DNA of 64,000 bases from Bdellovibrio sp. (GTDB taxonomy: Bacteria > Bdellovibrionota > Bacteriovoracia > Bacteriovoracales > Bacteriovoracaceae). The DNA lies in the NCBI GenBank assembly GCA_016187935.1, contig JACPIU010000020.1, positions 62,001 through 126,000 of the forward strand, read 5' to 3'. Positions 1 through 64,000 of the stretch are shown here, in pieces (position 1 is the stretch's first letter; every line of letters begins with the position of its first letter). Position numbers and translations under genes: made by a program. The notes below the pieces were generated by a model. The model made no database searches. It was not told the DNA's origin and saw only the letters and a list, made by a program, of their open reading frames with translations.

Positions 1-598
1 TTTCGTCGATCATGTTGGCGACTACAGCAATGGAGTTTTGGGCATCTTCCTTGGTGATGACCGAGGTACTGGCGGCCCCAAACATATCGGCCTTTCTCAA
101 GATATTGGCCATGTTGTAATCAATTTTTTCATAATGAGTATTATTGATACCAACTTGCATCTCATACATTTGGCCATTGCCATCAAGCAGTTTTCTTCCA
201 TTAAAATCGGTGGAAGCCGTGATACGGCCGATTTCTTGCTTCAAAGACTGAAATTCGCGCTCAACCATCAGACGCTCACCATCTCCCATGGTGTCGGTGG
301 CCGATTGTAAGGCCAGCTCACGCAAACGAGAGGAGATATCGTGAATAGTCCCCAAGGCCCCTTCACCTACTTGAAACATAGTGATGGCCTCTTGAGAATT
401 TCGTTCGGCCTGTCCCATCGAACGAATTTGTGATTTCATTTTTTCCGAAATGGCGAGGCCGGAAGGGTCTTGAGCGGCCTCATAAATTCTCTCGCCTGAA
501 CTCAAACGACTAAGCGCACGCTCTTTGTCTTGTTTGGAATTACCAAGGGCGCGTTGGGCGGACATTGCTAGAGTATTAGTGTTAACTCTAAAACCCAT
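1..598 (-). CDS. flagellin, N-terminal part (runs off window start)
   Basis: Structural subunit of the flagellar filament, exported by the flagellar type III system. About 199 residues are visible, beginning MGFRVNTNTLAMSAQRAL and continuing with the D0/D1 flagellin pattern: LSSGERI near residue 31, then DPSGLAISEKM. Next come a heptad-rich stretch with QVGEGAL and ELALQSATDT, and ERLMVEREFQSLKQEI. The C-terminal D1/D0 half lies beyond position 1. The start is supported by an AAGGAAG ribosome-binding site directly upstream and by a sigma-28-like promoter about 55 bases further up. A single isolated flagellin gene is seen, so it may be one of several paralogues. The N-terminal flagellin fold is certain; the exact paralogue is unknown. 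Confidence 0.93.
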   Translation of the reverse strand, partial: MGFRVNTNTLAMSAQRALGNSKQDKERALSRLSSGERIYEAAQDPSGLAISEKMKSQIRSMGQAERNSQEAITMFQVGEGALGTIHDISSRLRELALQSATDTMGDGERLMVEREFQSLKQEIGRITASTDFNGRKLLDGNGQMYEMQVGINNTHYEKIDYNMANILRKADMFGAASTSVITKEDAQNSIAVVANMIDE

Positions 599-652
599 AT
601 CTTCCTTGAAAATTTATTACTCAAACCATCCATTTGGTCCAAGTCCTGAGAC

Positions 653-680
653 TTATCGGCAATTATTGCCAAAAACTCAA
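653..680 (-). promoter_or_regulatory. sigma-28 (FliA)-type flagellin promoter
   Basis: On the minus strand the -10 box is GCCGATAA (653-660), an exact match to the FliA consensus. The upstream box TTGAGTTT (673-680) matches 6 of 8 positions of TAAAGTTT, with a 12-base spacer (11 is typical). It lies 55 bases before the flagellin start, which fits a class III flagellar gene. Confidence 0.7.
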
Positions 681-1021
681 TTTGATGGAAATCGAACGAA
701 TCTCCGACAAAGCTGGTAACGCTTCGCATCATGGCTTCATTATTGCTTCTAAGACGTGTGAGGAGCATTCGCAGGAGGCAAAAAGCTGAATAGGGAACAA
801 AACGATACCAATTGTGAATCAAAAATGATTCACCATGGTGGCATCTTGGCACCACAGGAGATTATTGACACTGAACTTGATCTTCGTGCTCCAGTGCTTG
901 AATTTGAGCATCACTATCAGGAATTACAAATCGATCTCACAGCTTTTAGACGCTTTCCTTGGTGGTCACATATCTTTGTCTTGCTCGTTCTACCCTTTCT
1001 TATGGCCTAGCGGTCTGCTAA
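681..1021. other. intergenic stretch without a supported gene
   Basis: Between the flagellin promoter and the stop of the next minus-strand gene no open frame has both a ribosome-binding site and a recognisable protein. Two overlapping plus-strand frames of 61 and 66 codons start at 825 and 835. Neither has a Shine-Dalgarno sequence, and they lie antisense to the direction of both neighbours. I see no terminator hairpin here. Confidence 0.5.
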
Positions 1022-1672
1022 TTAAAACGCATTGACGAAATAAAATAGAGCATTTTTGGAAAAATCAACTGGGGCAAGACCAGGTTTGCCCTGAGGAACG
1101 GCACCATGAAAGAGACGCTCCCATGCCGCAGCATTGCGGGAAAAATCCATGGGCACGGTGCTGATATCACGACGAAGAGAATCATTCAGCAACTTGGCAA
1201 CGAATTCGGAGCAATACAATCTTTCTCTGCCTTGAGCATCGAAATTATCCCAAAGAAAATAGGGATCAAAAGGTAGGCCTAAAAATTTTTTTTGATAGGT
1301 TTCCCAAAGCTTCTGTTCAAAATTTTTAAAGCTCTCGGGATGTTTGTGATAGAGCTGGTCTAATTCGCGCGTACGAAAAATATGCGCCACGCCTTCAGTT
1401 CGTACAGTATTTAAAAATTGCTCCAGGAGAACATGATGAACTCCTCGTCCCAAGGCCTGGGCCACGACAATCACACCTGCATCTTTTTGTACAACAATGC
1501 CTGAATGAGAATAGGGTGAATCGGTTTCATTTTCGATCAAAGGGCAAAGCGAACAATTAAGTGAGATGAGAATGACATCACCGGTCCTAACCTCAAGAAT
1601 TTCCTCAGATCCCTTCGCGCAAAGTATTCCGGCACAACATACCAAAACAATAAACCGCACAAATCTTCTCAT
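1022..1672 (-). CDS. YiiX/YebB-like NlpC/P60-type cysteine hydrolase, exported
   Basis: Predicted permuted papain-fold (NlpC/P60 superfamily, YiiX/YaeF group) hydrolase or amidase acting outside the cytoplasm. The chosen start gives MRRFVRFIVLVCCAG, a signal peptide, and is preceded by AAAGGTG at about 5 bases; an upstream in-frame ATG at 1705 would add 11 residues without a good site. Family landmarks: TGDVILIS near the mature N terminus, YSHSGIVV carrying the histidine, and RLYCSEFVAKL carrying the catalytic cysteine. The Cys-after-His order is the circular permutation typical of YiiX. Length of about 216 residues is normal for the family. Substrates of the group are lipids or peptidoglycan peptides; which applies here cannot be read from sequence. 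Confidence 0.8.
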   Translation of the reverse strand: MRRFVRFIVLVCCAGILCAKGSEEILEVRTGDVILISLNCSLCPLIENETDSPYSHSGIVVQKDAGVIVVAQALGRGVHHVLLEQFLNTVRTEGVAHIFRTRELDQLYHKHPESFKNFEQKLWETYQKKFLGLPFDPYFLWDNFDAQGRERLYCSEFVAKLLNDSLRRDISTVPMDFSRNAAAWERLFHGAVPQGKPGLAPVDFSKNALFYFVNAF

Positions 1673-1887
1673 ACTCACACCTTTAGCGCCCAAACTTTGA
1701 GGCACCAGAACTTGCCAAAATCTCCCAGGTCCAAGGGAGTTTTTTTTTGGTCTTCTCTAGCAAATCAGTCAGATTTCGCATGATTGAGCGGCATACTAGC
1801 TCTGAATAGCAAGAATTGCCAAGTGCAAAGGCCGGCCCTATCTGGCAAAATATTATTAAAAATCAGAATGTTACCAGGGATCGCCCG

Positions 1888-4308
1888 ATGAAATCTGTAA
1901 TCACAAATTCCGTTGTTAAAAAACTCTGCCACACATGCGGCCCGCTTTTGACCATCGTCGCGATCTTACAGCTAAGCTTATGGCCCATAGAGAATGCTAA
2001 GGCCGCTTGTACCGGAGCTGATATGGATCAGGCGCGTAACGAATGCGCCGCCATGGCGGACAAAGGATACATGTTTAGTGAGCAACAATGCCGCTGTGTA
2101 AATACCGAACAAAAGGAAGGGATGCGAGACAGTTTCTTGAAATGTAAGGACATGCCTGCGGGAGAAGCAAGGCAGAAATGTATTGATGATAACGCCAACA
2201 GTAGCGCAGGACTCACGGATACCGGAGCTGGAGGATGGTCAGAAGCGCTTGGCGATATTCAAGGTGGGATCACCGGTATCGCTACGACTATGGCGCTCTT
2301 CAATTTTCTAGGTTCCAAAGACACTCGTCCAGGCTGCACCTCGCGAATGCTTTTTTCCGCCACAGCAATTGTGGCCTTCGCTGCGGAAGTTTACTCTTAC
2401 TTTTTCTTAGAAAAAAAATTACATGATTTGAGAAAGCAATATGCAGATTATGTGAATAATGTCACCAGTGCAGGGACTGGTTCTGGATCAACAGCGGGAG
2501 GAGCTGCCAGTACAGGAGGTCTAGAGGCGCAAACCGAGGCGGCACTTAAGTCAAAAAGCCCCTATGATGCCCAGATCCTAGCATTCGACTATTTAAAGAA
2601 AGAACAGGAAACTATTGCGGATGTCGCTTCAACCAAGAAAATTACCTACATTATTGCTGCCGTAGGTTTTGGTGCTGCCATGGTCATGGCGATTGCAGAA
2701 GCCGTGGTCCCAACCATGATTAAGTGTACTTTGACCAATTCCACACCAGAACTCATTACATGGTCCAATTTCGACGGACAAAATATTACCTTGGACCCTT
2801 TGGAAATCTATCTCTACCTCAAATCTATGGGGGAAACTGATGGGTCTGGGACACTTCGGGATCAAATGGCGGCAGTCACCGAATTGCAACTTCTGCTTGC
2901 GGGACACAATCGCTCATTGTCTCTTGATACTTATCATAAGCTTGATCTCCTCGAGGATGATTTCCATTCCATGCAAGTTCCCCAAGATCAATTGGTGAAA
3001 ATTTTTCAACTTATCAAGTCCACCTTGATCGCAGAAGCTGTTGCCAACGTCCTAGAAGGGAAAGCTAATCGCGACGCCTTTATCCTTCAAACCGAAGGAG
3101 ACACTGGTGTTGAGGATAAATCCTTATTCATCTCCCTAGTCACAGGAGTGGGAGCTGCTGCCGTCATGGCCTTTTCCCCAAAATTTAGGACATGGATGAG
3201 TTCGAGTCCGGGAGTGGCCATCATGTCGGGTGTGTCCATGGGACTCAATATTGCATTGGCCGCTATCGCTGCAGCTGAAGAGGAAAATGCCAAAAAAAAT
3301 GCTGAAATAGCGCAAAAAATTAGAGATCAATTTATCAGCTCAATTGCTGCCTACTGCCCCAATGGACGAGAAAATCTTTCCGAACCAAACTGCTATTGCT
3401 ATATGGATGATGGAAAGAAAAATCCCAATCGTACTAATTCTGATACCTGCAAGGCCCTTTGGCAAAAGAACGATCATAATCTCTTTAAAGACATTAAGAG
3501 TGTTGCTATTGGTACTGGAAACGAAAATCCCATTGGATGTCTCACTATCAACCGCCAATTCGATGCCGATTGCAAATGTAAAAAATTCATCGACTCCAAA
3601 TCAGGCAAAAATGCCTGCTACAATGTCCCCATGGGCGCTACTAGTCTAGGCAGTATGGGGGCCGGGCTGGGACTCGGCAGCACCATCAGCGACCTGAATA
3701 GTTTGGCCAACGGTAATTTCAATAAAGGGACAGTCAATCAAAATGAACTCAATCAAAGGGCCGCTCGTACTAGAAATGTTGGCAACCAATTGCTCAAAAA
3801 ACTCAATGATGATAGGGCCAAAAATAAATTACCTTTGGTCGATTTATCTCCCAAAGGAGTGGCCAATTTTATTAACAATAATGCCCCGAAAGAAATTCTC
3901 GATGGCACGGCCAAATCGAAACTTTCCCCTGACACTCTTAGTAATCAGGAACGCCCAGTCAGCGATGCCCTCAAAGACGCCATTGCCAAAACCGGCCTGA
4001 ACAACAAATATGAATTTGTGGGCGGCGGCGGCGGAAAAAAAGTGGCCGAAGAAAAAAAGGGTTTTAATTTCGAACTGGACAACGGCGGCTCCAATGCTTC
4101 GGGCGACGCCCGAGTGATGGATGGTTTCATGGATAAAAAATTCAATTTCAAAGATAATGATATTGTTAAGAATGGGGACGCAAGCATCTGGCAGGTCATT
4201 TCGAACCGCTATACGAAAAGTGCCCTGCCCCGTTTGTTTGCCACGGATGCGGAAATGAAGGCCATGAACGCCGAGAGTGATAATCCTCCCGATCAACCGG
4301 CGCAGTAG
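1888..4308 (+). CDS. large exported/membrane protein with CxC motifs and C-terminal ISNRY motif
   Basis: Function not recognised. The ATG at 1888 (MKSVITNS) is preferred over an upstream TTG because it begins a signal peptide ending NAKAAC and has AGGGA upstream. The protein of about 806 residues has an exported Cys-rich N region (QCRC), then several hydrophobic segments: one pair after GGITGIATTMAL, ITYIIAAVGFGAAMVMAIAEA, and LFISLVTGVGAAAVM with GVAIMSGVSMGLNIALAAIAAA. A Cys-rich loop with CYCY and CKCKK follows, then a hydrophilic Asn/Lys-rich tail with a short poly-Gly run. It ends with IWQVISNRY...PRLF about 40 residues before the stop. The same ISNRY...RL arrangement ends the protein at 5739-8120, so the two are probably related secreted or envelope proteins. 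The M15 peptidase follows almost without a gap. Confidence 0.7.
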   Translation: MKSVITNSVVKKLCHTCGPLLTIVAILQLSLWPIENAKAACTGADMDQARNECAAMADKGYMFSEQQCRCVNTEQKEGMRDSFLKCKDMPAGEARQKCIDDNANSSAGLTDTGAGGWSEALGDIQGGITGIATTMALFNFLGSKDTRPGCTSRMLFSATAIVAFAAEVYSYFFLEKKLHDLRKQYADYVNNVTSAGTGSGSTAGGAASTGGLEAQTEAALKSKSPYDAQILAFDYLKKEQETIADVASTKKITYIIAAVGFGAAMVMAIAEAVVPTMIKCTLTNSTPELITWSNFDGQNITLDPLEIYLYLKSMGETDGSGTLRDQMAAVTELQLLLAGHNRSLSLDTYHKLDLLEDDFHSMQVPQDQLVKIFQLIKSTLIAEAVANVLEGKANRDAFILQTEGDTGVEDKSLFISLVTGVGAAAVMAFSPKFRTWMSSSPGVAIMSGVSMGLNIALAAIAAAEEENAKKNAEIAQKIRDQFISSIAAYCPNGRENLSEPNCYCYMDDGKKNPNRTNSDTCKALWQKNDHNLFKDIKSVAIGTGNENPIGCLTINRQFDADCKCKKFIDSKSGKNACYNVPMGATSLGSMGAGLGLGSTISDLNSLANGNFNKGTVNQNELNQRAARTRNVGNQLLKKLNDDRAKNKLPLVDLSPKGVANFINNNAPKEILDGTAKSKLSPDTLSNQERPVSDALKDAIAKTGLNNKYEFVGGGGGKKVAEEKKGFNFELDNGGSNASGDARVMDGFMDKKFNFKDNDIVKNGDASIWQVISNRYTKSALPRLFATDAEMKAMNAESDNPPDQPAQ

Positions 4309-4310
4309 TC

Positions 4311-5006
4311 GTGGCAATCTCTTTTGAAATACTTACTGGACGCACAGATACCCATCTTGTCCATCATCCAGGTTTTGATATTCACGTGCACCATGATGCT
4401 CTCTCAGCACTAACCACCCTGCAAAATGAGGCCAAGGTGGCCGGCTTTGATCCCATGATTGTTTCAGCCTTTCGCTCCTATCAACAGCAGTTGAAAATTT
4501 GGAATGCCAAGGCCAAGGGTGAGCGGGCCGTTCTTGACGACCAGGGATTTCCCATGGACATCACCAGCTTAAGTGAAGAGGAGTTATGTCTGAGCATTAT
4601 GCGCTGGTCGGCCTTGCCCGGTGCCAGCCGCCATCATTGGGGAACAGATTTTGATATTGTCGATCGCCAGGCCCTCCCCTCTCCCGATTATCAGATACAA
4701 TTAATCCCAAAAGAAGTTGAGTCGGGCGGCATCTTCGCCCCATTTTACGATTGGCTGGAAGACTATTTGAAAAGTATGACAACACCTTCCTTTTTCTGGC
4801 CATTCCTTGAAGATAAAAAAGGCATTGCCCCCGAACGCTGGCACTTGAGTTATGTCCCCACAGCAAGCAGTTTGCTTCAGGCCTACTCTTTTGAAATTTT
4901 CTGGCGCAACATTGAGGAATCGGATCTTCTTTTGAAACAGGCGGTAAAACTCTCCGCCCATGAACTCTATCATCGCTTCTTTTTAAATATCACAGCTATG
5001 AATTAG
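4311..5006 (+). CDS. M15-family (VanY-like) D-Ala-D-Ala carboxypeptidase
   Basis: Predicted zinc DD-carboxypeptidase trimming peptidoglycan stem peptides. Recognised by SAFRSYQQQ (the Arg that binds the substrate carboxylate), GASRHHWGTDFDI (the SxHxxGxxxD zinc motif) and PERWHLSY (ExxWH catalytic Glu and zinc His). Length of 231 residues fits. The frame opens with GTG two bases after the preceding gene's stop, so it is probably translationally coupled; no strong ribosome-binding site is visible. No clear signal peptide is present, so it acts either in the cytoplasm or is exported without a standard signal. It overlaps the convergent thioesterase gene by 11 bases at its 3' end. Confidence 0.85.
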   Translation: MAISFEILTGRTDTHLVHHPGFDIHVHHDALSALTTLQNEAKVAGFDPMIVSAFRSYQQQLKIWNAKAKGERAVLDDQGFPMDITSLSEEELCLSIMRWSALPGASRHHWGTDFDIVDRQALPSPDYQIQLIPKEVESGGIFAPFYDWLEDYLKSMTTPSFFWPFLEDKKGIAPERWHLSYVPTASSLLQAYSFEIFWRNIEESDLLLKQAVKLSAHELYHRFFLNITAMN

Positions 5007-5412
5007 GAATGTCACCAATGGCATTTAACCAGGCCGTGGTGGGTTTGATCAGGGTGCGTTTTTCCATATCAAAGAGTCCCACCACTATTTCCAGTCGAGA
5101 GGCCACCTCCCCATCTTCTTTTTCAATCCACTGTTTCATCCCCATAAGGAAAGTATTCTTCATACCCGTCGATTCGGATTTAATCACAATTTTGTCGCGA
5201 TTTTTTAGCTCACGTCTAAAGTAGACATGCGCCTCCACAATGACCGGGCCAATTTTTTCCCTGCGCACGCGTTCATATCCAAAGCCATTCTTGGTGACAA
5301 AATCCCAGCGCGCCTCTTCATAGATTTGCAAATAGGTGGCATTATTGACGTGCCCAAAAGTATCGAGATGATGCTCAAGCACGGTCATTTCATAGGTAAA
5401 AAGTGTCGGCAT
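4996..5412 (-). CDS. 4HBT-family acyl-CoA thioesterase (YbgC/FadM-like)
   Basis: Hotdog-fold thioesterase that hydrolyses acyl-CoA thioesters in the cytoplasm. The motif HHLDTFGHVNNATYLQIYEEAR near residues 14-35 holds the catalytic Asp and the FGHVNN signature. The central helix is followed by a strand pattern ending in LNAI, and the length of 138 residues is typical. AGGGATAAGC precedes the ATG. The gene is convergent with the M15 peptidase and shares 11 bases with its end. Substrate chain length cannot be deduced. Confidence 0.85.
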   Translation of the reverse strand: MPTLFTYEMTVLEHHLDTFGHVNNATYLQIYEEARWDFVTKNGFGYERVRREKIGPVIVEAHVYFRRELKNRDKIVIKSESTGMKNTFLMGMKQWIEKEDGEVASRLEIVVGLFDMEKRTLIKPTTAWLNAIGDIPNS

Positions 5413-5635
5413 GCTTATCCCTCGGAAATTGCCACAAAACGTAGCCGTAAATAATTTTTATTACCATGTTTACAGCAGCATCTTGAATTAAACCTAATAG
5501 CTTAAAAAAACTAGCTATTTCTCATTTTCCGGCCAAAACAGCAGCTGATCCCTCTCAGCGGCCTAAACTCGCCACAGGTTTCATCCGATAATAACTTATA
5601 ATGGACTGAAATGCTTAATCTTCATGAGGTTTAGT

Positions 5636-5785
5636 ATGGCCCTTAAATTTATCTGTCTCCTCGTCTTCACTCTTTTATTTGGGTATCCGCTGATTCCGGT
5701 GGGCCATACAGAGGTATGCGGAGGAACAAACGCCACGTATGCGGAAGGTTCATGTGAGTGTCCCGCGAATTCGGCCACCTACTGA
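5636..5785 (+). pseudogene. signal-peptide leader frame, probably the displaced N terminus of the next protein
   Basis: A 49-codon frame starts at an ATG with GAGG seven bases upstream. It encodes MALKFICLLVFTLLFGYP, a good signal peptide, followed by VCGGTNATYAEGSCECPANSATY and a stop. It overlaps the 5739-8120 frame. Skipping one base near 5780 would join it as ANSAT-TEGSTTAP. The CEC motif matches the CxC motifs of the sister protein at 1888-4308. I infer one secreted protein with a one-base frameshift: mutation, sequencing error in the assembly, or recoding. Confidence 0.65.
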
Positions 5786-8120
5786 AGGCTCAACAACAGC
5801 ACCAGTCAACCCAGGAGCAGGGGCCGCTGGCAATTCAGAGCCAGAACTGTCGGCCTTCTCTTGGAATCCCGATGATGCCAATGGTGGAGGGCCCGGCAAA
5901 AAGTGTAAGCTTGAAGGTGGTGCATACAAGGGACATAAAACCTGTGAAGTCCCTAATTCTGCTACTCCAGATAAATGCGGGTTGGAAATGTACAAGTCGG
6001 TGGTGGACTCAGAAGGAGGAATAAGATTCGCTCCTGGGCGAGCTGCAGATCTGTCTATTCCGGAGATAGCGGTCCTTCAACGAGTCGGCAAAGGTGGGAT
6101 GATGACCCTTGGCCGCTTATGTTATTTGTACCTTCTTCAAAAGGCCCGTGAGGTTGCGGCACGGAGTGTTCCGTCAAGCCCTCCCCTCGAGAAGTTCGGC
6201 ATCGAACCCGCCTCGGGGACAAAAACGAAACCCGTTGCCTTTCAAGATTTCTTTTCTTACGAACCTTCTGAGAGAAGCGAGGATGGCCTCTATCCAGGGG
6301 GAGATTTTTTCAAGGCATGTCAAAGAATTGATTACGCCGGCCCCGAAAAAGGCTTCAATAGTTTGGTTAAAAAGAAAGAAAAATTTACAGGAAGCGAAGC
6401 ACAGCAAGAAGAATTTCGTGGCGAATACTCCACCATCCTGCGCGAATTTCAAGCTAAAATTGCCAGTAGTGATGTGTTGATTGATCTATCAACTGCCGAC
6501 AATCAAGTTACCGGTAAATTAAATAACTATGGCGATGTTTTAAAAACTTATGGACGTAAACTTAAAGAATTATTTTCCAAAGCGCGCAAATGTACCGCTG
6601 CACGATATCTCGTCAAGACCTTTATCGACTGGAGTGATTCGGAGCAGACGCGCAAACCTGCTGATAAACAATCTTTTGATGGCAAAATAAAATGTAAATC
6701 AGAGGGACCGGAGACTCAGGACTATTGGAGTTGTTCTGCCACTGTTGATGCCTACAACATCGCTGAAATTGGAGATAAGGCCATCACGACAGTTCAACAA
6801 ATCGATTTCATGAACAAGCAGACAGAGGTGCAAACAGATGCACTCATTGCCCAAAAAGATGATGTGGCCGCACCACTCAAGGCCCAGCGAGATATGGTCA
6901 AGAAACAGGCCGAAGTGGCCCATGTTGCCGGGACAATCGATCTGGCGAAGGCCGCTGCTTTGGCCGGTAAAATGGGTAGCATTCCCACCATTAACGATAT
7001 TATCGATGCTTGTAACCAGAATTTACCAAAATCTGTTTCTCACCTCGTCCAAAGTACCAACTACAATAGAATGCTCGATGTTATGGAATTCCACGTAAAA
7101 TTCTTTACCGTTGCCAGCGAAGCTCTGGCAGGTGGCGGTCCCGATACTCTGGCCGTCAATCAGATTATGCCGAATTATACGGCCCAAGGTTATGCAGGCG
7201 AAGAAAATGACGAAGGTACCGTTGATCTCTGTGCCAACATTGCCGCCAATTCCGGCATGAATCTGGCCATGAATGGTCCGGGCAAAGATGCCGCCAAGGC
7301 CGCTATGATTGCTGCAGGACTTGAAGGTCTGGCCAATCAGGCCAAAGGTGTGATCCTAACCGGACAGGCGGATAAAATCGATGATGCCATCGATGGGTTA
7401 AAAAAATTCAAGCCAGAACTTCCCACTTTTGCCACTCAAGACGTTATGGTGCAAAAATGTCAAGCTGATCCTAGTCTGCCAGAGTGCAGTCAGTTTGGAT
7501 TTAATCGCGATATCGGATTTACGGGAGGTAGCATCAACATTGAAGGCATGGCCAATGGGACCTCGGATAGCTCAAGCCTCGGAAGCGGCCCAGAGAGTAC
7601 AGGTAGCACTGCAACCAATAGTGGTGACACCAATCGTTCTGGAGTAGTCCAACGCATTGGTAGCTCAGTTGGAGGCATTAATAAGGCCAGTGGGCTGGAA
7701 AACACAGTCGGTGCTGCACGTTTCAAAGGCGGTGGCGCAGCTGGCGGCGGTGGTGGAGGTGGAGGCGGACCTGGTTCCATGAATGCCCCAGGTGGGGGCG
7801 GTGGTGACGGCGGTGGTGCCGGAGCTCCCGGTGGTGGCGGTGGTGGTGGCAAAGGCTTTAGCGGATATGAAGGCGGCGGCGCCAAGCTGGCCTACGGCGG
7901 TGGTGCTGGAGGCGGGAAATCATCCGGTAAAGCTGGAGAAGAAAATCCTTTTGCCAAACTGTTTGGTAAAAAAGACGGCGAAGGTGGTGATTCAACCCTC
8001 GATTTTGGCAGAGGCCCGGCCTCAGTAGGAAGTCAGGGGGCCAATATTTTCGGCATGATTTCCAATCGCTACCAACAAGTCAATGGGTCTAAACGACTCC
8101 TTGAATACGAGGCCAAATAG
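5739..8120 (+). CDS. large secreted Gly-rich protein with C-terminal ISNRY motif (N terminus frameshifted)
   Basis: Function not recognised. The open frame of 793 codons begins MRKVHVSV with no signal peptide or convincing ribosome-binding site. The true N terminus is probably the signal-peptide frame at 5636, one base out of phase. The middle is hydrophilic and alpha-helical, with a long helix around IAQKDDVAAPLKAQRDMVKKQAEVAHVAG, suggesting a coiled coil. Cysteines are paired (CQADPSLPEC). From about 7730 to 7925 the protein is almost pure glycine with Ala, Pro and Ser, a flexible or elastin-like stretch. The C terminus is IFGMISNRY...KRLLEYEAK, matching the end of the protein at 1888-4308. 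The gene pair probably arose from one family. An envelope or extracellular location is inferred. Confidence 0.7.
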   Translation: MRKVHVSVPRIRPPTEGSTTAPVNPGAGAAGNSEPELSAFSWNPDDANGGGPGKKCKLEGGAYKGHKTCEVPNSATPDKCGLEMYKSVVDSEGGIRFAPGRAADLSIPEIAVLQRVGKGGMMTLGRLCYLYLLQKAREVAARSVPSSPPLEKFGIEPASGTKTKPVAFQDFFSYEPSERSEDGLYPGGDFFKACQRIDYAGPEKGFNSLVKKKEKFTGSEAQQEEFRGEYSTILREFQAKIASSDVLIDLSTADNQVTGKLNNYGDVLKTYGRKLKELFSKARKCTAARYLVKTFIDWSDSEQTRKPADKQSFDGKIKCKSEGPETQDYWSCSATVDAYNIAEIGDKAITTVQQIDFMNKQTEVQTDALIAQKDDVAAPLKAQRDMVKKQAEVAHVAGTIDLAKAAALAGKMGSIPTINDIIDACNQNLPKSVSHLVQSTNYNRMLDVMEFHVKFFTVASEALAGGGPDTLAVNQIMPNYTAQGYAGEENDEGTVDLCANIAANSGMNLAMNGPGKDAAKAAMIAAGLEGLANQAKGVILTGQADKIDDAIDGLKKFKPELPTFATQDVMVQKCQADPSLPECSQFGFNRDIGFTGGSINIEGMANGTSDSSSLGSGPESTGSTATNSGDTNRSGVVQRIGSSVGGINKASGLENTVGAARFKGGGAAGGGGGGGGGPGSMNAPGGGGGDGGGAGAPGGGGGGGKGFSGYEGGGAKLAYGGGAGGGKSSGKAGEENPFAKLFGKKDGEGGDSTLDFGRGPASVGSQGANIFGMISNRYQQVNGSKRLLEYEAK

Positions 8121-8245
8121 GCCCCGGTGCCCAAACCTCAATTTCTCGGCCCAATCATTCCACGTAATTTAGTGGTGTTAGCATACTTACCGGTTGGCAT
8201 ATGGCCTGCTTTAGAGTGGTTAGAGATTGGAGCTAAGGAGGATGT

Positions 8246-8386
8246 ATGGCACCAATGAACAAGTTACCCAGAGTTATCTCAGAAGCAAAACCACTGCCTT
8301 TTGAGCTTAAAGTAGATACGGAGAAGCTAACCCGATTGATGGAAGGACTAGCATTAATTGTCCTGTCTTTACTCATCTCGGCCTAA
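8246..8386 (+). CDS. 46-residue small membrane protein
   Basis: Too short for most gene finders, but it has a near-perfect Shine-Dalgarno sequence, AAGGAGGATGT, directly before ATG. It encodes MAPMNKLPRVISEAKP at the N terminus and a C-terminal hydrophobic stretch, LMEGLALIVLSLLISA, which could span or insert in the inner membrane. It sits alone between the Gly-rich protein and the TPR gene. No family recognised. Confidence 0.5.
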   Translation: MAPMNKLPRVISEAKPLPFELKVDTEKLTRLMEGLALIVLSLLISA

Positions 8387-8475
8387 TTCAAAAGTCATAG
8401 TTGTAGGGCAGGATGCCCGACAATATTTGGCTTGCCCACGCCAAGCAGCACGTTTAGCATATTCAAGGAAGGATC

Positions 8476-9543
8476 ATGCAAACAAATAAAAACCAGGGAA
8501 ATTACGACGCTACGCAAATACTTTTGGGTGAATCCCAGGCCGCTTTCAACTACCTTGATCGCTTACTGTTTACCGTATTTGAAATGGCGGGCCTGGGAGA
8601 GCAAGTGGAATTCAAATCCAGAACGCAGCAAATGATTTTACAATTGGTCGATTTCTGGGAGAAGGGTGTATTGCATCACCCCCTTCGTCAGAATGCAGGG
8701 AGCGATAATCACACAATCTTGCAGCGTTATTTAAAGGCCGGGCATGGACTCTTAAATTCTTTCGCTGCTTTCGATCCCACGGAAGAAGAATTCCTGCATC
8801 TCGGTTGCGACTATATCAATCTGCTCTACGCCCATGCTCACGGTATCCATAATTATTTAAAACAGGCCAGTGCCCACGATGTTCCCTTTCCAAATCTGGG
8901 GGCCTTATATATTAAAATTGAAGGACCTGTGCCTTGCTTTGCCACTTCTCCCGAACAATTGCGCGACTGTGCAGGGGGGGGAGATTTTCTGGTCCTCTCA
9001 TTGGAAAAACAACGAGACAAGAAATATGCCGAATATGTTGCTCGCGGACACAAAAGTATTTTACACCAAAATTATGCTTTGGCGCTCCAGCACTTTACCA
9101 AGGCGCTTAAGATCAAAAATTGCGCTGAGGCCTTAACACTGGCGGGCTGGGCCCACGGATTTCTGGGACAATACGAGCAGGCCAGAAATTTTTGTCTCAA
9201 GGCCATCGCCAGCGACCCCGATTACGGCCCTCCCTACAATGATCTGGGCACCTATCTTTTTAAGGAAGGAAAAATTGACGAGAGCCTGCAGTGGTTTACT
9301 CTGGCGAAGCGCGCCCCCATTTACGATAATCGCGAATTCCCATATATCAATACCGCTCGGGTATACTTGGCCAGGGGAGAATACGAGATGGCGGTTGCGG
9401 AATTTACCAAAGCACAAATGTTGGCGCCCTTCAATTCGGAAATCACCGCGACCCTGGACAAAATACGAGGGCTGGTTGAAAAAAATAAAAACCAAATCCA
9501 CAGTGTGAATACCATCTTCGAAGGTCCAGAACTATGTCCGTAA
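8476..9543 (+). CDS. TPR-repeat protein
   Basis: Protein-interaction scaffold without signal peptide, so cytoplasmic. About 355 residues. The first 190 form an uncharacterised alpha-helical domain. From about residue 195 there are tetratricopeptide repeats: ARGHKSILHQNYALALQHFTKAL, then AGWAHGFLGQYEQARNFCLKAI, then LGTYLFKEGKIDESLQWFTLA and INTARVYLARGEYEMAVAEF. Each carries the A-x-G-Y-x-x-A pattern. AAGGAAGGATC precedes the ATG. It overlaps the NIF3 gene by 10 bases, so the two are co-transcribed and probably coupled. Partner unknown. Confidence 0.75.
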   Translation: MQTNKNQGNYDATQILLGESQAAFNYLDRLLFTVFEMAGLGEQVEFKSRTQQMILQLVDFWEKGVLHHPLRQNAGSDNHTILQRYLKAGHGLLNSFAAFDPTEEEFLHLGCDYINLLYAHAHGIHNYLKQASAHDVPFPNLGALYIKIEGPVPCFATSPEQLRDCAGGGDFLVLSLEKQRDKKYAEYVARGHKSILHQNYALALQHFTKALKIKNCAEALTLAGWAHGFLGQYEQARNFCLKAIASDPDYGPPYNDLGTYLFKEGKIDESLQWFTLAKRAPIYDNREFPYINTARVYLARGEYEMAVAEFTKAQMLAPFNSEITATLDKIRGLVEKNKNQIHSVNTIFEGPELCP

Positions 9544-10304
9544 GGCGCGCTGAGCTGCTCTATTTTTTAAAAGAATATCTTGAAACGGCCAAATTTCCTC
9601 AGGATTATTGTGAAAATGGACTGCATGTTGAAGGGTGCGAAGTGCTTCATCGCCTGGCCTTTGCCACCACTGCTAACCTGGAAAGTATTGAGTTTGCACG
9701 CCAATTCAATGCATCGGCACTGATTGTCCATCATGGATTAATCTGGAAACATTCCGCCAGCAACCCCATTGTCGGCCCCCATTATAACCGCCTCAGCGGC
9801 CTCATCAAGCATGACATCAATCTCATGGCCTATCATCTGCCTTTGGATGCTCATCTGGAATGCGGCAATGCCGCGATTCTGGCAAAAAAATTGGGACTCG
9901 CCACCACCGCACCATTTGGCAATTACAAAATGATGCCCATGGGAATCCAAGGATACTTCAGTTCTCCCATCAGCGCGAAAATTTTGGCCAAAAAACTCAC
10001 TGACATTCTGGCGCGAGAAATCTTCTATACTTCCCCTTCACCTTCAGGCGAAATTTCCCGGTTGGGAATTATCACGGGTGGGGCCTCTCATGAGTGGACC
10101 TTTGCCCGAGAAGAACGTCTCGATGCTTACCTCACAGGTGAATTGAGTGAACGGGACTGGCACGACGGTCGTGAGGCCGGAATACATATGTTTGCCGGTG
10201 GTCACGCCCCGACTGAGCGGTTCGGAATTCAGGCCCTCATGGACAAAATCAAACAGACGTTCCCGGTGGAAGTGGCCTTCTTCGACTCCCCCACTCCTGT
10301 TTAA
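9534..10304 (+). CDS. NIF3-family dinuclear metal-binding protein
   Basis: Conserved NIF3 (YbgI, GTP cyclohydrolase I type 2-like) protein; the family forms hexameric rings with a two-metal centre, and its role is not settled. Landmarks: CENGLHVEG near residue 27, LIVHHGLIW (metal His pair) near 63, AYHLPLDAH near 98, and GGHAPTERFGIQAL near 220 with further metal His and Glu. Length of 256 residues is typical. It overlaps the TPR gene and meets the LysR gene tail to tail with a 4-base overlap. Confidence 0.9.
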   Translation: MSVRRAELLYFLKEYLETAKFPQDYCENGLHVEGCEVLHRLAFATTANLESIEFARQFNASALIVHHGLIWKHSASNPIVGPHYNRLSGLIKHDINLMAYHLPLDAHLECGNAAILAKKLGLATTAPFGNYKMMPMGIQGYFSSPISAKILAKKLTDILAREIFYTSPSPSGEISRLGIITGGASHEWTFAREERLDAYLTGELSERDWHDGREAGIHMFAGGHAPTERFGIQALMDKIKQTFPVEVAFFDSPTPV

Positions 10305-11218
10305 GTTTTCTTTCTAAGTCCTGTACGCAGCAAATCCCGCACCCCCAAAACACTTTGCGAATAAGTGCGACCTTCCAGATAGGCCAACGAGATGGTGTTG
10401 GTAAGGGGCTTGCCGCTTCCCTTGAAAATAAAAAGCTCATGCCCTTCACGCTCCAGTCGCTCCACCACGTGCAGAGGCAGAATGCCGACTCCCAGGCCTT
10501 CGCAGATCATGCGTGACATTCCCTGGACATCCATAAGTGAGGCACGCACTTTAAAGGCCACTTCTCCCCCCAAATGATGGTGAGACCACATCTTTAAAAC
10601 AGGCGCCCCTTCGACATAATCAACAAAGTCCAGTTGCCCGTAAAATTTTGCAGTATGGGTAATCCGGTCTTTAATCATGGAGTGGTACATCTTCGAACAG
10701 CATAGCACCAATATTTCCTGTAAGATGGCTTCGGTCTTAATCTGACGATCAATATTGTACTCATCCACGAAAGCGAAATCCAAATCACCACGTAAAAGCA
10801 ACTGGTTCATCTCTACAGCATGTCCATATTTAATATGAAAGTGTAAATTTTCGTGTTCATGTCCGATTTTTGCCAGCAAAGGAAGAACCAAATTATTTCC
10901 AAATTCCAAGGGCACACCGATATTGACCGCTCCACTAAAGGCGCGTTCTTTTCCGGTGATTTCCAAAAGAACATGCTCTAAATCATGAAACATCTTTTGT
11001 GCTACCTGATAGAGCTGATGGGCCCTTTCAGTCGGAACTGGGCGCTGTTTAATGCGGTCAAAGAGTTTCAAACCGATCTCGTCTTCCAGGTGTTTAATAT
11101 GCTGACTGACACCCGATTGAGTCATGAACAATAATTCCGCGGCCTTCGTCATACTTTGTGATTCATAAACTTTGACAAAGATATTGAACAAATTGAGGTT
11201 GATATTGGTGATAATCAT
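10301..11218 (-). CDS. LysR-family transcriptional regulator
   Basis: DNA-binding regulator with an N-terminal winged helix (residues 1-65: LFNIFVKVYESQSMTKAAELL, MTQSGVSQHIKHLEDEIGLKLF) and a periplasmic-binding-protein-like effector domain to residue 305. Usual length. It is divergent from the Kazal-domain gene at 11355, and the 136-base gap holds a perfect palindrome with T-N11-A spacing. This suggests autoregulation and control of that neighbour. Ligand unknown. Confidence 0.9.
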   Translation of the reverse strand: MIITNINLNLFNIFVKVYESQSMTKAAELLFMTQSGVSQHIKHLEDEIGLKLFDRIKQRPVPTERAHQLYQVAQKMFHDLEHVLLEITGKERAFSGAVNIGVPLEFGNNLVLPLLAKIGHEHENLHFHIKYGHAVEMNQLLLRGDLDFAFVDEYNIDRQIKTEAILQEILVLCCSKMYHSMIKDRITHTAKFYGQLDFVDYVEGAPVLKMWSHHHLGGEVAFKVRASLMDVQGMSRMICEGLGVGILPLHVVERLEREGHELFIFKGSGKPLTNTISLAYLEGRTYSQSVLGVRDLLRTGLRKKT

Positions 11219-11285
11219 AACGACCTGATTCTCATGAGTTGAGTTGATATCTAAGTATTTTAACTGATGACTTCATAGAATAAAA

Positions 11286-11302
11286 GATAATTTCTAATTA
11301 TC
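11286..11302. promoter_or_regulatory. palindrome, candidate LysR operator
   Basis: GATAATT-TCT-AATTATC is a perfect 7-base inverted repeat containing the T-N11-A pattern of LysR-type sites. It lies in the gap between the LysR gene and the Kazal-domain gene, 53 bases upstream of the latter's start. The role is inferred from position. Confidence 0.5.
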
Positions 11303-11354
11303 CGTTCCAAGCTTTATAAAGCGCCAATTAAAAAAATGAACACTGGAGTCACCC

Positions 11355-11843
11355 ATGAAAACGTTATTTGCATTCTTCTTTCTGGCGCTTAATATCGCTG
11401 CCGCTTCGGAACAAAGTCTATCCTTCATGATTGAAGGTGAACTGCAAAAGGTTGAGATTAACGGTAAAGTTGTCGCACAAAAAATCATCGCGATGGGACA
11501 CGAATTCTACCTCTCAGGCCCTGCAACTGGTGAGGACAGGGAATGTCTTCATGGAGTGTACGAAGTCGCTGCTAAAAGTGCCGATGCTCAATCCTTCGAT
11601 CTTCTTCAAGTTCATCGTTGTGAAAGTGTCATGAATAATGTAGGAACGCGGAAAAATATTTTTTGCCCAGCGGTCTATCAACCAATTTGTGGCATTCCCG
11701 CAGAAGGTGGTGCCCCACGCACTTATGGAAATACCTGTGAATTATCCCGCGATGGTGCCAAAAAACTTTTTGACGGTGCCTGCGAAAAAGCTCTGAACTC
11801 ATTGGGTATCGGAGCGGCGCTTGATCGCTTTATCAACAAATAA
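11355..11843 (+). CDS. exported Kazal-type protease-inhibitor-like protein
   Basis: A signal peptide (MKTLFAFFFLALNIAAASE) is followed by about 80 residues of unrecognised sequence with one cysteine pair (DRECLHG, VHRCES). A Kazal-like domain follows at residues 100-145: FCPAVYQPICG, then TYGNTCEL, then FDGAC. The order of cysteines and the TYGN.C core match Kazal serine-protease inhibitors, which are rare in bacteria. Acts in periplasm or outside. The LysR gene is divergent, and a strong terminator follows. Inhibition of a protease is an inference from the fold; a different binding role is possible. Confidence 0.75.
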   Translation: MKTLFAFFFLALNIAAASEQSLSFMIEGELQKVEINGKVVAQKIIAMGHEFYLSGPATGEDRECLHGVYEVAAKSADAQSFDLLQVHRCESVMNNVGTRKNIFCPAVYQPICGIPAEGGAPRTYGNTCELSRDGAKKLFDGACEKALNSLGIGAALDRFINK

Positions 11844-11869
11844 TCTGAGTTCGAATTAACATGGGTGAT

Positions 11870-11897
11870 AAAAAAGGCTTCGGAAGAAGCCTTTTTT
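11870..11897. terminator. bidirectional intrinsic terminator
   Basis: A 12-base perfect stem (A-run, GGCTTC / GAAGCC, T-run) with a GGAA loop. The flanking A and T runs give a U-tract in both directions. It serves the Kazal gene on the plus strand and the DUF4442 gene on the minus strand, whose stop codon lies within the T-run. Confidence 0.88.
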
Positions 11898-12408
11898 ATT
11901 TTAGCTTAACCGAAAGAGTTAAAACAAAACGGGCCACTGGTTCCTCTTTGAATTTGGCCGGGCAAAATGCATCGATATTTAAAGACAATTCTTGTCTCTC
12001 TTTCGAATCAATCGCCTTTTGCACTAATTCTTTTACTTCTATCCCTTGCTTACAAACGAATTGAACGTTGTCATGAGCACGCTTTAAAAAATCTGCCTTA
12101 AAGTTTTTAAAAACCAAAGACACCGGTTGCCCGAATTCGTAGATGGTTTTCATCGCGGCCACCCCACCGGCACAGTCAGCACCGGCCGCCAACACACCAA
12201 AATACATCGCACCCAAATGGTTTTTGGTACGATAGTTGAGCGGAATTTCAATCACGGTGGTAGTTTCAGTTAGCTCAATGACCCGAGGCCCGATAAAAAA
12301 AAGCATGGGAACTTTAAACAAACTGAAAGAACGTAAAAATAAAGTATCTTTCAGCATCTTGGGCAAGGGTAATTTGTCACGCAAGAAAGGGACAATATTC
12401 TGTTTCAT
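11896..12408 (-). CDS. DUF4442 / PaaI-like hotdog thioesterase-family protein
   Basis: Hotdog-fold protein of the DUF4442 group, related to PaaI thioesterases. Visible features: IPLNYRTKNHLGAMYFGVLAAGADCAGGVAA (residues about 55-85), where the NHLGAMYFG helix start is the family signature, then a strand pattern to VLTLSVKLK. 170 residues. Its ATG overlaps the proC stop as ATGA, so it is translationally coupled, last gene of the proline block. Enzymatic activity of the family is unproven. Confidence 0.75.
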   Translation of the reverse strand: MKQNIVPFLRDKLPLPKMLKDTLFLRSFSLFKVPMLFFIGPRVIELTETTTVIEIPLNYRTKNHLGAMYFGVLAAGADCAGGVAAMKTIYEFGQPVSLVFKNFKADFLKRAHDNVQFVCKQGIEVKELVQKAIDSKERQELSLNIDAFCPAKFKEEPVARFVLTLSVKLK

Positions 12409-13208
12409 AGATTTTCCTGCAACTCTTTTCCACGTAAATAGGCCTGGTGAGTGGCCTTCTCAATGATTTGTTCCATTTTGGAATCGCTGAAAACTTTGAG
12501 CGCCTCTACCGTAACGCCTCCCTTTGAAGCAACTTCCTGGCGCAATTCCAAGGGGGATTTTCCTTCACTCATCAGAAGCGTGGATGCGCCTAAAAAAGTT
12601 TTGGCCACCATCTTGTGAGCATCGTTCGGGTTTATTCCCTGCCGGATCATAATCTCCATCATTAAACGCGCCCATTCAAAGACTAAGGCGGGCCCACAAC
12701 CTGTAAAGGCAGTACAAATGTCCAGATAATCTTCCTTTTCGAGAGTAAACACAGAAGAAAAGAGAGCAAAAGAATTTAAGAGATGAGTGCGTTCAGGCAA
12801 ACTCACGGTAGGAGAAAAATAGAACAGATTGACTCCAAGACCGATTTTGTTGGGTGTATTAGGCATCATACGAACAATCTTCGACACTCCCAGTTTTTGC
12901 GCCAAAGTCTCGGTTGGAATGGCCGCCATAATACTGACAATCAGCTCATCCCCTTTCAACACCGGCCTGAGTTCAAAGGCCAGCTGATTAAATTGCTGAG
13001 GTCGGCAGGCAATCAGAATGACATCGATGTAGGCCAACTGATCCAAGGCCGTCACGGCGGTGCCTTGAATTTCATCGGCCAGCTTCTCGGCCTTCTCTGA
13101 AGTTGGATTATAAAGAAAAAATTTAAAAGGCGCATGGACACGATTTAACCCTAAGGCCAAAGTACGCCCCATTTTTCCTGTTCCTAAAATGGCCAAATTC
13201 TTCTGCAC
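12405..13208 (-). CDS. proC: pyrroline-5-carboxylate reductase
   Basis: Catalyses NAD(P)H-dependent reduction of P5C to proline, the last step of proline synthesis. N-terminal Rossmann motif ILGTGKMGRTLALGL, then MPNTPNKIGLG (the conserved MPN motif). The C-terminal dimer/active-site domain has FTGCGPALVFEW and LLMSEGKSPLELRQEVASKGGVTVEAL, close to the ProC signature. The GTG at 13208 is chosen because AAGGAG lies 6 bases before it; an ATG at 13226 lies upstream of that ribosome-binding site. It follows the PutA-tail gene by 10 bases and overlaps the DUF4442 gene by 4. Being in one operon with proline oxidation genes is unusual. Confidence 0.93.
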   Translation of the reverse strand: MQKNLAILGTGKMGRTLALGLNRVHAPFKFFLYNPTSEKAEKLADEIQGTAVTALDQLAYIDVILIACRPQQFNQLAFELRPVLKGDELIVSIMAAIPTETLAQKLGVSKIVRMMPNTPNKIGLGVNLFYFSPTVSLPERTHLLNSFALFSSVFTLEKEDYLDICTAFTGCGPALVFEWARLMMEIMIRQGINPNDAHKMVAKTFLGASTLLMSEGKSPLELRQEVASKGGVTVEALKVFSDSKMEQIIEKATHQAYLRGKELQENL

Positions 13209-13218
13209 ATTGTTCTCC

Positions 13219-13743
13219 TTAAGCATCTAGGTTGAGAGGAGCTCCATGCCTCATGGTATTAACCGCAAGGGAGCGGACATAACAAAATTCTTCAAGCAGT
13301 CGGGAAAAATGCCCGACAAACGGCCCATCAAAAGGAGTCATTAACTTTTTCATTTGAAAATTCAAGGAATCAGAACGTCCTAAAATTTCCCGCGACAATT
13401 TTTCCACTCGACTGATATCCCCATCGATAATCACCGCGCCCACCTCATACGAACATGCGGCCTCTAATAATTCATGCTGAGAAACGAAGGCGACCACAAA
13501 ATTTTCACTCGGGCCGCCAGCGGCCAAATAGCGCCGATAGACAAAATCCCAGAAGGCATAGGCATCGCGATTGCGCGCCAGGATAGTCACGCCGACTCCC
13601 ATTGTCCAAGCACCAATAACTTCCATGAGGGTGGCAAAATGGGCCCGTTTTTCATAGGCCGCAACCACAACTTTGCCTAAATTCAAACGAAAGTCGTTAT
13701 ATGACAACTGACCGGGAATAACGCGATCTTTTATTTTCGCCAT
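13219..13743 (-). CDS. PutA C-terminal ALDH-like domain, separately framed
   Basis: 174 residues resembling the inactive aldehyde-dehydrogenase-like tail of long PutA proteins. VIPGQLSYNDFRLNLGKVVV matches the start of that domain. The end, LLEEFCYVRSLAVNT, matches the conserved ERxxSVNT tail. It begins 47 bases inside the end of putA in the +1 frame. AGGGA five bases before the ATG would allow independent translation. Either the gene is genuinely split with coupled translation, or one extra base in the A-rich stretch (13730s) breaks a single long PutA. In long PutA proteins this domain seals the channel for P5C between the active sites and helps dimerise. Confidence 0.7.
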   Translation of the reverse strand: MAKIKDRVIPGQLSYNDFRLNLGKVVVAAYEKRAHFATLMEVIGAWTMGVGVTILARNRDAYAFWDFVYRRYLAAGGPSENFVVAFVSQHELLEAACSYEVGAVIIDGDISRVEKLSREILGRSDSLNFQMKKLMTPFDGPFVGHFSRLLEEFCYVRSLAVNTMRHGAPLNLDA

Positions 13744-16700
13744 AAATTCCCTGAAAGAGATACTCGAAATGATGCTGCAGTTCTTCTACCGTTTTTAAGA
13801 TTCGCGGCAGGCGTCTCCTAAAAGGCAAACCGGAAGAACGAGCAAGCTTAAATGCACGTGTCTCGCCTTCTTCATCCTTAGGAGTTGTCTCGGCCAAGTC
13901 AGAAAGCATTGGACTATTGACCGGGTGGAGATGAAAACGTTCAAGATATTGGAAACCACCGGCCTTGGGGCCGGTCCCTGACAGCTTAAAGCCTCCAAAC
14001 GGCTCTATCGCCACTCGCGCGCCGGTGATACCACGATTAACATAGATGTTTCCTGCCTCCATTCGCTCGATACAATAATCTATATCATCCTGTGACTGAC
14101 AGTAGATACCTCCGGTAAGGGCGTAATTGGTGGCATTAAAAAGGGCGATGGCCTCATCCAAAGTTTCAAAGGACATGAGATGAATCACAGGAGCAAAGAG
14201 TTCGCGTCTGGAAAAACTGGAGCGATCTTTCAACCGATCCTTGGGCAATTCAATGACAACCGGACCGACACAATATCCTGGGAGATTTTCGGCGGAGCGA
14301 TCAAGCCAAACTTTGCCTCCGTATTGTTGGGCCTCGGCCTTGGCTTCGGTCACGGCCTTCAGTACTCGCGCCTTATCTTGGGCCGAAATCAAAGGATTAA
14401 TAAAAGTGGACAGATGATAGGCAGGGCCAACTTGAATGGTTGCCCCGGCCTCTTTTAAACGTACCGCCAATTTTTCCTTTAATGATGAATGCACGATGAC
14501 TCGGCTTAAGGCCGAACACTTTTGACCGGCATGAGCAAAAGCGCTTGAGAGAATGCCCGATACCGTTTCATCTAACTCGGCATTGGCGGCGACGATCACG
14601 GCATTTTTACCGCCCATCTCCGTGATGACTTTGACCGGATATTGAGCGTTGTAACGCATGTTTTGATAAATTCGCGTGCTGGCCTGCCGATAGAGAGAGG
14701 TACCAACGGCCATGGAACCGGTAAAGACAATGGCGGCAATGCGCGGATGTTTCACCAACGCTTCTCCCACCACTTCACCCATGCCAGGCAGGTGGATTAA
14801 GGCCTCCTTAGGAACACCGGCCTCATGTAAAATATCCACCAGAACTTGAGCAATTAAGGGAGTCTGCTCGGCCGATTTGAGGATAACAGGATTTCCTGAA
14901 ACCAAAGAGCTGGAAACCATCCCACAAGGAATGGCCAAGGGAAAATTCCAGGGAGCGATCACCGCCACGGGACCACGAGAACGATGAGGGTAAGGTAAGG
15001 ACTGCAAACGTGCTTCCTCTCTGGCATAGAAGTTTAGAAAATCAATCGCCTCATCAACATCTCCATAGGCCTCACGCAAGGATTTTCCCGCCTCATACAT
15101 AATCAAGGCAGATAACTCCTTTCGACGCGCATACATAATCATGGCCGCATTTAAAAGTTGGAGCGAACGGATATACGCTGCTCCGTCGGCCGCTGGCCCT
15201 TCACCATAATAACGGTCGACGATGGCAACGGCCTTTTCCACATCTTGGCCATCGGCAAACCGAATCTTCCCTACGACTAATTTAGGGTCTGAAGAAGAAG
15301 TGATAGTAATTTGTTCTCCACTCACTTCAAAAGAGTTGGTGTAGTCACGATTCAAACCAGTTTTTCCAAAATAAAGGAGCGCACCTTCAACGGCATCCAA
15401 ATGCTTCTGAACATCCGGTCGCATAGGGGGAAAATTAAAGAAATCTTCACTTAAGGCGGCTTCGGTCGGATCACGTTCCACATCACCATTTTGTATTTTT
15501 TCCAACATCAGAGTATCCGGTCGAACCAACGAAGTTTTTTTCTTATGCGATCGCATAATGGTTAGGACTCCAACCTGGGATGAGTTCTCCATAATTCTTC
15601 GAACTAAATATCCCATACCCACCAAGAGACCTCCGATGGGTACATAATTGCGCACGGCCCAACCCATTTTACCCATGGCGACCGAAAGGGCCTCATAAGT
15701 CATATGCAAGCACTGATGTTCGACAGGCGGAAGATGAGGAAATTTTTGTTCCCGCAACTCTTCGGCAAAACAGTGATCAGAAAAATTATGTCCCGCCACG
15801 CACAGTTGAATGTGGGGGAAGTTTTCAAAAATCTTATAAATCATGGCGCGGAAATTAAGATCAGTTTCTTCCTTGTTGAGAAATTCGGGAGGATTGAAAT
15901 TATAGGCACGCCCCTCCACCGTCTCGGCATCCCAATACGCCCCTTTGACGATCCGTACCGGCATAATCACGCCACGTTCCTTCGCCAAAGCAATAATCTC
16001 ATCCAAATGGGCGGCGGCATCCCTGACATAGGCCTGAAGGACAATCCCGGTAGTTTTAAAATCTTTCAACTCAGGTGTTGTCAGTAAGACTTTTTTATAG
16101 ATTTTGAAAACCACGTCCCGATAGTGATAGTGCTCGGCATCCACATTAAGAAACACATCATGTTCCATGGCCGCCACAAAAATTCTCTGTAATCTTGGGC
16201 CCACTTGGGCATAGGTAAAATCAAAGGCCTCAGGTCGAAATTGGCCGGAAAGGGCCGAAACTTTAATGGAAACATTGGCCTTGTTAATGCCTGCAAGATT
16301 TTTTTCCCCTTTAGTGACATGGAGAGAAAATCCCTTGATCAATTTAACCACATCATCGGCGTAACGATCCGCTTCGCGTTCGGAAACAACCAACTCACCT
16401 AACTGATCGAGAGTAACTTGACGTCCGGTTTCGAAGAGACTGCGAAAAGATTTGGACGCTTTCTCAATAGTTTCACCGGCGATAAAACGACGGGCCATGA
16501 ACTTGACGGCAAAACGCACCCCTGAGGCCAAGGGGTATGCCGGAGTCCATCCTACCATTTTGTGGAACAGAGAGAATCCCTGGCGCATCCAGCTTGGCAA
16601 GGCCTTCTCTTGTCCAATCTTATAGTGGCGTGCCGCCAAATCAGAATCATCAATAAGTCTTCGCAGCGACTCCAGCAACATCCTCTTGACCTCTTTTCCA

Positions 16701-17365
16701 GCTTTGTCTTGATCAAGCCCAGGCAAGATGGCCAAAAATTTCAAGAGATGCACACGCAGGAGTAAATATTGCGCTGTCAGACCTAAAGCATAATCACTCA
16801 AACGTTCAAAAAGCGAGGGAGCATACTGATTTAAATGAAAAAGCAATTGCTCCACTTTACGCTGCATATCCAGGCAGACCTTATTGTAAGCATCATCATG
16901 CAAAAGATTTCTGAAGTCATATTGGGCACAAACCATTTCATAGGTCGTAGGTGCATCCTGAAAACGGATTGTCAGGGCCTTTTCAGCAAACTGTTTATAT
17001 TGCTTCAAACGGGAGGCCAGATCATGAGGAAGTTCATCTTCCACCAAATGGTGAAGAACGAACAGTTCACGATTCATGCGAGGAGAATAGAAATAAATTT
17101 CTTTTTTCTGAATGAAGAATGCGGCAAGTAGCGATGTCGCTTCAATATCAACTTGAACGCGATAGTCTTTCTTGGAAAACAAATATGGCGCTAGATCTCT
17201 CACCGCAGAGGTCTTCCACTGTCCATCCGTCATAAAAAGGGGAGAAAGCTCTGTGCTAAAATAGATCTGCCATTCTCCCTGAGTACCAGGAAATTCAATT
17301 TTCTGTGCCACAATGGTGGGTATAAGTTTCTCTAAGGTCTCAATCGGCCAGGTAACTTGCTTCAT
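13697..17365 (-). CDS. putA: bifunctional proline dehydrogenase / P5C dehydrogenase
   Basis: Oxidises proline to P5C (FAD) and then glutamate semialdehyde to glutamate (NAD). Residues 1-300 form a long N-terminal helical region without an evident RHH DNA-binding motif. The PRODH barrel is about 330-600 (VSIKVSAL, VRIVKGAYWDAE, VAGHN, and YLVRRIMENSS with substrate arginines 589/590). The P5CDH domain is about 640-1160 (APWNFPLA, FTGS, Glu916 in TEMGGKN, catalytic Cys950 in AGQKCSA, EPFGGFKLSGTGPKAGG). 1222 codons, then the frame stops after an A-rich stretch while the tail domain continues in the next gene. AGAGGAAACA precedes the ATG. Lacking an RHH domain, it probably does not repress itself. 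First gene of a putA - tail - proC - DUF4442 operon. Confidence 0.95.
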   Translation of the reverse strand: MKQVTWPIETLEKLIPTIVAQKIEFPGTQGEWQIYFSTELSPLFMTDGQWKTSAVRDLAPYLFSKKDYRVQVDIEATSLLAAFFIQKKEIYFYSPRMNRELFVLHHLVEDELPHDLASRLKQYKQFAEKALTIRFQDAPTTYEMVCAQYDFRNLLHDDAYNKVCLDMQRKVEQLLFHLNQYAPSLFERLSDYALGLTAQYLLLRVHLLKFLAILPGLDQDKAGKEVKRMLLESLRRLIDDSDLAARHYKIGQEKALPSWMRQGFSLFHKMVGWTPAYPLASGVRFAVKFMARRFIAGETIEKASKSFRSLFETGRQVTLDQLGELVVSEREADRYADDVVKLIKGFSLHVTKGEKNLAGINKANVSIKVSALSGQFRPEAFDFTYAQVGPRLQRIFVAAMEHDVFLNVDAEHYHYRDVVFKIYKKVLLTTPELKDFKTTGIVLQAYVRDAAAHLDEIIALAKERGVIMPVRIVKGAYWDAETVEGRAYNFNPPEFLNKEETDLNFRAMIYKIFENFPHIQLCVAGHNFSDHCFAEELREQKFPHLPPVEHQCLHMTYEALSVAMGKMGWAVRNYVPIGGLLVGMGYLVRRIMENSSQVGVLTIMRSHKKKTSLVRPDTLMLEKIQNGDVERDPTEAALSEDFFNFPPMRPDVQKHLDAVEGALLYFGKTGLNRDYTNSFEVSGEQITITSSSDPKLVVGKIRFADGQDVEKAVAIVDRYYGEGPAADGAAYIRSLQLLNAAMIMYARRKELSALIMYEAGKSLREAYGDVDEAIDFLNFYAREEARLQSLPYPHRSRGPVAVIAPWNFPLAIPCGMVSSSLVSGNPVILKSAEQTPLIAQVLVDILHEAGVPKEALIHLPGMGEVVGEALVKHPRIAAIVFTGSMAVGTSLYRQASTRIYQNMRYNAQYPVKVITEMGGKNAVIVAANAELDETVSGILSSAFAHAGQKCSALSRVIVHSSLKEKLAVRLKEAGATIQVGPAYHLSTFINPLISAQDKARVLKAVTEAKAEAQQYGGKVWLDRSAENLPGYCVGPVVIELPKDRLKDRSSFSRRELFAPVIHLMSFETLDEAIALFNATNYALTGGIYCQSQDDIDYCIERMEAGNIYVNRGITGARVAIEPFGGFKLSGTGPKAGGFQYLERFHLHPVNSPMLSDLAETTPKDEEGETRAFKLARSSGLPFRRRLPRILKTVEELQHHFEYLFQGIYGENKRSRYSRSVVI

Positions 17366-17591
17366 TGTTTCCTCTTCATCCTGTGCGGTTAAAAAATATA
17401 GAAATTTTAAGGGCCTAATTACAATAATGCACCTGATTCGGCATTAATAAATCCCACATAATCCACAAAGATAATAGCGCGCGATGACTCAAAGCGGCAT
17501 AAAAGTTCCTATCGAGGACTCCAAAGAGTTATTTTGACGCAATTCAAGAGAATCGCTACGATATTAGAGTTGAGATTGAGGCCGAAGCATA

Positions 17592-18755
17592 ATGGGTCAT
17601 AAATATTTAGTTTTAGCATTTGTTTTTTTCACGTTCCTCATGGGAAATGCGAGCGCAGGCATTTATTCGATGAAAGATCTGGAAGCTCTCGAAAATGCCG
17701 GCCAGTACAAAGAATTTCTCGATCACGCCTTTGATATTCGTCCTGCCGAACGTGACAAACATTGGCAGGCCATGTTGAGTGCCATGGCCGTTCAGTACAT
17801 TTCTGAGGCCATCAAGCGTAAAGATTACTCAGAGCGAATTCTGGCCTACATTGAATATCTGATCACCTGGCAAGGATTGAAAAATGACGAGTTCTTTGAG
17901 AGTAAGCGTAATGATTATGGTCTAAAATTTTTTGCTCAATGTGCAAAAAATCTTGAGACCGTTCAACCATCTTGCAAGCAATCCCTGGTGAACTTCTGGG
18001 TTAACACTCCCAACAAAGTAAAAAATCATGACGTGGGAATCAACCTGGCCATGCTCATTCCTGGATTGCTTGAACACGAGGAGGCCTGGAATCTTATTCA
18101 AGCAGGAGTCCAAAGTAATATTGGCGAAATCTATTGTGCCAAAGCACCTATATTAAAAATAATCTTCGTCCAGTTGGATCGGATGATCTTAACAGAAAAA
18201 AGTGATGATGAGTTACGAGTCAATATTAAAATGGCCTTATCGCCCGATTGCAGAAACGGGCTCATTCCCGCTTTAAAAACGGCATTACGCTCACGGGATC
18301 CAAATCTGTTTGAAACGGCCTTCAAAGTATTAACCTTGCTTGATACCATCACAGCGAAAGAAAAAGACCTGTTTTATACCCTCTATATTCTTCGGGGACC
18401 ACATAATGGTGTCATTTTCAATGAGGCCTGGAATACCATGGAAGCGATGGGGCAGAATTTCTCCCGCAGAGTTAATGTTATGGGAGAATTGGCCAAGCTA
18501 GACCCTCTCCCTGATGGCGTGTTCCAAGGCCTCGATGCCAAAAGAACACAGGTTTTGATGGATTTTGTGGCAAAAACACTGCCGGAATACTTGGAACACT
18601 ATGCCCGAACTTGCCTTAACTATCTTGACGGTCGGGGTGAATTTCCCAATGGCAACCCCACGGTTGCTTGCCATGACTTTTTCAAAATGTATCTCAGTTT
18701 ATCTCATGCTAACGCTGCCTTAAATAAACGTTATCTTGCAAGACCTAAGTTTTGA
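17592..18755 (+). CDS. exported protein of unknown function
   Basis: Signal peptide MGHKYLVLAFVFFTFLMGNASA, then about 365 residues that look all-helical, possibly degenerate alpha-helical repeats (DHAFDIRPAERDKHWQAMLSA; ALKTALRSRDPNLFETAFKVL). Several paired cysteines (CAKNLETVQPSC, CLNYLDG...ACHDF) fit a periplasmic location. GAGG lies upstream of the ATG. The ThrE-type exporter starts 2 bases after its stop, so they share a transcript. No family recognised. Confidence 0.65.
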   Translation: MGHKYLVLAFVFFTFLMGNASAGIYSMKDLEALENAGQYKEFLDHAFDIRPAERDKHWQAMLSAMAVQYISEAIKRKDYSERILAYIEYLITWQGLKNDEFFESKRNDYGLKFFAQCAKNLETVQPSCKQSLVNFWVNTPNKVKNHDVGINLAMLIPGLLEHEEAWNLIQAGVQSNIGEIYCAKAPILKIIFVQLDRMILTEKSDDELRVNIKMALSPDCRNGLIPALKTALRSRDPNLFETAFKVLTLLDTITAKEKDLFYTLYILRGPHNGVIFNEAWNTMEAMGQNFSRRVNVMGELAKLDPLPDGVFQGLDAKRTQVLMDFVAKTLPEYLEHYARTCLNYLDGRGEFPNGNPTVACHDFFKMYLSLSHANAALNKRYLARPKF

Positions 18756-18757
18756 TC

Positions 18758-19987
18758 ATGCAACAAGCCTACCCCGCCTACCTCGCCGAGATTGATGCCA
18801 TTGTAGAAATTGGAACAAGCTTTCATCGACTTGGTGTCAATGCCTACAGAATCGAAGCCGCACTCTCCTCCTTGGCGGAGAAAAAGGGTCTTGAAGGGCA
18901 ATTCTTTTTTACCCCCACTATCATCATTGCCTCCTTTAAAACCCCTGATGGGGAAATTGGCCGGCATGTTCGTATCGAACCGGGCAATATCGATTTAGGA
19001 AGACTGTGCGCTGTCGATACCTTGGCCCACCAATACGCCCAAGAGACAATTTCTGCCGAAGGGCTACTACTGGCCCTGAGTAAAATTCAAAAGAACCCTG
19101 AGCTATATCCCCAATGGGCACGACTTCTTTGTTTTGCCGTAGGAAGTGGTGGCCTTTCTCTGGTTTTTGCACCTTCTGTGCCCAATCTTATCTCCGGCCT
19201 CATCCTGGGTTTGACGGTGGGTGTCTTGGATTGGATTTCCGGCCGTTTCGATAGAATGCGCCAGCTTCAGGAGGCAACGGCGGCCTTTGTTGTCACGGTA
19301 GGGGCCATCGTCCTCAAAATGATTTTTCCTGGGGTAGACTTGGACATTATTATCTTATGCGGGCTGATAAAACTCCTTCCCGGACTTTCTCTCACAGTCG
19401 CCCTGGCGGAATTGTCCCAATATCATCTGGCCTCGGGTACGGCGCGTTTTATGGGTGCCATGATGTCTCTTTTGAAACTCACTTTTGGAATTATCCTGGC
19501 CAATCGCATACTGTCATTTTTGCCGGTCTTCAATTTTAACCCTTTGGACTTTCTGAACATTTCCCTACCCGTCTGGAGCCTTATCCCGGGACTTTTGGCC
19601 TATTCCTTCTCAACCGCGATCGTCTATAAGGCCGCCCCCCAAGATACTTGGGCGGTATTCACGGCAGGATTAATCGGGGCCCTGTCCATCAAGGTCGGGG
19701 GCCATTTCCTGGGCGCCGATATGGGCGCCTTTCTTGCTGGGATGGTGATCGGTGCCCTATCCAATTACTTCTCCAACTTGTTATCACGGCCGGTGGGTCT
19801 CTTCTTATGGCCAGGAATTTTAATTATTGTGCCAGGAAGTTTTGGCCTAAAAGGGCTGTCGGCACTCTTCGTGCATAATTACGATATTGGATTTACCGCC
19901 CTGGTCACCACTTTTGCCGTATCCATTTCCTTGGTGGCCGGACTCTTTTTTGGTAACCTTATCATTCGACCGCGCAGCAGTGTATAG
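18758..19987 (+). CDS. threonine/serine exporter (ThrE) family membrane protein
   Basis: Inner-membrane efflux protein of the ThrE group (DUF1212 plus DUF3815-like halves). An N-terminal soluble domain of about 120 residues has GTSFHRLGVNAYRIEAALSSLA and IIIASF, typical of DUF1212. It is followed by about ten hydrophobic segments (GLILGLTVGVLDWISGRF, LIKLLPGLSLTVALAEL, LFLWPGILIIVPGSFGLKG). ATG at 18758 is used; a TTG two codons earlier overlaps the preceding stop. Close spacing to its neighbours indicates an operon with 17592 and the GNAT gene. Substrate not shown by sequence. Confidence 0.85.
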   Translation: MQQAYPAYLAEIDAIVEIGTSFHRLGVNAYRIEAALSSLAEKKGLEGQFFFTPTIIIASFKTPDGEIGRHVRIEPGNIDLGRLCAVDTLAHQYAQETISAEGLLLALSKIQKNPELYPQWARLLCFAVGSGGLSLVFAPSVPNLISGLILGLTVGVLDWISGRFDRMRQLQEATAAFVVTVGAIVLKMIFPGVDLDIIILCGLIKLLPGLSLTVALAELSQYHLASGTARFMGAMMSLLKLTFGIILANRILSFLPVFNFNPLDFLNISLPVWSLIPGLLAYSFSTAIVYKAAPQDTWAVFTAGLIGALSIKVGGHFLGADMGAFLAGMVIGALSNYFSNLLSRPVGLFLWPGILIIVPGSFGLKGLSALFVHNYDIGFTALVTTFAVSISLVAGLFFGNLIIRPRSSV

Positions 19988-19999
19988 GAGATGCCTGGA

Positions 20000-20431
20000 A
20001 TGAAGGTAGACATTTGGCCATCGACATATACCCAAAAAATCACTTTGAACAATGGCCGGGCCATCGTGCTTAAAAAACGCCCGGATCAACAAGGCCAGAA
20101 CTCTTTGAATTTGATCACATTATATGCGGAAGACGATATGACTCACCAGTGCATGGGGGAAGCTTCCCTCCTTGGTCCCCCCGAAAATGCCCGATTTCGC
20201 ATCCAGGTTCAGGAAGAATTTCGCGGTCACGGTTTGGGAAAAAAATTTTTTCAAACTCTGGTGGCCCTGGCCCGAACACTTGGTATCACGGCATGCACTC
20301 ATATTCCTATCCCTCCCCCTTCAAAAAAAGTCTTAGAAAAATTGCAACTCCTGAAGTGGGTCCACCTTGACTATGATTCTCAGGGACAACTGAACATTCA
20401 CTGCCAATTCAACCAGAGAATGAGGATTTGA
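20000..20431 (+). CDS. GNAT-type acetyltransferase-like protein
   Basis: About 143 residues with a GNAT acetyl-CoA binding core: FRIQVQEEFRGHGLGKKFFQTLVALARTLG, where RGHGLG is the pyrophosphate-binding loop. The second ATG at 20000 is preferred because AGGAG is 9 bases away from it and touches the first ATG at 19991. Preceded by ThrE and followed by the VanX-like gene after 3 bases. Substrate unknown. Confidence 0.7.
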   Translation: MKVDIWPSTYTQKITLNNGRAIVLKKRPDQQGQNSLNLITLYAEDDMTHQCMGEASLLGPPENARFRIQVQEEFRGHGLGKKFFQTLVALARTLGITACTHIPIPPPSKKVLEKLQLLKWVHLDYDSQGQLNIHCQFNQRMRI

Positions 20432-20434
20432 GAA

Positions 20435-21013
20435 ATGACTTCAACCATCACTCTTCCTCTGGTTGATTTGGCGAAAGAAATCCCGGCATTGATCGTCGAT
20501 TTAAAATATGCCACTTCTGATAACTTCACCGGCCAACCAGCGCCCGATTATAAAACCTTACGGCCCATGGCCCACCCTGAAATGGCGGCGATCTTAAGAG
20601 GTGCGGCCCAGGACCTAGAGAGTGAAGGATATTCACTGGTTCTTTTTGATGCCTTTCGCCCGGAAAGCACCATCCAATATTTTGTTGAATGGGCCTTGCA
20701 ACCAGAAAATAATCAGCTGCTTAAGGAACGTTTCTATCCTCGCCTACAAAAATCCCAATTGCTTGAAGATGGCTATATTTCACGCCTATCTCCCCATGGC
20801 AAAGGCCTTGCCGTGGACGTCACTTTAGCACGCCGAGACGTCCCCTTAGACATGGGGACGCAATTTGATTTTTTTGACTTTCGCTCCCATACCGACAGCC
20901 GTGATATTCCAGAACACTGCCAAGATAACAGGCAACAATTAAAATCTTTTCTTGAAAAGCATGGTCTTAAAAACTATCGAAAAGAATGGTGGCACTTCAG
21001 TTTGCGCTTATGA
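20435..21013 (+). CDS. M15D VanX-like D-Ala-D-Ala dipeptidase
   Basis: Zinc dipeptidase that splits D-Ala-D-Ala. In non-resistant bacteria this family recycles peptidoglycan fragments. Motifs: FDAFRPEST with the substrate-binding Arg, SPHGKGLAVDVTL (SxHxxGxAxD zinc motif), and KEWWHFSL (ExxWH catalytic Glu and zinc His). 192 residues, no signal peptide, so cytoplasmic. No vanH or vanA neighbours are present, arguing against a resistance cassette. A terminator follows. Confidence 0.9.
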   Translation: MTSTITLPLVDLAKEIPALIVDLKYATSDNFTGQPAPDYKTLRPMAHPEMAAILRGAAQDLESEGYSLVLFDAFRPESTIQYFVEWALQPENNQLLKERFYPRLQKSQLLEDGYISRLSPHGKGLAVDVTLARRDVPLDMGTQFDFFDFRSHTDSRDIPEHCQDNRQQLKSFLEKHGLKNYRKEWWHFSLRL

Positions 21014-21025
21014 GCGCATAAAATA

Positions 21026-21052
21026 AAAAGGGCCTTTAAGAAGGCCCCTTTT
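21026..21052 (+). terminator. intrinsic terminator
   Basis: GGGCCTT-TAAG-AAGGCCC stem flanked by an A-run and a T-run with one mismatch. It ends the operon finishing with the VanX-like gene and, read the other way, could stop the convergent SWIB gene 26 bases away. Confidence 0.82.
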
Positions 21053-21077
21053 ATTACGAAGTTAAAAAATAACTCGA

Positions 21078-21476
21078 TTAGCTCAAATGTTTGCCGACCA
21101 AGCTGGCCAATTCAAACATCGTCACTTCTTTCTTTCCAAATACTGCTTCGAGTTTGTCATCAGCAAGAATGTTGCGCTTGTTATTTGGGTTTTGGCAGTT
21201 ATGCTTACGAATGTATTCCCAAATTCTCTTTACAACTTCAGTTCGTGGCATTTGACCGCTACCAACAACAGCTGCCAATGCAGGTGAAGGGGTAAGGGGC
21301 TTCATGAAAGCTGCATTAGGTTTACGTGCAGTTTTCTTCTTAGCAGGCTTAGCTACCTTCTTAGGAGCAGCTTTCTTAGCTTTTGCTACCACTTTCTTGG
21401 TAGCTTTTTTTGCTGCTACTTTTTTAGCAACCTTCTTCTTGGGTGCCGCTTTCTTTGTCGCTTTCTTCTTCGCCAT
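21078..21476 (-). CDS. SWIB/MDM2-domain protein with histone-H1-like tail
   Basis: Probable DNA-associated protein. The start at 21476 (MAKKKATKK) has GGAGGAATT upstream; the frame extends 29 codons further without a good site. Residues 1-60 are Lys/Ala/Pro repeats resembling histone H1 C-terminal tails. Residues about 60-132 form a SWIB domain: FMKPLTPSPALAAVVG, VVKRIWEYIRKHNCQNP, ILADDKLEAVFGKKEVTMFEL. Such SWIB plus basic-tail proteins occur in Chlamydia and several deltaproteobacteria-like groups and are thought to condense DNA. Monocistronic between two terminator/intergenic stretches. Confidence 0.88.
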   Translation of the reverse strand: MAKKKATKKAAPKKKVAKKVAAKKATKKVVAKAKKAAPKKVAKPAKKKTARKPNAAFMKPLTPSPALAAVVGSGQMPRTEVVKRIWEYIRKHNCQNPNNKRNILADDKLEAVFGKKEVTMFELASLVGKHLS

Positions 21477-21623
21477 AATTCCTCCATTACTTTTGTGAGT
21501 GAAAACTCTATTTTCTTCTTCGTTTATAACCAGCGTGCTTCCTATTATGAACAAATTTTTCACTATATGTCTATAGGTATGTCAGAGGTGTATACCAATC
21601 AATTTCAAAAATCATTCTTAAAC

Positions 21624-22133
21624 TTAGTCTTTCAAGGTCTTCATCCACTCTACAACTTGGCCATTTTCTCCAAATTTGTGATTGGTCTTCCTGTAACCAT
21701 GGCTCTCATTTAAGGAGTACATTCGAAAATTATCGATTCGGCAGTAGTGATAAATGTATCTGGCATGCAGGCTTATGGCCTTTTCCTCAATGAAACCCTT
21801 AATTTTATGAGAATGACCACTTCCCTGATAATTCATTTTTATGGCGGTATTCTTAGACAAAAGGCGATCCTTGTCCTTTTTTAAAAAAACCGCGGCAATA
21901 GTATCCTTGCCTAAATTGACAGAATAGAGATCCCAACCGTCCTGAACTTCGTGCTCAATATCACCCAAAGTCCACTTGAAATCGGGGGTATCTGAAAAGG
22001 CATCGATGTTGTATTCAAAGATTTTCTTATAATCTTCAGGTCCACTGGCCCGGACAAAGGTTAATTTCTCGGTATCCGGGCTTTTCTTACCGGTCTTATG
22101 GCGTTTGTTCTTCGCTGCGCTCTGCTTGGGCAT
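21624..22133 (-). CDS. GNAT-like acetyltransferase with basic N terminus
   Basis: 169 residues. A basic leader (MPKQSAAKNKRHKTGKK) is followed by a GNAT-like core. DTIAAVFLKKDKDRLLSKNTAIKMNYQGSGHSHKIKGFIEEKAISLHARYIYHYCRIDN has the strand, then the Q-G-S-G-H CoA loop, then helix and N residue order. MYSLNESHGYRKTNH is the usual GNAT C-terminal turn. GGAGGGCTTTT precedes the ATG. Substrate unknown. Confidence 0.65.
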   Translation of the reverse strand: MPKQSAAKNKRHKTGKKSPDTEKLTFVRASGPEDYKKIFEYNIDAFSDTPDFKWTLGDIEHEVQDGWDLYSVNLGKDTIAAVFLKKDKDRLLSKNTAIKMNYQGSGHSHKIKGFIEEKAISLHARYIYHYCRIDNFRMYSLNESHGYRKTNHKFGENGQVVEWMKTLKD

Positions 22134-22160
22134 AAAAGCCCTCCTCTAATCGTCAATTAT

Positions 22161-22967
22161 TTAGGATGCCTCGGTGAACGATTCCTCGTCAACCACTTTA
22201 AGTTTAACGGAATTCTTAGAAAGAGAGAAAAAAAATTGCTGTATAAAGAGCAACGTCCCCCTCCTTCCCCCTCGACACTGTCGGCATACCCCCGTAAAGG
22301 AGATTACCAAGGAGTCATCATCCACATCTATCAAGGCAATCCCTCCCCCATCAGCAGCTAACACAGGCCGAATGAACAGCTCTAAAAGGTGCTCTATCCA
22401 TCGCACTCGCGTCAGCATATCACTAGTCTTCCACTCCACTGGAGATAATGGCTGGATTTCTGCCAAACTATGCCGAGAATAAATTTTCTCCTGCATGAGC
22501 TGGCCTTCAAGACCGCCAATAAAGCCACTCATAAGCTGTCTAAACCATTGGTGCATTTCGCTAAAAATTCTGCCATCCCAGAGTGGATATTCAGGCCTTT
22601 CCCTCAGATAATTCTCAATTTCCCTTAGTTCAATCCGGGACAATTCAGGTCGACTCCGCCCTTGGGCAAAAAGACAAAGAACATCAAGAATGGCGGTTTG
22701 CCTGAACCTGAGGTCCTGATCATCGTCAAAATTATCGGTGAAAGAAAAGTATAGTCGCTCAATTCTATGATGACTCCATAGCACATGAAAGATCACTCGT
22801 CCGAGGCAAATAGGCCCTAAATAACCGCTCTCCTGCTCTAACCGAACAAGATCTCGTTTAGACATGAGCAAAAACTGGGGTGATAGGGCATGTTTGTTGA
22901 AAGTTTCAGAGGGCAAGATTCCCTTCCTTACTTCTTGTGTTAAACTGACACACGCGACAATTAACAT
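22161..22967 (-). CDS. protein with NifU-like C-terminal Fe-S scaffold domain
   Basis: 268 residues. The C-terminal 75 match the NifU/NFU domain: FIRPVLAADGGGIALIDVDDDSLVISFTGVCRQCRGG, with DGGG and a CxxC that can hold a 4Fe-4S cluster for delivery to apoproteins. Residues 1-190 form a separate helical domain (SHHRIERLYFSFTDNFDDDQDLRFRQTAILDVLCLFAQ) I do not recognise. It diverges from the thiamine pyrophosphokinase-like gene with 29 bases between starts. A cysteine desulfurase lies elsewhere in the window (37237-38418). A role in Fe-S maturation is inferred from the domain. Confidence 0.75.
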   Translation of the reverse strand: MLIVACVSLTQEVRKGILPSETFNKHALSPQFLLMSKRDLVRLEQESGYLGPICLGRVIFHVLWSHHRIERLYFSFTDNFDDDQDLRFRQTAILDVLCLFAQGRSRPELSRIELREIENYLRERPEYPLWDGRIFSEMHQWFRQLMSGFIGGLEGQLMQEKIYSRHSLAEIQPLSPVEWKTSDMLTRVRWIEHLLELFIRPVLAADGGGIALIDVDDDSLVISFTGVCRQCRGGRRGTLLFIQQFFFSLSKNSVKLKVVDEESFTEAS

Positions 22968-22996
22968 TGCTGGTATCCTAACAGAACGAAGACAGT

Positions 22997-23647
22997 ATGC
23001 GTGAACAAAATCAAACCACCCACCCTCTTTTTAAGGCCTCAAGGGTCATCATTGTCGGCCCGATGATTGGCGACTGGGAAGAGAATCAACCTCGATTGCC
23101 TTTGCCACCGTACCCCGTGCTTTTTATCGATGGGGGCAAGCACCAGCAAAAAAATTTCGCTGACAATCCAACCTTCTCTATTGGAGACGCCGATAGTTTT
23201 CATGGCGATTTAGACATCCTTCTTCCAAAAAACAAAAATATCAGTGATCTCAAGGCAGGACTTGATCTTCTCTCCTCAGCGGTCAAGGAAATTTACTTTT
23301 TTGGTTTCTGTGGCGGGCGGAAAGATCATGAATTAATCAACCTGGGTGAAATTTATCAATTTTTGCACCGGCAACAAGGCCCATGTCAGGCCTTTTTTGA
23401 CAAAGAATTCCATGCCATCCAAAGTGGCACTTATGAACTCTCTTATAAAGGCATTTTTAGCCTGCTGGCCTTCGAAAGCACAACGGTGAGCTTGATTGGG
23501 GAGGTCGAATTCCCATTGCGTACCCCTACCCGATTGGATGCATTTTCCAGTCTCGGACTTAGTAATCGTGCCGACGGAACGTTCACTTTGTCCTGTAATT
23601 TGCCTATTTTTTTACTTTTTCCAGGAGGCATACTATGGCCCCAATAG
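22997..23647 (+). CDS. thiamine pyrophosphokinase-like protein
   Basis: Predicted to transfer pyrophosphate from ATP to thiamine. Motifs: VLFIDGG near 34, FSIGDADSFHG near 60 (GDxDS metal site) and FFGFCGGRKDHELINL near 95 (GxRxDHxLxN). The C-terminal thiamine-binding beta domain follows, ending LSNRADGTFTLSC. Length of 216 residues is normal. It starts a plus-strand operon with DUF1624 (13-base overlap) and ResB genes. Confidence 0.75.
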   Translation: MREQNQTTHPLFKASRVIIVGPMIGDWEENQPRLPLPPYPVLFIDGGKHQQKNFADNPTFSIGDADSFHGDLDILLPKNKNISDLKAGLDLLSSAVKEIYFFGFCGGRKDHELINLGEIYQFLHRQQGPCQAFFDKEFHAIQSGTYELSYKGIFSLLAFESTTVSLIGEVEFPLRTPTRLDAFSSLGLSNRADGTFTLSCNLPIFLLFPGGILWPQ

Positions 23648-24342
23648 AGAAAGGCCAGGAAGCAACATCCTATACCCGCTTCAATTTTGTTGACGAGCTA
23701 CGCGGAATCGCAGTTGGTTTGATGATTTTTTTTCATTTTTCTTATGACCTTAGAATCTTTGGCTTTGCCTCCATCAATTTCCAACGGGACTTCTTTTGGT
23801 GGTTTCTTCCCCGCCTCATTGTCTTCTTGTTTCTCTTTTCGATGGGCCTATCGACATGTCTTGGACATTGGCCAAAATTCAAGAAACGTCCTTTTTTCAT
23901 TCGCTTGGCAAAGGTCGGCGGAGGTGCTGCTTTAGTGTCACTCGTCACTTATCTACTCTTTCCCGAGCGATGGATTTATTTCGGAACGCTACACTGCATC
24001 ACCTTAAGCTCCATTGCCATTTTACCTTTTCTGGGAAGACCCTGGCCGGCCTTGATCTTAGGCTTGGCCTTGCCCATTTCCAAATGGGGTTTTGGCATTG
24101 GTCCCTCGTGGTTCTCACTCAAACATCAATCTATGGATTACATTCCCTTTCTGCCATGGTTCGGTATTTGTCTGATGGGTGTCTTTGCTTTCCATATGGG
24201 CCTGCATAAAATCAATCTTCCAATTCCAATGAAGATCAAGCAGGGCCTACAATTTTTTGGACGCCATTCTTTTCTCATCTACATGCTCCATCAACCACTT
24301 TTGTATGGTACAGTTTATCTTGTATGGATGATTCAACGTTAG
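23635..24342 (+). CDS. DUF1624 acyltransferase-like membrane protein
   Basis: Multi-pass inner-membrane protein of the DUF1624 group, related to heparan-alpha-glucosaminide acetyltransferases. It opens RFNFVDELRGIAVGLMIFFHFSYDLRIFG, the family signature with a conserved Asp, Arg and His. It has about six or seven hydrophobic segments and ends LLYGTVYLVWMIQR. GGAGGCATACT precedes the ATG. It overlaps both neighbours, so the three genes are translationally linked. Acyl acceptor unknown. Confidence 0.8.
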   Translation: MAPIEKGQEATSYTRFNFVDELRGIAVGLMIFFHFSYDLRIFGFASINFQRDFFWWFLPRLIVFLFLFSMGLSTCLGHWPKFKKRPFFIRLAKVGGGAALVSLVTYLLFPERWIYFGTLHCITLSSIAILPFLGRPWPALILGLALPISKWGFGIGPSWFSLKHQSMDYIPFLPWFGICLMGVFAFHMGLHKINLPIPMKIKQGLQFFGRHSFLIYMLHQPLLYGTVYLVWMIQR

Positions 24343-25964
24343 TCTCCAAAGTGGGTGTTGCCCCTCATTCAAAATGGTCTCACCTATTACACTTTGCAAA
24401 AATCTCCACACTCATATTTGTTGCGGTTCTTGTGATTTTGATGATCATTGGAACTCTTGCGGAAGGTTATGGCGGAGCTGATTTCGCCAACCGCCTAATT
24501 TTTAGTCGCTGGTATTTTTTAGGCCCATTTCTTTTTATCTTTCTCTATCTCATAGGCTCGTTGGGTGCCTGCATTCCCTTACAACGCCGCCTCATTGGAA
24601 GTTATTTAATTCAACTCGGCTTCATTCTCTTGGGGGTTGAATTTCTCATGACGTCTTGGAATGGGGAATACGGTACCATGACTTTGCTGCCACATGCTTC
24701 CAGTGATGAGGTCATGCTTGATGAAGACATCATCACCATCACTTATGAGGACAAGGATCATCAATCGGGCCACGAATCCATCTCGTTTAATCTCCCTAAC
24801 AGCGCCTTTACCAGCAAACTGCATGATGCCTATCGCGATGTTGCGCTGACAACTTTTATTCCTTTCAGCGGCAAGGTGCTTACCTGGGCCTACCCCTCAG
24901 GCCAGGGCCCAGGGACCTTCTCTTCATCACAATATCAAATCAAGACAACCGGCGCAGGGACTCATCTTGAGTTTGACGTTGTTTTGTCTCAACACCCTGA
25001 GGCCAAGGAATTTTTATCTGTTCTCAATGTGCCCCCTGTCTCGATTCAATATTTACCCGAGGAAGTTACACCATGCTTTGATCGTATCGGGGCCAGTAAA
25101 ATCATCCTATGGGATATTCAAAGTAAAGTCTGCTTCACTCCTGAGGAACAGAAAATTGCAATTCAACGTCCTGTGGTAGGTAAACGCTTCATGGCAATTA
25201 AAAGAGACCATGAGTTTCATAGCTTCTTCCCCGATTTCTCTCCCTATCCTCTAACTCAAGATCTCAATCCGATTAAAACTTCTCCCTTGCGTGTTATGGC
25301 GTTAAACAATTTTGAAGACGCTCAGCACCTCTTTTTAATGGGCCCCAAACTGGCCTTTATAAAAGAGGGGGTCTGGGTAACCGAATCCTTGATGCTGGAA
25401 CGCCCGCAACACATCCCGAATCTCATGCTTGAGATCACCTTACTTCATCATACTGTGGAAAAAATCCCCATGCTTGTGCCCCAATTCATCTACCCGAAAC
25501 AACAACAGGGACAACTCGCGACCGGCAAAGTCAAGGCGGTAGAAGTCCTCATACAAGGGCGAACATATTGGGTAACCAATGAAATGCCCCTGCAACTCGA
25601 AGTCAGTAAAAAACTCATCACCCTCCAACTCAAGAAAAAAACTATAAAACTTCCCTATCATGTATCCGTTTCGCAAGTTCATCACGATGGGGCTTCGCTT
25701 CACTTCAACGGTCCTGAGCATAATGGGCATTACCTGGTTTCAATGAACCATCCTTTACAGATCGACGGCGTGACTTTTTATCGTAAAGAAAAATCAAACG
25801 GAGACCAGGCCAATGCCGCTGTTCTCACAGTAAACTTTTCTCCCAGTCATCCTCTGAAATACTTTGCGCTGATGATGGCCTTGGTTGGATTAATTCTTTA
25901 TTTTCTGCTACAGAACACGGGGGAATTTAAAACACAAGAGGCCCAAAAGGGCCCCCTATGTTAA
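24324..25964 (+). CDS. ResB-like cytochrome c biogenesis membrane protein
   Basis: 546 residues, ResB/CcsB-family. Three N-terminal hydrophobic segments (residues about 28-50, 70-90, 95-115) with LIGSLGACIPLQRR are followed by a large periplasmic domain, and one C-terminal segment (KYFALMMALVGLILYFLLQ). The late motif MNHPLQIDGVTFYR matches the ResB MNxPLxxxGxxFY signature. ResB works with a CcsA-type haem handling protein to attach haem to c-type cytochromes. No ccsA gene lies next to it here. It overlaps the DUF1624 gene by 19 bases. Confidence 0.8.
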   Translation: MDDSTLVSKVGVAPHSKWSHLLHFAKISTLIFVAVLVILMIIGTLAEGYGGADFANRLIFSRWYFLGPFLFIFLYLIGSLGACIPLQRRLIGSYLIQLGFILLGVEFLMTSWNGEYGTMTLLPHASSDEVMLDEDIITITYEDKDHQSGHESISFNLPNSAFTSKLHDAYRDVALTTFIPFSGKVLTWAYPSGQGPGTFSSSQYQIKTTGAGTHLEFDVVLSQHPEAKEFLSVLNVPPVSIQYLPEEVTPCFDRIGASKIILWDIQSKVCFTPEEQKIAIQRPVVGKRFMAIKRDHEFHSFFPDFSPYPLTQDLNPIKTSPLRVMALNNFEDAQHLFLMGPKLAFIKEGVWVTESLMLERPQHIPNLMLEITLLHHTVEKIPMLVPQFIYPKQQQGQLATGKVKAVEVLIQGRTYWVTNEMPLQLEVSKKLITLQLKKKTIKLPYHVSVSQVHHDGASLHFNGPEHNGHYLVSMNHPLQIDGVTFYRKEKSNGDQANAAVLTVNFSPSHPLKYFALMMALVGLILYFLLQNTGEFKTQEAQKGPLC

Positions 25965-25979
25965 ATTTCATCCCGAGAA

Positions 25980-27191
25980 TCAAAACTCATAGTGCTCGAA
26001 CGGATTAACATTTTGTATCGCCATCTGCTGGGCCATCGCATAATGTTCCTTTGATTCAAAATATCCCACCAAGGCCCCTTCAGTCAGGCGCTGGTTCTCA
26101 TACATCGATTTCATGAAAGACCCGGTAAAATCTTTGATAAATCCCGGAATAGAGAGAAAGCTGAGTCCTAATTGGCCTAATTGCAGTAGGACGCGCTGAC
26201 GAATGACCAGACTGGGTTTGTCATAATAATAGGCTACGGCCTGGCGACTGGAGAACATGTGCTTTGTATCAAAGAGATTGATAATCACTTTTTTATCCTT
26301 CAATTTTGCATCTTGAAAGGCAAAATTGTGGCGTATCCCCAGCTCTTGATACTGACCGGCCTGGTCGCGTAAGCGCGTATTGGCGAGTCGAATGCTTTGG
26401 AAAAATCTGTCGGTCCCATATTTCATCCAATTTTGATTGGCAAAATCCGTTTCCCAAAACGCGTACCAAGGTATCCGTGATTCATAGATAGAGGACCAAA
26501 TCATGTTGGCTTCATCATGAGTCAGACCCAATTCCTCTTCTTTAAAATTCTCCAAATAGTGCAGCAGCATATTCTGGTGAAAAGTGCGGCGCTGACGAAT
26601 CATGCGTTCGGCCTGTTGTATAATAAACATGGCGGTGTTGAGGACTGGAACTTCCCCCAGCTGCGATTTGGCCAAATTGAGGAAGGCCTTCACAATTTCA
26701 TAAAGAACCTGCCGCTTGTAGAAAAATTTTGAATCATAGGGGCGTGCCAAGGTAATCAGCCCGATATTGGCCAGCTCTTGATCGATGCGTGCTTCAAATT
26801 TCCCCAACAATTCATTGAATTTTGGATCAGAAAAAACCTTTTCAATATCGATATTTTGCAAAGAGATCAAAGACTCATTGAGATAATCCGGTGTGGCCTC
26901 ATAAGTTTCAAGAAAAGTTTTATCAATCTGGGCCTTGTAACTTTCCGGCGATAAGGCCATCTTGGCCTGTTCTGACGAAATAAGACTTTTGTAATAAGCA
27001 ACCACCGGACGGATCTTAAAGCCCAAGGACAAAAATCGATCCCTCACTTCCAACAATTTCCCATTTTCCCGAATGAGAATGAATCTCTTATTGAAATTGT
27101 TGAGCGCTCGCTCATGGGCATCACCTGCAAACACAAATAGAGGGCAACTTAATAACCAAAGTATGCCCACGATTAAAAATTTTGTACGCAT
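25980..27191 (-). CDS. exported protein of unknown function
   Basis: Starts MRTKFLIVGILWLLSCPLFVFAG, a signal peptide, with AAGGAGGAGAGA before the ATG; an in-frame ATG 24 bases upstream is weaker. About 403 residues, mostly helical and rich in Phe, Tyr and Arg (RQRRTFHQNMLLHYLENFKEEELGL; WSSIYESRIPWYAFWETDF). No cysteines in the mature part. Convergent with the ResB gene (16-base gap). No family recognised. Confidence 0.65.
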   Translation of the reverse strand: MRTKFLIVGILWLLSCPLFVFAGDAHERALNNFNKRFILIRENGKLLEVRDRFLSLGFKIRPVVAYYKSLISSEQAKMALSPESYKAQIDKTFLETYEATPDYLNESLISLQNIDIEKVFSDPKFNELLGKFEARIDQELANIGLITLARPYDSKFFYKRQVLYEIVKAFLNLAKSQLGEVPVLNTAMFIIQQAERMIRQRRTFHQNMLLHYLENFKEEELGLTHDEANMIWSSIYESRIPWYAFWETDFANQNWMKYGTDRFFQSIRLANTRLRDQAGQYQELGIRHNFAFQDAKLKDKKVIINLFDTKHMFSSRQAVAYYYDKPSLVIRQRVLLQLGQLGLSFLSIPGFIKDFTGSFMKSMYENQRLTEGALVGYFESKEHYAMAQQMAIQNVNPFEHYEF

Positions 27192-27297
27192 TCTCTCCTC
27201 CTTGATAATTGGCATCCCAAAACTGCAAAATATTGCTCACGTATATTTTGCCCGAGAAAAAACAATTTCACGGAATGTAAGAAAATAAGAGGTCTAT

Positions 27298-28062
27298 TTA
27301 TAGAGTTTTGCTCAAGCAATACGAGCGAATAACTAGGGCGAGAAGAAATCCCGCACACATCACCAAGATGTATGACATGCCAACCCCATCATCTTTGACT
27401 TCGGTAATTTGACCGCAACCGCCAATTCTTGATGGCTTAGGATAAAGATAAGTAAGAGCATCGTAATCATCCTGAGTAAGTCGCTCTTGTATCTTGCCAC
27501 CAATGGAATAGTACATGAGTGCAATAGGATTGCCAGAATGTCCGATTCCCAAGGCATGACCGGACTCGTGGGCCAAGACAGCGCGAAGCACGTGGTCTGT
27601 GAGGGAGGCAACATGATTTTCGCCTGCAACCAAGGCATCATTGATTAAGAGCGCTCCCGCGATTTGGCCCTCACTATTCGTTCCAATAGTTCCGACTCCC
27701 AAAATAGAAGCATCATCAAACATAGTTTCATCAGAACTACAACCAATTAAAATCGTGTTCGAAGGAGTTTTCTCCAAGGCGCTCGATAACGTATCGCTAC
27801 TGACATCAATACCGCTATCCACATTTCCTGTGGTGATTTTCATGGCACTGGTGGGAACCTTATTCCAATATTCATCCATGGAATCCAAGGTCAAATCTAA
27901 CAGCCTTTGCGGTGAAAGATTATTGTTGGTACAAGAATTACCGGCAACCCGGATAGAAACATTATTCATGGGAAATTTGGCCCTGCTGGGGACGAGAGTG
28001 AAGGCCTTGCCTGCATTGCTGTAGCTTAAGAGCACAAAACCAATGATGCATAATAACCGCAT
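27298..28062 (-). CDS. matrixin-type zinc metalloprotease with C-terminal membrane anchor
   Basis: Signal peptide MRLLCIIGFVLLSYSNAGKA, then a domain ending in the metzincin zinc motif AHESGHALGIGHSGNPIALMYYS: HExxHxxGxxH plus the Met-turn. The next motif LTQDDYDALTYLYP is typical of matrixins. The C terminus has a hydrophobic anchor (MSYILVMCAGFLLALVIRSYCL), so the catalytic domain is probably held on the periplasmic face. Last gene of an operon with an outer-membrane protein, a receiver/PilZ-like regulator and a winged-helix protein. Confidence 0.88.
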   Translation of the reverse strand: MRLLCIIGFVLLSYSNAGKAFTLVPSRAKFPMNNVSIRVAGNSCTNNNLSPQRLLDLTLDSMDEYWNKVPTSAMKITTGNVDSGIDVSSDTLSSALEKTPSNTILIGCSSDETMFDDASILGVGTIGTNSEGQIAGALLINDALVAGENHVASLTDHVLRAVLAHESGHALGIGHSGNPIALMYYSIGGKIQERLTQDDYDALTYLYPKPSRIGGCGQITEVKDDGVGMSYILVMCAGFLLALVIRSYCLSKTL

Positions 28063-28065
28063 GAA

Positions 28066-28635
28066 CTAATCCAGGTAATAATTGACGGACAACAAATAAC
28101 TAACCGCCCGTGCGCGCGAATCAAAAAGACTAAAAGCAAAAGCTTCCGTCTGAATTGCGTAGTTGCGATTCACAGCGAATTCGAAACCAAAATTCAACGT
28201 CGTATTGTATGAAGTCACAGTATGATCGGGTTTCGCAAAGGCGGTTGTATCATTCCCGTTGTCCAAGAGAATGGTTCCCCCATTTCCTCCCACCTTTGTG
28301 AGAAACGATCCGATGCCGTAACGTAAGATAAACTTCGGGTGCCAAATATAGGCCACATCCATCAAAATAAAGACGGTTTTCTTTTCATTCTCATCGAATT
28401 TATTACGGTGGAGAACCAAACCCATTTGGGGCGTGAAAAGATGTCCTGAAAAGAGTGGATAGGCCCCATTTAAAACCATCATTGGGTGAAAAGAAAATGC
28501 ATTCGTATCACCATCGGCCGCTTTCTGTGTCGTTGGTCCAAAAGGACTGTATCCTCCCGTACCGACAATGGCGCCAGCATCGAAACTCATGCTCATCATC
28601 ACAAAGCTGAAGAAAATGAGGCGGATGGAAATCAC
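28066..28635 (-). CDS. outer-membrane beta-barrel-like protein
   Basis: 189 residues. Signal peptide (start GTG, MISIRLIFFSFVMMSMSFDAGA), then alternating amphipathic strands (VFILMDVAYIWHPKFILRYGIGSF, LNFGFEFAVNRNYAIQTEAFAF) and a C-terminal aromatic strand, VSYLLSVNYYLD. This fits a small barrel. GTG lies 5 bases after AAGGG and directly after the stop of the upstream gene, so translation is coupled. Function unknown. Confidence 0.65.
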   Translation of the reverse strand: MISIRLIFFSFVMMSMSFDAGAIVGTGGYSPFGPTTQKAADGDTNAFSFHPMMVLNGAYPLFSGHLFTPQMGLVLHRNKFDENEKKTVFILMDVAYIWHPKFILRYGIGSFLTKVGGNGGTILLDNGNDTTAFAKPDHTVTSYNTTLNFGFEFAVNRNYAIQTEAFAFSLFDSRARAVSYLLSVNYYLD

Positions 28636-30507
28636 TTAACCCTTTTTGTCCTTGTCACTTGGTGGTGCCGGAGCAGGAACATCCCGAATATCGTCTCTAT
28701 CTAAACTGGCCAATTTTTTCTCAAGAGCTGTCTTATTAAGTTCATCAAATTTTTCTTGTTCTTTTTCCCTTTTTTCATTGAGAGGAATAAAAAACACCTC
28801 GTTGATGATTTGGCGCAGTTTCTTTTTTTCATTCTCGCCGATTCCATGAATGATGGCCTGATAAGTACGCACTCCTTTTTGTTCCGAATAGAGCTTCCCC
28901 GTATCTCGCTCCGGCACAATCGCTATCGACATCTCTGCCGGAGTATTAAGACGGTAACTCTTTTGTGCCAAATGCGCGGAGGTCTCCAGGACCAGCTCGG
29001 ATTCCGAAAGCACAATGATCTTGGCCTGATGCCTAACATAGGCATGGCTAATCGGATTTTCTTTTTTAATAAAATACCTCTGTTCTTTGAAATCATTGAC
29101 CGTGAGCCGACCATACTTAGTCATGTTTTCCTTTTTAAGGACAGCAATTTTATTGAGAATGAGTTGGTTGGTTTTCACATTCTGTTTTTCTTCATACAGA
29201 TCCGCCATTTCTAAAACTGTTTCGAGAGTAATGGGTTCACGATTGGTAAGAATCAAAGAATATTTATAACTTTCCTGAAAAGATTTCGAGGTATATTTGG
29301 TACAATTAAAAACCACAACAAAGGGGTTATATTTGTCCATTCCTTTAATGGTGTTAAAAATCTGTGAAAGCATGTTTAATGATTCATTTTCCAAATCTTT
29401 GTGCCGTTGTTTTTCCTCCTCAGACATCAGTGGATCAGTGTCAATGAATTCCTCAAGATGATAGGCAATGAGGTTCGGTCGAATAATGTCCAACTCCGAA
29501 AGCTCAGGAGATAAGGCCGATTGAAAACGAATTGCGTAAGGATACTTATCCAGGGGTTTCTCGGCCTTTTTTAAAATAGAAAGAGTCCGATCAATCGCTA
29601 ATATTTTGGTCTTCTTCTGAGCGGTATCGTCGACATTGGAAAGTATCCACTGTTTAAATTTCTTTTTTATCCGCGCAAGCTCGCTTTCATGAGAGGCCTT
29701 CAAATGCTTGGCAGAAAGGTCTTGGGCCTTAAGTTTGGCCAAATTAGCATCAGCACTACTCGAATCGACCACTTCAGCCGGAGGCTCTACAACCAGATCA
29801 TCGATATACTTCAGATCAAGATCATAGGCATACTGATATTCATAATACAAATTACTGGTGGAACGTGAACTCACCACAAATTGCTTGGTGGGAAGAATCG
29901 TTTTATTTATTTCATGGAAAAGTTCTATCTCCTGTCCGCCCTCTGCCTCAAAGTACCCCTCAATGTGCATCGAAGTCGGAGTAATAAAACCAATGCGGCA
30001 ATCATCCATCAGTTCGGTCTCTATGGCACATTTGGCACGAGCAAATTCAGGCCGTCGTGCCTCACGAGGAAATCCCATTCTGACCGCATCATAGACCACA
30101 TCATGATATTCCCCGCATTTAATATGAATCGCCGAAACTTTGGCAGAAATACATTCCCGCAATAGTTCTTTACTATCTACAAGTCCAATGATGGGAATGT
30201 TTTTCGTGCGATTCTCACGGGTCAGATATTGTGCCAGACGTAGATGAAAATCCTTCTCCTGGGACATATCAATATAAATAAAACGTGGGGTCGATTCCAG
30301 AATCTGTAAAAAGGCCTTGAGATAATCATTCGGTTTACCCTTAGCGTAGAGACTTACATAGGTAAAGGACAAATGATTATAGTTATTGGTAAAGCGGCTT
30401 TTAATCGTCTGCCAATATGAATCATCATCTCCGATATAGAGAACAATTCTCTCTTGCTTGGCCGCATCCGGTTTATTGGTCTCCGGTTTTTTTGCTTGAA
30501 CATTCAT
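28636..30507 (-). CDS. regulator with receiver-like and PilZ-like domains
   Basis: 623 residues, no signal peptide. Residues 20-140 look like a two-component receiver: the acidic pair in LYIGDDDSYW, Asp in RFIYIDMSQ, Ser in GLVDSKE and Lys in AIHIKCGEY sit at the four expected positions. Residues about 150-240 resemble a PilZ-type barrel (CRIGFITPTSMHIEGYFEAEGGQEIEL). The rest is helical with a second alpha/beta region (NPFVVVFNCTKYTSKSFQESYKYSLILTNREP) and a Lys/Asp-rich tail. No output DNA-binding domain seen. c-di-GMP or phosphorylation input is inference. Sits between the winged-helix gene and the outer-membrane gene. Confidence 0.6.
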   Translation of the reverse strand: MNVQAKKPETNKPDAAKQERIVLYIGDDDSYWQTIKSRFTNNYNHLSFTYVSLYAKGKPNDYLKAFLQILESTPRFIYIDMSQEKDFHLRLAQYLTRENRTKNIPIIGLVDSKELLRECISAKVSAIHIKCGEYHDVVYDAVRMGFPREARRPEFARAKCAIETELMDDCRIGFITPTSMHIEGYFEAEGGQEIELFHEINKTILPTKQFVVSSRSTSNLYYEYQYAYDLDLKYIDDLVVEPPAEVVDSSSADANLAKLKAQDLSAKHLKASHESELARIKKKFKQWILSNVDDTAQKKTKILAIDRTLSILKKAEKPLDKYPYAIRFQSALSPELSELDIIRPNLIAYHLEEFIDTDPLMSEEEKQRHKDLENESLNMLSQIFNTIKGMDKYNPFVVVFNCTKYTSKSFQESYKYSLILTNREPITLETVLEMADLYEEKQNVKTNQLILNKIAVLKKENMTKYGRLTVNDFKEQRYFIKKENPISHAYVRHQAKIIVLSESELVLETSAHLAQKSYRLNTPAEMSIAIVPERDTGKLYSEQKGVRTYQAIIHGIGENEKKKLRQIINEVFFIPLNEKREKEQEKFDELNKTALEKKLASLDRDDIRDVPAPAPPSDKDKKG

Positions 30508-30520
30508 GTTCTATCTAAAG

Positions 30521-30949
30521 CTAAAGGTCAAAGTCGGCATATGTCTGTTTAAATATCTCATCATTCTCTTTGGTAAAAAAGCGCCGAACAAAATATTGTC
30601 CGGCCCGAATCGTAGAGATAAAGCCCAACTCCTCTAACTTATGAATGGCACCAACGGTTTCAGGCACCTCAAGGATAAGTGTTTTGGCCATTTCATAATG
30701 AGATAATAATGGTGAGATACCAAAAAGTTTGTAGAGATTCGGACGACAATAAACCATTCGATAGATATACATCAAAACCAAGATCTCAATTCGACCCAAT
30801 TTGTATTCGACTAAGATTTGATCAAAAAACATATCAGGAATTTCAGAGAGTGTCGGAGTGACCGATGGCCCTTCCTGCTCATGAGAAACCTCATCACTTT
30901 TTTTCTTTTTGGCCTTGTGATCCAATAATATTGATTGAAGATCAACCAT
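30521..30949 (-). CDS. winged-helix DNA-binding-like protein
   Basis: Start at 30949 (MVDLQSILLDHK) with GGAGG upstream; a longer frame starts at 31006 without a good site. 142 residues. After a Lys-rich N region, residues 60-130 form a likely winged helix: LGRIEILVLMYIYRMVYC, LLSHYEMAKTLILEVPETVGAIHKLEELGFISTIRAG, FVRRFF, with recognition helix and wing in the expected order. First gene of the operon with 28636-30507 and the matrixin. Target unknown. Confidence 0.6.
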   Translation of the reverse strand: MVDLQSILLDHKAKKKKSDEVSHEQEGPSVTPTLSEIPDMFFDQILVEYKLGRIEILVLMYIYRMVYCRPNLYKLFGISPLLSHYEMAKTLILEVPETVGAIHKLEELGFISTIRAGQYFVRRFFTKENDEIFKQTYADFDL

Positions 30950-31078
30950 GGGATACCTCCGGGGACTGATTAAGAATCTCCCACTCTCCCTCTTAAAATT
31001 TGACATAGGTCAGTCTAAAAAGCCAACGGAGATTTATTTAGGAAAAATGTGTCATAAATTCAGGATGGTCCGAGCAAA

Positions 31079-31624
31079 CTAATCAAGTTTTTGTCCCATG
31101 AAAAGCAAGTCCACACTACCCGATGTGCGTATGCATTCAGTACTGAAGCCTTGGCGACGATAAAAAGAGGTATTGCGCGCTTTAGGGCCGGTTACAAGAT
31201 GGACTCCGCCTATCTTCTTAGATTGTAATTCTTTCAAGTAGGCCTGAATGAGTGACGCTCCAACCCCCTTCCCTTGTTGGTGGGGCGCCATATTTATATG
31301 CAAATGGGCAGGAAAATCATCATGAAGGTCGGCAAAGAGAGACAAGGAAATATGTTCATGGTCAGCTCGAAACCGCAGCGTATTAGAATGCCCCGTCAAA
31401 TAACCAACGATTCGACTCTCTTCCATCGCAACCCAAAGCGAGTAGAATTCAGTTGTTGCCGCTGACAAATAAGGCGTCAACCAACGATCTTTAAAAATCA
31501 TTCGGGCCTGTTCGGAAGGAAAATGCTGAACCGATGATGTTTGAAAAAAAATAGTTTCGATTTGATTGCAAAGATCAAGTCTATTGGACTTATCTGGCAG
31601 TACCTGGATAATATCTGTGCTCAT
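31079..31624 (-). CDS. GNAT-family N-acetyltransferase
   Basis: 181 residues, GNAT fold: WVAMEESRIVGYLTGH (strand), AHLHINMAPHQQGKGVGASLIQAYLKELQSKK with the QGKGVG CoA loop, and NTSFYRRQGFSTE. It overlaps the upstream nucleotidyltransferase gene by 4 bases (ATGA), so it is translated from the same message. Substrate unknown. Confidence 0.85.
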   Translation of the reverse strand: MSTDIIQVLPDKSNRLDLCNQIETIFFQTSSVQHFPSEQARMIFKDRWLTPYLSAATTEFYSLWVAMEESRIVGYLTGHSNTLRFRADHEHISLSLFADLHDDFPAHLHINMAPHQQGKGVGASLIQAYLKELQSKKIGGVHLVTGPKARNTSFYRRQGFSTECIRTSGSVDLLFMGQKLD

Positions 31625-32928
31625 AATCCTGCGATCCTTGGAAACATACCCAATGATTTCATGGCCAACATTATCTTTCTCAAATCCCGGTTGCCAGCTT
31701 GATCATCACAGTCGCCGGGTAATTCAATATTGGCAATACCCTGAGATAATCGCTTGATAATTTGCAATTCATGTCCGGTTTTTTTGAGAAAGGACCAGCG
31801 CTCTTCAAAAATATCAGGATATCTGGAATAGGCCTTGATCACTAATCCTAAATCCCTTACAAGTGGATGTTGGAAAAACTCTGCCTCCGATAAATTCTGA
31901 GGTAAAGAACTATCCAATTGTTGAAGTTTAATAATAATTTCTTCGCTTTTTTTTGCCAGGATCAGCTTTTGAATGGTTTTATTTTTTAAACCCAAATGAT
32001 CTTCAAATAGTTTTCCTGCCTCCTTCAAAATTTCTTGTCTACGAAGTTCTGCCATTTCTGCGATGATCACCGCCAACTGCAATGCCGAATGAGGAGTCGG
32101 CACGGCCATCCATGGCAACGAACTCAAGCATCGAAATGATTGGAGAATACTTGGTACTTCCAAGTGATATTCATCGGCATATTGAAAAAACAACCTGATA
32201 AAATCACCAAACTCCGTTTTGAATGCCTCTTTCAAAAAATAATGTGAGGTTATTTGTCTTATCCTAAACTTACCCATATTTTGCTTTAAAGATGGATGCA
32301 AAGAAAATCTCAGGGACAGCTGAAAACGAATCATCCGCAGAAAACGAACAGGATCATAATAAAAGTCGTCACCGATCGGGCGCAAAACATTAACCGCCAA
32401 ATCCTCTAGGCCTTGATAGGGGTCTTGAAGGGACATGCTTATGCCCGAAGGGCCCGGTCTAAACTCCAATCCGATCGCATTAATAGAAAAATCACGACGT
32501 GCAAAGGATTGAGCATAGGACATAGACGGAACAATTTGGACTTTAAAGTCGGAGTGTCCAAAGCCCTGTTCTGGTATGATAGAGCTATAAATTTCTCGTC
32601 TGGGCAAAGAAAATTCCAACTGAAAGGTATGCCCTATATCCTTTGTTTCAACAATGAACACATGAAAAGGCATGGGACGAATGTCACCGAAAACATCCGA
32701 GAGGGTCTGCTCGATTTCTTGCGGGTGAAGTTCACGTATCTTGTTCTCTGAAGGCCGAATTTCAAAATCCAAATCTAAGGGTAAAGATTGATTTAATATC
32801 CATTGTCGTGAAGCCCCACCCACCAAGCAAAGCGAAAAACCCTTGGCCATGACGGCCTCAAGTTTATCGCGCAGGCCAGGGGGTAAACTCTTACAAAAAA
32901 AATCCCAAGAATGTGTTATCTGATCCAT
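31621..32928 (-). CDS. class II CCA-adding/poly(A) polymerase-family nucleotidyltransferase
   Basis: Adds CCA to tRNA 3' ends, or is a related poly(A) polymerase. Residues 30-55 hold CLVGGASRQWILNQSLPLDLDFE: GGxxR and the DxD metal motif. ARRDFSINAIGLEF and LQDPYQGLEDLAVNVLRPIGDDFYYDPVRFLRMIRF are the classic ribose-binding and template motifs. 435 residues is normal for the head and neck plus body. It lies downstream of LysR and upstream of GNAT. Tail/HD domain not seen. Whether it is the true CCA enzyme needs comparison with other copies in the genome. Confidence 0.85.
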   Translation of the reverse strand: MDQITHSWDFFCKSLPPGLRDKLEAVMAKGFSLCLVGGASRQWILNQSLPLDLDFEIRPSENKIRELHPQEIEQTLSDVFGDIRPMPFHVFIVETKDIGHTFQLEFSLPRREIYSSIIPEQGFGHSDFKVQIVPSMSYAQSFARRDFSINAIGLEFRPGPSGISMSLQDPYQGLEDLAVNVLRPIGDDFYYDPVRFLRMIRFQLSLRFSLHPSLKQNMGKFRIRQITSHYFLKEAFKTEFGDFIRLFFQYADEYHLEVPSILQSFRCLSSLPWMAVPTPHSALQLAVIIAEMAELRRQEILKEAGKLFEDHLGLKNKTIQKLILAKKSEEIIIKLQQLDSSLPQNLSEAEFFQHPLVRDLGLVIKAYSRYPDIFEERWSFLKKTGHELQIIKRLSQGIANIELPGDCDDQAGNRDLRKIMLAMKSLGMFPRIAGL

Positions 32929-32936
32929 TCACGCTT

Positions 32937-33851
32937 CTAACTTAATCCAACTGCAAGTGGATTATCGCTGGAAAGAAGTAATTTAATGGTATTTTGAATT
33001 CGCAACAAGGACTTCGATTCTTTGTGATAGACAATGAAAAACTTCCCGTTACTCACTTCGAATTCCTTGCCCAGAGTGGCAACCTTATCCTGATAGTACG
33101 ACCGTCTCAGCACATGATTAGGAATGACGGCAACGCCTAATCCTTGTGAAACGGCTTGCAACATATTGCCGTGTCCATTCACAACATATTTCACATTAAT
33201 TTTTTTGGGAACTTCACCAAAACGCGCACGACACCAATTAAAGTACAGAGGGTCACCTATTTCAAAAAGGACGGTGGGGTACTTGGCCAATTCGATAACG
33301 GAAATATTTTTAGAGATGCTAAAATCTTTTGATTTTGGAAACACCATAGTGGATTTTTCTTCGCTTAAAAAAACTTTTTCCCCCACGGGCGGAATAGAGT
33401 CTTCAGGTAACACTAAAATATCTAAGCGGTTATTTTTAAATTCGCGAACCAGGTCTTCCTGAAGACCGAGAGTAATACAGACGGTCAGCTCGGGATATTT
33501 TTGTGCCAACCCTAATAACTCAGGGGCCAGCCAGCTCTTCCCTACTCCAGTCAAAGTTCCAATACGAACTTTTCCCGACATGGTGGCCTTGTCATGACGG
33601 ATTTCCTCGATGGTTTCATCCATGGACTCTAAAAACTGAGCGGCCAAGGCATAGAGCTTCTCCCCTTCAGGGGTCAGCATAATTTTCTTGCCCGCACGCT
33701 TGAATAGCCCGACTTCAATTTTAGTCTCTAGATTTTTAATGCTTTGGCTGATGGCCGATTGAGTAACATTTAAATCCTCGGCGGCCCTTGAGAAACTTTT
33801 CGCTCTCGCCACGGCCACCAATGTTTGCAACTGCGATGTTTCAATCATCAT
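32937..33851 (-). CDS. LysR-family transcriptional regulator coupled to EF-G
   Basis: Start ATG at 33851 overlaps the EF-G stop as TAATG, with a second ATG three bases on. Residues 1-62 form the winged helix: LQTLVAVARAKSFSRAAEDLNVTQSAISQSIKNLETKI. A substrate-binding-like effector domain follows (GKVRIGTLTGVGKSWLAPELL, YVVNGHGNMLQAVSQGLGVAVIPNHV). 304 residues is typical. Translational coupling to an elongation factor is unusual. Ligand unknown. Confidence 0.88.
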   Translation of the reverse strand: MMIETSQLQTLVAVARAKSFSRAAEDLNVTQSAISQSIKNLETKIEVGLFKRAGKKIMLTPEGEKLYALAAQFLESMDETIEEIRHDKATMSGKVRIGTLTGVGKSWLAPELLGLAQKYPELTVCITLGLQEDLVREFKNNRLDILVLPEDSIPPVGEKVFLSEEKSTMVFPKSKDFSISKNISVIELAKYPTVLFEIGDPLYFNWCRARFGEVPKKINVKYVVNGHGNMLQAVSQGLGVAVIPNHVLRRSYYQDKVATLGKEFEVSNGKFFIVYHKESKSLLRIQNTIKLLLSSDNPLAVGLS

Positions 33852-36004
33852 TACTCGTCTTTCGACAGTTTCTCTTTTCTCTCTGCCATTACTTTCTCTG
33901 AAATATGAAGAGGACATTCCATATATCGTGAGAATTCCATGGTGTATGTCGCCTTACCGGCGGTCATAGAGCGAATGTCAGATGAATAACCGAACATTTC
34001 GGACAATGGCACCTCAGCGATAATGACAACTTCGCCAGCAGCATCGGTTTCAGAACCTTGAATCATGCCTCGACGCGAAGATAAGTTGCCAATAATCGGC
34101 CCCTGGAATTCATCAGGAGTGGTCACTTCAACCTTCATGATCGGCTCAAGCAGACAAGGATCGGCCTTGGCAATCGCCTGCCTCATGGCCTGGCGGGCCG
34201 CCGTTCTAAAGGCGATATCAGAAGAGTCCACGTCATGGTATTTTCCGTCTCGCAAATAGACATCGACATTAATTAAAGGGAATGCCGCCAATGGACCTTT
34301 GATCATAATGTCATTAAAACCTTTCTCACAGGAACCGATAAATTCACCTGGAATTGAGCCACCGCGAATTTCATTATTAAACCTGAAAATCTGATCTTCA
34401 GTTGTTTTGTTTTCGGCGGTAAGCGGCTTAATGATACCTGCCACGCCAGCGTATTGACCTGCACCACCAGTCTGTTTTTTATGAACATAATCATAGCTGG
34501 CTTCGCGACGAATTGTTTCACGATAGTTAACTTGAGGAGCACCTACAATGACTGAACATTGATACTCACGTTTCAACCGTTCTGTATAAATTTCAAGATG
34601 CAATTCTCCCATCCCCGCCATTCTGGTCTCCCCTGATTCTTCATCAGTGTAAACATGGAAGGTTGGGTCTTCACGAGTAAAACGTTGAAGGCCTTTGGCC
34701 AGTTTGGCTTGATCATTTTTATCTTTTACCGATACCGAGAGTTCAATAACGGCATCGGGAACATGGATACCTTCACAGGCAATATTAGTGAGGGCATCAT
34801 CTCCCACAAATGTATCACCTGAAGCGCAATCAACACCGATCATGGCGATAATATCGCCAGCATGAGCTTCATCAATATTAGCGCGATCATTGGCGTGCAT
34901 ACGCACCATCCGTCCGACCCGCACTTTCTTTTTGGTTCGAGTATTGTGAATGGTGTCACCTTTATTAAGAGTCCCTTGATAAATACGGGTATAGGTGAGC
35001 TGCCCGAACTGCTCATCGGTAATTTTGAATGCCATACAAACCAATGGCTTGTCTTTATCAGGCTCCAAAGTGATCTTGTTATTATGCTCATCTTTGGCGG
35101 TTGGTTTTTCGGCTTCGAGAGGGGAAGGTAAATAACGGGCGACACCATTGAGAAGGAGTTGCACCGCTTTATTCTTAAACGCCGATCCTAAAAAAACAGG
35201 AGTCAGTTTGAGTGACTGACAGCCCTTTTTAACACACAAATGCAAATCATCGATCGTAACTTCTTTTCCTTCAAGGTACTTTTCCATGACGGAATCATCA
35301 AATTCAGAGACTGCATCGATGAGTTTGGCGCGATATTCTTCAGTCTGATCGATCAGATTGGCAGGAATATTTTCGATACGAACGAATTCACCATTCTCGC
35401 CATCAAAATAATAGGCCTTTCGATAAATGAGATCGACGACACCTTGGAAATTTTCTTCCGCACCGATTGGAAGTTGCATTAAAACGGCATTGTGTCCGAG
35501 CTTATCCCTTAAAGCGGTCAATCCCTTCCAAACACTCGCGCCCATACGATCCATCTTATTAAAAAAGGCCAAGCGTGGAACGCGATACCTTCTCATTTGA
35601 CGGTCAACTGTAATGGATTGGGATTGCACTCCGGCAACTGAACAGAGAACTAAAATGGCTCCGTCCAAAACGCGCAATGAACGCTCGACTTCCACAGTGA
35701 AATCCACGTGCCCTGGAGTATCAATAATGTTAATGCGACATTCTTTATCTATCCCTGACGCGTGAGTGATCCCTTCTTCATTAATACCGGTCCAGGTAAC
35801 GGTGGTGGCGGCTGAAGTAATAGTGATGCCCTTTTCTCTCTCAAGGTCCATATGATCCATGGTGGCGCCATCGCCTCCACCACGAACTTCTTCAATTTTG
35901 TGAATACGGCCACAATAATAAAGGATTCTTTCAGTTAAAGTCGTCTTGCCCGAATCAATGTGGGCCGAGATGCCGATGTTTCGCGTTTTCGCCATTAATT
36001 TCAT
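33851..36004 (-). CDS. fusA: elongation factor G, spd/mitochondrial EFG1-like
   Basis: GTPase driving ribosome translocation. G1 [12 protein letters not shown], switch [15 protein letters not shown] (G4). Domains II-V follow, with the loop in domain IV ([20 protein letters not shown]) and C-terminal [17 protein letters not shown]. 717 residues is standard. The switch I region [28 protein letters not shown] resembles the spdEFG1/mitochondrial EFG1 type, not E. coli EF-G. That type specialises in translocation and leaves recycling to a second EF-G, which should be elsewhere in the genome. ATG at 36004 has GGAG seven bases upstream; the next ATG is at 35995. No rps12/rps7/tufA neighbours are present. 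A LysR gene overlaps its stop. Confidence 0.93.
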
Positions 36005-36211
36005 GACAATTCTCCAAACTTGAGGGCAAGGCCCTAGTAACTAATTGTTTAATACCGGAAATTATAGGCCGCATACTAAAAAAAAAGGAGATAACAGTCA
36101 ATGTAAAAGCGCTTTTTCCCTTCTTTACACTTTACAACCAAGGGCCCTTCCCTTACAAGAAGTCTCCATTATGGTGAGACGGCAACTGCTTTTCTTTTGA
36201 GGTTAATTTTC

Positions 36212-36841
36212 ATGAAGAGGGATTTAACAAAAGAAGAACTCTACGAGTCAGTTAAACAATTGATCGAGCTAGAAGAGAAACCCTTGATACAGCTCAATCA
36301 GCACAAGCTGTTCACTCTTTTCTCTATTGCTTTTCAATATCTGCTCTATCAATCAACCAAAAATCCTGGTGCTTATATCATCCGTGTTGAGGACAGTTCT
36401 CTGGCCGACAAGTTGGCCAAAAAATCCAAGGATCTCAGTACCAGACGGTTCTTACAATCTCTTCTGCTTCCAAGGAAGTTAAAATACGATAAATCGACAT
36501 TTTATCTCGATTTTTTTCATTTCGGCAGTTGGGGTGCCACCAATGAAATCCCCAAGGAAAAAGCGCAAGTTGCCTTAATTGTAAAAAATACCACTTCGCG
36601 GCCCTTGGATGAAATCCACCCGGTCATAACCGAAGAAGAAGTAGGTCCGTTTCCTCCAGATTACTATCTCACCTCATTGGCCAGCTTTGCCAAGAAAACT
36701 ATTCTCATCGCTTATGATGAGGAGCGGGCCAATTTTCATAAAGTGAGTTTTGGATTTATCAAAAAAGAAGCCGAACGAACTGTTTCAGGTGTGACACTCT
36801 CCAAAGAGTTGAGCTGGGACAAGCTGGAAGACGAAACCTAA
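36212..36841 (+). CDS. hypothetical cytoplasmic protein
   Basis: Start at 36212 (MKRDLTKEELYES) with GAGG upstream; a TTG five codons earlier is also in frame. About 209 residues without signal peptide or membrane segment. It is rich in Lys, Glu and hydrophobic residues: KLFTLFSIAFQYLLYQ, KAQVALIVKNTTSRPLDEIHPVI, KKTILIAYDEERANFHKVSFGFIKK. Divergent from EF-G. No family recognised; the mixed helix and strand pattern would suit a small globular domain. Confidence 0.6.
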   Translation: MKRDLTKEELYESVKQLIELEEKPLIQLNQHKLFTLFSIAFQYLLYQSTKNPGAYIIRVEDSSLADKLAKKSKDLSTRRFLQSLLLPRKLKYDKSTFYLDFFHFGSWGATNEIPKEKAQVALIVKNTTSRPLDEIHPVITEEEVGPFPPDYYLTSLASFAKKTILIAYDEERANFHKVSFGFIKKEAERTVSGVTLSKELSWDKLEDET

Positions 36842-36884
36842 GTGATCCTTTCTAATCTGAATTCGGGATTAAGGTAATTTTAAG

Positions 36885-37021
36885 AAAAAAGGGAGGCCCT
36901 GGAAAGATTTCTCACCGAAAGATGTAGTTGTGGTGGGATTTCCGGCGTCCGCCCATTCGGGCCGACGTGTATGGGTTGGCAAGGTAGGATGTTGATGCGG
37001 TTGAAAAACTAATCCAGGGCC
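36885..37021 (-). ncRNA. candidate rod-shaped structured RNA
   Basis: A perfect 9-base inverted repeat (GGCCCTGGA at 36895-36903, TCCAGGGCC at 37013-37021) closes a 127-base unit. Its exact centre holds a second hairpin (36946-36967: CGTC-C-GCCC-ATTC-GGGC-C-GACG). Short pairs (ACCG/CGGT, TTT/AAA) lie between, leaving a large central bubble. On the minus strand a T6 run directly follows the outer stem (36885-36890), as in a terminated small RNA. A weak -35-like TTGGCA is at 37067-37072. The shape recalls 6S RNA, but it is shorter, and the SRP RNA GGAA-loop motif is absent. It lies downstream of the cysteine desulfurase gene. Confidence 0.45.
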
Positions 37022-37133
37022 GTGTGTGTCGCCAACCATTCTTGACTTATTCAATTGCAGCTTTAATGCCAATCTTTGGTATTTTTGCAATTAAGTATTA
37101 TTAGCTTCTTGACGCATTGCTCAGCGGTTACAG

Positions 37134-37182
37134 AGGGCCATTTTAGTCCACTGACTTACCGTGTCTAGAAGGATTTGGCCCT
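37134..37182. repeat. inverted repeat between cysteine desulfurase gene and candidate RNA
   Basis: AGGGCCA (37134-37140) and TGGCCCT (37176-37182) are exact inverted copies 35 bases apart, with weaker flanking pairing (CAGAG with CTCTTG). It could be the desulfurase gene's terminator or part of a structured untranslated region. No T-run follows on either strand. The rest of 36842-37236 contains no supported gene. Confidence 0.35.
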
Positions 37183-37236
37183 ACCTCTTGCAGTCATTGG
37201 TGTAATTTTGGGACCTTTCAACCTTTTCAATTTGAA

Positions 37237-38418
37237 CTAAGGCCGATCCAGGTACTTTGGCAAGACAGTGCTAAAAATCTCCCAGGCCCGCGCCATCTCT
37301 TCTGCTGAACTTCTCGGCCCAATGGAAATTCTCAGTGAATTCTTGGCCATCCTCTCAGTAAATCCCATCTCCAGCAATACCCGACTGGCCACAGGCATGC
37401 CCATGGAGCAGGCAGGACCAGAGGAAACTGAGAGTCCGGCCAGATCGAGGGCAGCAATCAATAATTCAATTTTAATCTCGTGATTGAAAGTAATATTGAT
37501 TGTGTTGAGATTGCGATGACCGGCCCTTTTGGCGGTTATTTGTCCTGCGGCACCTAACATCTTTTCTAGGGACGCCTCTAAGGTGTCTTTATGCATTTTC
37601 ACTGCTTGAGCATCAAAAGTTCTGGTTAAATCTTCCAGCGCCAATTTAATGGAATAAATGCCATGAGTATTTTCTGTACCTGCCCTTAGACCTTTTTGTT
37701 GCCCGCCTCCCATGTGCATGGGAATCCAGGGCATATCTTGACTTAAAATAGTGAAGCCAACTCCTTTCATTGCACCAAATTTATGAGCGGAAAAAGTATA
37801 GGAATCCAATTCATAATGGGGATTGTCCCAATTGACTATTTTCCCTGGAGTCTGAACTGCATCGACATGGACAAAACAATCGGTTTCATGCTTTACCCTG
37901 ATCGCCAAGTCGAGCGGCCATACTACACCTGTTTCATTATTCACTTGAGTAAAATTAAAAAGTTTAAGACCTTTCTGTTGTTTGATTTTCTGAATGACAA
38001 CTTCAATATCAATTTCACCATTACTATCAACCGAAATTGCATGGGCCTCATGTCCGAGTAAAGGTAAATGGAGTGCTTGTTTGACAACAGATGAATGATC
38101 AATAGCTGAATAAAAAAAATGAAATTTTTGGCCCTGGGAAGAAGCATACATGGCCATACCTTTCACTAACGAGTTGATCGCTTCAGTGGCCCCGCTGTGA
38201 AAAAATACTTCATGGCCCTCATTAGGAATTCTGAAAAGCAGTCTTAAATAGTCGAAGGTTTCAGAAATTATTTTCCGTGCCTCACGGCCTTCAGTGTAAA
38301 TCGAGGAGGGATTACCAAACACGAAAGCCCCATTTCTGAGATAGTTGATAACTGACTCGGATAATGGGGCTGTCGCATTATAATCGAAATATAATCTTCT
38401 ATTGATTAATTTCACCAA
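37237..38418 (-). CDS. cysteine desulfurase (NifS/IscS family)
   Basis: PLP enzyme releasing sulfur from cysteine for Fe-S cluster and thio-cofactor synthesis. RLYFDYNATAPLSESV near the N terminus, FGNPSS, FHSGATEAINSLVKG, HVDAVQTPGKI, and SAHKFGAMKGVGF with the PLP lysine. RAGTENTHGI follows, and SSGPACSMGMPVASRVLLEMG contains the catalytic cysteine. 393 residues is typical. It overlaps the Rrf2 gene by 20 bases. No iscU, iscA or hscBA follows, so this is a two-gene locus. Confidence 0.93.
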   Translation of the reverse strand: MVKLINRRLYFDYNATAPLSESVINYLRNGAFVFGNPSSIYTEGREARKIISETFDYLRLLFRIPNEGHEVFFHSGATEAINSLVKGMAMYASSQGQKFHFFYSAIDHSSVVKQALHLPLLGHEAHAISVDSNGEIDIEVVIQKIKQQKGLKLFNFTQVNNETGVVWPLDLAIRVKHETDCFVHVDAVQTPGKIVNWDNPHYELDSYTFSAHKFGAMKGVGFTILSQDMPWIPMHMGGGQQKGLRAGTENTHGIYSIKLALEDLTRTFDAQAVKMHKDTLEASLEKMLGAAGQITAKRAGHRNLNTINITFNHEIKIELLIAALDLAGLSVSSGPACSMGMPVASRVLLEMGFTERMAKNSLRISIGPRSSAEEMARAWEIFSTVLPKYLDRP

Positions 38419-38920
38419 TTGGATTTCTTATGGCCGACGCATGAATTTCTGTAGCACTAGTCGTAGTCGCTGCCGTTTTTCCAAGAGTATTTCTCTCAGC
38501 TTCAGCTTCTTTTGACTTACGCACGAGATCTCCAAGTGATGTCGTCTCTAAATATTCACGCATCATCACACCAAGATTCTGGAAATAGTTTTTAGATAAA
38601 AAATATTCCGTCGTATTGGCAGATTCGGCCTCTGAGCCAAGGATGTCCTTAGCTGGATTAATATTCTCGCCTACACAGTCGAGCACATCTTTCACAGTAA
38701 TCTCATCCATGGATCTCGCGAGTACATAACCGCCGCCTGGTCCGCGCACGGATTTAACCGCTTGTCCATTTCGGAGCTTTCTGAAAAGCTGTTCCAAATA
38801 ATGTAAGCTGATGTTTTGCCTGCCTGAGATCTCCTGTAATCGCACCGGATTTCCGTTGCTATGAACAGTTAGATCAAGCATTGCCCTAATTGCGTAACGT
38901 CCTTTTGATGTTAGTCTCAT
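38399..38920 (-). CDS. Rrf2-family regulator lacking the IscR cluster cysteines
   Basis: Winged-helix regulator. MRLTSKGRYAIRAMLDLTVH, then ISGRQNISLHYLEQLFRKLRNGQAVKSVRGPGGGYVLARSMDEITVKDVLDCVGE are all typical of IscR. IscR binds a 2Fe-2S cluster through three closely spaced cysteines in the following loop. Here only one Cys (in LDCVGE) exists in the whole 173 residues, and that loop reads NINPAKDILGSEAESAN. It therefore probably does not sense clusters in the usual way. A Thr/Ala-rich tail of about 30 residues is extra. It overlaps and probably controls the desulfurase gene. Confidence 0.88.
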   Translation of the reverse strand: MRLTSKGRYAIRAMLDLTVHSNGNPVRLQEISGRQNISLHYLEQLFRKLRNGQAVKSVRGPGGGYVLARSMDEITVKDVLDCVGENINPAKDILGSEAESANTTEYFLSKNYFQNLGVMMREYLETTSLGDLVRKSKEAEAERNTLGKTAATTTSATEIHASAIRNPIGEINQ

Positions 38921-38989
38921 TGGTCTTCCTCCATAAATCCAATCGGTTAAGATATTTTTAGTTTCAACAGCCTTACTTGGCCATCAGAG

Positions 38990-39020
38990 CTTAACTGACA
39001 ACCGGATCAGTCAGGTTAAG
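38990..39020. promoter_or_regulatory. inverted repeat upstream of Rrf2 gene
   Basis: CTTAACTGAC and GTCAGGTTAAG form a 10-base inverted repeat with a one-base bulge and a 10-base spacer, about 70 bases before the Rrf2 start. No T-run follows, so an operator is more likely than a terminator. The rest of 38921-39225 shows no gene. Confidence 0.4.
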
Positions 39021-39032
39021 TTCTTCAATAAT

Positions 39033-39053
39033 TAGACTCTGGTCTTGAGTCTA
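39033..39053. promoter_or_regulatory. palindrome, candidate Rrf2 operator
   Basis: TAGACTC-TGGTCTT-GAGTCTA is a perfect 7-base inverted repeat with a 7-base spacer. It contains GACT...AGTC half-sites like IscR type 1 sites, but spaced 9 bases apart where IscR sites have 5. It lies 113 bases upstream of the Rrf2 start. Confidence 0.45.
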
Positions 39054-39225
39054 CGTCAACAGTATTTATCAGATCATTTCAATTTATTTATATTTTGACC
39101 AGGCTTTTTCTATCATAAGAGCCACTTTTCCGTACATTTAGCTGAGCAAATGGCCATAGAATAAGATCTTTAAAAACTTCTCTACTCGGAAATAATTTCC
39201 GATCTTGAAACTCCGCTATGCACAA

Positions 39226-39744
39226 TCAGGGAATTTCACTGAGGATGAAATTTCGGCTGCACAAATCGCGCACATCACCTTGGGTGGCCTTCTCGATCCC
39301 CTCTCCTGATGGGTTGGTGGAGATTTCGAGATCATAAAACTTAAAGCGCTCATCGATTTCTCGTCTTAAAAAGCTCAAAAAGGGTCGTCCCCACTCAACC
39401 AGAAAAAAATCTTTATTTTCCAAATAAAGAGGTATCTCCAGATGCACCAACTCTTCCTTATCCTTAATCCTATAAAGATCAGCATGGGCCAAGTTTCCAG
39501 TTTCGTTGATAATAGAATAGGTGGGACTTAAAACCTCATATTCTTGCGCGCGTGCCGGGCCTGCGACGCCTGCCGGACCGCTCACTAACTTTACAAATCT
39601 TTTGGTAAAAGTCGTTTTGCCTGCACCTACCGGGCCACTCAAAATAACGACCGCAGGGGGTGTTATGGCATCTTTCATTTCAGAAACTATATAGTCCAAA
39701 TCATTTTCCAGGACTTTTTTCCAATGACGTAGAACTTTCACCAT
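39226..39744 (-). CDS. tsaE: tRNA threonylcarbamoyladenosine biosynthesis ATPase
   Basis: P-loop ATPase needed with TsaB and TsaD for the t6A37 modification of tRNA. Walker A SGPVGAGKTTFTKRF near residue 35, LSPTYSIINETG (switch), HADLYRIKDKEELVHLEIPLYL, and FLVEWGRPFL with the conserved EW. 172 residues is slightly long because of a Gly/Pro/Ala insertion after Walker A. AGGAGGG touches the ATG, so the GTG one codon later could be the real start. Last gene of the cdaA-tsaE run. Confidence 0.93.
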   Translation of the reverse strand: MVKVLRHWKKVLENDLDYIVSEMKDAITPPAVVILSGPVGAGKTTFTKRFVKLVSGPAGVAGPARAQEYEVLSPTYSIINETGNLAHADLYRIKDKEELVHLEIPLYLENKDFFLVEWGRPFLSFLRREIDERFKFYDLEISTNPSGEGIEKATQGDVRDLCSRNFILSEIP

Positions 39745-39772
39745 CCCTCCTAATTACCGTCTCTATTTCTTT

Positions 39773-41386
39773 TCATTTTTCTTCCGCTTCCTCAAGCAAA
39801 GTAAATGCCGCAGGAAAACAATCAATAATATTCAACGCCGTCATAGAGCGGGGGCCATATTTTTTGGCCGCCAAATTTCCTGCCTCAGCATGGAGGTAAA
39901 CCCCCAGGGCGGTGGCACGAAAGGCCTTCTGCAAATGTTCGCGAAATTCACCTTTCTTAGTAGTGGCAAATTCTTGAGAGAGAAGCCCACCGATAAGCCC
40001 GGCCAAAACATCCCCACTTCCCCCTTTGGCCATACCATCATTCGGTCGGTAGTGAATTAAAAACTGTCCGTTCGGCCCACCGATCAAAGTACAAGCATCC
40101 TTTAAAACCACGATGGCCCCAAGATTATTCACAACCTCCCTGAGGTATTCAAGCGGACGCTGCAACAAATCTTTGGTCTCAATTCCGATGAATCTGGCCA
40201 ATTCCCCGATATGAGGCGTGAGGATAGTGGGAAAGGAGCGTTCCCGAATATGTCCCATATCCTCTTTGAAATTAAGAGCGTTGATCGCATCAGCATCAAG
40301 CACGACCGGTCCTTTGAAAGCGCTCAATAAATTTAGCACCGTAACCCGAGTTAACTCGGAACGTCCCATCCCCGAGCCACAAACGGCCACGCTAAATCGT
40401 GATAAATCATTCTCAATAGTATTCTTGACCTCGCTCTCAGTTTCTGGAATGACGGCACTCATGATGGTTGGAGACAAACGAGTCAGAAGTTCGGGATACG
40501 CCGAAGACCAAGTGGCCGCGGTGACCAGCCCGGCACCGGAGCTTAAGGCGGCCAAACTGCCCATACTCAAGGCCCCGGTCAAACCGAAAGAACCACCAAT
40601 CAAGATGGTATGCCCGAAAGCATTTTTGTGAGCGAAAACATTACGCTTAACCGTGCAGTACTTCTTAACCGATTGTTCATCCAGAGTGTGCAAATCACCA
40701 TTTCGTTCCAATTCTTGCTCGGGAAATCCCACCGTGAGGATACGGGTATCACCTGAAAAACGCCCCCCGTCTGAAAGATAATGGCCGGGTTTCGGCAGAC
40801 CAATTGCCAATGAAATATTGCCGCGAATGGCCCCTCCCGCAATATCGCCGGTATCGGCGTGAACACCGGAACAAATATCAACAGATACGGTAAAACGCGA
40901 ATGCTCATTCACCACGTCGAAAAGCTCGCGCATGCGTTCACCAAGGGGAAAACGCGTCCCTGTTCCAAAAATGGCATCGACCACAATATGATTTGCGGCC
41001 GTAATGGCAAAATAACTGCTCAGTTGTTCTCCTTCCAATAAAGAAGTAACTTTGACTCCAAATTTTTTGGCCAGATCAATTTGGCGGCGAATTTCCGGTG
41101 AAAAAGGGCCATCGGGGAAAATCAAGAAGGCACGCGGGCGTAGTCCAAAGCTGGTCAGATGTCTGGCCATGCTCAAACCGTCAGAACCATTATTGCCACG
41201 GCCGATGAGAAAAATAAATTCTAATGTCTGCAGATCAAAATGGGTCGGTTCCTGTTTAATTAAATCCATCAAAAAATGAGCGCCGGCAATCCCCACATTT
41301 TCAATAATAAAATCTTCGCTCAGACCATACTCATTGAAAGTCTTGGTCTCGATCTCTTTCATTTCCTTGATAGTCACAACTCTCAT
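39773..41386 (-). CDS. nnr: bifunctional NAD(P)HX epimerase/dehydratase
   Basis: Repairs hydrated NAD(P)H. The N-terminal epimerase domain (YjeF_N, residues 1-220) has IGRGNNGSDGLSMARHL and DAIFGTG. The C-terminal ADP/ATP-dependent dehydratase domain (residues 230-537, carbohydrate-kinase fold) has HKNAFGHTILIGGSFGLTGA, LTPHIGELARF and NDGMAKGGSGDVLAGLIGG. Full-length fusion as in E. coli YjeF. It lies 10 bases after pdxJ and 28 before tsaE; tsaE next to this gene is a common arrangement. Confidence 0.94.
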   Translation of the reverse strand: MRVVTIKEMKEIETKTFNEYGLSEDFIIENVGIAGAHFLMDLIKQEPTHFDLQTLEFIFLIGRGNNGSDGLSMARHLTSFGLRPRAFLIFPDGPFSPEIRRQIDLAKKFGVKVTSLLEGEQLSSYFAITAANHIVVDAIFGTGTRFPLGERMRELFDVVNEHSRFTVSVDICSGVHADTGDIAGGAIRGNISLAIGLPKPGHYLSDGGRFSGDTRILTVGFPEQELERNGDLHTLDEQSVKKYCTVKRNVFAHKNAFGHTILIGGSFGLTGALSMGSLAALSSGAGLVTAATWSSAYPELLTRLSPTIMSAVIPETESEVKNTIENDLSRFSVAVCGSGMGRSELTRVTVLNLLSAFKGPVVLDADAINALNFKEDMGHIRERSFPTILTPHIGELARFIGIETKDLLQRPLEYLREVVNNLGAIVVLKDACTLIGGPNGQFLIHYRPNDGMAKGGSGDVLAGLIGGLLSQEFATTKKGEFREHLQKAFRATALGVYLHAEAGNLAAKKYGPRSMTALNIIDCFPAAFTLLEEAEEK

Positions 41387-41396
41387 TGATACCTCA

Positions 41397-42161
41397 CTAA
41401 TACCTGTTTATGAGATTTTTTAGATCTCGTACAACAATCCCCAAACTTTTAAAGACGGCTTCGCTAATAATCCAATGGCCGATGTTATACTCCTCGAAGA
41501 TTTTGGCTTCGAGCAGCGGAATGATAGATTCTCCTGTTAAACCATGACCGGCATGAAAAGAAAGCCCCAAACCTTTAATGTGACTATGGGCCACCTGATA
41601 TTGCCTGAGATGATCTCGCAGATCATTGCCCGAGATAAAATCTCTGGCAAAACGCCCCGTGTGAATTTCAACCGCATCAATAGATGGTGCTAACAGGGTT
41701 ACATGGTCTAAAGTAGTCTGGTCACTTTCAATAAAAAGAGAAATACGGGTCGTTGGTAATATTTTTTTGAAACGCTGACAAACATTCATGACTCTCTGAT
41801 AATTGGTTTCGTTGGTAATATCGAGCCCTCCCTCAGTGGTTTTCTCCTGTCTGTTTTCTGGAACCAAACAGATCCAATCTGGTACGATGGCCAAAGCAAT
41901 TTCTATGATGCTATCGGAACACCCCATTTCTAAATTGAGCGGTTTGCCAAATTTTTTAGTGACCAAACCAACTGACTCGACATCTGTATCCTGGATATGG
42001 CGTCGATCTTCTCTTAAGTGAATGGTAATCTGATCGGCCCCTTGTTCCAAACAAACACGGGCAGCATCGACGATATTGGGATACGATTCTCCCCTTGCCT
42101 GACGAAGTGTGGCGACATGATCAATATTTACACCCAATCTGGGAATCATACTCGTACTCAT
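41397..42161 (-). CDS. pdxJ: pyridoxine 5'-phosphate synthase
   Basis: Condenses 1-deoxyxylulose 5-phosphate with aminoacetone phosphate derivative to give pyridoxine 5'-phosphate. LGVNIDHVATLRQARG, then DQITIHLREDRRHIQD, EMGC, VPENR, and GLSFHAGHGLTGESI near the end, all family hallmarks. 254 residues. GGAGG seven bases before the ATG; the ATG overlaps the glmM stop by 4 bases. Confidence 0.95.
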   Translation of the reverse strand: MSTSMIPRLGVNIDHVATLRQARGESYPNIVDAARVCLEQGADQITIHLREDRRHIQDTDVESVGLVTKKFGKPLNLEMGCSDSIIEIALAIVPDWICLVPENRQEKTTEGGLDITNETNYQRVMNVCQRFKKILPTTRISLFIESDQTTLDHVTLLAPSIDAVEIHTGRFARDFISGNDLRDHLRQYQVAHSHIKGLGLSFHAGHGLTGESIIPLLEAKIFEEYNIGHWIISEAVFKSLGIVVRDLKNLINRY

Positions 42162-43522
42162 GTCAAGGCCTCCTCAACTACTTTTGAAAGTTGTTTGCCG
42201 AGCGTGCTGATCAATCCGTGATCGCGTCCTTCAATCATAATCCGCGCCAGTGCTTCGGTTCCAGAATATCGTAACAATACGCGTCCTTCTTTTCCCAGGA
42301 CCCCTTGCACCTTTTCTAATTCCTCTTGGATCGCCGGCACTTGCTCAAAAGGAATTTTACGCACTATTTTCACATTGTTTAAAATTTGAGGATACAACTC
42401 CACTTCCCGTGTCATTTCTCTTAGGCTTTTTGCAAAATATTTAATTGCCTGCAAGGCCTTCAAGGCAGAGAGAATACCATCCCCTGTTGTTCCATACTCG
42501 CTGAAGATGATATGGCCTGAAGGTTCTCCGCCAATGGGAGCTTTTGAAAGCAACATCCTCTCCCAAATATATCGATCCCCCACGTTGGCCCTAAAAAATT
42601 TCAGCCCCAAACGTTGAAGATAAAGTTCAAGCCCGATGTTGGACATGGACGTCCCAACCACTTCATCGGCCGCCTTCATTTTTGAAGAACGCAACATCAG
42701 TTTTGCAAACAATCCAATGAGCTGGTCCCCATCAATCACTTCACCGTATTGATCAATCAAGACAACCCTATCAGCATCACCATCCAAGCAAATGCCAAGA
42801 TCAGCTTTCTCTTTTAAAACTAATTCTTGGGCCTGCTTAGGATGCAAGGCCCCACAATCCATATTGATATTTAGTCCGTTAGGCCGAACTCCTAAGGTAA
42901 GAACATTGGCCCCGAGTTCCTCAAAGACCATAGGAGCAACTTTATACGCAGCACCGTTGGCACAATCGAGAACAATCTTGAGACCGCTTAAATCATAAGA
43001 GCTGTCCAGGCCGGACTTGACTTGAACATTGTAACGCCCCAAAACCTCATCAAGTCTTTTAGCATTGCCCAAACGATGCCCGTCTAAGAGTGGAATACTC
43101 TCGGGATGTAAAATCATTTCCTCAAGTTGAAATTCCACCTCATCTGGCAATTTACTCCCCTGATGGTCAAAAATTTTAATGCCATTATCCATATAGGGAT
43201 TGTGGGAAGCAGAAATCATGACTCCGGCATGAGCACGCATGGAGCGTGTGGCGAAGGCCACTCCGGGAGTTGGTAGAGGTCCTGTCATGATAACTTTTCC
43301 ACCCTGAGCACAAACGCCCGAAGAAAATGCCAATTCCAGCATATAACAACTTAATCGAGTATCTTTACCAACAATAATAAGTGGCGTTCTGAAATCCCGC
43401 GAATGAGTTTGAAAATAATGAGTGACGGCCCGACCCAAGTGCATCGCCATATCACAAGTCATGGGGTAGACGTTGGCCCGTCCTCTCATTCCATCAGTAC
43501 CGAAAAGCTTTCGCGCGTTCAT
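42158..43522 (-). CDS. glmM: phosphoglucosamine mutase
   Basis: Interconverts glucosamine 6- and 1-phosphate for peptidoglycan and LPS precursors. Start at 43522 (MNARKLFGTDGMRG) with GAGG six bases upstream. Active-site MISASHNPYMDNGIKIF with the phosphoserine, metal site DGDADRV, sugar loop GGEPSGHI, phosphate-binding RYSGTEALARIM. About 454 residues. It lies in the conserved cdaA-cdaR-glmM order, where GlmM can bind and restrain CdaA. Confidence 0.95.
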   Translation of the reverse strand: MNARKLFGTDGMRGRANVYPMTCDMAMHLGRAVTHYFQTHSRDFRTPLIIVGKDTRLSCYMLELAFSSGVCAQGGKVIMTGPLPTPGVAFATRSMRAHAGVMISASHNPYMDNGIKIFDHQGSKLPDEVEFQLEEMILHPESIPLLDGHRLGNAKRLDEVLGRYNVQVKSGLDSSYDLSGLKIVLDCANGAAYKVAPMVFEELGANVLTLGVRPNGLNINMDCGALHPKQAQELVLKEKADLGICLDGDADRVVLIDQYGEVIDGDQLIGLFAKLMLRSSKMKAADEVVGTSMSNIGLELYLQRLGLKFFRANVGDRYIWERMLLSKAPIGGEPSGHIIFSEYGTTGDGILSALKALQAIKYFAKSLREMTREVELYPQILNNVKIVRKIPFEQVPAIQEELEKVQGVLGKEGRVLLRYSGTEALARIMIEGRDHGLISTLGKQLSKVVEEALT

Positions 43523-43687
43523 TTTTGACCTCAAAGACTAATAAAAGAACTCGGAGAAATTAGTTTAAGTTCGCAAGAATCCTATTCAATCTAAAAGCCA
43601 GTTAAAGATAGCAGAAAAGTTACATCGCCGACAATCATTCCTGATCATATCGGCATTTGCTGCGCCCTTTCGGGCCACTTCTAGACA

Positions 43688-44620
43688 TCATTTCACTCTA
43701 ACAAATATTTTAGATGGTTGTAGCTCTAAAAGCTGCATCCCGGGAGGTAAAACGGATTTCAGTTCAACCCACATATCCCCTTTTTGTCCCTCGGGGATAT
43801 CAGCTATAATCTGAATTTTTGACGCACTGAAACCTTCCCCTCGATTAGAAACGAAGGCCTTGATGTTTACAAATGAATGATCAGCATGGAATTTTGTATT
43901 GCTGAAAAGATAACGAATAGGCACATTTTTGAATTCAATATTCGACGAAATCGGGCGTATGTCATACTGGAAATTAACTTCAGGCAAGGCCGGCGATTTA
44001 ATCATGACCTTATCGCCCAGTAATTCTAACGGTACCGAAAATTGTCCCTGCCCCTTAGGACCGGTCAAATCAATCGGTCGTGTCAAAAGGACCTCAACAT
44101 TCTTCAACAATTCTTTGGGACCTTCTATCGTTGCTTCATTTGGAACAAGTTTTTGTTCTACCAATTTATAGCCGGACTCGATTGTATTTTGATATACGGG
44201 CCGAATCATGACGGTTTTAGAAGCCTTTTTATCCAGACGGATCTTGAATATCTTTGGCTTGAATTCCACCAGACTGACACCGAATGGTAAGTAAAAATCA
44301 CTGTGCCTTAAGGCCAGCTCAATCTCATTTTTCCCCAAGTATTCCGGTCGTGCCAGGTTAATGACCGGCCTCAAGTATTCAACCTGTATACCTTGTAAAT
44401 AAATTCGCGCCCCTTTCAGTCTTAGCTGTACTTCCAAAGGCGAAGAGACGTCTAGGATACTTTGATCTTCAGGCAGGATGACTTTAATTCCCACCTGTTC
44501 ATCGCGCATCACCGGTCTTGAACTGGTCACAAATAACCATAACGCCACGGCAACAAAAAAAGAAAAAATTTTCAAAAATCGTTTATTTTGAAAAATGTTC
44601 TTTACATTATTCAAGGCCAT
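43688..44620 (-). CDS. cdaR: YbbR-domain regulator of diadenylate cyclase
   Basis: One N-terminal membrane segment (FLKIFSFFVAVALWLFVTSS) anchors a periplasmic chain of YbbR repeats: RPVMRDEQVGIKVILPEDQ, then VMIRPVYQNTIESGYKLVEQKLVPNEATIEGPKELLKNVE, the YbbR signature, then further repeats to the C terminus. 310 residues. It sits 16 bases after cdaA and is followed by glmM after 165 bases. In other bacteria CdaR modulates CdaA activity. Confidence 0.88.
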   Translation of the reverse strand: MALNNVKNIFQNKRFLKIFSFFVAVALWLFVTSSRPVMRDEQVGIKVILPEDQSILDVSSPLEVQLRLKGARIYLQGIQVEYLRPVINLARPEYLGKNEIELALRHSDFYLPFGVSLVEFKPKIFKIRLDKKASKTVMIRPVYQNTIESGYKLVEQKLVPNEATIEGPKELLKNVEVLLTRPIDLTGPKGQGQFSVPLELLGDKVMIKSPALPEVNFQYDIRPISSNIEFKNVPIRYLFSNTKFHADHSFVNIKAFVSNRGEGFSASKIQIIADIPEGQKGDMWVELKSVLPPGMQLLELQPSKIFVRVK

Positions 44621-44636
44621 AGTTTATCCGCACCGC

Positions 44637-45464
44637 TCATTTCTTAGTTTCCCCTACTCCAGGATTTTGTAGAAAATCGGCGATATTGTGGGAGAGATCG
44701 CGATGGGCCCACAAATGTTTCAAATATATTCGCAGTTTCTTGGCATCTGTCACGAAATGTAAGGCCCCATTAAGACATAGATTAATTTGGCCGGTTTCCT
44801 CGGAAACAACAATCACCACGGCATCGGTAACTTCGGTGACTCCGATGGCAGCACGATGACGAGTCCCGTAGTGGCGGTCGATCTCGATATTTCTGGCCAG
44901 TGGCAGATAGCAGCCGACAGCAGCAATTTGGCCATCACTCACCACCATTGCACCGTCATGAATAGAGGCCTTTGATTGGAAAATAGCATAGATCAAATCC
45001 GAATGAATTTTACTTTGCAGTATGGTTCCCGTTTCGATGAAATTTCCCAATCCTTGGGCCCGTTCAAAAACAATTAAGGCACCTATTTTTTCTCTTGCCA
45101 TGGCCACAATGGCCTCGATCACCTCATCTAATTCCTCCGACAGTTTTTCCCGTTGCAGCCCACCAAAGATGCGTCCTTGACCGGCCATAGAGGCCAGAAC
45201 GGAACGAATCTGATCTTGAAACAGAATGACCAGGATAATAATGATGGAATCAAAAAAACTATTGAGAAACCAATTCAAGGTATGAAATTCATAATGAGCA
45301 CCAAGCCAGTAAAATAGCGACAGGATGGCCACACCGATCATAATCTGTACGGCACGTGTTCCCTTAGACATAACCAAACACTGATATACAACCACTGTCA
45401 CAATGGCCATATCAATCAGGTCTTTCAGTCCCAACTGAACTTTTAAAACTTCCAAAAAACCCAA
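44637..45464 (-). CDS. cdaA: diadenylate cyclase CdaA
   Basis: Makes c-di-AMP from two ATP. Three N-terminal hydrophobic segments (residues about 15-85) precede a DAC (DisA_N) domain. SIHDGAMVVSDGQIAAVGCYLPL and TRHRAAIGVTEVTDAVVIVVSEETG contain the DGA and RHR catalytic motifs. 275 residues is normal. First gene of the operon with cdaR and glmM, linking c-di-AMP to cell-wall precursor supply. Confidence 0.95.
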   Translation of the reverse strand: MGFLEVLKVQLGLKDLIDMAIVTVVVYQCLVMSKGTRAVQIMIGVAILSLFYWLGAHYEFHTLNWFLNSFFDSIIIILVILFQDQIRSVLASMAGQGRIFGGLQREKLSEELDEVIEAIVAMAREKIGALIVFERAQGLGNFIETGTILQSKIHSDLIYAIFQSKASIHDGAMVVSDGQIAAVGCYLPLARNIEIDRHYGTRHRAAIGVTEVTDAVVIVVSEETGQINLCLNGALHFVTDAKKLRIYLKHLWAHRDLSHNIADFLQNPGVGETKK

Positions 45465-45575
45465 ATGGGTATCTCCTGTTAATGAGATCGAAATAATCTT
45501 TTGTCATTAATCGACATGAACGAGGAGACACTTAATATTCGGTGCAGTTGTGACAATAAAGTCGGCAAAGAGTGT

Positions 45576-47660
45576 CTAAGCCACTTTTTTGAATGGCAAA
45601 ACCTGTCCACTATTTGAATCTGGTTTTTCTTCAGCCGTGGTTGTTTCAGAGGTTTGCTCAATCGCTTTTCCAGTGCTCTTTTCCGTCTGCTCTACTGCAT
45701 CATCCAAAATATCATCAACCACTTCTGTGACTTTAACCTTGACGCCCGCCTTATTCAAATCAGCAACCACTTGCTGGCTGACTAAAAGTTTCTTGCGCAA
45801 GGCCTCGCGGCTAATTCCCATTTCCTTAGCGGCCTTGGATTTATTTCCGCTATTACGCTTAACCTCGGCCAAAATCATTTCCCGTTCAACCAAGGACAAC
45901 CGATCCTTCAAAGGAATACGGTAATCATCAACAAAAGGTGTTTCCCCAAAGATGCGTTTTCTATAAGACACATCCAGTAAAGGAGTGGCCGAATTCTCGA
46001 GTTCAACATCGGAAATCACATGGTTTTTTGGATTATAAAGAACCGCTCTTTCCACACACAGTTTTAATTCTTGAATATTTCCAGGCCAATCATAGCTCAT
46101 CAATCTGTGCATGGATTTATCAGAAAAATTCTTAAGCAGTAGCCCTTGTTGCTTACACTCTTTTTTCAAGAAATAGTCTACCAGCGAAGGAACATCTTCA
46201 ATTCTTCTTCGCAATGGTTCGATTTGAATATAGGCCCTAGAAATAAATTCATGGAGTTCGGCCACGAATTCACTTTTCTCCACCATGCTACTGAGATCTT
46301 CAGATGCGGTGGCGATAACCCGCACGTCGAGACTGATTTTACTTCCTGGGATATGGCGATCTTTTAAAATATTCACCAAACGTCTTTGCATCTCCACCGG
46401 GAGACCACAAACCTCGCGTAACAAAATGGACCCCCCTTGGCATTTGAGCAATTTACATTTCATTGGGTCGGTTGAAAAAAGCTGTTCTTCAACTTTGGAA
46501 TAATCTTTTTCAGCGCAATCGATATATTCAAAACTACTGAGACCACGCCGTCCTTCGATATGAAGAATTCTGGCAAACAGCGTTTTTCCCGCGCCCTTTT
46601 CACCGTGAATAAGAACGGGGACGTCAAGATCTTTGACTTTTAAAATAGTCCCACGCAAAGAATTCACATGAGCGGTTTTGCCAATAATGGCGTATTCACG
46701 ATCATGAGGCATGCTGAAGCGGCGAATCTGTGAATTGACTGAAATGGGATTATAATTATGAAATACGGAAGAAAAAACCAAGGCCAAAACTTTCATGGTT
46801 TTTTCGTCTTCCACAGTAAAGCGATCCTGATTGCGTTTGTTAATAACTTCAATGACACCGATAATTTTATCTTCCCGATTGTGGATGGGATGACAGATTA
46901 TCGACTTGGTTTCAAAACCAAAACGCTTGTCAAAATCTTCATTAAAACGTGAAGAATCGGTTCCAGTATCAATATTAAGCGCCACCCCCGTGGTAAATAC
47001 CGAACCGGCAATGCCCAAACGATAATCGAAACGCAGCTCTTCCTTGGCCACTCCTAAAGCACATACGGCTTCTAATTCGTTGGAATCCGGGTTGATGAGA
47101 AAAATTGAAGACCTCTGGGCATTTAATATCCGCACAACCTCTTCCAACATATTTTGAAGAAAGCCTTCTTTATCACCAAAATGTGTAATGTCCTTAAAGA
47201 GAGAGAGAAGGAGAGAGAACATTTCGAAGCCTTCCGACGCCTTTGTATATTTCTCCTTCAGAGCACACTCTATCAGGCTATCCTTTAAACGATCGGAAGA
47301 AAAAGAGCCGATATACTGTTCAAGGAATTTTCGCACTGTCTTCTCTTCACCCAACTCCACTCCATAAATAATCTCATCATCTCCGACTGAATTGCTGAAG
47401 GCCCTTACGACTTTGCCTGTCAGGTCCAAATGCATCTTCTTATATTGCAAGGAAATGCTGAGAACGACTCCCACTGAAATTCGTTCTTTTGTTGCGATAC
47501 CAAGACCGGTCACTGAGATATCTATTAGACGGGCGTCTTCCACATAGGCAGTACGGCCCGTCTCATCCTCTCTTTCTACCAGACAACGTAGGTTATCACT
47601 TTGTTCTACAGTGATACGAAAGCTCTGGTAAAACTTGAATTCTGATAAACTTGCAAGCAT
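45576..47660 (-). CDS. PilZ-GAF-AAA+-Fis regulator with degenerate sigma-54-activator motifs
   Basis: Start at 47660 has AAGGAA six bases upstream; the frame extends 25 codons further without a site. Domains: PilZ-like (residues about 5-115, DISVTGLGIATKERISVG), GAF (about 165-310, RLGIAGSVFTTG, GVIEVINK), AAA+ (about 325-560, Walker A GEKGAGKTLFA, PLRRRIEDVPSLVDYFL, YDWPGNIQELKLCVERAV), Fis-type HTH (about 600-627, NKSKAAKEMGISREALRKKL). The GAFTGA loop that contacts sigma-54 is absent, and Walker B reads GGSILLREV with Arg where activators have Asp. It is therefore unlikely to activate sigma-54 in the usual way. c-di-GMP binding by the PilZ domain is not secured: the RxxxR motif is not clear. 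Confidence 0.85.
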   Translation of the reverse strand: MLASLSEFKFYQSFRITVEQSDNLRCLVEREDETGRTAYVEDARLIDISVTGLGIATKERISVGVVLSISLQYKKMHLDLTGKVVRAFSNSVGDDEIIYGVELGEEKTVRKFLEQYIGSFSSDRLKDSLIECALKEKYTKASEGFEMFSLLLSLFKDITHFGDKEGFLQNMLEEVVRILNAQRSSIFLINPDSNELEAVCALGVAKEELRFDYRLGIAGSVFTTGVALNIDTGTDSSRFNEDFDKRFGFETKSIICHPIHNREDKIIGVIEVINKRNQDRFTVEDEKTMKVLALVFSSVFHNYNPISVNSQIRRFSMPHDREYAIIGKTAHVNSLRGTILKVKDLDVPVLIHGEKGAGKTLFARILHIEGRRGLSSFEYIDCAEKDYSKVEEQLFSTDPMKCKLLKCQGGSILLREVCGLPVEMQRRLVNILKDRHIPGSKISLDVRVIATASEDLSSMVEKSEFVAELHEFISRAYIQIEPLRRRIEDVPSLVDYFLKKECKQQGLLLKNFSDKSMHRLMSYDWPGNIQELKLCVERAVLYNPKNHVISDVELENSATPLLDVSYRKRIFGETPFVDDYRIPLKDRLSLVEREMILAEVKRNSGNKSKAAKEMGISREALRKKLLVSQQVVADLNKAGVKVKVTEVVDDILDDAVEQTEKSTGKAIEQTSETTTAEEKPDSNSGQVLPFKKVA

Positions 47661-47811
47661 AGGACTTTCCTTATTTGTGGGGCCGCATACGGCCCAAAAG
47701 CAGTGCTCTAAGCTAGCTGCCATAGTAACTTGCATGGCTTATCGGAGTTTTAGGCAAGAAGTGTTAATCTAATGCCATTTTTTTGGGGCGGTAGAATCGT
47801 TGTTCAAAATT

Positions 47812-48798
47812 TCAACGAGTTATAACCTTCTGCTGATCACTATTGGATTTATTTTCCTCAGCAGGGGCATCCATAGCAACCCCTTGTCTGAGCTTTTTAC
47901 TCAAATCTTTTAAAATGGCTTCATCTATGGCACTTCGAAATAGCTGCCAATACTCACCACTTTTGGCCGGATTTGAACTGGGCAATTCAAGCGTATACGT
48001 CGGAATATTCCTTTCGTTACCGGCATAATTTCCCAAGGAACCAGGATAGACAGGAAAATTCACAATCCTATAGCCATTGGCCTTTTGCCCCATCTGAATG
48101 AGCAGCTCATGCGGACCATTATTAACGATCCCTTCATTAAGCTGAAGAGGTTTGGGCCCATCATAATCCAGCATGGTTAAAGGAGCATGAACGGAAATAA
48201 TCTTGTTGGGTGAATAACGAATTAGAAGATTGACTTGAAAAAGGACTTCAGGCTCGCTCAAAGGTTTGTAACCAGGGTAGCGTCGTGGATCTTTGCCGCA
48301 ACGATTGGTCCAATACTTGATGGCCTTGGATGGCCAATCTTTTGTGGGAAAATTCCTATTAATGTCGACTTTATGGGCGTTGGTTCTGGTAGGTCGCTTC
48401 TTGAAAAATGAATCTGGGTTGACCAGTGGAGCCACTAAGACAGTGCGATTGTGATAGAGTTGTTGATTGGCCTTAAGGTTGGCCATAATATCAAAGCAGA
48501 ATTTCACGGGAGTAATTTCATCCCCGTGAATGCCACATAAAATAATCGTCGTCTCAACATTTGATTCCTCCCCAAAGACCACCCAAGGGAGAGGGTCCCC
48601 CAAGACAGAATTACGCACGTGATTCCAGTTGTAAGACCGACATCCCGATTCTCCCCAGCCATATTTTTTGAAACTCTGATCCATTTTATCGCAGTAGGTA
48701 TCCATGACCGCGATTTTGGCCAGTGTAGCATCCTGGCCAAAGCTTAAAGAATACCCCAAAATAACAACAGTCCATAGAGTACAGACAAGTCGAAGCAT
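47812..48798 (-). CDS. M14-type zinc carboxypeptidase, exported
   Basis: Signal peptide MLRLVCTLWTVVILGYSLSFG. CGIHGDEITPVKF (zinc His and Glu), NPDSFFKKRPTRTNAHKVDINRNFP (substrate Arg region), SVHAPLTMLDYDGP (zinc His), and PTYTLELPSS (catalytic Glu). These match the MpaA/succinylglutamate-desuccinylase-like M14 branch, which cleaves peptidoglycan peptides or small amides. About 328 residues. Start chosen at 48798; a longer frame would overlap the divergent gene. The start lies only 6 bases from the start of the ATP-grasp gene. Confidence 0.85.
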   Translation of the reverse strand: MLRLVCTLWTVVILGYSLSFGQDATLAKIAVMDTYCDKMDQSFKKYGWGESGCRSYNWNHVRNSVLGDPLPWVVFGEESNVETTIILCGIHGDEITPVKFCFDIMANLKANQQLYHNRTVLVAPLVNPDSFFKKRPTRTNAHKVDINRNFPTKDWPSKAIKYWTNRCGKDPRRYPGYKPLSEPEVLFQVNLLIRYSPNKIISVHAPLTMLDYDGPKPLQLNEGIVNNGPHELLIQMGQKANGYRIVNFPVYPGSLGNYAGNERNIPTYTLELPSSNPAKSGEYWQLFRSAIDEAILKDLSKKLRQGVAMDAPAEENKSNSDQQKVITR

Positions 48799-48804
48799 AT
48801 TTAT

Positions 48805-49719
48805 ATGAACCTCAAAGAATGTGATTTGGTTATTGTAGCACAAAATCCTTGCTTACCAACTCATCATCGTTTTTTACATGAAGCAAAAAAAATGGGGTTG
48901 AAGGCCCAAATCCTAGATCTTGGAAAATATTGCTTCACTATTCCAAATTCCTCCATGGCCAGGAGAAAGATTGCCATTCCGACTAAGACAAAATGGGCCC
49001 TTCACCGAACCATGGGTATCAATTTTGACGAGTTCGATTTAAGAGTGGCGACCGAGCTCGAAACCCAGCACTTCAAAATTAGCAATCCACTCCCCCTCAT
49101 GACGGCCTTACGGGACAAGGTCGCCCAGCTCCAGGCCCTTCACCAGTGGGGGATTCCAGTCATTCCAAGCCTTGTGGTGAGAGGAGACATAGACGGCAAT
49201 AATCTTGCTTCTATTCAACGATTTATTCGGCAATCCAAACACTCGCGTTTTATTTTGAAAACCGAACGGGGTAATCAGGGTCTGGGGGTCTCATTAATCA
49301 ATGGAGTCGACTCACTTTTCTCATGGCTTATAACTCTCCGGGCCACCCAGGACCAGCGTTTTATCCTGCAATCTTTTATCCAGGAAGCTCAAGAATATAG
49401 AGTCGTCATGTGCCGTGATCAATGTATGGGAGTGGTGGAAAAACAGAGGCAGTCCCTGACAAATCACAATTTCAAGCATAATGCTCAGCATACCCGTTTC
49501 AAGTTGCTGAAGAGTTCATCTCATAAACGAACCACAATGATTGCTTGGGCCCAGCATCTCCAAGAAAAAATGCAGGCCGATTTTCTGGCGATCGACTTTC
49601 TTATGAACAAAAACAATTTGACAGTACTTGAAATAGGATTATGCCCTGGATTTTCCGAATTTGAACGGGCCTCTAAAATCAACGTCGCTGGGGAACTTCT
49701 TAAAAATCTCTTCCAATAA
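48805..49719 (+). CDS. RimK-like ATP-grasp ligase
   Basis: ATP-dependent carboxylate-amine ligase of the RimK type, joining amino acids or peptides. N-terminal domain CDLVIVAQNPCLPTHHRFLHEAKKMGLKAQIL, then RDKVAQLQALHQWGIPVIPS, FILKTERGNQGLGVSLI (ATP-binding Lys and Gly-rich loop), FILQSFIQEAQEYRVVMC, and DFLAIDFLMNKNNLTVLEIG with metal-binding Asp and Glu. 304 residues. No Shine-Dalgarno before the ATG. Divergent from the M14 gene with a 6-base gap, so each gene's leader lies in the other's coding region. A terminator follows. Confidence 0.8.
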   Translation: MNLKECDLVIVAQNPCLPTHHRFLHEAKKMGLKAQILDLGKYCFTIPNSSMARRKIAIPTKTKWALHRTMGINFDEFDLRVATELETQHFKISNPLPLMTALRDKVAQLQALHQWGIPVIPSLVVRGDIDGNNLASIQRFIRQSKHSRFILKTERGNQGLGVSLINGVDSLFSWLITLRATQDQRFILQSFIQEAQEYRVVMCRDQCMGVVEKQRQSLTNHNFKHNAQHTRFKLLKSSSHKRTTMIAWAQHLQEKMQADFLAIDFLMNKNNLTVLEIGLCPGFSEFERASKINVAGELLKNLFQ

Positions 49720-49754
49720 AAAAATCCCCCTCTATTGCGAGGGGGATTTTTTTC
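49718..49754. terminator. strong bidirectional terminator
   Basis: ATCCCCCTC-TATTGC-GAGGGGGAT stem flanked by an A-run and a T7-run; the stop of the ATP-grasp gene lies just before it. Confidence 0.92.
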
Positions 49755-49880
49755 GGCCACTCATGGTTGGGGAATTGCCATTTGGCCCTTTTGCCTAATA
49801 CCTAGAATCTATGCTAATCTCGTGCCAACCACTCATGTATTTTTTTTACACTCTAACGTGTCGATAAGAGTAAATTGCCT

Positions 49881-49911
49881 TTGATCTTTTTCCCAATCCT
49901 CGGTGTATAAT
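49881..49911 (+). promoter_or_regulatory. sigma-70-like promoter for 49958 gene
   Basis: A perfect TATAAT at 49906-49911, with TTGATC at 49881-49886 and a 19-base spacer, about 46 bases before the ATG. The spacing is longer than ideal. Confidence 0.45.
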
Positions 49912-49957
49912 CTTAAGACACTGTCTAAATTTTTGGCAGTGCTGTTAAGGAGATGTT

Positions 49958-50749
49958 ATGCGTGCTGCTATTGCGATCTTTGTTCCCATCTGTATCTTAT
50001 TCTTTGTCCTCGAGGTGTCCGCAGACCAACCAACCCTTTCTGATGTGACTGAAGGACAATTAGATGGCATCTATAAGGATTTGGGTTCAATTATGTATCC
50101 CACCACGGTCAGTGGCGCGAGCAGCTTGGGAAAAATTTTTGGCTTTGAGATAGGTGTTTTAGGAGGAGTGGCCGATTCTCCCCATATTGATGCTGTCGTA
50201 CCTGAAAATGTTTCGCGTTTACCTAAGGCGGGAATAATGGGAATCGTGAGCGTCCCTTTTGGATTGGGTGTGGAAGCCAGTGTCCTTCCTGTCAAGGTGG
50301 GGGACTTCGAGTATGATTATATGTCTATTGGAGGCCGCTGGACCGTAAACGAAGTTATCTCGGCCATTCCATTTTTAGACCTGAAGCTCAAAGTTGATTT
50401 CACCAAGGCCGAGCTGAAATGGAGACAAACGATCAGTAATGTTCCCGTTGACGTCAAATATGAAAATAAATCAACCGCCTATTCTCTCACTATCGGTAAG
50501 AAAATTCTTTTCATCGAACCTTATGCCGGTTTGGGACGCATTGATGGAAAATCCACTCTAACTTCCACTGGAACAGTATCTATTTTTGATGTGAGTGTCC
50601 CCCTTTCCGCCAGAGAAGATGTCTCAAAAAGTGATACCTATTATTTTTTAGGATGCCAGTTACATCTACTTCTCTTAAATCTGGGAGCGGAGATGGCCAA
50701 AGTCTATGACAACAAAGTCATCGTAGGAAAACTCTCTTTTGGGTTCTAA
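49958..50749 (+). CDS. outer-membrane-like protein (DUF6588-like)
   Basis: Signal peptide MRAAIAIFVPICILFFVLEVSA, then alternating strand-rich sequence (FGFEIGVLGGVADSP, IMGIVSVPFGLGVEASVLP, DYMSIGGRWTVNEVI, FIEPYAGLGRIDGKS) ending VIVGKLSFGF, a typical barrel C terminus. 263 residues. AAGGAGATGTT precedes the ATG. Resembles DUF6588-type outer-membrane proteins, though this assignment is from pattern only. Overlaps the convergent phosphatase gene by 4 bases. Confidence 0.6.
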   Translation: MRAAIAIFVPICILFFVLEVSADQPTLSDVTEGQLDGIYKDLGSIMYPTTVSGASSLGKIFGFEIGVLGGVADSPHIDAVVPENVSRLPKAGIMGIVSVPFGLGVEASVLPVKVGDFEYDYMSIGGRWTVNEVISAIPFLDLKLKVDFTKAELKWRQTISNVPVDVKYENKSTAYSLTIGKKILFIEPYAGLGRIDGKSTLTSTGTVSIFDVSVPLSAREDVSKSDTYYFLGCQLHLLLLNLGAEMAKVYDNKVIVGKLSFGF

Positions 50750-51324
50750 CGAATCACACAATGCTTACTGTTTTCTCGACAGGGAAGCCCATCGATAAAA
50801 TCGCGCAGGTCACGGACCTGGGGTTTTAGCTGAGGGTGAAAGATCATGTATTTTCCATGTCTCATCATTATAGCGATGGCATCAGCAGAGGTTAGCCCCT
50901 GGTATTTCATCTGATAATAGGCCGCCAATCGTCCAGTGCGGTGGCAACCGCATTCACAACGAAAAGCAATCTTTTTTCCAGTAGCACGGGCCTGGGCCAC
51001 CCATTGATCAAAAAATTGCAAGAATTCCGCAGTCACGGGAGTCTTAGCACCTTGTGCAAGGTTGTAAACTATCTTGAGACGGGGACACTCTGGATGATGT
51101 CTCATTTCACGCTCTCCCGCCGTCCCACTCAATACCATCACCTCATCAATGCCAAGATCACAGAGCATCCGAACGTCTTCACGGGACGGTTTACTATAGC
51201 GGAAAATGGCAAAACCGGAGGCCTTATCATTATCAATCATATGCAAATTATTTGCTCCGGCGCTGACCTCATTTAGAGCAAAAGCCGGTAGTAAAAGACA
51301 AATCAAGAGAAACCAAAATTTCAT
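50746..51324 (-). CDS. exported Cys-based (dual-specificity-like) phosphatase
   Basis: Start at 51324 (MKFWFLLICLLLPAFALNEVSAG), a signal peptide, with GGAGG before the ATG. CX5R active-site loop: AFRCECGCHRTGRLAAYYQ, preceded by the general-acid region VYNLAQGAKTPVTAE. 192 residues. The loop carries two further cysteines beside the nucleophile (C-E-C-G-C-H-R), which could make it redox-sensitive. Periplasmic or surface phosphatase; substrate unknown. Convergent with the outer-membrane gene (4-base overlap). Confidence 0.8.
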   Translation of the reverse strand: MKFWFLLICLLLPAFALNEVSAGANNLHMIDNDKASGFAIFRYSKPSREDVRMLCDLGIDEVMVLSGTAGEREMRHHPECPRLKIVYNLAQGAKTPVTAEFLQFFDQWVAQARATGKKIAFRCECGCHRTGRLAAYYQMKYQGLTSADAIAIMMRHGKYMIFHPQLKPQVRDLRDFIDGLPCRENSKHCVIR

Positions 51325-51455
51325 AATCGCCTCCGATTTCGATCCCATTCTAAATGGCTTTGTCATAATGAGAAGACTTTTTTCTTTTCCGACCTGAGAG
51401 AGAGATGACAAAAACAATGCCTTGCGTAGTATTTTTATTGATTTTAACTATTGCA

Positions 51456-51474
51456 ATATTAATTTTATTAATAT
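51456..51474. promoter_or_regulatory. palindrome 1, candidate operator of DUF2089 operon
   Basis: ATATTAAT-TTT-ATTAATAT is a perfect 8-base inverted repeat about 50 bases before the DUF2089 ATG. It shares its TTAATTTTATTAA core with the second palindrome. Confidence 0.55.
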
Positions 51475-51487
51475 AAAACAGTCGCGA

Positions 51488-51504
51488 TGTTAATTTTATT
51501 AACA
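51488..51504. promoter_or_regulatory. palindrome 2, candidate operator of DUF2089 operon
   Basis: TGTTAAT-TTT-ATTAACA is a perfect 7-base inverted repeat. Its centre is 31 bases (about three helix turns) from that of palindrome 1, so two dimers could bind on the same face. The position suggests repression by a nearby helix-turn-helix protein. Confidence 0.55.
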
Positions 51505-51521
51505 ATCACTTTGAGATCGCT

Positions 51522-51899
51522 ATGAATAAAATGCTTGCCCATTGTCCTATTTGCCACCGCTCTCTTTATGTCCGAGAACTCGAATGCCAGTCCTGTCATA
51601 CATCTATCCGGGGCGAGTTCGAGTTGGATACTGCCAAAGTGATGGATGATGAAATTTCTCATTTCATCAAAGTCTTCATTCACGCGGAAGGCAACATCAA
51701 ACGTGTCGAAAAAATACTTAATTGCTCTTACCCCAAAGTAAAAAATCTTCTCAAAAAGGCCCAGGCCCATTTGGGCCTAAAAGAACAAGAGATTGAAGAC
51801 AGCGATCGCTCCAAAGCGAAAAAGGATGAAATTTTAGATTTGCTTGAGAGTGGAGAGATTTCAGCGGATGAGGCCATTAAGCGATTACATGAAAAATAG
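51522..51899 (+). CDS. DUF2089 zinc-ribbon/HTH protein with SHOCT-like tail
   Basis: 125 residues. Residues 8-25 form a zinc ribbon (CPIC ... CQSC). About 40-90 form a helix-turn-helix (DEISHFIKVFIHAEGNIKRVEKILNCSYPKVKNLLKKA), typical of DUF2089. Residues 100-123 form a short helical motif (DEILDLLESGEISADEAIKRL), which recurs in the next two genes. It is the likely DNA-binding regulator of this operon; two near-identical palindromes lie just upstream, so autoregulation is plausible. The next ATG is 11 bases after its stop. Confidence 0.8.
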   Translation: MNKMLAHCPICHRSLYVRELECQSCHTSIRGEFELDTAKVMDDEISHFIKVFIHAEGNIKRVEKILNCSYPKVKNLLKKAQAHLGLKEQEIEDSDRSKAKKDEILDLLESGEISADEAIKRLHEK

Positions 51900-51909
51900 G
51901 GAGGAATAT

Positions 51910-52770
51910 ATGAATTTTGCAATGACAACTCGATTGTTAAAAATAGATCTCAAGCTGAAAAGCGGAGATCTCACAATTTTTTCAGAGGACAGACAGGATT
52001 TGGAGATTGAATTTCCCGATCTGAGGAAAGGAACTATTGAAAATGATTTTGAGGTCAACTTTGAGAATGATCACCTTGTGCTTAAAGAGAAAGAAAATAA
52101 TCTATTCGGGTTGAACCGAAGAAATTCATCAGATGTCATTTTGAGAATACCCGAGGATGTAAAACTTGAAGGGAGCATCAAGTCGTACTCCGGTGATCTT
52201 CAAGCCGATACCTTTCATTTTTGCGGTGATATATCCGTCTATGCCGGTGACCTATCCTTCGAAACTTTTATAGGAGAACTTGAATTAAAATCGTACAGTG
52301 GTGATGTCACCATCGACGATGGCGAGTTTTCCGCACTTCATATTAATAGTTATTCCGGGGATGTCAAAATTAAGGCCGCCTTCAAATTGAATGAAGATGC
52401 TGAAATCAAAAGCATGTCGGGAGATGTTGCGATTGATTTTACCTCCTACCGGAGCGACAAAACGATCACTATAAATTCGCTGAGTGGTGACATCAATACT
52501 TCTGGAGCAATTCCCGAAAATAAAATAATGATCAAGCATAATCTGAAAAATCTAGGCCAAGATATCAATGCCAAAATTATGCGAGGACTGTCTAAAATTC
52601 AAAATATCGCCGGAAAAAAAAGCGACCTCGATGAAGTCAAGATTGAAATCAATCCGCATAAGAACGACCGATCAGAAAACAATCTCGATATTGATCGCAT
52701 CCTTTCCATGGTCGAGAGCGGCAGAGTGACAGTGGATGAGGCGGAACGGCTCATTAAGGCGCTTGGATAA
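51910..52770 (+). CDS. DUF4097-like beta-repeat protein with SHOCT-like tail
   Basis: 286 residues; start at 51910 with AGGGAGG upstream (a longer frame from 51844 overlaps the previous gene). Residues 1-75 are beta-rich (LKIDLKLKSGDLTIF). About six repeats follow with a core S-x-S/A-G-D (IKSYSGDLQ, VYAGDLS, LKSYSGDVTI, INSYSGDVKI, IKSMSGDVAI, INSLSGDINT), each near 20 residues, as in DUF4097/YvlB proteins. The C-terminal 27 residues are a SHOCT-like motif, RILSMVESGRVTVDEAERLIKAL. No signal peptide. In Bacillus, YvlB-type proteins respond to envelope stress; a similar role here is inference. Confidence 0.75.
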   Translation: MNFAMTTRLLKIDLKLKSGDLTIFSEDRQDLEIEFPDLRKGTIENDFEVNFENDHLVLKEKENNLFGLNRRNSSDVILRIPEDVKLEGSIKSYSGDLQADTFHFCGDISVYAGDLSFETFIGELELKSYSGDVTIDDGEFSALHINSYSGDVKIKAAFKLNEDAEIKSMSGDVAIDFTSYRSDKTITINSLSGDINTSGAIPENKIMIKHNLKNLGQDINAKIMRGLSKIQNIAGKKSDLDEVKIEINPHKNDRSENNLDIDRILSMVESGRVTVDEAERLIKALG

Positions 52771-52856
52771 AGCGATGAATGATAACATTTAATCGATGTC
52801 AAAACAAAAGATAGAACTATGCTTTGTAATAAACTGTAAATTATAAGGAGTTGTAT

Positions 52857-53234
52857 ATGAGTAAAACTGAAAAAATTTTGCAAATGTTGGCGGATGGGAA
52901 AATTAATGTTGAGCAGGCCGATAAGCTTCTAAGTGCGATTGATAACACCGCTGGGAGCAAAGGCCAAAAACCGGCTTCCACAAATCAAAATGGCAAACTG
53001 ATCATTGATATTCAAAGTGCCGATGGTGATGATGTAAAAGTTAACGTCCCACTTAAATTGATAGGCTTGGTGGATAGCATAATTCCAAAAGCAGTTTCGT
53101 CTGATCTCGCCAAAGAGGGAATTGATATCGCTAAAGTCCTGAGTGGTTTATCCGATTTTGAAGACATGGACGGAGACCTTGTTAACATCAATAGTGCCAA
53201 TGGCGATACGGTACGAATTTTTGTGCAAAAATAA
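52857..53234 (+). CDS. SHOCT-like small protein
   Basis: 125 residues; ATG at 52857 with AAGGAG six bases upstream. The N terminus (residues 3-28, KTEKILQMLADGKINVEQADKLLSAI) is the same short helical hairpin motif as at the C termini of the two upstream proteins. It is followed by a Lys/Ser linker, then a compact domain, LIIDIQSADGDDVKVNVPLKLIGLVDSIIPK, that repeats a DGDxVxVxxPxxL theme and ends VNINSANGDTVRIFVQK. No signal peptide or membrane segment. Third member of a DUF2089-DUF4097-SHOCT group. Confidence 0.7.
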   Translation: MSKTEKILQMLADGKINVEQADKLLSAIDNTAGSKGQKPASTNQNGKLIIDIQSADGDDVKVNVPLKLIGLVDSIIPKAVSSDLAKEGIDIAKVLSGLSDFEDMDGDLVNINSANGDTVRIFVQK

Positions 53235-53253
53235 CCGGCAGAAGAAAGTGAAT

Positions 53254-54045
53254 GTGAAACGCATTGAACGTTGGGGAAGCGAAATTGTCTACGAGATAAA
53301 AGGCTCCGGCGTTCCTTTACTTCTATGCCATGGACTGATGGGTGATGGTTCGTTCTGGGATGAAATAGCTTTCAAACTTCAGCAAAATTTTTGTCTGATT
53401 ATTCCCGATTTACGCGGGCACCGCCACTCGCCTTCATCCCTTCCCTTCACTCTTTGGGATTTGGCCGATGATATGATTGCCATACTCGATGCCGAGAAGA
53501 TTAAAATCGCCCATGCCGTTGGTTTTTCAATGGGAGGCATGGCCGCCTTGAGAATGGCCATAAAATATCCCTCACGCGTGGCAAGTCTGGGACTTATTAG
53601 CACCGCCGCTTGCCAAGAGAGCTTGAAGTCTCAAAGAAGAAATATCCGTCTGGCCAGTTTAATTCGCATGACGGGCCCTCTGCGTATTTTTGAAGCCATG
53701 GCAAAAAAACGGATGTTCAGTCAGACCTTTCTACAATCAAATCCGCAAGAAATGGAAAAAATCATGAAGAGCATGCGCCGGCAGCGTGGCCCTTCAGTGT
53801 CCCATGCAATCACGGCAGTTTTCTGTCGCGATAATATCGTACCATTTTTAAAGAATATTGCTCTCCCAACCCTGATTTTAGTTGGCACTCATGATAAATC
53901 TACTCCGCCAAAATGGTCGGCCGAGATGGCCTCCCACATTCCTCATCACAAGTTTGTTCAACTGGATGGAGCTGGACATCTGGCACCGACTGAACGTCCC
54001 GAAGAAGTCACTCGACATCTCCTTGATTTTTTATTTCAAACGTGA
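53254..54045 (+). CDS. alpha/beta hydrolase
   Basis: Starts are GTG (53254 or 53248) after AGAAGAAAG; an ATG at 53200 overlaps the previous gene. Oxyanion-hole LLLCHGLMGDGSFWD, nucleophile elbow GFSMGGMAA (GxSxG) and C-terminal DGAGHLAPTERP with the catalytic His; the acid is in LVGTHDKSTPP. About 264 residues. Esterase, lipase or haloperoxidase-type activity cannot be separated by sequence alone. It follows the SHOCT gene closely, so it may share its transcript. Confidence 0.85.
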   Translation: MKRIERWGSEIVYEIKGSGVPLLLCHGLMGDGSFWDEIAFKLQQNFCLIIPDLRGHRHSPSSLPFTLWDLADDMIAILDAEKIKIAHAVGFSMGGMAALRMAIKYPSRVASLGLISTAACQESLKSQRRNIRLASLIRMTGPLRIFEAMAKKRMFSQTFLQSNPQEMEKIMKSMRRQRGPSVSHAITAVFCRDNIVPFLKNIALPTLILVGTHDKSTPPKWSAEMASHIPHHKFVQLDGAGHLAPTERPEEVTRHLLDFLFQT

Positions 54046-54159
54046 GCGATCTGGCTTAGTTGACGATTCCTGCCCTCGGCCTCTCGTAATGGCCGACAAG
54101 TTCACAGCTTTAAAAAAAATTAGTAGCGCACGCGCACAGTTGTATTTGATAATTTAATC

Positions 54160-55305
54160 TTGAAATTTTCTACTCTTTTATATTTTTATCTTATTGTAAG
54201 GCCCTGGCCAATCTACGCGGAAGAGCCAAGAGAAACAGCACCGGCCTGTGCACGTTTTCGAATACATCTCGCTAAAGAGTTGCCGGAGATAAAAATTGAT
54301 GCCCCATCCTTTCAATCCAAACCTCTCCCACCTGATCTCGATAAGGCCATCAATGTTTGGGAAGAAAAAATCGATTTTTTAAAAGACAAGTCAGAACGCG
54401 CACGATGGCAAAGCTGCATTAGACAGTTCCTTTTTCTCGATACCAACAAGAACGGCATTCCTGATTGGACTGCTCTCGTTGATGGTCGGCCCAGTCGATC
54501 TCTCTTTCCTCTTGATCCTGATATCGATGGCGATGGTCTTCTGAATCTCATTGATCCTGACCCATATGGAACTCACGATGAAAGTCCGACCGGTTTTATA
54601 CCGGCGCATCTTAAACTTACGGGTGAGAATGGTCTTTGGCAAAAAAGACTTTTTTTGGATCTTGGAGTGCTGGCAATTAATCACACCGATGAACATGTCG
54701 CTGGCACATTAGAGGCAATGTATTCCACCCTGAGGCTCGATTCAATTCGAAATTGGAAGAAAGAAGTAAGAGGATTTGATGTCCTCTATGCTTTTAACCG
54801 TCGAAACCTATATTCAGAGAGCGCCGCCTATCATCCCACCGCCCATGCCATCAGCATTCCGGGAAATACAGGCTTCGGAGCGAATCTCCTTTCAAGTTCC
54901 CAGAAGTGTAAATTTGTGGCCTCTATTTTACATGAACTGGGACATGCCCTCTTGTTTGGAATAGTGACGGCGGATGTTTTAAGAGAAAAGGCCATAGAAC
55001 TGGGTGGATGGGATCTCCCAAAGTTCTCCCAGAGCAATAGCGAAAGCAATAATATTTGGAGCACGCTCTTTTTTGGGCCAATGAAAGTGCAAAACAAAGA
55101 CCTGGTGAGCGATTATGCCAAGACAAATGTCCATGAGTGGTTTGCTGAATCTTTTGCCGTGTATGTCTGGGAAAAAGAACGTTTAGACAATATTAACTGC
55201 CAAACGTTCAATGGAAAACATGTTTCGCGTAAACTTAAAGTCTGGTTTGACGCTCTGATGATGAAAGCACAGGGCAGGAATCTTAAGACAATACCTCCCA
55301 CCTAG
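54160..55305 (+). CDS. exported HExxH (gluzincin-like) metalloprotease with Asp-rich repeats
   Basis: A TTG start at 54160 is the only one in frame after a stop at 54124; no ribosome-binding site is visible. Signal-like MKFSTLLYFYLIVRPWPIYAEE. Residues 85-145 hold Asp-rich DTNKNGIPDW, DPDIDGDGLLNLIDPDPYG repeats typical of calcium-binding thrombospondin-3-like loops. The catalytic HELGHALLFG (zinc site near residue 265) and WFAESFAVY downstream give a possible Glu zinc ligand. 381 residues. A hairpin covers its stop codon. Substrate unknown. Confidence 0.65.
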   Translation: MKFSTLLYFYLIVRPWPIYAEEPRETAPACARFRIHLAKELPEIKIDAPSFQSKPLPPDLDKAINVWEEKIDFLKDKSERARWQSCIRQFLFLDTNKNGIPDWTALVDGRPSRSLFPLDPDIDGDGLLNLIDPDPYGTHDESPTGFIPAHLKLTGENGLWQKRLFLDLGVLAINHTDEHVAGTLEAMYSTLRLDSIRNWKKEVRGFDVLYAFNRRNLYSESAAYHPTAHAISIPGNTGFGANLLSSSQKCKFVASILHELGHALLFGIVTADVLREKAIELGGWDLPKFSQSNSESNNIWSTLFFGPMKVQNKDLVSDYAKTNVHEWFAESFAVYVWEKERLDNINCQTFNGKHVSRKLKVWFDALMMKAQGRNLKTIPPT

Positions 55306-55324
55306 CTTTCGCTCTGTGGGAGGT
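55293..55324. terminator. hairpin at the end of the metalloprotease gene
   Basis: ACCTCCCAC ... GTGGGAGGT, a 9-base perfect stem with a 14-base loop, overlaps the stop codon at 55303-55305. There is no T-run, so a factor-independent terminator is uncertain, but it could protect or end convergent messages. Confidence 0.5.
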
Positions 55325-55339
55325 GGTAATCCAATTGAT

Positions 55340-55867
55340 TTATTTCTTGTGCTCAACTTTGAGAACAACGACCGCCTTGGAAGGTGCGCCTTCTCTTTTA
55401 ATAATTAAAAAATCTTCACGTTCCAGGGCGCCATTTTCCCTTTTAGCAAAGACAGCATCGAGTTCGGCTTCGGAGGTGTTAAAAAATCGTGCAAGCCAAT
55501 TAGCACTTTCCGCCATATTAAATGAACTGATGTATTTCATTTTTCCCAGGTCTCTTCGCAATGTGGTTTTTATAGATTTGATACGACGATCCGCCAAATC
55601 ACGACTAGATTTTGATAAATCCCCTTTGGTTGGATGCTTGACATCCGACCATGCGGCGACTTCAACTTTCGAAATTTCTCCTCGGGCCTGGGCCTCCTGA
55701 ATCAATGTTCTTAGCTTTTGCATATCAGAAGAACTGAGTTCATGTCGACCCGTATCAAAAGAGATCACAGCACTATGGTACATATCAACTTTTGAATAGC
55801 CCTTTGCCATGGCCAACGGGACAAAGCATAATAGGGATAATGCAAGCAACCAATTACAAATTTTCAT
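55340..55867 (-). CDS. exported OmpA-like domain protein
   Basis: Signal peptide MKICNWLLALSLLCFVPLAMAKG. Residues 30-110 resemble a divergent OmpA/MotB peptidoglycan-binding domain: AVISFDTGRHELSSSDMQKLRTLIQEAQARGEISKVEVAAWSD, then RDLADRRIKSIKTTLRR, in the usual strand-helix-strand-helix order. The rest has no recognisable match. 175 residues. Convergent with the metalloprotease. Confidence 0.6.
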   Translation of the reverse strand: MKICNWLLALSLLCFVPLAMAKGYSKVDMYHSAVISFDTGRHELSSSDMQKLRTLIQEAQARGEISKVEVAAWSDVKHPTKGDLSKSSRDLADRRIKSIKTTLRRDLGKMKYISSFNMAESANWLARFFNTSEAELDAVFAKRENGALEREDFLIIKREGAPSKAVVVLKVEHKK

Positions 55868-56088
55868 AAATCATCTCCTCGTAAATAAAATAGAACATTC
55901 AATAAGTTCCAGTTTTCTTTTATATCAAAGAATTAAAGACCTGATCGATGTTCTAAAATATTGGAATGAGTGATGTATAGCATATGAAGAGGTATTGAAT
56001 GCCAATTGTGATCGCGTTTACTAAGAAGTTCATAAGGATGTACACATCTCTGCCTACATCCTAATGAACTCTTTGCAAATTGCCTTTT

Positions 56089-57177
56089 TTATTTTGCCAT
56101 CAGTGCCGGCGCCAGTGGGGCGCGACGAATATTTCCACCACCACCAACATTGGTGGGAGAATTATTGCTCACACAGCGAAGAAGCGCCCATAATCGTGGC
56201 ATATCGTAATGGGCACGGCCCAATTCACCTGCGGCCGCCGGCTCGGCATAGACGACGCTGACACCTGCGGAATCAACATTATAAACACCAAAATCCTGCA
56301 TCGCTCGACCTATCGCCAGCCCCTCCGGAGAAAGAGGTGGATTTAACTCTTCAAGATTGATGTTGGGTGGAATCGCAGCCAACTGTCCCATCGGATAATT
56401 GCCGGAATATTTACTCGAAATATTGCCATCATCTTTGTTCGCCGGCCAAACTGGCCCACCCGGCCAGAGGTGCGTCCATGGTTGGGCAATGGCCAGCGCA
56501 TGTCTGATACCATTGCTTAACTCACCTTTTCGAATCAAACCTCCTATCGCGCTCCCACCATAGGCCCGAGCGCCCCCTGTAAGAATCCCGGGGCCATGCA
56601 GATCAAGTCGGACGTAATAATCGACATTCCAACCCCCACCGGAACGGGGAAAGGCACGATACATCTCCACCACATAATTCCCGCTAGGATCAATAATGTG
56701 CAAATGGCCATCGCCATTGTATGGAAGGGACGATTCGGCATTGGAGGGTATGTTGATGCGTAATCGCTCAACTCCATTTAAGTAAATGGGAACCAAAGGA
56801 TCGTTGACACTCGCATGGTAGACGGGATGACTCCATTCCTCACTATTAATTGAAGCACCAAAGGATTCAAAAACCAGGGAATTGGTGCAGGGAGCACCGG
56901 TTTGTTCATAGAGAGCGCCATTCCCAATGGGCATGTTCCAAGGAGAATCAGAAGAAAAAGGCCAGAGGGCAGGATCACGTAAATCATCCGCAGGTGGATA
57001 TTCATCGGGCGGATTATCACTTGGGATATTATCCACTGGAGGATTCTCAACAGGTGGTAGATATGTTGTTTCATAAGTCGGACTTGTCGTATCGGGGCCG
57101 GGAATTTCGAATTTTCCCTGACATCCCATTAAAGAGAACATGCACATCAATAATGATAACTGAACGTATTTTTTCAT
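56089..57177 (-). CDS. lipoprotein of unknown function, partner of GH5
   Basis: Lipobox LMGC at residue 19, then a Pro/Asp-rich linker (PPVENPPVDNIPSDNPPDEYPPAD) and a globular domain beginning WPFSSDSPWNMPIGNGALYE. It has HLHIIDPSGNYVVEMYRAFP and IRHALAIAQPWTHLWPGG. 362 residues. The linker would let the domain stand away from the membrane. It is encoded 22 bases after the GH5 gene and probably acts with it, for example in substrate binding or hydrolysis. Catalytic residues not identified. Confidence 0.6.
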   Translation of the reverse strand: MKKYVQLSLLMCMFSLMGCQGKFEIPGPDTTSPTYETTYLPPVENPPVDNIPSDNPPDEYPPADDLRDPALWPFSSDSPWNMPIGNGALYEQTGAPCTNSLVFESFGASINSEEWSHPVYHASVNDPLVPIYLNGVERLRINIPSNAESSLPYNGDGHLHIIDPSGNYVVEMYRAFPRSGGGWNVDYYVRLDLHGPGILTGGARAYGGSAIGGLIRKGELSNGIRHALAIAQPWTHLWPGGPVWPANKDDGNISSKYSGNYPMGQLAAIPPNINLEELNPPLSPEGLAIGRAMQDFGVYNVDSAGVSVVYAEPAAAGELGRAHYDMPRLWALLRCVSNNSPTNVGGGGNIRRAPLAPALMAK

Positions 57178-57199
57178 AAGTTAAATCCTGGTTTAAAGG

Positions 57200-58291
57200 T
57201 TAGTTGTTTTGGTGATTTTCCAGAAGTAGGTCACGAATATATGCGCCCATTCCTCCATCACCTTCTAAAAGATTCCAGTTTCCATCGAACATGCGCGGGC
57301 CCCAACGAATATCAAAGCACCAAGCAGTCCAACTGAACTGATGCCGTTCCATCCATTCGACAAAAGGGACACCATATCCAGACCTGCTGCCACCTTCAGT
57401 TCCCCCTGTTTCAAATCCCCATTCAGTGATAAAAAACGGCAATTGTTCAATCGCTTGACCAAAGTTTTTTTCAATCTGGGAAGGCCACTGATTGGAATAA
57501 ATATGTGCCGTATACACAATATTTTTTCCCACGATTGGATTGGCAAGGGCACCGGCCATATGCGCACTCCAAAGAGGCCCTCCGACGATGATAAGATTAT
57601 CGGGCGCATGACTTCTGACTAAATCCACGGCCGGCTGGGCGATCTCAGACTTCCATCTGTTCCAATCATCAGGGTAAATGGGTTCATTATAAATCTCATA
57701 AATCACATATGGATTGTCCTTAAATTGCGGTGCCACGACATTCCAAAAGGCCGCGACCTGTGGCATTTTCCCGGACCAATCTTCGACATAATGCAAATCG
57801 ATGATGGTGTAGATTCTAAGTGCCGTCAGATAATTCACCAATGGTCTGATATGTTCATCCAAGTATTTTTGACCACCATTGGCCCCAAACCAACCCTCAT
57901 TTGGATAGCTGGGATTTCCAGGATGAATTGGCAACCGAATGACTTTGGCGTAAAAATTTTCCACCGCATCTTTCGTCACACTCAAGGCCGTCACGTTGGG
58001 ACGCTCCCATGTTTTTAAGTTCAAATGTTCAGGGTCGGCGATATTGACCCCTTTCAGGACAACAACATCACCATCTTCATTCTTGATGGTGCGACCTTCC
58101 ACATGCAGTCTTCCCTCAACAGTTGCGAAACCACTACCGGCCGGGTCAACAACCTCAGTGGATTCAGAACCGGGAAGAGTGACGGAAGCTGGAAGGTCGG
58201 ATGAATCTTGGCATCCGAAAAGAAATAGAAAAGAAAGGCCTACTAAAAAATAGTAAATGGCCGGAAATTGCATTCCTTTGTGTGTCTCCAT
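57200..58291 (-). CDS. glycoside hydrolase family 5 lipoprotein
   Basis: Start at 58291 (METHKGMQF) with GGAG five bases upstream. Lipobox LFGCQDSS, then a Ser/Pro linker and a GH5 barrel from about residue 60 to 350: VIRLPIHPG, YTIIDLHYVED, IYEIYNEPIYP (acid/base Glu), VYTAHIYS, FFITEWGFE (nucleophile Glu), WTAWCFD. About 363 residues. GH5 members cut beta-1,4-glucans, mannans and related sugars. A partner lipoprotein gene follows. Confidence 0.9.
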   Translation of the reverse strand: METHKGMQFPAIYYFLVGLSFLFLFGCQDSSDLPASVTLPGSESTEVVDPAGSGFATVEGRLHVEGRTIKNEDGDVVVLKGVNIADPEHLNLKTWERPNVTALSVTKDAVENFYAKVIRLPIHPGNPSYPNEGWFGANGGQKYLDEHIRPLVNYLTALRIYTIIDLHYVEDWSGKMPQVAAFWNVVAPQFKDNPYVIYEIYNEPIYPDDWNRWKSEIAQPAVDLVRSHAPDNLIIVGGPLWSAHMAGALANPIVGKNIVYTAHIYSNQWPSQIEKNFGQAIEQLPFFITEWGFETGGTEGGSRSGYGVPFVEWMERHQFSWTAWCFDIRWGPRMFDGNWNLLEGDGGMGAYIRDLLLENHQNN

Positions 58292-58701
58292 GGCATCTCC
58301 TAAATAGAAAAATAATTCATCATTTAAGTTTTCATTCCTTTGAAAACTCGCTTTTGGTGCATTAAGAAAATACAAAGATGGGTGAATACGGATTGCTCTT
58401 GCGCGGAATCTATTGAAGAAATTAACCTCCCTTGTGCAAATTAAGAATCAAATCAAAATTGAGCGACATCAATATCGAGAAAAATGTATATCAACTGCGC
58501 AAGTTACTCGCAACAGCTTTTTGTCTGAGAGAAACACTATTACAAGAATGATCGGAATTTAAAAAAATGATTGCAAATGACTTTTCAAAGACTGAAACGA
58601 TGACAAACATCCTGTTCACAAGTGTGTTGCAGTGCTTGTTGAGCGTGGATATCAGTAGATAAAATGTAAACATGAACGCTCTATCATCACGGAGGATTAG
58701 T
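58292..58701. other. intergenic stretch without a supported gene
   Basis: Divergent promoter region of the GH5 gene and the basic-protein gene at 58702. AT-rich. No clear palindrome, terminator or RNA gene seen; a 77-codon minus-strand frame has no ribosome-binding site or recognisable motif. Confidence 0.5.
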
Positions 58702-59190
58702 ATGCCAGAAAAAAGAACCATCAAAAAAGCTCAGCAGAAAAAACGAGAGGAAAAATCACCTTCCACTCAAGCAGGTCCATTCGTACACGAGGAAATCAAG
58801 CATGTTAGAAAAGGAAAACATGGGGCCAGAAATGTAAAGCAGGCCATCGCAATTGGACTGTCAAAGGCCCGAAGAGCGGGAGTTGAAATCCCCCCACCTC
58901 CGGGAGAAAAGGCCGCAATGCCTGAAGCTCAAAACATCGGTCAAATCGCAGAGAAAAAAATATCTCCACAAAAATCAGTTGCAGGCATAAAGAGAATGCA
59001 GCGTGAACCAAAAGGAACCGTTTCTCCTGAGGCCTTATCCATTCAAACCAAAAGGGCGGCCAAACAGCGAGGGAAGGCCCGGCTTCATACCGCCGCGATG
59101 AAAGCAATTAAAACCAAAGGCAAAAGTGGATTAAAAAGCGCGGCCACCAAGGCGGCAAGAACTCGAGCGGCGCAAAAAAAAGCGGCCTAA
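58702..59190 (+). CDS. basic DUF6496-like protein
   Basis: Start at 58702 (MPEKRTIKKAQQKKR) with CACGGAGGATTAGT upstream; a longer frame from 58672 lacks a site. 162 residues, Lys/Arg/Ala-rich. GPFVHEEIKHVRKGKHGARNVKQAIAIGLSKARRAGVEIPPPP resembles the DUF6496 domain. The tail, AAMKAIKTKGKSGLKSAATKAARTRAAQKK, is histone-like and probably binds nucleic acid. No signal peptide. Function unknown. Confidence 0.7.
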   Translation: MPEKRTIKKAQQKKREEKSPSTQAGPFVHEEIKHVRKGKHGARNVKQAIAIGLSKARRAGVEIPPPPGEKAAMPEAQNIGQIAEKKISPQKSVAGIKRMQREPKGTVSPEALSIQTKRAAKQRGKARLHTAAMKAIKTKGKSGLKSAATKAARTRAAQKKAA

Positions 59191-59220
59191 ATAGAATTTT
59201 CGAAGAATCAGTCGTATCCC

Positions 59221-60384
59221 ATGGGCCCAATAACTAGGACTACAATTCTGGGGATCATGCTGGTGGGATTTTTCTGTTTCCCCAATCTGCTATCCAAGGA
59301 GATGGGAAAAGAGAATTGGCAAGATCGACAGCAAGATCGACAGCAAGATAGGCAGCAAAATAGGCAGCAAGATAGATATTTTGACGGTTATATCGCAGCA
59401 ATTCTCGAACGAGAATTGCGATGGGCCAAAGACAGTTATGCCATAAAAACGACAAAAGGATTTGCCACAGTCACGTTATTTGAAGACGATCCGGAAAGAA
59501 GAGAAGCAGCAAATAAAAAGCTGCAATTCATCGACGGATTGAAAAAGTTCGTGATCGTGATAAAACCTGAAGACAATCGAAAACCAGGATTCTTGTATCG
59601 CTTACTGGGACTCACGGGTGAAGGAGAGGCCCTTCCCTTGGGGGACCTGTTTCTGCCATTTATTGCAGACCCAAAACAGGCCCAGTTCTTTGCCAGTTTG
59701 AATCGCTTCCAATCATCGGATTCTCTCTATTCAATGGCGGCCATCGGATTTGGAGAAACAATTGGCCTTTATCGCTTTTTCGGCAGTCATGAGGGAAATG
59801 GCCTGCAATTTAGTTTGCAGGCCGCCTTATTTGCCCAATTTAATCTGGATACCCCATCTTCCGACCTTATCAACGCTGATTACATCGTTGGCTTCCCCAT
59901 CACTTACAAACGTGATGGAAATTCATTTCGCTTGCGTATCTATCATCAAAGTTCTCATTTGGGAGATGAGTATCTACTGACAGTCAATCCCTCGACGCGA
60001 ATCAATCTAAGTTACGAAACGCTCGAACTAATGTACTCATATGATTGGAGTAAATTGCGAATTTATGCTGGTGGGGAAAAAATCTTTCACAGACTGCCAG
60101 ATGATCTCAAGAAACATAGCTATCACTGGGGAATAGAATATCGTGGCAACAAGGAGCGTATCTTGTCGGGAAGGATGATCAGCGCCGTAGATATGAAAGG
60201 CCTGGAGGAAAATAACTGGCACATCGATACCAGTGCGAAGGCCGGATTTGAATTCGGCCATCCCGGTCCCGGTCAACGCTGCTTACGCCTGACCGGCGAG
60301 TGGTACAGCGGTTATGATCCTCATGGCCAGTTTTACAACAACAAAGTCGAATATTATGGAATAGGTCTGGCCCTATCATTCTAA
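59221..60384 (+). CDS. DUF1207-like outer-membrane protein
   Basis: Signal peptide MGPITRTTILGIMLVGFFCF. A Gln/Asp/Arg repeat stretch (residues about 33-52) is followed by a barrel-like domain with RDGNSFRLRIYHQSSHLGDEYLL and IRINLSYETLELMYSYDW-type strands, ending YGIGLALSF. RLRIYHQSSHLGDE is the DUF1207 signature. 387 residues. No clear ribosome-binding site before the ATG. Role unknown. Confidence 0.7.
   Translation: MGPITRTTILGIMLVGFFCFPNLLSKEMGKENWQDRQQDRQQDRQQNRQQDRYFDGYIAAILERELRWAKDSYAIKTTKGFATVTLFEDDPERREAANKKLQFIDGLKKFVIVIKPEDNRKPGFLYRLLGLTGEGEALPLGDLFLPFIADPKQAQFFASLNRFQSSDSLYSMAAIGFGETIGLYRFFGSHEGNGLQFSLQAALFAQFNLDTPSSDLINADYIVGFPITYKRDGNSFRLRIYHQSSHLGDEYLLTVNPSTRINLSYETLELMYSYDWSKLRIYAGGEKIFHRLPDDLKKHSYHWGIEYRGNKERILSGRMISAVDMKGLEENNWHIDTSAKAGFEFGHPGPGQRCLRLTGEWYSGYDPHGQFYNNKVEYYGIGLALSF
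59320..59376 (+). repeat. 12-base in-frame tandem repeat (QDRQ)
   Basis: About five copies of a 12-base unit (first copies CAAGATCGACAG; later ones drift to CAAGATAGGCAG) encode repeated Gln-Asp-Arg-Gln just after the signal peptide. Identical first copies suggest recent duplication; the number may vary between strains. Confidence 0.8.
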
Positions 60385-60524
60385 TACTTGCCTACCACTC
60401 CCAATAAACGAACGAAAATTAATCAGAGTCGGATATCCCTTAAGCACTCCATTTTTTCTACTCTTGGCAGTTTGGTTTTCAAGTAGGCGGAGGGGCGACG
60501 CTGAGGCGTACTTCCTGCATGTCG

Positions 60525-60554
60525 CAAGCGTTGCGTCCGCAGGCCAACGCCTTG
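60525..60554. repeat. GC-rich intergenic hairpin, possible REP-like element
   Basis: CAAGCGTTG and CAACGCCTTG form an imperfect inverted repeat inside a GC-rich block (about 60485-60555) that stands out from its AT-rich surroundings. Such dispersed blocks often occur in many copies; repetition cannot be shown in one window. The rest of 60385-60682 has no supported gene. Confidence 0.35.
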
Positions 60555-60682
60555 AAAAATACGAAGGGTACAGCACGGGTGAACCACAAGAAATAATCCT
60601 TATATATTCGAAAAAAATAGATTATAAATAGCGTGCAAAAACTCAATAAGCATCATCTTTGAAGAATAGGAGTGAGAATTCT

Positions 60683-61123
60683 ATGAATAAGACAGTCATT
60701 TTAGACGTTTTAAAGAAAAACTGGTTAGCGCTTGCCTCGACCATCCTGGCATTGCTGGCAGTCATCATTTCATTGGGATTTAACGCCAAAATTTTGGAAG
60801 AACGATTTCTTGTGAAAATCAAGGATGAAGTGAAAAAGGAAATCAACCGCAGTATGGATAATCTCGCCCAAGACAGTCGGAACTTTACTAAAGAAGAATT
60901 GGCAAAAATTGAGATTAAAACGGCTGAAATCGAAAAAAGTTTTTCCGATCTTAAACAGCTTCAGACTGATTCCGACAGTCGATCAAATGCGATCAGCACT
61001 CGAATCGCAGACCTTCAAACAAAACTCGACAATCTCGAACAAAAATTGAATAAGAAAGCAACTCCCGCTCCCGCAAGCAAACCCAAGGCCACAGGTCCCA
61101 GCAAAAAGAAAGGCAAACCCTAG
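60683..61123 (+). CDS. single-pass membrane protein with periplasmic coiled coil
   Basis: ATG at 60683 with AGGAGTGAG upstream; a TTG 8 codons earlier is in frame. Residues 15-40 hydrophobic (WLALASTILALLAVIISLGF). Then comes a long coiled coil (LVKIKDEVKKEINRSMDNLAQ ... IADLQTKLDNLEQKLNKK) and a Lys/Pro/Ala tail. 146 residues. Topology (N terminus inside) inferred. Function unknown. Confidence 0.65.
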   Translation: MNKTVILDVLKKNWLALASTILALLAVIISLGFNAKILEERFLVKIKDEVKKEINRSMDNLAQDSRNFTKEELAKIEIKTAEIEKSFSDLKQLQTDSDSRSNAISTRIADLQTKLDNLEQKLNKKATPAPASKPKATGPSKKKGKP

Positions 61124-61211
61124 ATTTATTACTGCAACAACATGAAAAGTAAGTATGGCGCAAAAACGCGCGCAAGAAAAGGCCCACACTCACCTGCTGA
61201 CCAAAATGTAT

Positions 61212-63629
61212 TTAAGCAACCCGGCGCTTTTGAAACAAAATAATCTTTTGTTTGATACTCAGATAATCTTTCCATGGGTCGGACTTTCTCTTTTTAATTT
61301 TCAGTAAGGCCTTTTTAAGTGTGAATTGGTCAGAACTCTTAAGTTTTGGCAATTCACGCCATTCTACAGGAAGGGCCACGGCACTTAGTTTTTGGCCCCC
61401 ACGGGCCCTAATAGCATAAGGGGACACCGCCGTCGCGCCATAGTCGTTTCTTAAATAATCCAGAAAGATTTTACCGCTGCGCGATCCTTTTGACATAGTC
61501 GCTGTAAATTCTTTCGGTCTTCTGCTGACCATTTCATCCGCCAAAGCCTTGCTGAATGCCTTAATTTCATCCCAAGTATAAATCGGTTCGATGGGAATAT
61601 GAATATGAATACCTTTACCGCCGCTAACTTTCACAAAACTTTTTAACTTTAATTTTGTAAGAATTTTTTTCATTTCAAGACAGGCCTCGACCACTGTTTT
61701 AAAACTGACGCTTGGGTCAGGGTCAAAATCCATGACAATTTGATTGGGGTGCATCAGCGTCTGATAATGACAATTCCAAGTATGTATTTCAAAAGCATTC
61801 ATCTGCACCAATTGTTGCAGCCCCGAAACAGTATCCAAGGCCATATAAATCGTGGTGTCCAATTTTTCTCTCACTTTAAAACTTTTAAGTTCTTTCGGAA
61901 CGCCGCCTGATTCAGGATGTTTTTGATAAAAACATTTTTTGCCTACCCCATTGGGACAACGAACTAAAGACAGGGGACGATCTTTGATCAAGGGAAGCAT
62001 GAATGGCGCAACACCATCATAGTAATCGGCAATCATTTGTTTGGTTATTTTTTCGACAGGAAAAAGAATTTTTTCAGGATGAGAAAGAGTGATACTCTCC
62101 CTGTAAAAGAGGGTGGAAGCTTTTTCAATCACTATCTCTTCAGTCGATTTATCACTGCGAAGTCCGACAAAAACCGGTGTGCGCAGAATTTTATCTGCTG
62201 TCCACTCGGAAAAATTGATTTCGGCCAAGAGTTTGGGGCTCACCCAATGAATATTTTTTTCTTTAGGAGAATTGATTTGAAAAGGTGATGAATCAATTTC
62301 GAGATTTGCGAGTTTTTTTGTGATTTCGCCCAAGGTTTTATAATTAAAACCGCTTCCAACTCTTCCGACATATCGGAATAATTTTTCTCCTTTTACCTGA
62401 TCATACACACCCAGCAGTAATGCCCCAAAACCTGATGCCCGATCGCCGTGCCCGGTAGTAAAGCCGCCTATGACAAATTCCTGTCGCCGCTCGCATTTGG
62501 ATTTCTGCCATGTCCGGCTTCGGCCGGAAAAATAAGAGGACTCCCTATCTTTTGAAATGATTCCTTCTAATTGATATTGACAGGCCGTTTGAAAAAATTG
62601 TGCCCCATGGCCTTTAATATCGTCTGTGTAAAAAATGGGAGGTTGCGATTTTGCCAGGAGTTTTAACAACAGCTCCTTTCTTCTTTTGAGAGATTGTGAT
62701 CTTAAATCCTCTCCATTTAAGTAAAGAAGATCGAAAAGATAAATTCTCATATTGCGATAATCTTTTAATGACAAGGCATTTTGAAGGGCACCAAAACTGC
62801 TTCGTCCTCCTTCATCCATCACGACCGCTTCACCGTCTAAAATGGCGGATTTAGCTTTGAAAGACGAAAAGGCCCTGGTGAGAGAAGGAAACTGATCACT
62901 CCAATCGTGTCCACCACGAGTGAATAATTTCACCTTCCCCTGTCTAAAGTGGACCTGCAAACGGTAGCCATCAAACTTAATTTCGTGCATCCATTTGGAA
63001 GATTCGGGTGGGGTCTCAACCAAAGTGGCCAATTGTGGCGAAATAAACCCAGGCCAGCTATCTTTTTCGTTAGTTTTTTGTGATGTTGCGGTCTTATCAC
63101 TGACTTCGAGCACTTTAGGCCTAAGTTCAAAGTGCGCATCAACTTCTTCATCCGCTTTCTTCATTAAAAGCCAATTAGGCTTGCTGGATTTTATATTAGC
63201 AAGCCTAATTAGAACAAAATTCCCCTTGAGCTTTTTTCCTTTAAGTGTAAATTCCAATTTACCTTTCTTCAGACCAAAGCGAGGATCACCCACACCAACC
63301 CATGTTCCCTTATCCCAGATAAAAACTTCGCCCGCTCCATATTCCCCTTTGGGAATGGTGCCATGGAAACTCGCGTATTCTAAAGGATGATCCTCGACTT
63401 CAATTGCAAGTCTCTTATCCTGTGGATTCAAAGATGGGCCTTTGGGTACCGCCCAGCTTTTTAAAACACCGTCCAATTCCAATCTAAAATCATAATGCAA
63501 ATGAGATGCATGATGCTCCTGTACGACGAAGATAAGATTTCCTTTCTCTTTATTTCTCAAAATCCCTTTAGGTTCAGCGGTTTTTTGGAAATCCCTTTTT
63601 CTGTGATAAACTCTGAGTGCTTTTCTCAT
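61212..63629 (-). CDS. ligD: multifunctional NHEJ DNA ligase D
   Basis: Three modules in one chain for joining double-strand breaks. 3'-phosphoesterase (residues 30-180, QEHHASHLHYDFRLELDG). ATP-dependent ligase (about 200-500) with adenylated Lys218 in HEIKFDGYR, then DGEAVVMDE and IISKDRESSYFSGRSRTWQKSK. Primase-polymerase (about 520-790) with VMDFDPDP and VSGGKGIHIHIP. The order phosphoesterase-ligase-polymerase is as in Pseudomonas. 805 residues. Its ATG overlaps the ku stop by 4 bases. Confidence 0.95.
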   Translation of the reverse strand: MRKALRVYHRKRDFQKTAEPKGILRNKEKGNLIFVVQEHHASHLHYDFRLELDGVLKSWAVPKGPSLNPQDKRLAIEVEDHPLEYASFHGTIPKGEYGAGEVFIWDKGTWVGVGDPRFGLKKGKLEFTLKGKKLKGNFVLIRLANIKSSKPNWLLMKKADEEVDAHFELRPKVLEVSDKTATSQKTNEKDSWPGFISPQLATLVETPPESSKWMHEIKFDGYRLQVHFRQGKVKLFTRGGHDWSDQFPSLTRAFSSFKAKSAILDGEAVVMDEGGRSSFGALQNALSLKDYRNMRIYLFDLLYLNGEDLRSQSLKRRKELLLKLLAKSQPPIFYTDDIKGHGAQFFQTACQYQLEGIISKDRESSYFSGRSRTWQKSKCERRQEFVIGGFTTGHGDRASGFGALLLGVYDQVKGEKLFRYVGRVGSGFNYKTLGEITKKLANLEIDSSPFQINSPKEKNIHWVSPKLLAEINFSEWTADKILRTPVFVGLRSDKSTEEIVIEKASTLFYRESITLSHPEKILFPVEKITKQMIADYYDGVAPFMLPLIKDRPLSLVRCPNGVGKKCFYQKHPESGGVPKELKSFKVREKLDTTIYMALDTVSGLQQLVQMNAFEIHTWNCHYQTLMHPNQIVMDFDPDPSVSFKTVVEACLEMKKILTKLKLKSFVKVSGGKGIHIHIPIEPIYTWDEIKAFSKALADEMVSRRPKEFTATMSKGSRSGKIFLDYLRNDYGATAVSPYAIRARGGQKLSAVALPVEWRELPKLKSSDQFTLKKALLKIKKRKSDPWKDYLSIKQKIILFQKRRVA

Positions 63630-64000
63630 GCTCGTTTAGCTACGGCCTTATGAGTTACTTTCTTTTTTTTGCCAAGGCTTGCTTTTAAAAGCGGCATTAA
63701 ATCGAGCACGTTGGTGGCCCTTGAAATTTCGGGTAACTTATGTTCTTCAATGACTTTTCCTTTCCCGCCTTTGACTTTTTTATCAATAATTTTTTTTAAA
63801 TCGTCATAATAAGTATCTTGATACTGATCAGGATTCCATTTTTCAGTCATGTCCTCAATCAGTTGCATCGCCATGTTTAATTCCTTAGAACTAAATTTAA
63901 CTTTTTTTAATGAATTGAAATAGTCCACTTCATCGGAATCAAGGACTTCATGAGCAAAACGTAAAATTTCGAGCACCAGATAATCCCCTCTTGTCATGAT
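63626..64000 (-). CDS. ku: Ku protein, C-terminal part (runs off window end)
   Basis: The visible part of 123 residues from the window edge has DYLVLEILRFAHEVLDSDEVDY and SSKELNMAMQLIEDMTEKWNPDQYQDTYYDDLKKIIDKKVKGGK, matching the Ku dimerisation arm and C-terminal helices, followed by a basic tail (KKKKVTHKAVAKRA) that in Ku contacts DNA or LigD. The N-terminal half lies beyond 64000. Four-base overlap with ligD gives a ku-ligD operon. Confidence 0.85.
   Translation of the reverse strand: MMTRGDYLVLEILRFAHEVLDSDEVDYFNSLKKVKFSSKELNMAMQLIEDMTEKWNPDQYQDTYYDDLKKIIDKKVKGGKGKVIEEHKLPEISRATNVLDLMPLLKASLGKKKKVTHKAVAKRA

Follow-up and report, generated by a model that had tools for sequence, protein, structure and literature searches.

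Three consecutive genes in the window, which is the whole stretch of 64,000 nucleotides of Bdellovibrio sp. DNA that was analysed, encode proteins sharing one short helical hairpin. The reading favoured here, which we consider reasonably probable, is that the first gene encodes a DUF2089 autoregulator acting on phased arrays of sites at its own promoter and modulated by its operon partners through heterotypic pairing of SHOCT-like hairpins. The following features were recognized at the locus:

51459-51471, no strand assigned: dyad 1, TTAATTTTATTAA, inside the perfect palindrome ATATTAATTTTATTAATAT (ATATTAAT-TTT-ATTAATAT, 51456-51474)
51490-51502, no strand assigned: dyad 2, TTAATTTTATTAA, inside the perfect palindrome TGTTAATTTTATTAACA (TGTTAAT-TTT-ATTAACA, 51488-51504)
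51522-51899, plus strand: gene 1, DUF2089 regulator with a zinc ribbon (aa 8-36), an HTH (aa 42-86) and a C-terminal SHOCT-like hairpin (aa 102-122), from Pfam and an AlphaFold model
51910-52770, plus strand: gene 2, Toastrack (DUF4097) protein with a C-terminal SHOCT-like hairpin (aa 261-285), from Pfam
52857-53234, plus strand: gene 3, here called SHOCT-X, with an N-terminal SHOCT-like hairpin (aa 4-29) followed by a domain of ~85 aa without a Pfam model

The domain content proposed in the initial annotation, a zinc ribbon and HTH in gene 1 and a repeated S-x-S-G-D in gene 2, was borne out by Pfam scans and by the translations. The gene 1 ribbon matched PF22747 (E 7e-13) and its HTH PF09862 (E 1.5e-15), with the four zinc-ribbon cysteines present, and gene 2 matched Toastrack PF13349 (E 9e-17, 61.7 bits versus a cut-off of 22.9), the repeat lying within this domain. 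A whole-genome search revealed that gene 2 is the only DUF4097 gene in the 4.4-Mb genome. AlphaFold modelled the gene 1 product (mean pLDDT 83.5) with the ribbon, a three-helix HTH (helices 43-54, 59-66 and 70-84) and a separate hairpin (93-109, 115-123), and the modelled HTH was similar to the DNA-binding HTH folds of LuxR-type proteins, sigma region 4 and Fis, with weak Foldseek E-values. The SHOCT-X model was of low confidence (pLDDT 66, pTM 0.37), its C-terminal domain comprising a beta-hairpin, helices and a second beta-hairpin, and a fold search with it retrieved no match (best E 0.3). PDB sequence searches with all three trio proteins returned nothing significant. In two Bacillota loci (L025 5772-6050; L155 3301-3588), a second SHOCT-X-like domain devoid of the hairpin was found after SHOCT-X, so this unnamed domain seems to occur alone too.

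The preferred start of gene 2 was ATG 51910, with GGAGG immediately 5′, and that of gene 3 was ATG 52857, leaving a gap of 86 bp between both genes; a single operon is the best explanation for the trio. Directly downstream, a PcaD-like alpha/beta hydrolase gene (53230-54045) was observed, whose start overlaps or abuts the gene 3 stop. No relative of this hydrolase or of the upstream phosphatase was present around any other DUF2089 locus that was examined, and both were therefore left out of the module.

The shared motif was found exactly as first annotated, at the C terminus, C terminus and N terminus of the successive proteins, as ILDLLESGEISADEAIKRL, ILSMVESGRVTVDEAERLI and ILQMLADGKINVEQADKLL, respectively. 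The Pfam model PF22746 ('SHOCT-like_DUF2089-C') scored 25.7 bits on the gene 1 protein, slightly below its 27-bit cut-off, and 33.2 and 32.7 bits on those of genes 2 and 3. In the whole-genome search the corresponding scores were 27, 37.4 and 34.4 bits, and these were the only three matches reaching the cut-off in 4.4 Mb, all within 1.1 kb, which excludes a chance clustering of three SHOCT-like domains.

The initial annotation proposed searching related genomes for co-occurrence, and this turned out positive. Among 369 genomes of the window's phylum, 29 carried DUF2089, and a SHOCT-bearing neighbour with an N-terminal hairpin accompanied it in all 28 fully readable loci besides the window (L063-L090; L091, a fragment, was not counted). 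Most of these neighbours were detected with purpose-built profiles and two (L076 and L080) by reading the sequence. DUF2089 was also present in about a third of the sampled Bacillota genomes (103/299), with scattered occurrences in many further phyla. A SHOCT-bearing neighbour lay within a 1.5-kb flank in 28 of 30 Bacillota loci. The partners within the phylum were SHOCT-X, Toastrack or pentapeptide-repeat proteins, and SHOCT-X relatives were found in many of the DUF2089 loci. A two-gene arrangement, DUF2089 followed by a SHOCT-like and pentapeptide-repeat protein, was common there (L066, L068, L071, L074-L089). The exact Toastrack trio was rare in the phylum sample, being restricted to the window and G030, and two genomes of the same genus lacked DUF2089, so that the trio is patchy and possibly mobile or often lost. 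The arrangement does not depend on the zinc ribbon, since the DUF2089 proteins of L029, L030 and L032 kept this region without its cysteines.

A SHOCT-like hairpin might be a generic oligomerisation or localisation tag, in which case there would be no binding among the three copies and the genes would be neighbours for other reasons. SHOCT and SHOCT-like domains are attached to many unrelated domains (PMC11237479; PMC3581485), as expected for such a tag. However, the association of the regulator with a SHOCT-bearing partner was near-universal while the remainder of the partner varied among SHOCT-X, Toastrack and pentapeptide repeats, and no SHOCT-like domain above the cut-off was found in the window genome outside the trio, which renders this explanation rather unlikely. 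A further indication came from the residue after the loop glycine in aligned hairpins. This residue was acidic in 67 of 80 DUF2089 regulators (E in 64 and D in 3, against K in 7 and others in 6) and K or R in 59 of 61 partners, comprising 14/14 Toastrack and 45/47 SHOCT-X hairpins; in the pentapeptide-type partners of the window's phylum the position was more mixed. A lasting opposition of loop charge across phyla, as read from these alignments, fits a heterotypic pairing between regulator and partner better than self-pairing, although the contrast could instead reflect inheritance within each class. The acidic charge of the partners was also considered as evidence and was rejected as too ordinary.

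It was proposed in the initial annotation, and by Ravi et al. for DUF2089/Toastrack neighbourhoods, that such genes take part in envelope sensing. According to this proposal, the trio would be a module of the PSP/Lia type, in which Toastrack and SHOCT-like domains form a sub-membrane sensor that relays membrane damage to DUF2089. In the 2024 study, Toastrack and SHOCT-like domains are predicted to assemble sub-membrane complexes (PMC11237479), and two-hybrid assays revealed an interaction of YvlB, a Toastrack protein of B. subtilis, with PspA and LiaH (PMC9239133). Moreover, four-gene operons encoding DUF2089, Toastrack-SHOCT, a protein of ~140 aa with 2-4 predicted TM segments and SHOCT-X were confirmed in Delongbacteria, Mcinerneyibacteriota, WOR-3, Cloacimonadota and one Bacillota MAG. 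Against this, no membrane gene lies between the Toastrack and SHOCT-X genes of the window, and the TM gene was likewise missing beside the trio in G030 (L090) and L027. A TM scan predicted no TM segment in the trio proteins, and the search for a homologue of the TM partner in the window genome revealed none intact, only a broken weak match. In this genome, which is 99% complete, there was no match to PspA (PF04012), for which the control search was positive in 9 of 14 genomes, nor to PspC (PF04024), so that neither the PspA/LiaH component nor the PspC-type membrane sensor of the PSP and Lia systems was detected. LptD (PF04453) had no match in window positions 51300-53400 or in the whole genome. 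A comparison of SHOCT-X with the C-terminal part of the TM partner gave no support for a common origin (hhalign probability 5%). Because the trio lacks a TM gene and the genome lacks PspA, PspC and an intact TM homologue, the membrane-stress reading is weaker here than in general, and the classical envelope link is unlikely for this locus.

The preferred reading, an autoregulator modulated by its partners, draws on the DNA upstream of gene 1 as well. Position 51456, at which the initial annotation began its feature, marks the start of an operator-like palindrome that its description omits. Two such palindromes precede gene 1, with their dyads 31 bp apart, and this tandem pair occurred once in the 4.4-Mb genome, at the gene 1 promoter. 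In the genome, 22 sites matched TTAATNNNATTAA and 14 matched the reversed control; of those examined as loci, long arms were found only at the two gene 1 promoter sites, the other singles being short-armed, and for these reasons no wider regulon is claimed. Promoter scanning of the window revealed no convincing sigma70 site, so that where the dyads lie with respect to the transcription start is uncertain in the window and was judged from relatives.

TTAA-Nk-TTAA sites were counted upstream of DUF2089 genes, the pattern having been noticed in 48 non-redundant diverse loci and then tested on 30 unused Bacillota loci. In the first set, 50 TTAA-N5-TTAA sites were distributed in 33 of the 48 upstream regions, versus a mean of 2.7 and a maximum of 9 in 300 dinucleotide shuffles and about 0.8 in other windows taken from these loci as controls. 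In the independent Bacillota set, 24 sites were found in 17 of the 30 loci versus 1.6 expected (maximum 6), and TTAA-N17-TTAA occurred 35 times versus 1.3 expected. No exact dyad was present within 200 bp in 15/48 and 13/30 loci, respectively. The pooled TTAA spacings peaked at 9, 12, 21, 30/31, 40/42, 51/52 and 61 bp, with z of 35 at 9 and 21 bp, and none of these peaks was seen in control windows. Judged from these spacings, the dyads recur at whole helix turns (21, 31, 42 and 52 bp). A tandem-pair search in 13 genomes traced from their loci was too noisy in the AT-rich ones.

A sigma70-like promoter, sometimes weak, was recognisable in 45 of the 78 loci, in which TTAA starts clustered at -42, -21, -12, +9, +30 and +42, counted from where the -35 box begins. 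In these loci the -35 box itself often corresponded to a TTGA-N5-TTAA dyad; in several relatives the dyad abuts the box and does not cover it. Delongbacteria DUF2089 genes without a directly upstream dyad had one before the first operon gene, beside a TTGACA box, in 5/7 loci (L013, L014, L017, L018 and L019). Operons of this group open with an extra gene of ~50 codons, nearly a bare SHOCT-like hairpin, placed between the dyad and DUF2089 (L013 270-434; L014 4836-4985; L017 4830-4991; L019 4831-4983; L023 4834-4986).

Plasmid-borne copies were also observed. In Legionella adelaidensis (L156 380-2854), DUF2089 lies behind an SbmA/BacA-like transporter gene, and an exact dyad, TTAATTTAATTAA, precedes the transporter at the presumed operon start. 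In the mobilizable plasmid pL1277-4 of Lactiplantibacillus plantarum (L157 2209-2800), a short DUF2089 gene adjoins an aureocin A53-family bacteriocin gene, and its upstream region contained no exact TTAA-N5-TTAA dyad.

That the dyads belong to another regulator or a nucleoid protein would suit a tie to DUF2089 that is one of gene association, but it is highly unlikely. The dyads accompany DUF2089 in several phyla and also in some of its plasmid-borne copies, mark the beginning of the operon where additional genes lie ahead of DUF2089, and form a tandem pair found nowhere else in the window genome. Further targets would be expected if they served a foreign regulator common to these loci.

The enrichment of the dyads, their phasing, the promoter register and the single tandem occurrence in the genome altogether led us to infer that DUF2089 binds its own promoter. 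DUF2089 would thus very probably be the protein bound to the dyads and would control its own operon, acting locally in the window organism. With a conserved predicted operator at its promoter, the gene 1 product resembles DNA-binding autoregulators of the usual type, and the description of the trio as unlike classical one-component systems is doubtful. In the proposed mechanism, DUF2089 dimers would line up on one face of the DNA at TTAA-N5-TTAA dyads, two of them in this case, 31 bp apart, and would most likely repress the operon by covering its promoter. The Toastrack and SHOCT-X hairpins would dock on the C-terminal hairpin of the regulator, a basic partner loop facing the acidic regulator loop, and the docked partners would either tune the DNA occupancy of DUF2089, generating a feedback, or anchor it on a protein platform. 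Repression is suggested by dyads that cover the promoter; activation would also suit the relatives in which the dyad lies next to the -35 box without covering it, and we lean to repression. Binding between hairpins is likewise a presumed step, to which the loop charges point. As for the input signal, envelope stress is a weakened candidate here. A broader generalization would hold DUF2089 proteins to be widespread promoter-covering autorepressors on helically phased TTAA dyads, with Toastrack, pentapeptide-repeat or SHOCT-X partners as hairpin-docked anti-repressors of complementary loop charge, whose mostly acidic beta-helix competes with the DNA for the regulator or peels it off, the window being a minimal membrane-free version; it is quite doubtful at this extent.

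In a literature survey conducted outside subscription journals, and limited to the text available, neither a described function nor an operator was found for DUF2089, and the enrichment of dyads at DUF2089 promoters is new here. The predicted operator, common to several phyla and in register with promoters, offers a testable DNA target for the family, and the SHOCT pairing rule points to protein surfaces for mutation. Since DUF2089 and Toastrack are combined here in a genome that lacks PspA and PspC and at a locus with no membrane gene, their combination should not be taken to imply a role at the membrane.

The arrangement of the trio, first taken as one not recognized before, is not new in kind, its parts being already known. 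Ravi et al. described in 2024 a four-gene Toastrack context with DUF2089 across diverse lineages, in which DUF2089 was divided into zinc ribbon, HTH and SHOCT-like domains, and SHOCT-like domains were found at both ends of Toastrack proteins; no mention of an operator was found in the portion of that paper available (PMC11237479). The window shares with this context the same DUF2089 architecture and the Toastrack gene, and differs from it in lacking the membrane gene, with PspA and PspC absent from its genome. YvlB of Bacillus subtilis also fuses Toastrack to a SHOCT-like hairpin, as in gene 2, but its hairpins are N-terminal and that of gene 2 is C-terminal. Moreover, the products of the yvl operon include membrane proteins, one of them the PspC homologue YvlC, but no DUF2089 regulator (PMC9239133), whereas the window trio includes DUF2089. 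In leaderless bacteriocin clusters (bawcin, enterocin DD14 and thucin; PMC10707071, PMC7332713 and PMC9484092), the DUF2089 family is present by annotation, as short proteins (89-98 aa in bawcin and DD14) encoded among bacteriocin, ABC-transporter and PH-domain genes. The pair formed by DUF2089 and a SHOCT-pentapeptide-repeat protein (for example in L068, L074, L076 and L087) has the same regulator followed by an N-terminal SHOCT-like hairpin with a repeat domain, but it comprises two genes only, with pentapeptide repeats in place of Toastrack. Pentapeptide repeats adopt a right-handed beta-helix fold. The same fold was attributed to Toastrack by Ravi et al. (PMC11237479), and this common architecture may explain why the two domains exchange as partners of the regulator.
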